Source: Chromatiales bacterium
GTDB taxonomy: Bacteria > Pseudomonadota > Gammaproteobacteria > Steroidobacterales > BM003
NCBI GenBank assembly: GCA_029864735.1
Contig: JAOTSW010000006.1
Coordinates: 1 to 33,470, forward strand
Length of the DNA stretch: 33,470 nucleotides
Reading direction: 5' to 3'
A program made the position numbers and the translations under genes. The notes beneath the pieces were generated by a model. That model had not been told where the DNA came from. It made no database searches and saw only the letters and a list, made by a program, of their open reading frames with translations. This document shows positions 1 to 33,470 of the stretch, one piece after another. Position 1 is the stretch's first letter, and each line of letters begins with the position of its first letter.

Positions 1-114
1 CCTGATTCGAGCATCACTGGTCACCGCCCCATCCTTGATGGGAACGTTCAGGTCTTCCCTTATCAACACTTTCTTGCCAGCGAGATCCAGTTCACTCATT
101 CGGATGACGTTCAC
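1..114 (-). CDS. pgk: Phosphoglycerate kinase, N-terminal part (cut by window edge)
   Basis: This is the first 38 codons of a phosphoglycerate kinase, the cytosolic glycolytic/gluconeogenic enzyme that interconverts 1,3-bisphosphoglycerate and 3-phosphoglycerate with ADP/ATP. The visible peptide contains [17 protein letters not shown] and then [12 protein letters not shown], the conserved N-terminus of the family, including the substrate-binding R-x-D-x-N-V-P segment. I choose the GTG at 112-114. A strong AAGGAG lies 7 bases before it, and the resulting start ([11 protein letters not shown]) matches the E. coli Pgk start, whereas the ATG at 97-99 would lose five residues. It follows gap on the same strand after 81 bases, so it is probably co-transcribed with tkt and gap. 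The rest of the gene lies left of the window. Confidence 0.93.
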
Positions 115-148
115 AATCTTACTCCTTAAGCCGGAACACAAATGAATG

Positions 149-167
149 GCGGGGCATGAAGCCCCGC
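149..167 (-). other. Intercistronic hairpin between gap and pgk
   Basis: A perfect 7-bp GC-rich stem (GCGGGGC/GCCCCGC) with a 5-base loop lies between the gap stop and the pgk ribosome-binding site. No continuous T-run follows it on the minus strand (CATTCATTT), so it is not a convincing full terminator. It could stabilise or attenuate the transcript between the two genes, which is inference. Confidence 0.5.
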
Positions 168-195
168 ACAATCATATCAGTCAGTCTGTCGTACT

Positions 196-1209
196 TTACT
201 TGGCGCTCATCAAAGCCAGGGTGGTATCCAGCAAGCGGCAGGAGAAGCCCCACTCGTTGTCATACCAGGAGCACACCTTCACCAGGCGGCCATCAATAAC
301 CTTGGTAAGGCCCGCATCGTAGGTAGATGAAGCCGGGTCATGATTGAAATCAATCGATACCAGGGGCGCGTCACAATAGTTAAGCACACCCTTCAGCGAT
401 CCCTCAGAGGCCGCACGGATGATGCTGTGCACTTCGTCCACCGTGGTGTCACGGCCGGCAATGAAAGTCAGGTCAACCATGGATACGTTTATGGTCGGGA
501 CACGCACAGCGTAACCGTCCAGACGGCCAGCCAACTCAGGCAGTACCAGGCCCACAGCAGCGGCAGCGCCGGTCTTTGTGGGAATCATTGACATGGTGGC
601 TGAGCGGGCGCGACGCAGGTCGCTGTGATACACGTCGGTCAGCACCTGGTCATTGGTGTAGGCGTGAATGGTGGTCATCAGGCCACTCACCAAACCCAGC
701 GCCTGGTGCAGGGGCTGCACCAGCGGAGCCAGGCAGTTGGTGGTGCAAGATGCGTTGGAGATGATCTGATCGCTGGCCTTCAGGGTCTGGTGATTCACAC
801 CGTAGACGATGGTGGCGTCGATATCCTTACCGGCAGGTGCGGAAATAATCACTTTCTTGGCGCCGCCGGCCAGGTGGGCCGACGCTTTTTCGCGGCTGGC
901 GAAGAATCCTGTGCATTCCAGGACAACGTCTACACCCAACTCGCCCCAGGGCAGCTTGGCCGGATCACGCTCGGCAAGCACGCGAATGCGATCGCCGTTA
1001 ACCACCATGTAGCCATCCTCAACTGACACTTCGCCGGGGAACTTGCCGTGCGCCGTATCATAACGCGTCAGGTGCGCATTGGCGTTCGCGTCACACAGAT
1101 CGTTAACCGCAACAATCTGAATCTCGTCGGTGCGTCCTTGCTCATACAGAGCGCGAAGTACGTTACGGCCGATGCGTCCGTAACCATTAATACCAATCTT
1201 TACAGCCAT
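196..1209 (-). CDS. gap: Type I glyceraldehyde-3-phosphate dehydrogenase
   Basis: This cytosolic enzyme oxidises glyceraldehyde-3-phosphate to 1,3-bisphosphoglycerate with NAD and phosphate. The protein has 337 residues, normal for the family. The Rossmann motif [10 protein letters not shown] is at residues 6-15, and the active-site segment SNASCTTNC places the catalytic Cys at 155. [10 protein letters not shown] follows, then [12 protein letters not shown] and SWYDNEWGF near the C-terminus. The position beside tkt and pgk is often occupied by epd (erythrose-4-phosphate dehydrogenase). Here PTKTGAA, where E. coli Epd has PVDTKLAA, and HAYTNDQ favour a true GAPDH, although some stretches ([15 protein letters not shown]-like) resemble Epd. 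It lies 55 bases after tkt and upstream of pgk, so it is probably part of one operon. The ATG start has GGGA 8 bases before it. Confidence 0.93.
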
Positions 1210-1264
1210 ATCTATATTCCCATGTAGTTAAACAACTGACAGCTGAATGCCAGATATCCAGTGC

Positions 1265-3256
1265 TTACAATAACTCTCCGGCGACCTTGCAGACGTTATC
1301 TACAGTGAAGCCATAGTGCTCAAACAATATTTCAGCCGGTGCGGACTCGCCGAAAGTATCGATGCCGATTACCCTGCCACCGCTACCGACGTATTTCCAC
1401 CAGCAACCCGTGGTACCTGCTTCGATGGATATGCGATTCACCACCTCCGGCGGCAGAACCGTTTCGCGGTAAGCCTTGCTCTGGGCATCGAAGACCCGGG
1501 TGCAAGGCATGGACACGACGCGCACCTTGTGACCCTCATCTTTGAGGCGCTCCGCGGCGTCGATCGCAAGACCCACTTCCGAACCGGTCGCAATCAGGAT
1601 CAGGTCGGGCTTGCCACGGCAATCACGTAACACGTAACCACCCTTGGCCACCGAATTCATCTGCCGGACGCCACGCTCCAGAAACGGCGTGGTCTGGCGG
1701 GTAAACACCAACGAACTGGGGGTCTCCCGGTTCTCGATGGCCGCTTTCCAGGCAATCGCCGATTCGGTCACGTCACAGGGACGCCACACGTCCATGTTCG
1801 GTAGCACCCGCAGGCTGGCCAATTGCTCGATCGGCTGGTGGGTAGGCCCGTCTTCACCCAGACCAATCGAGTCATGGGTCCAGACGAAAATATTTGGGAT
1901 CTTCATCAGAGCAGCCATTCGCAGGGCGTTCCTGGCGTAATCCGAGAAGGTCAGGAACGTGGCGCCATAGGGGCGGAAACCACCATGAAGACTTAGGCCA
2001 TTCATGATCGCCGCCATGCCGAATTCACGCACGCCGTAATTGATGTAGTTACCCTTGGCATCGCCGGGAGTCACTGCCTTGGAACCCGAATGGAAGGTGT
2101 TGTTCGACCCGGTAAGATCCGCGGAACCACCAATCAATTCAGGCAACAAGGGAGCGAAGTGCTCCAGTGCGACCTGCGAGGCCTTGCGAGTAGCCATGCT
2201 CTTGCCTTCTTCTGCAATCCTGGCCACCAACTTTTCGCTCTGCTCAGCCCAGTCGGCCGGCAGTTCGCCGGCCATCCGGCGTTCGAACTCAGCCGCCAGC
2301 TCGGGGTACTCGCCCCGATAGCGCTCGAACATCTCGTTCCACTCGGCCTCAGCACTTGCGCCGCGCTCACGCGCATCCCAACCCTCGCGAACAGACTCGG
2401 GGATTACGAAGGGAGCATGGCGCCACTTGATTTGCTTACGCACCGCCTTGATCTCCTCGGCACCTAGCGGAGCGCCGTGGGTATCAGCAGTGCCGGCCTT
2501 GTTGGGCGAACCAAAACCGATAACGGTGTCGCATCCAATCAGGCTGGGCTTTTCCCGGCCGCGGGACACTTCGATGGCGCGATGAATCGCCTGGGGCTTG
2601 TGGCCGTCCACATCCGGGATCACGTGCCAGCCATAAGAGCGGAAACGTGCGGGTGTGTCATCTCGGAACCAGCCCTCGATGTCGCCATCAATGGAAATGT
2701 GGTTGCTATCGTAAATCACGACCAACTTGTTCAGACCCAGGGTGCCGGCCAGGGAGCAAGCCTCGTGAGAAATGCCTTCCATCAGGCAGCCATCACCGAC
2801 GAACACGTAGGTGTAGTGATCGACGATGGGGAATCCCGGACGGTTGAAATGTTCAGCCAGAATTTTCTCGGCCAGCGCCATGCCCACGGCATTGGTAATG
2901 CCCTGGCCCAGGGGGCCGGTGGTGGTTTCCACGCCGATATCCAGGTCCACCTCGGGGTGACCGGCAGTCCTGGAACCGAACTGGCGGAATTTCTTCAATT
3001 GCTTCATCGGCAAGTCGTAGCCACTCAGATGCAGCAATGAGTAAAGCAGCATGGAGGCATGACCGTTAGAGAGCACAAACCGGTCACGATTGGCCCAGCG
3101 CGGATTGGCCGGGTTGTGCTTGAGGAAATCATTCCAAAGCACTTCTGCAATGTCCGCCATGCCCATGGGGGCACCCGGATGTCCTGAGTTTGCGGCCTGT
3201 ACTGCATCCATGCTCAACGCCCGAATGGCGTTGGCGAGATCTTTTCGGTTGGACAT
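1265..3256 (-). CDS. tkt: Transketolase
   Basis: This is a thiamine-diphosphate enzyme of the non-oxidative pentose phosphate pathway that transfers two-carbon ketol units between sugar phosphates. It has 663 residues, the usual full length. The N-terminal ThDP domain carries GHPGAPMG at residues 25-32 (His26), SNGHAS around 63-68 (His66) and the metal/ThDP-binding GDGCLMEG motif. The central Pyr domain carries [20 protein letters not shown], which holds active-site His residues, and the C-terminal domain is complete. The gene heads a minus-strand run into gap and pgk, linking pentose and triose phosphate metabolism. Upstream, 110 bases separate it from the redoxin gene. This gap holds a possible weak promoter and no terminator I can defend, so some readthrough from the redoxin gene is possible. 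Confidence 0.97.
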
Positions 3257-3302
3257 GAAATATATTCCGAGATTTTTGGCGTGGTTCGGCAGGAAGTCGG
3301 CT

Positions 3303-3331
3303 ATTTTCGCTTATGGCGTGCTATCGGGCAA
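3303..3331 (-). promoter_or_regulatory. Possible sigma-70 promoter for tkt
   Basis: On the minus strand TTGCCC (-35, 4/6 matches) is followed by a 17-base spacer and GAAAAT (-10, 4/6 matches), about 47 bases before the tkt ATG. The match is modest and could be chance. It is listed because this 110-base gap is the natural place for a tkt-gap-pgk promoter. Confidence 0.3.
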
Positions 3332-3366
3332 GGCGGGAAACCCCCTAATCGGTCAAAGAATCTGGA

Positions 3367-3918
3367 TTAGCGCCACTTTATTGAGCATCCCTGACTGATT
3401 TGCTGCTCTACCGGGCCGAATCCGGTTTCGGCCACCTGACGCATGGCCTCAAAAAGCTCCCGCCGGGCATCCCCGGGAGCTGGAGAGCGCCCACTACCGT
3501 CCAGCCTCCCCCGATATTGCAGCCCCATCTCGGCGTTGAAACCAAAGAAATCCGGGGTGCATACCGCCCCGTAGGCCCGGGCCACCGACTGGTCTTCGTC
3601 ATACAGATAAGGAAATGAAAATCCTCGCTGGCTAGCCAATTCCGCCATATGTGTCGGGCCGTCCGAGGGGTAGGACGCCACGTCATTGGACATGATCGCC
3701 ACGCTTCCCACGCCCAGTCCCTTCAGTTCAGTCGTATCCCGGACAATCCTGTCCAGTATCGCCTGGACATAGGGACAATGATTGGACAGGAACATTACCA
3801 GTACGCCCCTGGGTCCGGCGCATTCTTTCAGGGTCCATTGTCGGCCGGCCGGATCCGGCAAGCAGAAATCCGGGGCCGTCCAGCCAAAATCGCAAACCGG
3901 CGTATACATAAGTGACAT
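3367..3918 (-). CDS. Thioredoxin-fold / AhpC-TSA-type redoxin
   Basis: This is a 183-residue protein of the thioredoxin superfamily, without a signal peptide, so probably cytosolic. The N-terminal half reads as a redoxin core (APDFCLPDPAGRQWTL, then GVLVMFLSNHCPYVQAI). The candidate catalytic Cys48 sits in N-H-C-P-Y rather than a C-x-x-C pair. A later VCTPDFFGF segment holds the family cis-Pro region, and the C-terminus ends in GCSIKWR, a pattern seen in stand-alone 'thioredoxin family protein' members. It may act as a peroxiredoxin-like or thiol-disulfide protein; the substrate is unknown. The ATG has GGAG 7-8 bases upstream. It lies upstream of tkt on the same strand and diverges from metK. 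Confidence 0.8.
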   Translation of the reverse strand: MSLMYTPVCDFGWTAPDFCLPDPAGRQWTLKECAGPRGVLVMFLSNHCPYVQAILDRIVRDTTELKGLGVGSVAIMSNDVASYPSDGPTHMAELASQRGFSFPYLYDEDQSVARAYGAVCTPDFFGFNAEMGLQYRGRLDGSGRSPAPGDARRELFEAMRQVAETGFGPVEQQISQGCSIKWR

Positions 3919-3955
3919 AATGTGGCTCCAATCAAGCCCTGCAAGGCCTTACAAG

Positions 3956-3985
3956 CTGTCAGAAAGCGGGGCAGTTCTGTAGAAT
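3956..3985 (+). promoter_or_regulatory. Possible sigma-70 promoter for metK
   Basis: CTGTCA (-35, 4/6) and TAGAAT (-10, 5/6) are separated by 18 bases, 31 bases before the metK ATG. The 98-base divergent gap between the redoxin gene and metK must hold promoters for both. No SAM riboswitch fits in the short predicted leader. Confidence 0.45.
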
Positions 3986-4016
3986 GTACCGTTTTTCCTA
4001 ATAGGACGTTTAGGCA

Positions 4017-5177
4017 ATGGCGGAAAATTACCTGTTCACCTCCGAGTCAGTCTCCGAGGGGCATCCCGATAAACTTGCAGACCAGATTTCTGATGCCGTC
4101 CTGGACGCCATCCTGGAACAAGACCCCAAGGCCCGGGTGGCCTGTGAAACCATGGTGAAGACCGGTATGGCCCTGGTGGCCGGCGAGGTCACCACCTCGG
4201 CATGGGTAGACATCGAGGCACTGGCCCGCAAGACCATCCTGGACGTGGGTTACGACAGCTCAGATGTGGGTTACGACGGCTCAACCTGCGCAGTGCTCAA
4301 CGCCATCGGCAAACAGTCCTCGGATATCGCCCAGGGCGTGGATCGCGATGCCCCGGAAGACCAGGGTGCAGGAGACCAGGGCCTGATGTTCGGCTATGCG
4401 TCCAACGAGACCGACGTGCTGATGCCGGCCCCGATCACTTTCTCCCACCGCCTTGTGGAACGCCAGGCTCACGTGCGCAAGGCCGGAATCCTGACCTGGC
4501 TGCGTCCCGACGCCAAGAGCCAGGTGACTTTCCGCTATGAAAACCACAAGCCGGTTGGTGTAGAAGCGGTAGTGCTGTCCACCCAGCATAATCCCGACAT
4601 TCGCCTGGAAGACCTGCGCGAAGCCGTGATGGAAGAAATCATCAAGCCGGTACTGCCGGCCGAGTGGCTGGATGCCAACACCCGGTACCACATCAATCCC
4701 ACCGGTCGGTTTGTGATCGGCGGGCCTGCCGGCGATTGCGGTCTGACCGGGCGCAAGATCATCGTCGACACCTACGGCGGCATGGCCCGTCACGGGGGCG
4801 GCGCGTTCTCTGGCAAGGACCCGTCCAAGGTGGATCGCTCCGCCGCCTATGCCTGCCGTTACGTGGCCAAGAACATCGTGGCTGCCGGCCTGGCTGATCG
4901 CTGCGAAATCCAGGTTTCTTACGCCATTGGCGTGGCCGAACCCACTTCCATCAGCCTCGATACCTTCGGCACCGGCAAGCTGGGCGAGAATCGCCTGGTA
5001 GAACTGGTGCGCGAGCATTTTGATCTGCGTCCCTATGGCATCCTCAAGATGCTGGACCTGATTCGCCCGATCTATACCAAAACTGCCGCCTACGGTCATT
5101 TCGGCAGAGACGACGAGGACTTCACCTGGGAACGCACGGATAAGGCTGAATTACTGAAATTCGAATCCGGTTTGTAA
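4017..5177 (+). CDS. metK: S-adenosylmethionine synthetase
   Basis: This cytosolic enzyme makes S-adenosylmethionine from methionine and ATP, releasing phosphate and diphosphate. It has 386 residues against 384 in E. coli. The N-terminal [14 protein letters not shown] motif carries the ATP-binding His16 and Asp18. [14 protein letters not shown] is the central signature (methionine/ATP site), and [19 protein letters not shown] is the glycine-rich phosphate-binding loop. A TAGGA 10 bases before the ATG is the likely ribosome-binding site. It is followed by ahcY after 45 bases on the same strand, so SAM synthesis and SAH removal are probably co-transcribed. The gene diverges from the redoxin gene. 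Confidence 0.98.
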
Positions 5178-5222
5178 AACAGGACGAACTCATCACCGAG
5201 AATTTTTTGGAGAAACTCAATC

Positions 5223-6644
5223 ATGTCTACCCAACAAGCGGCTGAAACCCATTCGCAAGACTACTACGTGGCGGATATTTCCCAGGCAGCTTTCGGGCGC
5301 AAGGAAATGGCGATTGCCGAGACCGAGATGCCCGGCCTGATGGCCATCCGCGAGGAATACGGTAGCGAGAAGCCCCTGAAGGGCGCTCGCATCGCCGGCT
5401 CCCTGCACATGACCATCCAGACCGCCGTCCTAATTGAATCGCTGGTAGCCCTGGGCGCCGAGGTACGCTGGGCGTCCTGCAACATCTACTCAACCCAGGA
5501 CCATGCCGCCGCCGCCATTGCGGATTCCGGCGTTCCGGTCTTCGCCTTCAAGGGCGAATCCCTGGATGAGTACTGGGCGTTCACACACAAAATCATGGAA
5601 TGGCATGACGGTGGCACGCCCAATATGATCCTGGATGACGGCGGCGACGCCACCATGCTGACAATCCTGGGAACCAAGGCTGAAAAAGATATCTCGGTGC
5701 TGGATAACCCCAGCAGCCACGAAGAAACCGCCCTGTTTGCAGCCATCCGCAAGCGCCTGGAGACGGACCCCACGTTCTATTCCAGGATTCGCAACAACAT
5801 CCATGGCGTGACCGAGGAAACCACCACCGGCGTCCACCGTCTTTACGAGATGATGAAGAAAGGCGAGCTGCCCTTCCCCGCCATCAACGTGAACGACTCG
5901 GTCACCAAGTCCAAGTTTGACAACCTGTATGGTTGCCGCGAATCACTGGTTGACGGCATCAAGCGCGCCACGGATGTGATGGTCGCCGGAAAGATTGCCG
6001 TTGTGGCAGGCTTCGGCGACGTAGGTAAGGGCAGCGCCCAATCCCTGCGCGGCCTGGGTGCCTCGGTGTGGATCACGGAAATTGACCCCATTTGCGCCCT
6101 TCAGGCTGCCATGGAAGGGTACCGGGTGGTCACCATGGAAGAAGCCGCCGACAAGGCTGACATCTTCGTCACCGCCACCGGCAACTACCATGTCATCACC
6201 CACGATCACATGAAGCGCATGAAGCACCAGGCCATCGTCTGCAACATCGGTCACTTCGATAACGAAATTGACGTGGCCAGCCTGGAGCAGTACGAGTGTG
6301 AAAACATCAAGGACCAGGTGGATCATATTATTTTCCCCGACGGGAAGCGCATCATCCTGCTGGCCCAGGGCCGACTGGTAAACCTGGGCTGCGGCACTGG
6401 TCACCCCAGCTTCGTGATGTCCAATTCCTTCACCAACCAGGTGTTGGCCCAGATCGAATTGTGGAAGCACGGAGAGAAGTACGCGAATGAGGTGTACGTA
6501 CTGCCCAAGCGCCTGGATGAGAAAGTAGCTCGCTTGCACCTGGGCCGTATTGGCGCAAACCTGACCACCCTGACCAAGGAACAGGCTGATTACATCGGCG
6601 TGCCGACCACCGGCCCCTATAAACCGGATCAATATCGCTACTAG
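5223..6644 (+). CDS. ahcY: Adenosylhomocysteinase (SAH hydrolase)
   Basis: This cytosolic NAD-containing enzyme reversibly splits S-adenosylhomocysteine to adenosine and homocysteine, relieving product inhibition of methyltransferases. It has 473 residues, in the longer proteobacterial size class. Visible landmarks are the substrate-domain segments [14 protein letters not shown] and [13 protein letters not shown], then [13 protein letters not shown] and the NAD-binding loop [10 protein letters not shown] from residue 263. [11 protein letters not shown] follows, and the C-terminus is KPDQYRY, matching the family's conserved ...YRY tail that reaches into the neighbouring subunit. GGAG precedes the ATG. 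It lies 45 bases downstream of metK and is followed by a strong intrinsic terminator. The short metK-ahcY gap leaves no room for an SAH riboswitch. Confidence 0.98.
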
Positions 6645-6678
6645 TATCAGCTTTCGGGATTCATTCCCGGGAATTGAG

Positions 6679-6706
6679 AAAAGCGGCCCCCGGGCCGCTT
6701 TTTTTT
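6679..6706 (+). terminator. Rho-independent terminator after ahcY
   Basis: A perfect stem (AAAAGCGGCC paired with GGCCGCTTTT, 4-base loop CCCG) runs straight into a T8 tract, 34 bases after the ahcY stop. It ends the metK-ahcY transcript. The 125 bases between it and the next gene show no clear promoter match. Confidence 0.93.
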
Positions 6707-6831
6707 GCCCACGAGACCCTCTGGGGCACCAATCCAGGACCCCGGGGGAAATTTAGAATGGGAACAATGCGTAGGTGCCATGCGCATTTGCCGCTATAGG
6801 AAGGCCCACCCGTCTTGGCTAGCATTCTCCT

Positions 6832-8493
6832 ATGAGCGACCAACGAAAGAGCGACCTGACTTCCCCCACGGATCTTCGCAGCCATGGTGCCGGCACTGGA
6901 CCGGTTCGCAGGCAGCACCCGATTTACGTGGATCTTTTGCCTCCCTGCAATAACGCCTGTCCGGCCGGAGAGAATATCCAGGCCTGGATGGCGCTGGTGC
7001 AAGCTGAAAAGTTCGAGGCAGCGTGGCAGGAATTGATCAAGGACAATCCCATGCCCGCCATCCACGGGCGGGTCTGCTATCACCCCTGCGAGGAGGGCTG
7101 CAATCGCAACCAGGTCGACGCAACGGTCAGCATCCACGCGGTGGAGCGTTTCCTCGGCGACCTGGCCCGGGAAAAAGGCTGGACACCTAAATTCAGCGCC
7201 CGCGCATCAGGCAAACGAATACTGGTTATAGGCGCCGGCCCAAGCGGCCTGTCTGCCGCCTATCACCTGGCCCGAAAAGGGCACCAGGTGGAAATTCACG
7301 AGGCCGGTCCGATACCCGGCGGCATGATGCTTTTTGGAATCCCCGCCTACCGACTGCCCCGGGTTGTGTTGAACGAGGAAATCCAGCGCATCGAGTCCAT
7401 GGGCGTGAAGATCGTTCTGGATCACAAGGTCGACGACGTGCTCGCCGAAAAAGAAGCCGGTAATTTCGATGCCGTTTTCATCGCAGTGGGTGCTCACATA
7501 GGCAAGAAGATCAACATCCCCGCCAGGGATGCCAGCCAGATCCTCGATGCCGTCTCCTTCCTGAAGGAAGTGGAAAGCGGTCGCACCCCAAAACTTGGGC
7601 GGCGAGTCGCCATCTACGGCGGCGGCAATACCGCCATGGATGCCGCGCGCACTGCCAAGCGACTGGGCGTGGATGAGGCGCTGGTGATTTACCGACGCGA
7701 TCGCGAAAACATGCCAGCCCACGATTTCGAGGCGGCCCAGGCACTGGAAGAAGGCGTCAAGATCAACTGGCTCAGAACCATCAAGGAAATTGATCAAAGC
7801 AATTTCACCGTGGAAATTATGGAAGTGCGTGACGGCAGGCCAGAGGGCACCGGCAAGTTCGAAACCCTGGAGGCCGACTCGCTGATCCTTGCACTGGGAC
7901 AGGACACCGATACCGGATTCTTGCGCAAAGTGCCGGAAATAGAGTTCATGAACGACGGCACCGTCGTGGTCAACGACAGCATGATGACCGGCCGGGAAGG
8001 AATATTTGCCGGCGGCGACATGGTACCCAGTGAGCGCACCGTAACGATCGCGGTAGGCCACGGCAAAAAGGCCGCTAAATTTATTGACGGCTACCTGCGC
8101 GCCCAGCCGGTTCACACTCCCGCCAAGCACCCGCTGGTCGGCTTTGAAGGACTGCACGTCTGGTACAAGACCGATGCTCCCAAGAGCGTGCAGCCCCAGC
8201 TACCAAGCGAAGCCGCCAGTATGGGCTTCGACGAAATCGTGGCTGGCCTGAACAAAAGTGAAGCGGTTTACGAGGCCCAGCGCTGCCTGTCCTGCGGCAA
8301 CTGCTTTGAATGCGACGGCTGCTATGCCTCCTGTCCCGAGGACGCCGTGATCAAGCTCGGCCCGGGACGTCGTTACCGTTTCGACTACAAGCTGTGCACG
8401 GGCTGCGCGGTCTGCTTTGAACAATGTCCCTGCCACGCCATCGACATGGTTGCGGAGAACCAGGACGACGATAGCAACGGGACGGGCATCTGA
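6832..8493 (+). CDS. GltD-like NAD(P)H oxidoreductase with C-terminal 2x[4Fe-4S] domain
   Basis: This 553-residue iron-sulfur flavoprotein resembles the glutamate synthase small subunit (GltD/NfnB/PreT fold). The N-terminal cluster domain has Cys39, Cys43 (CNNAC), Cys82, Cys86 and Cys90. The FAD Rossmann motif GAGPSG is at 134-139, and a second nucleotide-binding motif GGGNTA starts at 263, followed by YRRDRENMPA. An FAD-contacting GIFAGGD is near 390. The end carries two ferredoxin-type Cys clusters starting at Cys485 and Cys522. The stop overlaps the nifJ start in TGATG, so translation is coupled. Inference: it moves electrons between NAD(P)H and the clusters of NifJ, the role given to KorC in the Azoarcus evansii 2-oxoglutarate:NADP oxidoreductase. 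It is not a normal GltD, because no gltB is present. No good Shine-Dalgarno precedes the ATG. Confidence 0.88.
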   Translation: MSDQRKSDLTSPTDLRSHGAGTGPVRRQHPIYVDLLPPCNNACPAGENIQAWMALVQAEKFEAAWQELIKDNPMPAIHGRVCYHPCEEGCNRNQVDATVSIHAVERFLGDLAREKGWTPKFSARASGKRILVIGAGPSGLSAAYHLARKGHQVEIHEAGPIPGGMMLFGIPAYRLPRVVLNEEIQRIESMGVKIVLDHKVDDVLAEKEAGNFDAVFIAVGAHIGKKINIPARDASQILDAVSFLKEVESGRTPKLGRRVAIYGGGNTAMDAARTAKRLGVDEALVIYRRDRENMPAHDFEAAQALEEGVKINWLRTIKEIDQSNFTVEIMEVRDGRPEGTGKFETLEADSLILALGQDTDTGFLRKVPEIEFMNDGTVVVNDSMMTGREGIFAGGDMVPSERTVTIAVGHGKKAAKFIDGYLRAQPVHTPAKHPLVGFEGLHVWYKTDAPKSVQPQLPSEAASMGFDEIVAGLNKSEAVYEAQRCLSCGNCFECDGCYASCPEDAVIKLGPGRRYRFDYKLCTGCAVCFEQCPCHAIDMVAENQDDDSNGTGI

Positions 8494-11400
8494 TGGACGG
8501 CAAACCCAGAGAAACTACCATTGATGGTAATGAGGCCACTGCCTATGTCGCCTACCGGGTGAACGAGGTCTGCGCAATCTACCCGATCACCCCCTCCTCC
8601 CCCATGGCGGAACTGGCCGACGAATGGGTGGCCAAGGGCGCACTGAACATCTGGGGCCGTTACCCGGATGTGGTGGAGATGCAAAGTGAAGGCGGCGCGG
8701 CCGGCGCGGTACATGGCGCGTTGCAGGCTGGAGCACTGACCACCACCTTCACCGCCTCCCAGGGCCTGATGTTGATGCTGCCGAATATGTACAAGATCGC
8801 CGGGGAACTGACCAGTACGGTGTTCCATGTGGCGGCGCGCTCCCTCGCGGCCCAGGCCCTGTCGATCTTCGGTGATCACAGTGACGTAATGGCCGCCAGG
8901 ACCACCGGCTTTGCCTTGCTGGCTTCCGCCTCGGTGCAGGAAGCTCATGATATGGCGCTGGTCACCCAGGCCGCGACACTGAAGTCCCGGGTCCCATTCC
9001 TGCATTTCTTTGACGGTTTCCGAACCTCACACGAGGTAAACAAGATCGTATTGCTCACCGATGAACAAATCAGGGCAATGATAGATGACGAGCTTGTTTA
9101 CGATCACCGCGCGCGCGCGTTGAATCCCGACAATCCGGTCATCCGCGGCACCGCGCAGAATCCAGACGTTTACTTCCAGGCGAGGGAAACGGTAAATCCC
9201 TATTACGCCGCCGCCCCCCAGATTGTCCAGGACGCCCTGGACAAGCTGGCAGCAATGACCGGGCGCCACTACAAGCTGTTTGAATACCATGGCGCCCAGG
9301 ATGCTGAGCGGGTGGCCGTTATCATGGGAAGCGGCGTGGATACGGTTCGTGAAACCGTTGATGCCCTGATTAAACGGGGTGAAAAAGTCGGCTTGTTGAG
9401 TGTGCGTCTGTACCGCCCATTCTCAGTAGAGCGCTTCATCCAGGCCCTGCCTGAAACCGTCCGCGACATCACGGTGCTGGACCGGACCAAGGAAGTCGGT
9501 GCTACCGGTGAACCCCTGTACCAGGACGTCGTGACCGCCCTGGTGGAAGCTGTCGGCGCCGGCCAGTTCGCCAGGATGCCCCGGGTAACCGGCGGCCGCT
9601 ACGGCCTGTCTTCCAAGGAATTCACGCCTGGCATGGTCGCCGGCGTATTCCACAACCTTGAAAAGGACAAGCCAAAGAATCATTTCACCATTGGCATACG
9701 GGACGATGTCTCGGGAACCAGCCTGGAATACGAACCAGAGCTTCCCCTTGACGAAGAAGGCATGACCCAGGCGCTGTTTTACGGCCTCGGCGCCGATGGG
9801 ACCGTGGGTGCAAACAAGAACAGCATTAAGATCATCGGTGAGGGAAGCGACCTGTACGCCCAGGGATACTTTGTCTATGACTCCAAAAAATCGGGTGCCC
9901 AGACTGTCTCGCATTTACGTTTCGGACCCAGGCCAATCAACAAACCCTATCTGATTCGCAAGGCAGATTTTATCGCCTGTCATCAATTCGGATTCGTCCA
10001 GAAAAGCGACCTGCTTCAGCAGGCCAGGCATGGCGCGACTTTCCTGTTGAACAGCCCTCATGACCGCACTGCGGTCTGGGCCAGTCTTCCACGGCCTGTG
10101 CAACGAAGCATCATCGAAAAGAAGCTGAAGTTTTTCGTCATCGATGCGTCACGGGTAGCCCAGTCTGCCGGCATGGGCACACGTATCAACACCATCATGC
10201 AGACCTGCTTTTTTGCCTTGTCCGGCGTGCTGCCACGTGACGAGGCCATTGAGCGAATCAAGAACGCGATCAAGAAGTCCTACGACCGCAAGGGCGACGA
10301 AGCCATACAGAAGAATTTCCGCGCGGTGGACGCGGCACTGGATCACTTGCATGAGGTGAAGGTTCCGGAACACGAAAGTAGCGAGAGAGAATTCCCACCG
10401 TCGGTGCCCGCCTCGGCTCCGGACTTTGTGCGCCAGGTTACCGGCGTCATGATTGCCGGCAAAGGCGACGACTTGCCGGTAAGCGCTTTGCCGGTGGACG
10501 GCACCTACCCGGTAGGCACAACAAAGTGGGAAAAACGCAATGTGGCAGACCGGGTTCCCCTGTGGGAATCGGATTTGTGCATCCAGTGCGGAAACTGCAG
10601 TTTTGTGTGCCCTCACAGCGTGATCCGGGCAAAGTTCTACCACAAAGATCACCTGGATCGGGCCCCGAAAAAATTTCCATCCTCGCACATTATTGCCAAG
10701 GGTTTCCCCGAAACTCGCTACTCGCTGCAGGTATACGCAGAGGACTGCACCGGCTGCAGATTGTGCGTCGAGGCCTGCCCGGTAGTGGACCCCAGGGTGC
10801 GGGGTCGCAAGGCTATCAACATGGCAAGCAAGGAGCCCTTGCTTGAACAAAGTCGCGAGAACCTGGAGTTCTTCGAAAGCCTGCCAATGAACGACCGCAG
10901 CAAGGTGGAATTCTCCCGGGTGCAGGGCGCCCAGTTCCTTGAGCCACTATTTGAGTTCAGCGGTGCCTGTGCAGGCTGCGGCGAAACACCTTACGTAAGG
11001 CTGTTGTCCCAGTTATTCGGCGATCGGCTTATCGTCGCCAACGCCACCGGCTGCTCGTCCATCTATGGCGGCAATCTTCCCACTACGCCGTGGACAACAA
11101 ACAGCGAAGGCAAGGGGCCAGCCTGGTCCAACTCGCTATTCGAGGACAACGCGGAATTCGGCCTGGGTATGCGGGTAACCGTGGATGTTCACACCAACCT
11201 TGCCCGTTCCCTGTTAAGCCAGCTTAAAGACGAACTGGGCTCCGAAACGGTTGAAGAGCTCAGGGGCGCGCCCCAGGTATACGAGTCCGAGATACGCCAG
11301 CAGCGCAATCGCGTCGCATCGCTCAAGAGCCAGCTGCAAAAGATGAACACGCCCATCTCCAAGAGCCTGCTCTCGGTTGCCGATAACCTGGTGCGGCGAA

Positions 11401-12065
11401 GTGTATGGCTGGTGGGCGGCGACGGCTGGGCCTATGACATCGGTTCCGGCGGACTGGACCACGTGCTTGCCCTGGGCCGAAATGTAAATATTTTGGTCCT
11501 GGATACCGAGGTGTATTCAAACACCGGCGGGCAAATGTCCAAGGCCACCCCGACAGCCGCCTCGGCCAAGTTTGCCGCTGCCGGCAAAAGGGTGGGCAAG
11601 AAAGATCTGGCCTTGCAGGCAATTTCCTATGGAAATGTCTACGTGGCGCAGATCGCCATGGGCGCAAATCCACAGCAAACCCTGTTGGCCCTGCGGGAGG
11701 CCGAGGCCTACAACGGCCCCTCCCTGGTGCTGGCCTACAGCCATTGCATCGCCCACGGCATCAATATGCACCAGGGTCTTAACCAGCAGAAGCTGGCGGT
11801 GTCTTCCGGCTACTGGCCGCTGATCCGCTACAACCCGGTGCTACGCAGCGAAGGCCGGAATCCCTTCGTGCTGGACTCCACCCGTCCGACCATCAACCTG
11901 AAGGACTATGCATACAACGAATTGAGATACCGGATCATTCAGCGCAACAACCCCGAAGAGGCCGAGAAACTCATGACCCTCGCCCAGGAAATGGTGGACT
12001 TGCGCTGGAGAACCTATGAGGAGATGGCCAGCCAGAGCGCCAGGGACTTCCAGCCCGTGGCATGA
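8493..12065 (+). CDS. nifJ: Pyruvate:ferredoxin (flavodoxin) oxidoreductase, single chain
   Basis: This large cytosolic thiamine-diphosphate enzyme decarboxylates pyruvate (or a related 2-oxoacid) to acetyl-CoA and passes low-potential electrons to a carrier. Its 1190 residues are typical of the homodimeric NifJ type. Domain I opens with TIDGNEATAYVAYRVNEV and YPITPSSPMAE. Domain II and the gamma-like domain (GVGATGNKNS-equivalent at GADGTVGANKNSIK) follow. The ferredoxin domain has clusters at Cys696/699/702/706 and Cys752/755/758/762. The ThDP domain has CAGCGETPY, ATGCSSIYGG and GDGWAYDIG (Gly976 on), then DTEVYSNTGGQ. The first base of its ATG is the last base of the upstream TGA. The family is oxygen-sensitive in most anaerobes. 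The substrate is assumed to be pyruvate from family membership. Confidence 0.95.
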   Translation: MDGKPRETTIDGNEATAYVAYRVNEVCAIYPITPSSPMAELADEWVAKGALNIWGRYPDVVEMQSEGGAAGAVHGALQAGALTTTFTASQGLMLMLPNMYKIAGELTSTVFHVAARSLAAQALSIFGDHSDVMAARTTGFALLASASVQEAHDMALVTQAATLKSRVPFLHFFDGFRTSHEVNKIVLLTDEQIRAMIDDELVYDHRARALNPDNPVIRGTAQNPDVYFQARETVNPYYAAAPQIVQDALDKLAAMTGRHYKLFEYHGAQDAERVAVIMGSGVDTVRETVDALIKRGEKVGLLSVRLYRPFSVERFIQALPETVRDITVLDRTKEVGATGEPLYQDVVTALVEAVGAGQFARMPRVTGGRYGLSSKEFTPGMVAGVFHNLEKDKPKNHFTIGIRDDVSGTSLEYEPELPLDEEGMTQALFYGLGADGTVGANKNSIKIIGEGSDLYAQGYFVYDSKKSGAQTVSHLRFGPRPINKPYLIRKADFIACHQFGFVQKSDLLQQARHGATFLLNSPHDRTAVWASLPRPVQRSIIEKKLKFFVIDASRVAQSAGMGTRINTIMQTCFFALSGVLPRDEAIERIKNAIKKSYDRKGDEAIQKNFRAVDAALDHLHEVKVPEHESSEREFPPSVPASAPDFVRQVTGVMIAGKGDDLPVSALPVDGTYPVGTTKWEKRNVADRVPLWESDLCIQCGNCSFVCPHSVIRAKFYHKDHLDRAPKKFPSSHIIAKGFPETRYSLQVYAEDCTGCRLCVEACPVVDPRVRGRKAINMASKEPLLEQSRENLEFFESLPMNDRSKVEFSRVQGAQFLEPLFEFSGACAGCGETPYVRLLSQLFGDRLIVANATGCSSIYGGNLPTTPWTTNSEGKGPAWSNSLFEDNAEFGLGMRVTVDVHTNLARSLLSQLKDELGSETVEELRGAPQVYESEIRQQRNRVASLKSQLQKMNTPISKSLLSVADNLVRRSVWLVGGDGWAYDIGSGGLDHVLALGRNVNILVLDTEVYSNTGGQMSKATPTAASAKFAAAGKRVGKKDLALQAISYGNVYVAQIAMGANPQQTLLALREAEAYNGPSLVLAYSHCIAHGINMHQGLNQQKLAVSSGYWPLIRYNPVLRSEGRNPFVLDSTRPTINLKDYAYNELRYRIIQRNNPEEAEKLMTLAQEMVDLRWRTYEEMASQSARDFQPVA

Positions 12066-12119
12066 GACAGATCACTACAGCCCGACAAACTTGAACGCGT
12101 AACCCGGAGTGGGAACCCC

Positions 12120-13115
12120 ATGAACCTCACCAGCACTTACCTCGGCATGGAACTCAGTTCACCCATCGTCGTCTCCGCATGCCCCTTGTCCGAAAGCCTG
12201 GACAACATCGTCCGTATGCAGGAGTACGGGGCCGGAGCGGTGGTCCTGTTCTCCTTGTTTGAGGAGCAGATTCGGCGCGAGAATGCGCTGTATCAGGAAG
12301 TCATGGAAAACACCGCCGGCGCCTTCGCCGAAGCGGCCGACTATTTCCCCGGGGCGGATGAATACCAGTCTGGTACGGTCGAATATCTGGAGCTGATTCG
12401 GCGAGCCAAGAAAAAAGTGGACATGCCCATCATTGCCAGTCTCAATGGCACCTCGCCAGAGGGCTGGATCGAATATGCCCGGCAACTGGAGCAAGCCGGC
12501 GCAGATGGCATCGAACTGAATGTTTTTTATATTCCGGCAGATGTTTCCCTGACCGGCGAGGAAGTTGAAGAGCGTTACCTGAATATTGTGAAGCTAGTGA
12601 AGTCCACGGTAAGTATTCCCGTAGCAATAAAGCTGAATCCCTACTTTAGCGCCATGGGTAATATGGCCCATCGAATGGCCGACGCGGGGGCAGATGGACT
12701 GGTGTTTTTCAATCGCTTCTACCAACCCGATTTCGATATCGAAAACCTGCGCGTCATCAGCGACCTGCGTTACAGCGAGCACAACGAAATCCGCCTTCCG
12801 CTGTTGTGGATAGCCGCCCTGCATGGCCGGATTGACGCTTCATTCGCGGCAACCAGCGGAGTCCAGGGAGCAAGGGAAGTCGTAAAATACCTGCTCGCAG
12901 GGGCTGACGTGATAATGACCGCCTCCTCCCTGTACCGCCATGGGATCGAACACCTGGCGACCATGAACAAGGAGTTGGAGCAATGGATGCAGCGACTGAA
13001 TTTTGAATCCATTGATGGATTCCGCGGGGTGCTCAGCCAACAAAACATCCATGACACGACGGCGTACGAGCGAGCTAACTACATACGCATCATGGAGTCG
13101 GCCAGGCAGGCCTGA
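12120..13115 (+). CDS. Dihydroorotate dehydrogenase-like flavoprotein (nifJ-linked)
   Basis: This 331-residue protein has the PyrD-type FMN-binding TIM-barrel pattern. The N-terminal STYLGMELSSPIVVSACPL resembles DHOD starts. Lys171 lies in IKLNPYF, matching the FMN-contacting lysine segment, and the C-terminal SGVQGAREVVKYLLAGAD matches the FMN-phosphate region. The DHOD catalytic loop (normally ELNLSCPN in class 1A, Ser in class 2) reads ELNVFYIPAD here at 132-141. The catalytic base is therefore missing, with Phe136-Tyr137 in place of Ser-Cys. It probably does not oxidise dihydroorotate. Related proteins are commonly found beside nifJ in other bacteria, and their function is not established. 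It starts 54 bases after nifJ with GGAG before the ATG, so it is most likely in the same operon. Confidence 0.85.
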   Translation: MNLTSTYLGMELSSPIVVSACPLSESLDNIVRMQEYGAGAVVLFSLFEEQIRRENALYQEVMENTAGAFAEAADYFPGADEYQSGTVEYLELIRRAKKKVDMPIIASLNGTSPEGWIEYARQLEQAGADGIELNVFYIPADVSLTGEEVEERYLNIVKLVKSTVSIPVAIKLNPYFSAMGNMAHRMADAGADGLVFFNRFYQPDFDIENLRVISDLRYSEHNEIRLPLLWIAALHGRIDASFAATSGVQGAREVVKYLLAGADVIMTASSLYRHGIEHLATMNKELEQWMQRLNFESIDGFRGVLSQQNIHDTTAYERANYIRIMESARQA

Positions 13116-13202
13116 GCACTCGCTCAACGCTATCCCGAAAATCCGGGTCACAAATGATTTCCCCAAACCGTGAATATGCACGGGTATTCGCGTATTAGCT
13201 TC

Positions 13203-13211
13203 TGCTATGAT
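13203..13211 (+). promoter_or_regulatory. Extended -10 promoter element for cpdA
   Basis: TGCTATGAT is an extended -10 element (TGn plus 5/6 match to TATAAT) with no strong -35. Transcription would begin near 13218, which argues against a TTG start at 13217 and for the GTG at 13244. Confidence 0.45.
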
Positions 13212-13243
13212 TTCTGTTGTTAATCATTACGGCGACAGGGCTT

Positions 13244-14026
13244 GTGCGCACACTGACACATTCAACCCAGGACGGGCCGTTACGGCTGCTGCAAATTACG
13301 GATTGTCACTTGTTTGCCGATCCCCAGGGCACCATGCACGGTTTGAACACCCGAGGCAGCATGCAAAGGGTGATAGACGCTGCTGTAGCCGAACTGCACG
13401 AGTGTCACGCGATACTGGCCACCGGCGATCTTTCCCAGGATGAATCCGAGCAGGCCTACCGGGATTTCGCCCGTATCATGGCGCCACTGGGTCAGCCCGT
13501 TTTGACTATTCCGGGCAATCACGACAACCCGACTTTCATGCGCACACTTCTCGACCAGGGGCAGTTTCAGTTCTGTGGCGCGGCGACCGGAAGCAACTGG
13601 CTGATCATCATGCTGTCCAGCCATTTACGTGGACAGACCGGCGGAGCGCTATCCGACCAGGAACTGGACAGGATGGATACGCTGCTTGCCCAACATCCCG
13701 AACATCACGCGCTGGTATGCCTTCACCACCAGCCTGTAGCCATCGGCTCCCGGTGGCTGGACGGAATTGGACTGGAGAATGGCGAGGACTTCATGCGCAG
13801 AGTGCACCAGGCGGGAAATGTGCGGGGCGTGCTCTGGGGGCATATACACCAGGAATTCCAGTCAGAAAATGCGGGCGTTACCTTACTCGCCGGACCATCC
13901 ACCTGCCACCAGTTCGTCGCGGCCTGCGATGAATACGGCGTTGAAAAAGGCAGGTCAGGCTACCGGGTACTGGACTTGCACGCGAATGGTCGTATCGACA
14001 CCCGGGTGAACTGGGTCGACACCTGA
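13244..14026 (+). CDS. cpdA: 3',5'-cyclic AMP phosphodiesterase (class III, CpdA-type)
   Basis: This metallophosphoesterase is expected to hydrolyse cAMP to AMP in the cytosol and so tune Crp/Vfr-type signalling. With the GTG start it has 260 residues. Dinuclear metal-site motifs are in order: ITDCHLF (Asp20, His22), GDLSQD at 61-66, GNHDNP from 91, LHHQP at 160-164 and GHIH at 199-202. QGTMHGLNTRGS after the first motif is characteristic of CpdA. The GTG at 13244 gives a 16-residue lead before QITD, close to the Pseudomonas CpdA start; a TTG at 13217 would add nine residues and lacks a Shine-Dalgarno. The class II aldolase-like gene follows after 16 bases, so the two are probably co-transcribed. 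Confidence 0.88.
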   Translation: MRTLTHSTQDGPLRLLQITDCHLFADPQGTMHGLNTRGSMQRVIDAAVAELHECHAILATGDLSQDESEQAYRDFARIMAPLGQPVLTIPGNHDNPTFMRTLLDQGQFQFCGAATGSNWLIIMLSSHLRGQTGGALSDQELDRMDTLLAQHPEHHALVCLHHQPVAIGSRWLDGIGLENGEDFMRRVHQAGNVRGVLWGHIHQEFQSENAGVTLLAGPSTCHQFVAACDEYGVEKGRSGYRVLDLHANGRIDTRVNWVDT

Positions 14027-14042
14027 TTCACAGGAGTACGCC

Positions 14043-14612
14043 GTGGAAATGAAAATAAAACAGGAACTGGTGTTGTACTACAACCGGCTCCAGCAAAATG
14101 GTTTGAATGACTCCCACAGCGGGAACGCGTCGGTACGCACAGACCAGGGAATGTGGATCACTCCAACCGGCGCCTGCGCCGAGACCCTGAGCGCCAGCGA
14201 CCTTGTTCTTTGCACCACAGGCGCTCCCCCCACCCCCCGCGCATCCCTGGACGCGCCACTGCATGCAGCGATTTATCGTGAAGTCAGCGGCGCCCGGGCG
14301 GTCCTGCATTTCCACCCCGCCCATGCCATCGCACTCACCCTGGATGGCGAGGATTTTCTGCCCGAGGATTTCGAGGGCTCCTATTTTCTGAATCGTGTAC
14401 CGGTGCTGGAGGTGCCTTTTCAGCGCTACACCCAGGACTCTCCCGCCGCGGTGGCCGAAGCCCTGATAGAAAACAGGGTCACCATCGTGCGGGGTCACGG
14501 CGCCTATGTCTGCGGAAACTCACTTGACCAGGCATACAAGTGGGCCAATGCCCTGGAGTCCTCCGCCCGGATCACCTGGCTCGCGCGGGTAGCAGGAGTC
14601 AACTGCCGATGA
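14043..14612 (+). CDS. Class II aldolase/adducin-family protein, compact
   Basis: This is a 189-residue protein of the class II aldolase/adducin fold, which includes fuculose/ribulose phosphate aldolases and epimerases and methylthioribulose-1-phosphate dehydratase (MtnB). Visible motifs are DSHSGNASVR at 23-32, WITPTG at 38-43, metal ligands His89 and His91 in LHFHPAH, and a third ligand His152 in RGHGAYV. At the position of the usual catalytic Glu (S-x-E-x-P-x-H) it reads SLDAPLH, giving Asp70. Substrate unknown; MtnB is possible, but no other methionine-salvage gene is nearby. The GTG start has AGGAG 7 bases upstream. Its stop overlaps the next start (ATGA), which implies translational coupling. 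Confidence 0.82.
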   Translation: MEMKIKQELVLYYNRLQQNGLNDSHSGNASVRTDQGMWITPTGACAETLSASDLVLCTTGAPPTPRASLDAPLHAAIYREVSGARAVLHFHPAHAIALTLDGEDFLPEDFEGSYFLNRVPVLEVPFQRYTQDSPAAVAEALIENRVTIVRGHGAYVCGNSLDQAYKWANALESSARITWLARVAGVNCR

Positions 14613-15475
14613 GGCGTTGGCTGGCCGGCCTGCTGTTAGGCCTGTGCCTGACGATCACCGCCGCCGCGGAAGCTCCCTCCCACAGTCTGTGGCGGGGCAC
14701 TTTTAACGATCATGACATCAGTATCCTGGGCTCCATCCACGCCTTGCGCCCGGGAGATTACCCGCTGCCCGAGGCCATCAACAATGCCTACCAACGCGCC
14801 GAGACCGTGGTGTTTGAACTGGACCTGGCAAACCTGGACCCGGAAAGTATCTCGGCGGCGGTAACCGCCACAGGCCTGCTCACCCAGGGCAGCCTGCCGC
14901 AATTTTTCGACCCACAGGATTGGCGCAGGGCGGATGAACTGGCCCGGTCCATGAATATCTCCCTGGATCCTCTTGCCGGCCTAAAACCATGGCTGGCGGC
15001 AATGACCATCGTGCAAATACGCATGACCCAGCTGGATTACGACCCGGAACTGGGTGTTGACCAGCACTTTTCAGCCCTTGCCCGGGCCGATGGGAAGGCG
15101 GTAATCGGTCTGGAAACCCTGCTGCAGCAATTGGCCATGCTGGATTCCTTGCCCCCACACGAGCAGCAGGCCCTGTTTCTGCAGTCCCTGGAAGAAGCCC
15201 AGGAAATGGGCGCAGGACTCGACGAACTGGTGGAGGCCTGGCGGCGGGGAAATAATGCCGCCCTGGCTGAGGAACTGGGAGGGAGTTTCACGGAATTCCC
15301 CGAGCTATACCAGCAACTGGTGGTTGCCCGGAACAAGGCATGGACCGAACAAATCCTCGCCATGGACGCCTCCACCGGCGACCTGCTGGTGGTGGTCGGG
15401 GCTCTGCACCTGGTGGGGCCAAACAGCCTGATCGGGATGCTCAAAGAACGCGGGCTTGTGCTGAACCAGCAATAA
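14609..15475 (+). CDS. TraB/GumN-family protein with signal peptide
   Basis: This 288-residue protein begins MRRWLAGLLLGLCLTITAAAEA, a Sec signal peptide with probable cleavage near residue 20-22, so it is exported. The mature part matches the TraB/GumN/Tiki family (possible metalloprotease fold). It has a first GxxH motif, GSIH at 41-44, a conserved Glu70 in VVFELDL, and a second GxxH motif, GALH, near the C-terminus in VVVGALHLVGP. An in-frame ATG at 14609 overlaps the upstream stop as ATGA. The 23-residue upstream extension would abolish the signal peptide, so I use 14609. It is the last gene of the cpdA operon. Substrate and role are unknown. Confidence 0.85.
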   Translation: MRRWLAGLLLGLCLTITAAAEAPSHSLWRGTFNDHDISILGSIHALRPGDYPLPEAINNAYQRAETVVFELDLANLDPESISAAVTATGLLTQGSLPQFFDPQDWRRADELARSMNISLDPLAGLKPWLAAMTIVQIRMTQLDYDPELGVDQHFSALARADGKAVIGLETLLQQLAMLDSLPPHEQQALFLQSLEEAQEMGAGLDELVEAWRRGNNAALAEELGGSFTEFPELYQQLVVARNKAWTEQILAMDASTGDLLVVVGALHLVGPNSLIGMLKERGLVLNQQ

Positions 15476-15479
15476 CGGC

Positions 15480-15644
15480 CTAGATTTCAACCAATTCGAA
15501 ATCCTCCACCGGTGCACCACAATCGGGACAGCACCAACTCTCAGGGAGGTCCTCCCATCGGGTCATCGGAGGAATATGAGACTGAGCATCTCCCTGCTCT
15601 TCCTCGTAGACACTTCCGCATACTAGACACATATAGGCTTTCAT
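15480..15644 (-). CDS. Rubredoxin
   Basis: This 54-residue reading frame encodes a complete rubredoxin, a small cytosolic one-iron electron carrier. The iron ligands are C-L-V-C-G (Cys6, Cys9) and C-P-D-C-G-A-P (Cys39, Cys42), with the conserved WEDLPESW segment and acidic tail EDFELVEI between and after them. It begins MKAYMCLVCG, as expected. Odd points are that the usual DP..G loop reads EEEQGDAQSHIPPMTRW and that an extra Cys38 directly precedes the third ligand. The stop lies 4 bases from the TraB-like gene's convergent stop. It diverges from hemL across 112 bases. A partner (for example an alkane hydroxylase or rubredoxin reductase) is not in the window. Confidence 0.92.
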   Translation of the reverse strand: MKAYMCLVCGSVYEEEQGDAQSHIPPMTRWEDLPESWCCPDCGAPVEDFELVEI

Positions 15645-15756
15645 CTGAATGCCCCGGCTCCAACATCCTGTCGTGGAAATTCCTTATGAGTTTAGCAGAG
15701 AACTGGCCTCTACTGCTGGTAGAATAGCGCCTTTGATTCTGGCGAAAGGAAGTACT

Positions 15757-17025
15757 GTGAGCCTCTACGACGACGCAAAACGATATATCCCTGGTGGTGT
15801 TAACTCCCCGGTCCGTGCCTTTGGCTCGGTGGGCGGTGAGCCTGTGTTTTTTGACCGCGCCAAAGGTGCCTATCTGTTTGACACCGATGGCAAGCGCTAC
15901 ATTGACTATATTGGCTCCTGGGGACCCATGATCCTGGGACATGCCGAAAAGAACGTTATCGCAGCGGTGCAAAAGGCGGCCGAGGCCAGCCTGAGTTTTG
16001 GCGCCCCGTCGGTGGCCGAAACCACGTTGGCGGCCAGGGTCTGCGAATTGATGCCCAGCATCGAGAAAATTCGCATGGTCAACTCTGGAACAGAGGCCAC
16101 CATGAGCGCCATCCGCCTGGCCCGGGGGTTCACCGGGCGCGACAAGATCCTGAAGTTCGAGGGCTGCTACCACGGCCATTCCGACTCCCTGCTCGTAAAA
16201 GCCGGATCCGGCGCCCTGACCCTGGGCGTACCCACCTCACCCGGCGTACCCGCGTCAGTTGCCGAGCACACCATCACCTGCACCTATAACGACCTGGAGC
16301 AGGTCAAAGAGGTGTTCGCAGAAATCGGTGACCAACTGGCCTGCATCATCGTCGAGCCGGTAGCCGGTAACATGAACATGGTCACGCCGATAGCCGGATT
16401 CCTGGAAGGATTGCAGGAGATCTGCCAGCAACATGGCACGCTGCTGATTTTTGACGAGGTCATGACCGGTTTTCGGGTCGCCCGTGGCGGCGCCCAGGCG
16501 ATTTACAACATCAAGCCTGATCTCACCACCCTGGGCAAGATCATCGGCGGCGGCATGGCCGTGGGCGCTTTCGGCGGTCGTGCCGACGTCATGGATTACA
16601 TTGCCCCCAGCGGCCCCGTTTACCAGGCCGGCACGCTCTCAGGCAACCCCGTGGCCATGGCTGCAGGACTGGCCACCCTGGCCGGCCTGAGCCGGGACGG
16701 CTTTTATGAGGAACTCGGCGCCAAGACCGCCAGGCTGGCCGAAGGCCTTGCCCGAGTGGGACGCGAAGCCGGAATCCCGGTGTTCACCCGATCGGTGGGC
16801 GGCATGTTCGGCATGTTCTTTACCGATGCTGAATCCGTGGATTCCTTCGGCCAAGTAATGAAGTGCGACACGGACCGTTTCCGCAAGTTCTTCCACGGCA
16901 TGCTCGACGCAGGCATCTACCTGGCGCCCTCGGCATTTGAAGCCGGGTTCGTATCCATTTGCCACAGCGACGAAGACATCCAGGCCACCCTGGATGCCGC
17001 GGCGAAGGTCATGGGCAGCCTCTAG
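15757..17025 (+). CDS. hemL: Glutamate-1-semialdehyde 2,1-aminomutase
   Basis: This PLP enzyme of the C5 tetrapyrrole pathway converts glutamate-1-semialdehyde to 5-aminolevulinate in the cytosol. It has 422 residues against about 426 in E. coli. It starts [21 protein letters not shown], the standard family N-terminus. [14 protein letters not shown] and the PLP-lysine segment [17 protein letters not shown] (Lys261) follow. The GTG at 15757 has AAAGGA 6 bases upstream; the frame is open 36 codons further up, but that extension is not family-like and overlaps the rubredoxin gene's promoter side. The stop shares CTAG with the convergent macrodomain gene. Heme, and any cobalamin made de novo, would depend on this step. 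Confidence 0.96.
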
Positions 17026-17537
17026 GCCGACTGACGCTGGGCCAATACCCTGCGGTAGATTCCCAGGGTGGGCTCGGCAAAGCAGACAAGCAATACCCGC
17101 GAGGGGATCCCGTCACCAGGCGGGGTCCCCAGCACTTCGTCCACCGCAATGCGTGCGGCCTGCTCTACCGGGTAGCCAAACACCCCACAACTGATGGCGG
17201 AGAACGCCACAGACTCGCAGCGATGGCTGCTGGCAAGGGACATGGCGTTTCGATAACAGGCCCGGAGCAGGTCGGACTCTCCGCGCGCTCCGCCAGACCA
17301 GATTGGCCCGACGGCGTGAATGACGAATTTCGACGGCAGGTCAAAACCGGGAGTAATTCTGGCTTCACCCACAGGGCAGCCGCCGATTCGCCGGCAGGCC
17401 TCCATCAAACCAGGACCTGCCGCCCCATGTATCGCACCATCCACTCCGCCTCCGCCTGCCAACCGACTGTTGGCGGCGTTAACGATGGCGTCCACCTCCA
17501 GGGTCGTAATATCTGCCTGGATGACCTCGACCAGCAT
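17022..17537 (-). CDS. Macrodomain protein (O-acetyl-ADP-ribose deacetylase-like)
   Basis: This is a single macrodomain of 171 residues, matching E. coli YmdB (177). Such proteins remove acetyl groups from O-acetyl-ADP-ribose or ADP-ribose from proteins. The ligand-binding segment [18 protein letters not shown] is at 20-37, and [11 protein letters not shown] forms the phosphate loop. The ATG at 17535-17537 has a very strong GGGAGGAAGG ribosome-binding site; an upstream open frame of 50 codons is not family-like. It lies 34 bases after the decarboxylase gene on the same strand, so the two form an operon. A hairpin covers its ribosome-binding site. Its TAG is read from the same CTAG as the hemL stop. 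Confidence 0.93.
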
Positions 17538-17542
17538 GACCT

Positions 17543-17569
17543 TCCTCCCGCGGGCGTTTACCGGGAGGA
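17543..17569 (-). promoter_or_regulatory. Hairpin covering the macrodomain Shine-Dalgarno
   Basis: On the minus strand TCCTCCCG pairs perfectly with CGGGAGGA across an 11-base loop. The 3' arm is the Shine-Dalgarno of the macrodomain gene, and the 5' arm begins only two bases after the decarboxylase stop. Ribosomes finishing the decarboxylase would open it, giving coupled translation. No T-run follows, so it is not a terminator. Confidence 0.55.
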
Positions 17570-17571
17570 GT

Positions 17572-18810
17572 TTACCCTGCCCGGCTCGCCTTGGCCCTGC
17601 GACGGGCCAGGTCGCTCTGGCCTCGCACCAGCACCTGGGCGGCAGGCAGACCATTGAACGTGGTAGCGGTGGAATAAGTGTAGGCACCCATTACCAGGCC
17701 CGCGACCAGGTCACCGACTTTCAGGGAAGGCAATGGCAGGTCGTCAGACAGCACGTCGAAGCTGTCGCAGGTCGGGCCTGCGAGAACGCTGGGCTGAAGA
17801 TCACCCTCACCGTCCAGCGGAACCAGCGGGTAACGAGCCCCCTCGGTCACGATGCCGTTGTAGGAACCGTAGATTCCGTCGTCCAGGTAATACCACGGCT
17901 TGCCACCACGTACGGCGTGTCCGATGACACTGGCCAGTGCGGTACTCGAGGAGGCAACCAGGATGCGACCGGGCTCGGCAATCACACGGATATCCGAGGG
18001 TAGCCGGGAAAGGGCTTGCCGAATCGGCCCACAGAAACCGTGAATGTCGAAACCGCTGCAATCGTAATCCGCCGGAAAGCCGCCACCAATATCCAGGGTG
18101 CGCAAGGATCCATTAGCGTAGTCACGGTAGGTTTCCAGCAGCTCAACGCACTGATTGACTGCGTGCACGTGCATCTCGGGGCCAGGTACCTGGGAGCCGG
18201 CGTGAAAGCTAAAGCCGGCGACATTCAGTTTCAGACTGGAAGCCAGTTCAAGCAAGGATCCCACCGAGGCGGGCGTGCAACCAAATTTCTTGGACAGGTC
18301 GCAACGGGCCCCGGGATTGGGAAAAGACACTCGCAGCAGGATATCCAGCTTATCCCGGTAACGGGCAAGCTTGCGGATTTCCACTTCGTTGTCAGCCACG
18401 AAACGGGTGCAGCCAAAATCCAGGGCGGCAACAATTTCCCGGTCGCTCTTGATGGGGTGGGTGTGCAGGCAGCGGCTGGCCTCGACGCCGGAGTCGCGCA
18501 TCAACTGCACCTCGCCACTGGAGGCCAGGTCAAAATGGCAACCCATTTCAGCCAGGGTAGTGATCACCGCCGGGTGGGGAAACGCCTTCACAGCGTAGAA
18601 CATCTGCACACCAGGCAAGGCGCCGGTCAGGCGCCGGTACTGGGAGCGAACCTGGCCCAGGTCCAGCACGAGCAAGGGGGTGCCGTGACGAGCCGCAAGG
18701 CGACGCCAGGTACGCGCCTGCAAGGCGCTCACACCATGAACCGAAAATGAATCAGAAACGTCGGGGGAAGCCTGCACCGATGATGCAGCCCCGCCAGTAC
18801 GAACAGTCAT
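17572..18810 (-). CDS. Fold-III PLP decarboxylase (ornithine/lysine decarboxylase-like)
   Basis: This 412-residue protein has the alanine-racemase-fold PLP decarboxylase layout found in eukaryotic-type ornithine decarboxylase. PLP-binding Lys75 lies in FYAVKA, and His203 in FSFHAGSQ stacks on PLP. The glycine loop IGGGFP is at 241-246, EPGR at 279-282, and catalytic Cys348 in GPTCDS. The GPTCDS motif favours ornithine/lysine decarboxylation (polyamine synthesis) over diaminopimelate decarboxylase. The exact substrate cannot be set from sequence. The N-terminal ~40 residues are variable. I use the ATG at 18808-18810 with GGAG upstream; a TTG nine codons earlier is less likely. A possible promoter and a structured ~110-base leader precede it, and the macrodomain gene follows. 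Confidence 0.88.
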   Translation of the reverse strand: MTVRTGGAASSVQASPDVSDSFSVHGVSALQARTWRRLAARHGTPLLVLDLGQVRSQYRRLTGALPGVQMFYAVKAFPHPAVITTLAEMGCHFDLASSGEVQLMRDSGVEASRCLHTHPIKSDREIVAALDFGCTRFVADNEVEIRKLARYRDKLDILLRVSFPNPGARCDLSKKFGCTPASVGSLLELASSLKLNVAGFSFHAGSQVPGPEMHVHAVNQCVELLETYRDYANGSLRTLDIGGGFPADYDCSGFDIHGFCGPIRQALSRLPSDIRVIAEPGRILVASSSTALASVIGHAVRGGKPWYYLDDGIYGSYNGIVTEGARYPLVPLDGEGDLQPSVLAGPTCDSFDVLSDDLPLPSLKVGDLVAGLVMGAYTYSTATTFNGLPAAQVLVRGQSDLARRRAKASRAG

Positions 18811-18846
18811 ACCAGCCACTCCACAAACAGCAATCAAATTAAAAAT

Positions 18847-18876
18847 CCGAACCGCTGTCCTGTGTCAGTCGGCCGG
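18847..18876 (-). promoter_or_regulatory. Imperfect leader hairpin upstream of decarboxylase
   Basis: On the minus strand three 3-bp blocks (CCG, CCG, CTG) pair with CAG, CGG, CGG, separated by small bulges, around an 8-base loop (ACACAGGA). It lies between the mini-ORF and the start codon. No T-run follows. A regulatory role is inference. Confidence 0.35.
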
Positions 18877-18921
18877 TACTTAGACCCTCATAGGTCCCCG
18901 CTATCCAGCTAATTCGGCGCG

Positions 18922-18949
18922 ATAATAATCAAAAAGTTTTTCCACACAA
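18922..18949 (-). promoter_or_regulatory. Possible sigma-70 promoter for decarboxylase-macrodomain operon
   Basis: TTGTGT (-35, 3/6) and TATTAT (-10, 5/6) are separated by 16 bases in an AT-rich island, about 112 bases before the ATG. It is the most promoter-like stretch in this gap. Confidence 0.45.
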
Positions 18950-18971
18950 GAGTTTTTTTTACCCCCACCCC

Positions 18972-18988
18972 GGGGGGGCGGGACGGGG
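18972..18988 (+). other. G-quadruplex-type motif
   Basis: Four runs of at least three G with loops of one, one and two bases (G7, C, G3, AC, G4) meet the usual G3+N1-7 pattern. The tract lies just upstream of the decarboxylase promoter and is flanked by C5AC4 and T8. The same bases can fold as a CCCGCCCC/GGGGTGGG-type hairpin. In-cell formation is untested. Confidence 0.5.
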
Positions 18989-19116
18989 AGGCATCCTGGG
19001 GCCCACATGCGAGACCTCCACAGCTGCGCCAGGGGAGTGGCTTGCAAAAATCAATCAAAAATTCCCGGGGAAAAGGCCTGTTTTAATTATTCCGTCCTGA
19101 CCCGGGAGGGCCCGGC

Positions 19117-19704
19117 TCAGGCGTCGCTGCGAAGGTGACTGACATCCTTGGCCAATTGCTGGAGTCGCCCGATTGGGTCGTCCATCTCCAGATACAATTG
19201 TTTTTGCGCAATCGGAAGGGGTAGCAACTCCGCCAGCCGGTAGCCGAGCCAGCTGGCGTCATCCGGGTTCCGGGGGACATCGCCGTACATCGGGGTGAAT
19301 TCTTCCAGCAGCCCCAGCACGACGGTGGCCAGGTATTTGAGGGGTTCGGGCACCTCCAGAGAGGGTTCCGGGTCCAGCCAGATGACCTTGGCCACGTCCA
19401 GCCCATCCGCTCTCTTGATTACCGACTGGATTCGGAAGCGTTGCTCGCCCCGGGTAACAATCGCCAGCAGCCCATCCTCGCTGCGGTCCCAGTCGATGAT
19501 CCTGGCTGCTGTACCCACACCGAAAATATGATCGACACCGTGTGAAGATTCTTCCTGGACCCCGACCACCCCGAAACACGAGTCGTGGCGCATGCAATGA
19601 CTGACCATGTCCAGGTAGCGGGTTTCGAAAATACGAAGTGGCAGAGGCCCTCCGGGATAGAGGACAACTCGCAGGGGGAAAATTGGAAATTCGGAACTCT
19701 GCAT
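19117..19704 (-). CDS. Lon N-terminal (LON substrate-binding) domain protein
   Basis: This is a 195-residue stand-alone LON/PUA-like substrate-binding domain without the AAA+ ATPase or protease parts of Lon. It starts SSEFPIFPLRVVLYPGGPLPLRIFETRYLDM, the hallmark of this family, followed by CFGVVGVQEES and GTAARIIDW and a helical C-terminal part (PLPIAQKQLYLEMDDPIGRL). Its role is uncertain; it may bind unfolded proteins or act as an adaptor. It is 61 bases downstream of mpl on the same strand and probably ends that operon. The ATG has no strong Shine-Dalgarno. Confidence 0.9.
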   Translation of the reverse strand: MQSSEFPIFPLRVVLYPGGPLPLRIFETRYLDMVSHCMRHDSCFGVVGVQEESSHGVDHIFGVGTAARIIDWDRSEDGLLAIVTRGEQRFRIQSVIKRADGLDVAKVIWLDPEPSLEVPEPLKYLATVVLGLLEEFTPMYGDVPRNPDDASWLGYRLAELLPLPIAQKQLYLEMDDPIGRLQQLAKDVSHLRSDA

Positions 19705-19765
19705 GCCTTAACAGATTGCCCTAAGAGCTTTCGGCAAGTTCACAGGCGGGGACACCTGGAAGCGA

Positions 19766-21151
19766 TCACCCCGCCCGGCCGGAAGCTGACTGCTCTAATT
19801 GACTCAAGAGCTTGCCGTGCAAGCCACCGAAGCCACCATTACTCATCACCAGCACATGATCACCCCTGCGCGCTTCAGCGACAACCCGGGCCACCAGTTC
19901 GTCCACCTCCGTCTCTACCCGGGCTCGGTCCCCCAGGGGACTTAACGCTGACGCCAGGCTCCACTGAATCCCCTCGGGCTGCATGGCCCAGACCAGGTCC
20001 GCCGCGTCCAGCGCGTCGGCCAGTTGGTCCTTGTGAACGCCCTGTTTCATGGTATTTGAGCGAGGCTCCAGCACCGCCAGGATGCGCTGTTTTCCCACCC
20101 GCGCCCGCAGGGCCGCCAGGGACTCGGTGATAGCCGTAGGGTGGTGAGCGAAATCGTCGTAGACCGTGACGCCGGCCGGTTTTCCCAGTAATTCCAGGCG
20201 GCGTTTAACACCGCGGAATTGCGCCATGGCCTCTGCGGCGGTTGGCAACTCCACGCCCGCATGACGTGCCGCCAACATCGCCGCCAGCGCGTTATTCATA
20301 TTGTGCCGTCCGGGCATCGTGCCCTGGACCCTGGTAATTACCTGCCCCTTGTGAAGCACCTCGAATTCCGTGCAATCCGCGCACAGCGGGCGCGCCTGCC
20401 ATTGAGCCTGGGGACACTCCACGCCACCAAAGCGCTGCACCGGGGTCCAGCATCCCTGGTCCAGCATGTCATCCAGCTCGGACTCCGCCCCATTGCTGAC
20501 AACCAGGCCCTGTGAAGGGACGGTTCGCATGAGTTGATGGAACTGCCACTTGATGGCATCCAGGTCGGCAAAAATATCCGCGTGATCAAACTCCAGGTTA
20601 TTCAGCACCAGGGTCCGCGGCAGGTAGTGCACGAACTTCGAGCGCTTGTCGAAGAACGCGGTGTCGTATTCGTCGGCTTCGACAACAAAAAACGGTTCGT
20701 CGCCAAGACGTGCTGTCACTCCGAAATTCGCCGGCACACCGCCGATGAGGAAACCCGGATTCAATGCCGCGTAGTCCAGTATCCAGGCCAGCATGCTGGA
20801 GGTGGTGGTTTTGCCGTGGGTTCCGGCAATCGCCAGCACCCAGCGATCACGCAGCACGTGTTCGGCCAGCCAGCGGGGGCCGCTGGTATAGGCGATCCCC
20901 TGGTTCAGCACTGCCTCCACCGCGGGGTTACCCCGGGACAGGGCATTACCAATCACCACCACGTCCGGAACCGGATTCAGCTGGGCCGGATCGTAACCCT
21001 CCACCAGCTCTATCCCCAGGGCTCGCAGCTGATCGCTCATGGGTGGGTAGACCTGCTGGTCCGAACCTGTCACCCGGTGACCGGCAGCCTTGGCTAGCGC
21101 CGCGATACCGCCCATGAATGTTCCGCAGATTCCAAGGATGTGAACGTGCAT
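19766..21151 (-). CDS. mpl: UDP-N-acetylmuramate:L-Ala-gamma-D-Glu-meso-DAP ligase
   Basis: This cytosolic Mur-ligase-family enzyme recycles peptidoglycan by joining the released tripeptide to UDP-MurNAc with ATP. It has 461 residues, as in E. coli Mpl. The N-terminal HILGICGTFMGGIAALAKAAGH is Mpl-specific (MurC differs at the second half). The ATP P-loop GTHGKTTT is at 110-117, and VVEADEYDTAFFDKRSKF, HNMNNALAA and VYDDFAHHPTAI follow. Its ATG directly abuts the upstream stop codon (0-base gap) of a small membrane-protein gene, so the two are translationally coupled. The presence of Mpl fits a Gram-negative cell that recycles murein tripeptide. Confidence 0.97.
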   Translation of the reverse strand: MHVHILGICGTFMGGIAALAKAAGHRVTGSDQQVYPPMSDQLRALGIELVEGYDPAQLNPVPDVVVIGNALSRGNPAVEAVLNQGIAYTSGPRWLAEHVLRDRWVLAIAGTHGKTTTSSMLAWILDYAALNPGFLIGGVPANFGVTARLGDEPFFVVEADEYDTAFFDKRSKFVHYLPRTLVLNNLEFDHADIFADLDAIKWQFHQLMRTVPSQGLVVSNGAESELDDMLDQGCWTPVQRFGGVECPQAQWQARPLCADCTEFEVLHKGQVITRVQGTMPGRHNMNNALAAMLAARHAGVELPTAAEAMAQFRGVKRRLELLGKPAGVTVYDDFAHHPTAITESLAALRARVGKQRILAVLEPRSNTMKQGVHKDQLADALDAADLVWAMQPEGIQWSLASALSPLGDRARVETEVDELVARVVAEARRGDHVLVMSNGGFGGLHGKLLSQLEQSASGRAG

Positions 21152-21670
21152 TCAGGCGCCGCCTCCAAACAACTGTGCGGTGACAAATACCGACAGGATA
21201 AATTCCGACATCACCAGGAGAATTCCGGCCGGCAGTGGAAGCTCCAGGGCTTCACGCAAGATATGCCCGGCCACCACCAGCGACAATATCAGCAATAGCA
21301 AGACGCCCAGGTTAGGCAGTGTCGCTGGAGGGGCGCCCTCGGGAATCGCGACAATCCACATATGCAGCGGCAAGCCGACAAGGGTCAGCAAAGTCCCTGT
21401 ACCCCATAAAGCGGTCAGGGTCTGCACCGCCCGGGACAACTTGCCTTGCAGGGCCAGCAGCGCGACGAAGAACCCGGCCTCCAGAGCCAGCACCACGCTT
21501 AACTCTGCCAGCGCACCGCCCAGGCTGGGTATTTGGGTAAGAAACAGGGCGAGGCCGCTGGCGGTGTAGCACAGCAATGCGGAAACCATCAGGAATTGCG
21601 AAGCCGGCAGATCCTGGGGACCTCTCCGCAACATGATGATATCCAAGAATGCGCTAAGCAGCTGCTGCAA
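21152..21670 (-). CDS. Five-helix membrane protein of unknown function
   Basis: This is a 172-residue hydrophobic protein with no family I can name with confidence. Likely membrane segments are near residues 26-46, 52-75, 81-108, 119-137 and 146-168. The short N-terminal amphipathic part carries an RRGPQDLPAS motif before the first segment. The start is a TTG at 21668-21670 without a visible Shine-Dalgarno; an internal ATG at residue 13 is an alternative. It ends exactly where mpl begins, so it is co-translated with a peptidoglycan-recycling enzyme. That context suggests an envelope role, which is inference. Confidence 0.75.
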   Translation of the reverse strand: MQQLLSAFLDIIMLRRGPQDLPASQFLMVSALLCYTASGLALFLTQIPSLGGALAELSVVLALEAGFFVALLALQGKLSRAVQTLTALWGTGTLLTLVGLPLHMWIVAIPEGAPPATLPNLGVLLLLILSLVVAGHILREALELPLPAGILLVMSEFILSVFVTAQLFGGGA

Positions 21671-21726
21671 AACTGATTGTCCAACTGTTTGAATGAGGTT
21701 CGCTCATGATAACCTGACAGGCGCTA

Positions 21727-21780
21727 CATTACTCGATCAGCCAATGATCCCGATCCGCCAATGACCCCCACTCGCCTATG
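21727..21780 (+). repeat. 17-bp tandem repeat containing three staggered start codons
   Basis: Three imperfect 17-base units begin at 21727, 21744 and 21761, and the rnd start at 21778 is in the next register. Units two and three each begin ATGA, as does rnd. The second and third units match at 12 of 17 positions, and the first two share CGATC-GCCA. Because 17 is not a multiple of three, successive ATGs fall in different frames. Confidence 0.65.
21744..21764 (+). CDS. Leader mini-ORF 1 before rnd (MIPIRQ)
   Basis: ATG to TGA of six sense codons. Its stop overlaps the ATG of mini-ORF 2 in ATGA. There is no close Shine-Dalgarno, so translation is unproven; it is listed as part of the ordered chain leading to rnd. 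Confidence 0.25.
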   Translation: MIPIRQ

Positions 21781-21781
21781 A
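21761..21781 (+). CDS. Leader mini-ORF 2 before rnd (MTPTRL)
   Basis: ATG to TGA of six sense codons. Its stop overlaps the rnd ATG in ATGA, so it could feed ribosomes into rnd by termination-reinitiation. Translation is unproven. Confidence 0.25.
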   Translation: MTPTRL

Positions 21782-22890
21782 CTACAAGACCTTGGGAAAT
21801 CATCCGCAGCCCTGGGGAACTGGATCTCGCGCTCAATAAACTCGAGGGCTCCCACTTCCTGGCTCTGGACACCGAATTCATCCGCGAGCGCACCTACCAG
21901 TCGCGACTCTGCCTGGTGCAGATTGCCGACGTGGAAAACATCTTTCTGCTGGATGCGCTGGCCCTGCCCTCCCTGGAACCGCTTGGTCGGCTGCTGGCGA
22001 ATCCGGAGGTCACCACGGTGGTGCACTCTGCAAGGCAAGACCTGGAAATTCTCTATCAGATCTGGGGCGAACTTCCGGCCAACTTGTTCGACAGCCAGGT
22101 TGCCGCCGTGCTGTTGGGACACGGGGAACAGATTGGCTACAGCGCCCTGGTGAAGGAGTACTGCGGAGTGGAACTGGACAAGTCCGCCACCCGCACAGAC
22201 TGGTCCAAGCGCCCCCTGAGTACCCGGCAACTGGATTACGCCGCCGACGACGTGCGATACCTGACCCATTTGTACCTGGCCCTGCAAAAAGAACTGGTGG
22301 AATGCCAGCGCATAGACTGGCTGGAAGCAGACTGTCATCAGTTGTGCGAGCCGGCACTGTATGCGGCAGACCCCTGGCAAGCTCACCTGCGAGTCAAGGG
22401 CGCCCGTAGCCTGGACGGAGATGCCCGCAGGGTATTGCGCTGGATCGCCGCCTGGCGGGAAGAACAAGCGATTAATCGCAATCTACCCCGTCAGTGGATC
22501 ATCAAAGATGCCGCGCTGATGCAAATCGCCTCGCAACAGGCCCACACCCGAATCCAACTGGCCCAACTGGACGAAGTCCCTGAAACATTCATCAATCGCT
22601 TTGGCGCCGAGATTGTAGAGACTGTAGGCAAGGCCCGGGAGGCGCCCCCTGAGAGCCAGGATGATCTCAGCGCAGCGGGCCCCCTCACCGGGAAAGAGAA
22701 GGAAACGCTGAACCGCCTGAAAAAAGCCCTCACCCGGCAGGCCGAGGCCATGGGCATAGCCCCTGGATTCCTGGCGCCGCGCAGGGAACTGGAACAACTG
22801 GTGCGCGGAGACCGGGATGTGCCGGCCACCCGGGGCTGGCGTCGAGAAGTAATCGGGTCATTGCTCTTGGCGGAACTTGAAAAAAGCTGA
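21778..22890 (+). CDS. rnd: Ribonuclease D
   Basis: This is a DEDDy-type 3'-5' exoribonuclease that trims tRNA precursors and other small stable RNAs in the cytosol. It has 370 residues, normal for RNase D. Exo I has LALDTEFIRERTY (Asp31, Glu33), Exo II has HSARQDLEIL (Asp88), and Exo III has LDYAADDVRYL with Tyr154 and Asp158, giving the complete DEDDy set. One or more HRDC domains follow. A TGA lies upstream in the same frame and there is no alternative start, so the ATG at 21778 is firm. It has no Shine-Dalgarno and overlaps the stop of a leader mini-ORF. The uvrA-like gene follows after 53 bases on the same strand. Confidence 0.95.
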   Translation: MTTRPWEIIRSPGELDLALNKLEGSHFLALDTEFIRERTYQSRLCLVQIADVENIFLLDALALPSLEPLGRLLANPEVTTVVHSARQDLEILYQIWGELPANLFDSQVAAVLLGHGEQIGYSALVKEYCGVELDKSATRTDWSKRPLSTRQLDYAADDVRYLTHLYLALQKELVECQRIDWLEADCHQLCEPALYAADPWQAHLRVKGARSLDGDARRVLRWIAAWREEQAINRNLPRQWIIKDAALMQIASQQAHTRIQLAQLDEVPETFINRFGAEIVETVGKAREAPPESQDDLSAAGPLTGKEKETLNRLKKALTRQAEAMGIAPGFLAPRRELEQLVRGDRDVPATRGWRREVIGSLLLAELEKS

Positions 22891-22943
22891 CCGGACCAGG
22901 CTGTGCGTTGGTGGCCGGTAAAAAGGAATAACACGGGCCAGTC

Positions 22944-25900
22944 ATGAACAAAGAGTTCATCAATATCGTCGGCGCAAGTCAGAACAACCTCAAGCAGGTA
23001 GATCTGAAGCTTCCCCTGAACGAGTTCATCGTGATCACTGGCGTCAGTGGATCAGGCAAGTCATCCCTGGCCTTCGACACGATATATTCCGAGGGCCAAC
23101 GGCGCTACGTGGAGACCTTCTCCCCCTATGCGCGCCAGTTCCTGGATCGCATGGACAAGCCGCAGGTGGAAAGAATCGAGGGCATCCCTCCGGCAATCGC
23201 CATCGACCAGACCAACCAGGTGCGTACCTCCCGATCCACCGTCGGGACCATGACCGAAATCAACGACCACCTGAAGTTGTTGTTCGCCCGAATGGCCAGC
23301 CTGTACTGCAGTCGCTGCGCAGCGCCCGTGCAACGTGACAGCGCGGAAAGCATCCTCGAAAACCTGCTGTCCCACTCACAGGGCAAGCGCGCCATCGTTA
23401 CTTTCCCCGTGCAGATTCCACACAATTTCAGTGAAGAGGAAATTCGCGGGTTTCTCAATGCCCAGGGATACACCCGGGTACACCAGCGCCGGGAACAGCA
23501 ACTGGACGTGGTGCAGGATCGCCTGGCCATAGAGGAAAAAAATCGGGCCCGGCTGTCCGAGGCCCTGGAAGCGGCGCTGCACCGGGGACTGGGACACGTG
23601 GCCGTGTTCTGGCATGAAAAAGACGACAAGGCTCAGAAGTTCTCCACCGAATTGCACTGTCCTGCCTGCGACCTGGACTACGAAGATCCCAATCAATCTG
23701 CCTTCTCTTTCAACTCGCCAATAGGCGCATGTGAAAGCTGCCGTGGGTTCGGCCGCACTATGGGCATCGACTACGACCTGGTCACTCCGGATACAACCCT
23801 GACCCTGGCCAACGGGGCAATAAAACCCTTCCAGAGCCCCAGCTTCCGCGATTGCCAGAAAGACCTGGCCCGCTACGCAAAGCGACAGAAAGTGGCCCTG
23901 GACGTGGCCTGGCAAGACCTGCCCGAGCAGCACAGGCAATGGGTTATCGAGGGGGAGGGAGGCATCGACTCCAAGCGATGGTATGGCGTCAAACGCTTCT
24001 TTAAATGGCTGGAGTCAAAAAGCTACAAAATGCATATCCGGGTCTTGCTGTCCAAGTACCGATCCTATGACCGCTGCCAGTCCTGCAATGGCGCGCGACT
24101 GAAAACCACGTCCCTGTTATGGCGGATAGGCAACCATCGTGTCGGCTCCCGGGTGCTGGCGCCGCGTCGGGTATTTCGACCAGTGGCCGTGCAGTGGTCG
24201 GAACAGGCCCTGGAACAGATGCCGGGACTGTGCCTGCACGATGTCATGGGAATGCCCATCACACAGCTGTCGGAATTCTTCCAGGAACTGAACAGGCAGG
24301 AGAAAAATGATGAGGCCACCAGCATGTTGCTGGCGGAGATCATCAACCGCCTGACCTACCTGTGTGAAGTTGGCCTGGGCTACCTCACCCTGGACCGGCA
24401 AAGCCGCACCCTCAGCGGTGGCGAAGTACAGCGCATCAACCTCACCACTGCCCTGGGCACCTCGCTGGTCAATACCCTGTTCGTTCTGGATGAACCCAGC
24501 ATCGGCCTGCATCCCCGGGACATTCATCGGATTGTCGGTGTGCTGAAGAAACTCAACCAGGCCGGCAATACCCTGCTGGTCGTGGAGCATGATCCCCAGG
24601 TAATGCTGGCTGCGGACCGGATTATCGATATGGGCCCGGGGCCGGGTGCCGCAGGCGGGCAGGTGGTTTTCAACGGCAGTCCCTCGCAATTGCTACGCTC
24701 CAGAAAATCTCTTACTGCCAGCTACCTCAGGGCGGAACGTTCCGTCGCCGGCCGCATACGCACACCGATGGAAGCGCCGACCGAAAATAACTGTCTGGAA
24801 GTCCGGGGCGCCAGGGAACACAACCTGAAGAACATCAAGGTAAAAATCCCGTTGGGCAAAATCGTTTGCCTGACAGGAGTGAGCGGGTCAGGAAAATCCA
24901 CCCTCATGGATGAGGTGCTCTACCGCGCCCTGACCAAGCTCAAGGGCAAACCCAAGCTGGTCCCCGGAGACTATGACGCCTTGCTAGGTCATGAGCAGAT
25001 TTCCGAGGTGGTCATGGTGGATCAATCCCCCATCGGCAAGACTACCCGTTCCAACCCGGCGAGTTTCGTCGGCGCGCTCACTCCTGTGCGCAAATTATTC
25101 GCCGCCGAACCCCTGTCCATGGAACGCGGCTACACGGCCGGCAGTTTCAGCTTCAATTCAGGTAATGGCCGCTGCCCTGCCTGCGGCGGAAACGGTTTCG
25201 AACACGTGGAGATGCAGTTTCTCAGCGATGTGTATCTGAGATGCCCGGACTGCGATGGCCGTCGCTTCCGCGACGAATTACTCGAGGTGAAGTTACTACC
25301 CGGACCCCACAGCAATACCGGGCCCTGCTCAATCGCCGATGTGCTGGAGATGACCGTAGACCAGGCCCTGGAGTTCTTCTCTGACCAGGCGGATATCCAG
25401 AAACTTCTCGCCCCCCTGGCGGAGGTGGGCCTTGGCTATGTGGCCCTGGGCCAGCCGGTGCCAACCCTCAGCGGTGGAGAGGCACAGAGGTTGAAACTCG
25501 CCGCCCATCTTGGCAAGTCCACCGGCGGCAAACAGGGCATGTTGTTCCTGTTCGACGAACCCACCACGGGCCTGCATTTCCAGGATATCGAACGGCTGCT
25601 GGGCGCCATGTCCAGGCTTCGCGAACAAGGTCACTCCCTGCTCATCATCGAACACAACCTGGACGTTATCGCCAACTGTGACTGGCTTATCGACCTGGGA
25701 CCCGAGGGTGGCGACCAGGGCGGACAGGTTTTGTTTGAAGGCACGCCGGGAGAGCTTGCCGCGAGCGGTCTGACCTACACCGGGGAGGCCCTGGCCGACT
25801 ACGCCCGGGATCTTGAATCCCTGGGCAGAAACCTGGTCAAGACCAGGGCAACCGGCAAACCAACATCGACCACCTCCGGAAATATCGAGATCAGGCACGC

Positions 25901-28484
25901 CCGGGAACACAACCTGAAAAACGTGGACATCTCCATACCCCGAAACCGCATGACGGTGGTCACCGGGGTTAGCGGCAGCGGCAAGAGTACGGTGGCATTC
26001 GACATTCTCTTCGCCGAAGGGCAGCGTCGTTACCTGGAATCGCTGAACGCCTATGCAAGACAGTTCGTGCAGCCCTCCAGTCGCGCCGATGTGGACGCCA
26101 TCCACGGGGTACCGCCCACGGTCGCCATTGAACAGCGCACCAGCCGGGGCGGGCGCAAGAGCACCGTTGGCACCATGACCGAGATTTATCATTTCTTGCG
26201 ACTGGTATTCGTAAAGCTGGGCATACAGCACTGCCCGGACTGCAATATCGCCATACAGGAACAAACACCGGAGCTCATCCTTGCCGACCTGCTGCGACGC
26301 TACAAGGGCAAGAACATACAACTTCTGGCGCCGATGATTTCTGCTCGCAAGGGGTATTACACCGAGTTGGCAAAATGGGCAGCGGCCCGGGGCTTCAGCG
26401 AATTGCGCGTCGATGGCGCCATGCTGCCAACCGCACCCTGGCCACGACTCGACCGATTCAAGGAACACGATATCGACCTGCCGGTGGCCAAGTTGCTGGT
26501 CAGCGCATCCAGGGAATCCGAATTGAGGGACGCCCTTGCCAGGGCGCTGGACCTGGGCAAGGGCATCATCAAACTGCAGGTCCTGTCGGTCAAAACCGGC
26601 AAGAGCGGCGCTGAGCGCCTGTACTCGAGCAAGCGTGCCTGCCCCGGCTGCAGTCGCAGCTTCCCGGAACTGGATCCGCGAATGTTCTCCTACAACTCAC
26701 GCCAGGGCTGGTGCAAAACCTGCTTCGGCACCGGGGAGAAACTTGCCGATTTCGACGAGGAGCAATCCGGCGAGGAAGGCGCCTGGCTGGAGCAAATCGA
26801 ACACGCACCCTGCCCCAGCTGCCAGGGACAGAGGCTGCGTCCGGAAACCCTGGCGGTACGTTTCAAGAATCACAACATCGCTCACTACACCTCCATGAGC
26901 ATTGGCAAGGCCCAACAGCTCTTCGAGGGAATGAAACTCAAGGGACGAGAGGCCAGTATCGCCAGGGACGCCATGCTGGAGTTGCTGGACCGACTTCGGT
27001 TCCTGCACCAGGTTGGCTTGTCTTACCTGAGCCTGGACCGTTCCGCGCCTACCCTCAGTGGCGGAGAGGCCCAGCGCATCCGGTTGGCAGCCCAGCTGGG
27101 CTCGAACCTGCGAGGCGTGTGCTACATCCTGGATGAACCCACCATCGGCTTGCATGCCCGGGACAACCTGATGTTGCTGGACACCCTGGAAGCCTTGCGT
27201 TCCAAAGGCAACACCGTGGTAATCGTGGAGCATGACGAGGACACCATCCGGCGGGCCGACCATGTGATCGACCTGGGTCCGGGCGCCGGCGTAAGGGGTG
27301 GCCAGGTAGTGGCAAGAGGAACCCTGGCCCAGCTACGTCGCAACCCGGAATCCATAACCGGGCGTATGCTGGCCAATCCCATGATTCACCCGGTGCTGGG
27401 GCAACGCCGCCTTGGCAATACGCTGAAAAAGGACTCGGCCTGCCTGGAGGTTCGCAAGGCCAGTCTGCACAACCTCAAGCAGGTGAACCTTCGACTACCC
27501 CTGCAGTCCCTGGTCTGTGTCAGTGGCGTAAGCGGCAGCGGCAAGAGCACCCTGATCCGGGACGTGCTGTACAGGAACCTGAAACAGCGGGTTGGTCGCA
27601 GCAAGCGGGGCAAGAAAGCTGCGTTTATCGGCTGTCAGCAGCTCTCCGGCTGGGAGCAAATTGATCATGTGCTGGAAGTTGACCAGACGCCCATAGGAAA
27701 AACGCCGCGCTCCTGTCCGGCAACCTATGTCGGAATTTGGGACGCCATACGCAAGCTGTTCGCCGGAACCGAGGAAGCCCGACTGCGGGGCTTTACCGCT
27801 GGCAGATTCTCTTTCAACACTGCCGGGGGCCGCTGCGGCACCTGCGACGGACAGGGTCTGAGAAAAATAGAGATGAATTTCCTGCCGGACGTGCGGGTGG
27901 TTTGTGAAACTTGTAATGGCTCACGCTTCAACCGGGAAACCCTGGAAGTGCATTACCGGGAAAAGAACATTGCCCAGGTGCTGGCCATGAGTATTGACGA
28001 GGCCCTGGATTACTTCATCGCTATTCCAAAAATCCACCGGACCCTGCAGTTACTCCAGGACGTAGGGCTGGGTTATCTGACCCTGGGGCAGCAAAGTCCG
28101 ACCCTGAGTGGCGGTGAAGCCCAGCGTATAAAGCTGGTCACCGAACTGGCCAAGGCGAAACCCGTCATAGAGATTCCCGGTCGGGCCGCAGTGAGCTCCC
28201 CCACCCTGTACATCCTGGACGAGCCTACCGTCGGGCTTCACATGGCCGATGTGGAAAAGCTGGTGCACGTACTGCACAGACTTGTGGATGCGGGTAACAC
28301 GGTCCTGGTTATCGAACACAACCTGGACCTGATTGCCGAGGCAGACTGGGTAATAGATATGGGGCCCGAGGGCGGCGATGGCGGAGGCCGCATCATTGCC
28401 CAGGGGCCGCCCGAAAAAATAGTGCGGTCGCAGCGCTCTGAAACTGCAACCGCTCTGATTCCCTTGCTGGGGCGTACTGCCTAG
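22944..28484 (+). CDS. Double-length UvrA-like ABC ATPase
   Basis: This 1846-residue protein is two UvrA-like units in one chain. Four Walker A loops (GVSGSGKS/T) are at residues 33, 645, 1008 and 1528, and four ABC signature motifs (LSGGE) at 490, 842, 1371 and 1721. Each half has EGQRRY, RSTVGT or KSTVGT and CxxC zinc-finger segments. Standard UvrA is about 940 residues with two P-loops and acts as a homodimer in nucleotide excision repair. This paralogue is a fused dimer, known in several proteobacteria as 'UvrA paralog of greater length'. It probably binds damaged DNA, but interaction with UvrB is not established. It follows rnd. Its stop shares CTAG with the convergent symporter gene. 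Confidence 0.95.
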
Positions 28485-29854
28485 GACTCGGGAGGCAGGT
28501 TCTTCTGCCTGTCCAGGAACTCCCGGGTTTCCCTGGCGGCAACGCCACTAAGGAGCAACAGTCCAACCAGGTTGGGCAGGGCCATCAGCCCGTTCATCAC
28601 ATCCGAGAACAGCCAGACGAAATTCAGGCTGTAGATCGAGCCCATAAAGGCAGCCCCAATATAGGCCAGCTGATAAGGCATCACTGCCTTGATTCCGAAA
28701 AGATATTCGATACTGCGTCCACCGTAATAACACCAGCCAATCATGGTAGAGAAGGCAAACAAGGCCAGGCAGACAGCGATCACAACTTGCCCGACAACAC
28801 CGGGCATCGCCGAGGCGAAAGCCAGCTGGGTCACGGCCGCGCCATTTTCACCGCTGGTGAAAGCGCCCGTGGCAACAATTGCGATGCCGGTAAAAGAGCA
28901 CACCACGATAGTGTCAATGAAGGTCTGGGTCATTGAGACCAGGGCCTGCCGAACAGGTTCCCGGGTCTGGGCAGCGGCGGCAGCGATGCCCGCGCTTCCC
29001 AGGCCTGACTCATTGGAGAAAATGCCTCGGGCCACGCCAAAGCGCATTGCCTGGGCAATGGTCGCACCCAGGAAACCACCCGCTGCCGCAGAGCCGGTGA
29101 AGGCGTCATGGAAGATCAGGGCCACGGCATCCGGCAGCGCAGCAGCATTGACCACCAGCACGTAACCACAGGCAAGCATGTAAACCGCGATCATGATGGG
29201 CACCAGGAAGCCTGTGACCCGTCCAATGGACTTGATACCACCCAGCACTACGGCGGCCAGGGCTACGGCAATCAACAGGCCGGTAATCCATTCCTCGATA
29301 CCAAAGGCATTATTGATCGCATCGGCCATGGAGTTCGACTGCACCATATTGCCGATTCCGAAGGCGGCGATGGCGGTGAACAAGGCAAACATCGCGCCCA
29401 GGGTCTTGCCCAGGGCCTTGTTACTGATACCACGCGACAGGTAGTACATGGGCCCACCCGCCTGCTCGCCCTTCTCATCGGTAATCCGGTATTTCACCGA
29501 CAACAACGCCTCGGTGTACTTGGTCGCCATGCCCACCAGGCCGGTCATCCACATCCAGAACAGCGCCCCCGGACCACCCAGGGCGATAGCAGTCGCAACA
29601 CCAACAATGTTGCCGGTACCCACGGTTGCCGCCAGGGCGGTCATCAGTGCCTGGAAATGCGAGATATCACCCTCAGCGCCCTTCTCCCGCCTTACAATCA
29701 ACGCGGTATACAGCGCCGGCCACAGGTGAGTGAACTGCAACCCCCTTAGCCTGATGGTTAGAAAAAGGCCGGTAGCCAACAGAAGGGGGATAAGCAAATA
29801 AGGCCCCCAGATAAACGAGGAGGCAACATTCAGCCAGGCTGTCAGTTCTGTCAC
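28481..29854 (-). CDS. Sodium:alanine/glycine symporter (AGCS family)
   Basis: This inner-membrane secondary transporter is likely to import small neutral amino acids with Na+. It has 457 residues with about eleven hydrophobic segments. Characteristic stretches are [26 protein letters not shown], the [10 protein letters not shown] segment, [13 protein letters not shown] and [10 protein letters not shown]. An ATG at 29869 would add five residues but lacks a Shine-Dalgarno. The in-frame GTG at 29854 has GAGGA 8 bases upstream and starts MTELTAWLN, so I prefer it. It diverges from the B12-binding gene and converges on the UvrA-like gene with a shared CTAG stop. Confidence 0.94.
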
Positions 29855-30023
29855 AGGGTGAGTCCTCATGGTGAATTGATTAATTATTCATCCCGGCATA
29901 CTCCAGTAATTCACGCCACAATTGCAAGTCTGCCCGGTGAAATTCATCGTCAAAAGTGAATCCACAAGTGCATCCCTGACGAAAATTCTTCATGACACAC
30001 CGCAACAAGCAGGACAGGTAAAA

Positions 30024-31094
30024 ATGTTCGAAGCCGATCATTTCGCAGCCCGGATCTTGAAAGAGGGCAAATCAGGGTATGCAGGATTTGCAGCCGCCCG
30101 TTTACTGCAGGACGCACCGGAGTTTCACCAGCGCTATGGTGCGAAGGCCCTGGCGGGGTGGAAGGACAACCTGGCCCACCGCCTGGAAGAGATTTCCGTT
30201 GCGCTGGACACGGGGCATTCGGAATTCCTGCTGGCTGACATCAAGTGGGAAAGATTGTCGTTCCAGGCAAGACAATTCCCCGAAACAGACTTGGCAAAGA
30301 GTCTCGAAAGCCTTGCCAGCGTGCTGGGTGAGAGCCTGCCGGAAAAGGCCCAGGCATCCGTTTTAGGCCTGCTCGACCAGGCCCGGAAGTCCTTCGAAAC
30401 CTCCGTGCTGCCCACGAATTCCTACCTGGACCCGGCAAAACCTCTTCATCGTCATGCCATGAAATTCATGCAAACCGTGCTGGATGGTGATGTCAGGAAA
30501 GCAGTCTCGGATCTGCAAGAGCTCATGACAGGGGATACTGGCCCTATCGACCTGGCACAAGGCGTTATCGTCCCCGCACAAAAAGAGATTGGCAGGATGT
30601 GGCACAACGCCGAGGCGACGATTTGTGAAGAGCACCTGGTGACCGAGGCATGTCTGCAAGCCCTGATCGCCATCTCCCACAGCTGCAAGGCAAAGCCGGC
30701 CAATGGAAAGACGGTCATGCTCGCCTCGGTTGCTGGGAACCAGCACGACCTGGGCATTCGCCTGCTTGGGCTCGATTTCCAGATTGAAGGCTGGCGCGCT
30801 ATCAACCTGGGCACTGATATGCCCGCCAGGGAAATTGAAGCCGCCGCACTCAAGTACCAACCCGAGTTGGTGATTCTCTCCGCCGCCTTGAGCGTTCAGC
30901 TACCCGCTCTTGAACAGGCAGTTCAAGGCATCAAAGACGCCCTGGCGGAAAAGGCATTTATCCTGATCGGCGGGCAGGCCCTGTCAGGCCTGGACAGGGA
31001 AGCCCACCTGTTTGGTGCGAACGCGACGGGTACATCCCTGGAGCAAGCCAGGGACATTGGCCAGCGACTGCTTGCGGGCGTGAACCCCGGCTAG
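30024..31094 (+). CDS. Stand-alone B12-binding protein with CarH-type photoreceptor signature
   Basis: This 356-residue protein has an N-terminal helical region (1-~165, family not recognised), a B12-binding helical cap and a Rossmann B12-binding domain. The cap reads W193-H194 followed by E203-H204, fitting W-x9-E-H of the CarH light sensor; Thermus CarH uses W131, H132, E141 and H142. The domain's cobalt-ligand motif reads N-Q-H241-D-L-G, where CarH has E-x-H177-x-x-G and methionine synthase D-x-H-x-x-G. SAALS and IGGQAL supply the remaining B12 motifs. There is no MerR DNA-binding domain. I use the ATG at 30024 (AGGACAGG upstream) and not the 34-codon extension. It may signal light or B12 status through a partner; enzymatic carrier use is the alternative. 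Confidence 0.87.
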   Translation: MFEADHFAARILKEGKSGYAGFAAARLLQDAPEFHQRYGAKALAGWKDNLAHRLEEISVALDTGHSEFLLADIKWERLSFQARQFPETDLAKSLESLASVLGESLPEKAQASVLGLLDQARKSFETSVLPTNSYLDPAKPLHRHAMKFMQTVLDGDVRKAVSDLQELMTGDTGPIDLAQGVIVPAQKEIGRMWHNAEATICEEHLVTEACLQALIAISHSCKAKPANGKTVMLASVAGNQHDLGIRLLGLDFQIEGWRAINLGTDMPAREIEAAALKYQPELVILSAALSVQLPALEQAVQGIKDALAEKAFILIGGQALSGLDREAHLFGANATGTSLEQARDIGQRLLAGVNPG

Positions 31095-31099
31095 CAGAG

Positions 31100-32998
31100 C
31101 TACTTATCTCCGGCGTAGCCGATGGTTCGCAAGGAATCACCAATCTCCCGCAGGATAGCCGGATCATCAATCGTGGCCGGCATCTTCCACGGCTCTGAAT
31201 CAGCGATCTTGCGCATGGTTCCGCGGAGAATTTTTCCTGACCGTGTTTTGGGCAGACGATTCACCACCACCGCCTTCTTGAATGCAGCAACCGGACCTAT
31301 GCGTTCCCTGACCAGCGCCACGACCTCGGCCACCACATCGTCAGGATTTCGATCCACCCCGGATTTCAGCACCAACAATCCAAGCGGCACCTGGCCCTTC
31401 ATTTCATCGGCCACACCCATGACCGCGCATTCGGCCACATCAGGATGACCCGCCAGCACCTCTTCCATGCCACCGGTAGACAAACGATGGCCGGCGACAT
31501 TGATGATGTCATCGGTGCGCGACATCACGTGGGCATAGCCGTTGGCATCAATCATCCCGGCATCGGCGGTGAGGTAGTAACCCGGGTACTCCGCCATATA
31601 GGCCTGGTACCAACGCTTTGGTGCATTCCACAGGGTCGGAAACGCTCCAGGGGGTAGCGGCAATTTCACCACCAGGGCGCCAATCTTGTCACTCTCGACC
31701 TGCTTCCCGGACTCATCCAGCACCTGCAGGTTCCATCCGGGCACCGGCTTGCCCGCCGAGCCATGTAAGGTGGGGAACTGCTCCAGGCCAAGACAGTTTG
31801 CGCAAATGGCCCATCCCGTCTCTGTCTGCCACCAGTGATCCACCACCGGCACAGCGAGTTTCTCCTCGGCCCACTCCAGGGTAGCCGGATCACTGCGCTC
31901 GCCGGCCAGGAACAACGACCGTAGCGAAGAAATATCGTATTTCTTGATGAAGGTCCCGTCCGGGTCCTCCTTCTTGATCGCACGGAAGGCGGTTGGCGCT
32001 GTGAACAGCACATTCACCTTGTGTTCCTCGATCACTCGCCAGAACACCCCGGCATCGGGCGTGCCCACCGGTTTGCCCTCAAACAGGATGGTCGTGTTGC
32101 GGTTAAACAGGGGTGCGTAGACGATGTAGGAGTGGCCCACCACCCAGCCCACGTCCGAGGCGGCCCAGTAAACATCACCCGGTTGGACGTCGTAAATATT
32201 TCTCATGCTCCAGGTCAAGGCAACGGCGTGTCCGCCGTTGTCCCGCACCACGCCCTTGGGCTCGCCGGTGGTACCCGAGGTGTAAAGAATATAGAGAGGG
32301 TCTGTCGCCTCCACCGAGACACAACCGTGAGCCGTGGCGGTGGCCATGCATTCCTCCCAATCCAGGTCCCTGCCTGGAATCATGGACGCAGCTTCCTGTG
32401 GGCGTTGCAGCAACAAACAGAAATCAGGTTTGCACTCGGCCATTTCGATCGCCTGATCAAGCAAGGGCTTGTACGCGATCACCCTGCCCGGCTCAATGCC
32501 ACAGGAGGCAGTCAACACCGCCTTGGGCGCCGCATCAGTAATTCGTACCGCCAGCTCGTTAGCTGCGAAGCCGCCAAACACCACACTGTGAATCGCGCCC
32601 AGCCTGGCACAGGCCAGCATCGAAAACGCGGCCTCGGGGATCATCGGCATGTAGACAATCACCCGGTCACCCTTGCCCACCCCCTTTTCAGCCAGCACCC
32701 CGGCAAGCCGGGCCACCTGGTCCTGCAATTCAGCATAGGTGTAGGAGCGCTGTTTACCGGTCGCCGGCGAGTCGTACACCAGGGCCAGCTGGTCCCCAAA
32801 ACCGGCTTCCACATGCCGATCCACCGCGTTATAGCAGGTGTTTAGTTTACCTCCGGCGAACCAGTGATATTCCGGTGCGCCAGAATCATCCAGAACCTTG
32901 TCCCACTTCTTGTCCCAGTGGATGGCCTCCGCCACCTCGGCCCAGAACCCTTCCGGGTCATCCAGGGAACGTTGGTAAGTCTGTTGATAGGCACCCAT
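31100..32998 (-). CDS. prpE: Propionyl-CoA synthetase / acetyl-CoA synthetase family (PrpE/ACSS3-like)
   Basis: This cytosolic AMP-forming acyl-CoA synthetase activates a short fatty acid (propionate most likely) with ATP and CoA. It has 632 residues. The ATP-binding TSGTTGEPKG is at 240-249. GVVRDNGGHAVAL, SDVGWVVGHSYIVY and FEGKPVGTPDAG match PrpE/ACSS3 more than Acs. WWQTETGW and RTDDIINVAGHRLST follow, and PKTRSGKILRGT near the end holds the acetylatable lysine. The start at 32998 has GAGGAG upstream; a 17-codon extension is not family-like. Its stop is 5 bases beyond the convergent B12-binding gene. No other propionate-pathway gene is visible in the window. Confidence 0.92.
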   Translation of the reverse strand: MGAYQQTYQRSLDDPEGFWAEVAEAIHWDKKWDKVLDDSGAPEYHWFAGGKLNTCYNAVDRHVEAGFGDQLALVYDSPATGKQRSYTYAELQDQVARLAGVLAEKGVGKGDRVIVYMPMIPEAAFSMLACARLGAIHSVVFGGFAANELAVRITDAAPKAVLTASCGIEPGRVIAYKPLLDQAIEMAECKPDFCLLLQRPQEAASMIPGRDLDWEECMATATAHGCVSVEATDPLYILYTSGTTGEPKGVVRDNGGHAVALTWSMRNIYDVQPGDVYWAASDVGWVVGHSYIVYAPLFNRNTTILFEGKPVGTPDAGVFWRVIEEHKVNVLFTAPTAFRAIKKEDPDGTFIKKYDISSLRSLFLAGERSDPATLEWAEEKLAVPVVDHWWQTETGWAICANCLGLEQFPTLHGSAGKPVPGWNLQVLDESGKQVESDKIGALVVKLPLPPGAFPTLWNAPKRWYQAYMAEYPGYYLTADAGMIDANGYAHVMSRTDDIINVAGHRLSTGGMEEVLAGHPDVAECAVMGVADEMKGQVPLGLLVLKSGVDRNPDDVVAEVVALVRERIGPVAAFKKAVVVNRLPKTRSGKILRGTMRKIADSEPWKMPATIDDPAILREIGDSLRTIGYAGDK

Positions 32999-33082
32999 GG
33001 CGGACTCCTCAAGCAATATCGGTAATCGAGACAAGCCGGGGCTGAACACGCTTTAACCCGGCAAAAGAAGATCTCAAAGATT

Positions 33083-33121
33083 CAAAAAAGAAAAGGCCGC
33101 CGGTACTGTCACCGGCGGCCT
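33083..33121 (-). terminator. Rho-independent terminator after porin gene
   Basis: On the minus strand an 11-bp stem (AGGCCGCCGGT/ACCGGCGGCCT, 6-base loop) is followed by TTTTCTTTTTT. It lies 39 bases after the porin stop and insulates prpE. Confidence 0.93.
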
Positions 33122-33160
33122 GGTCTCTCACTTCATATGTACAAACCGGGTTTGTACAAA

Positions 33161-33470
33161 TTAGAACGCGTACTTCGCCGAGATCATAAAGCGGGTCATA
33201 TCGCCGTCTACGCCACTTTCCAACTCGCGATCCGCGTACATGATTTCAGCACCGACATCCAGCTTCGGACCCAGGCTGTAAATCAGGTTAGCGTGGATAC
33301 TTGAGGCTTCCTTGGTGACGCCGGTAGGTGCTTCCGAAGGATTGTCGATCGTCAGGTAGCCATAGGTGAAGTTCGAACGCCACTGATCATTCCAGAAATG
33401 ACGATAGGACACGAAGGCACCCATCTCGTCCACCGCCTTCAAGCTAGTGTAGTCATCATCAGCGTTAAGA
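33161..33470 (-). CDS. Outer-membrane porin, C-terminal part (cut by window edge)
   Basis: This is about 102 C-terminal residues of a beta-barrel protein; the frame is open to the window edge, so the start lies outside. Alternating polar/hydrophobic strands are visible (FVSYRHFW, WRSNFTYGYLTI, SSIHANLIYSLGPKLDVGAEIMYA). The last strand ends ISAKYAF with a terminal Phe, the Bam-recognition signature of outer-membrane proteins. The ending resembles DcaP-like porins, judged from memory. It would form a diffusion channel for small solutes; the substrate is unknown. A strong terminator follows. Confidence 0.85.
   Translation of the reverse strand, partial: LNADDDYTSLKAVDEMGAFVSYRHFWNDQWRSNFTYGYLTIDNPSEAPTGVTKEASSIHANLIYSLGPKLDVGAEIMYADRELESGVDGDMTRFMISAKYAF

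Follow-up and report, generated by a model that had tools for sequence, protein, structure and literature searches.

The window, the whole stretch of 33,470 nucleotides from a Chromatiales bacterium analysed here, encodes a probable B12-dependent photoreceptor, stand-alone and of the photocobilin/photoglobin type, with a predicted N-terminal globin-like domain and a C-terminal CarH-type adenosylcobalamin (AdoCbl) domain. The initial annotation had read it as a stand-alone light or B12 sensor with an unrecognised N-terminus; this reading is borne out in part, for the CarH-type AdoCbl domain, its complete residue set and the lack of a DNA-binding domain, and the N-terminus proves to be recognisable.

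30024..31094, + strand: gene for the globin-B12 protein, 356 aa, with ATG at 30024 and stop TAG at 31092-31094

The ATG at 30024 is the start matched by the starts of homologues; an upstream TTG at 29922 is not matched. The gene is 87% identical to its sister gene (L004), with a dN of 0.078 and a dS of 0.47, and this comparison indicates purifying selection on both domains. Of 296 genomes searched within the order, 75 had matches and at least 39 of these contain full-length homologues; the conservation counts below rest on an alignment of 42 full-length sequences, window protein included. A class-wide search of 369 genomes added five more distant globin-B12 proteins (L099-L103), which form a separate, fully supported branch from the window clade in the tree. 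The window protein itself lies on a long branch and has the unusual residues D72 and H52. No relative of it was found in the viral contigs scanned.

The cobalamin domain and its light-response residues

Residues 147-350 constitute a CarH-type B12-binding domain, with the following features.

30462..30698, + strand: helical cap, residues 147-225 (Pfam B12-binding_2 match at 150-215, E=2.7e-11; present in 42/42 members)
30708..31073, + strand: Rossmann cobalamin-binding domain, residues 229-350 (Pfam B12-binding match at 230-326, E=1.9e-12; present in 42/42 members)
30600..30605, + strand: W193-H194, the Ado-stacking Trp and the bis-His upper-ligand His (CarH W131-H132 in the 5c8a alignment)
30630..30635, + strand: E203-H204, corresponding to CarH E141-H142 (5c8a alignment)
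30738..30746, + strand: N239-x-H241, the lower axial His, with Asn replacing Asp/Glu (residue counts in the 42 sequences)
30810..30824, + strand: G263xxxP267, fourth element of the light-response signature (G and P invariant; signature from PMC11796333)

The residues first picked out from the sequence are present as described, with E203-H204 lying ten residues past the Trp of W193-H194 and H241 lying 48 past it, and alignment to Thermus CarH (5c8a) upholds the proposed equivalences (W193 to W131, H194 to H132, E203 to E141, H204 to H142 and H241 to H177). The window protein thus shares all Ado-capping, bis-His and lower-ligand residues of Thermus CarH/LitR. The Asn at position 239, which had been singled out as a departure from the usual Asp/Glu, does lie opposite the usual Glu in the 5c8a alignment; since Asn is found in 36/42 homologues and Asp in the other 6/42, it is a family trait and normal for this family. 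The signature described for light-responsive cobalamin domains with SignatureFinder (GxxW, EH, GxxH and GxxxP; PMC11796333) is complete, as G190xxW193, E203H204, G238xxH241 and G263xxxP267.

W193, E203, H241, G190, G263 and P267 are invariant in the 42 full-length homologues, which come from many genera, and such conservation makes the residue set more than a chance resemblance. Position 194 is His in 38/42 and Gln in 4/42, and position 204 is His in 38/42 and Arg in 4/42. AlphaFold models were too poor for use (pLDDT 42.3 for the full protein, modelled with one relative as input, and 46.0 for the N-terminal domain alone), so the residues are assigned from alignments with solved structures. 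From it we infer that the window protein would bind AdoCbl, carry out CarH-like photochemistry and reach a bis-His state.

The MerR-containing systems are more distant. CarH and LitR have a MerR DNA-binding domain, whereas the window protein has none and its N-terminal domain is of globin type; the CarH profile score is far below those of the photocobilins, and the TransRegCarH model gives 63.9 bits against a cut-off of 400. CtMerR (8JBS/8JBT) is the best single-sequence PDB match (6.1e-16) and shares the light-response signature, but it has a MerR-type DNA-binding domain and an Arg at the bis-His position (PMC11796333), where the window protein has His.

The Pfam domains B12-binding and B12-binding_2 are also common to proteins of the MetH/MtbC type, and the protein could in principle be a corrinoid methyl carrier or a mutase subunit. 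This is very improbable and was rejected on curated-model scores and the W/EH set: every curated corrinoid/MetH model scores far below its cut-off, and of the B12-binding proteins found in the own genome, the other two (MetH and a methyltransferase corrinoid protein) lack the Trp and Glu-His. A mutase or methyltransferase partner, which the initial annotation had named as the observation that would tell against a sensor, does not lie beside the homologues examined. The gene for the corrinoid protein (L002:1102-1908, + strand, in G000:C238) adjoins a DUF1638-like gene, named by eye, which suggests methylamine or related methyl-group use in this organism.

The cofactor appears to be within reach of the cell. 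On a single contig of the own genome, a PduO-type adenosyltransferase gene lies about 2 kb from a cobalamin riboswitch, and AdoCbl is therefore plausibly made from imported cobalamin.

Several other B12 proteins were noticed in relatives. The central ORFs of L106, L107, L108, L110 and L111 encode separate proteins that consist of a cobalamin-binding domain only, with no evident DNA-binding domain. They have a Trp motif of the GNRWHRGE type (GDRWERGE in L111) and a GERHELG/GERHEMG motif, and are candidates for a second class of B12 sensors without DNA binding. Two MerR-type proteins resembling CarH/LitR by eye (L112:1160-2080, - strand, and L113:1137-2060, - strand) coexist with the globin-B12 protein in G070 and G054.

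The N-terminal globin-like domain

30024..30452, + strand: photoglobin-type (bilin-binding-globin-like) N-terminal domain, residues 1-143 (N-terminal profile, hhalign)
30168..30170, + strand: N49, in the place of the bilin-contact Asp (SasPcob D270; alignment, PMC10979010, PMC10151467)
30246..30248, + strand: W75, aligned with the bilin contacts SasPcob W296 and AbPcob W289; invariant

The initial annotation had the MerR domain replaced by an unrecognised region of about 165 residues. There is indeed no MerR Pfam match, and a Pfam search of the window protein gave nothing credible in the N-terminal part; the region is about 140 residues long, however, and its profile matches the photocobilin globin domain. 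Among all PDB chains, the best matches of the N-terminal profile (A2) are to the C-terminal biliverdin-binding globin domain of SasPcob (8j2w/8j2x, E=1.7e-7), with further matches to the globin domain of AbPcob (8j2y, 0.0035) and allophycocyanin beta (0.046). In hhalign, the N-terminal domain of the clade matches those of the canonical globin-B12 proteins L099-L103 at 99.1% (E=7.6e-19), and Pfam Phycobilisome matches occur in 3/42 members (best 2.7e-4). The full-length profile ranks SasPcob first (1.7e-44, in two stretches), followed by AbPcob (6.4e-35), CtMerR (5.6e-33), CarH (7.2e-21) and MetH (about 1e-18). Whether the full-length profile or that of the globin domain is used, photocobilins are the best PDB matches, and by sequence profile the window protein is a bilin-type globin domain fused to a B12 domain, with the domain order reversed relative to SasPcob.

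SasPcob (8J2W/8J2X) and AbDPcob (8J2Y) share with the window protein the CarH-type AdoCbl domain and the bilin-type globin domain (PMC10979010), and SasPcob likewise has no DNA-binding domain. The globin domain is N-terminal in the window protein and C-terminal in SasPcob. Photocobilins have been grouped by whether the AdoCbl domain is at the N- or the C-terminus (PMC10979010), and further such fusions were reported with SignatureFinder (PMC11796333); the globin-first, B12-second order is already known. The bis-His position is Gln in SasPcob and Tyr in AbDPcob; in the window protein it is His, like CarH. It also differs from both in having Asn at the D/ExH position and in its genomic context.

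The bilin contacts are kept in part. Paper and PDB numbering were reconciled by matching residues (H108 and W296 in SasPcob; L252, W289, L294 and R297 in AbPcob). The Asp that contacts the bilin in SasPcob is replaced by N49 in the window protein, and in the clade position 49 is Asp in 0/42 members and His in 29/42. Position 46 is Trp in 41/42 (W46 in the window protein), where some canonical members have the Cys of the CxQD motif described for photoglobins (PMC10151467); the window protein accordingly has neither the bilin-contact Asp nor CxQD. L099-L103, which share its domain order and length, keep the Asp at 49, unlike the window clade, and at position 194 they have Gln (L099-L102) or Phe (L103) where the window protein has His. 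L101 has the motif in the form CLQD, and a histidine-kinase-like gene, named by eye, follows it.

The protein might nevertheless be a fully functional photocobilin, whose N-terminal globin would bind biliverdin non-covalently, as in SasPcob and AbPcob, and add red-light sensitivity. The bilin-contact-aligned W75 and R83 are conserved (42/42 and 40/42), and AbDPcob, with His in place of the Asp, retains some biliverdin binding, at about 20% occupancy (PMC10979010). We consider this reading unlikely, if with some real chance of being right: all 42 clade members have replaced the Asp that the more distant globin-B12 proteins keep, and the heme oxygenase family PF01126 has no match in the own genome, its genus mates or G003, leaving no evident biliverdin source. 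Heme oxygenase was also tried as a discriminator of bilin-keeping and bilin-losing clades, and failed. Among the 39 genomes with full-length clade members PF01126 has two matches, G011 over the cut-off and G106 below the curated cut-off, and its absence does not discriminate because only 1/5 of the genomes with canonical globin-B12 proteins has a match.

Loss of the Asp speaks against biliverdin binding and not against kinship, since AbDPcob, a founding photocobilin, also lacks it. The window protein is therefore filed as a relative of the photocobilins, not as a proven photocobilin. Biliverdin binding by its clade is doubtful; the bilin chromophore of the globin domain has probably been lost or altered, and the main role of the domain is probably structural or in binding a partner.

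Gene neighbourhoods of the window gene and its relatives

28481..29869, - strand: sodium:alanine symporter family neighbour (E=1e-137; context only)
29870..30023, no strand: intergenic region between the divergent symporter and photoreceptor genes
31100..33049, - strand: acetyl-CoA-synthetase-type AMP-binding enzyme, convergent, 5-bp gap (context only)

A survey of whether homologues lie beside regulators, which had been proposed for this gene, gives a divided answer: about 40% of sampled relatives adjoin photo-oxidative-stress genes (UfaM/CFA synthase, DUF1365, FAD oxidoreductase) or an ECF sigma gene, while the window gene is solitary, with no photostress or regulatory gene adjoining. The order of symporter, photoreceptor and acetyl-CoA-synthetase-type genes is kept in the sister species (L004). 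No match to a sigma-70-like promoter was found in the intergenic region upstream of the photoreceptor gene. Elsewhere in the window (22944-28484, + strand) lies a gene for a UvrA-type protein of 1846 aa in which ABC ATPase stretches recur; it is apparently a tandem UvrA.

UfaM/CFA-type synthase, DUF1365 and FAD oxidoreductase genes occur together within 8 kb in 9/41 loci from two families (f15 and f5), same-genus loci not being independent, and these loci often also contain an SDR, an NmrA-like protein, DUF427 and DUF1295. With one DUF1365 per genome of roughly 3 Mb, about 0.5% of 16-kb stretches would contain it by chance. An ECF sigma gene lies within 6 kb in 8/41 loci, in 7 of these within 2 kb, with the same non-independence of same-genus loci; in L044 and L046 folE (GTP cyclohydrolase I) stands beside it. 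In Pseudomonas mendocina phrB, an SDR, an FAD oxidoreductase, ufaM and folE are light-induced near class II LitR genes (PMC9758184), and the singlet-oxygen RpoE-ChrR regulon of Rhodobacter includes genes of such types (PMC7074977).

In five loci an ORF of 84-103 aa directly follows the ECF gene, usually overlapping it by about 4 bp, and the five align with one another.

L046:6974-7240, + strand: small ORF after ECF sigma gene
L044:6458-6769, + strand: small ORF after ECF sigma gene
L055:9172-9429, - strand: small ORF after ECF sigma gene
L056:8485-8739, + strand: small ORF after ECF sigma gene
L070:7904-8161, + strand: small ORF after ECF sigma gene

From their size and position, our guess is that they encode small anti-sigma factors. 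Six other loci (L051, L052, L058, L068, L071 and L073) have an RND-type efflux pump gene directly upstream of the photoreceptor gene, five of them with a membrane-fusion-type gene as well; these genes were named from the look of their sequences and their similarity to one another.

DUF1365 was not found in the own assembly and is present in two genus mates and G003; its absence may be an assembly gap. In the sister species G018, L083:3420-11857 (+ strand) contains genes for a DUF4397-like protein, a CFA-type synthase, a DUF1295-like protein, a lipocalin-like protein, an FAD oxidoreductase, DUF1365 and a UfaM-type protein, mostly named by eye. This DUF1365 cluster lies apart from the photoreceptor gene of G018.

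AerR/PpaA is a B12-binding regulator without a DNA-binding domain that acts through a partner. The window protein could similarly be a light-independent sensor of AdoCbl (B12 status) or redox state that works by protein interaction, and its position among metabolic genes (symporter, acetyl-CoA synthetase) would suit such a role. AerR (7te2) does match the family profile, but weakly (E=5.8e-7), far below the photocobilins and CarH, so that it is not the closest match as membership of AerR/PpaA would imply. A light-independent sensor is made quite improbable by the conservation of the full set of CarH-type Ado-capping residues and by the location of many relatives in photostress clusters. Proteins resembling AerR/PpaA by eye were noticed in L109:1327-2202 (- strand), L114:1078-2016 (- strand) and L115:896-1843 (+ strand).

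Proposed mechanism and significance

As a B12-dependent photoreceptor, the window protein would hold AdoCbl in the dark between H241 below and W193, E203 and H204 above, stabilising a head-to-tail dimer. Green or blue light would break the Co-C bond, and the adenosyl group would leave. H194, the residue present in most members, could then ligate the cobalt in a bis-His state as in CarH, and the dimer would rearrange. Because there is no DNA-binding domain, signalling is expected to proceed by protein-protein contact, probably with photo-oxidative-stress regulators such as an ECF sigma factor. Photocobilin domains in isolation are able to regulate a diguanylate cyclase in trans (PMC10979010). 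In relatives with an ECF sigma gene nearby, the most attractive candidate for a partner is that sigma factor or a regulator of it. The loss of the bilin, the partner and the output are all inferred. In a fuller scenario, which is tentative and rather unlikely, the clade would have given up the bilin, would rely on bis-His chemistry of the CarH type and would control, by direct contact, an ECF sigma factor together with the small protein encoded by the overlapping downstream ORF. If true, a sigma factor of the photo-oxidative-stress response would be under a light switch that is based on B12 and works without a DNA-binding domain.

The photocobilins were described recently, and this clade is a branch of them that has received little study. 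The repeated neighbourhoods tie these stand-alone proteins to photostress genes and ECF sigma factors, so that specific partner tests are possible. The apparent swap, with the bilin contact lost and the bis-His residue present, would show what role the globin domain has once its pigment is gone, and in which cases B12 is enough by itself. The clade could also supply a green-light switch that works by protein contact instead of DNA binding.
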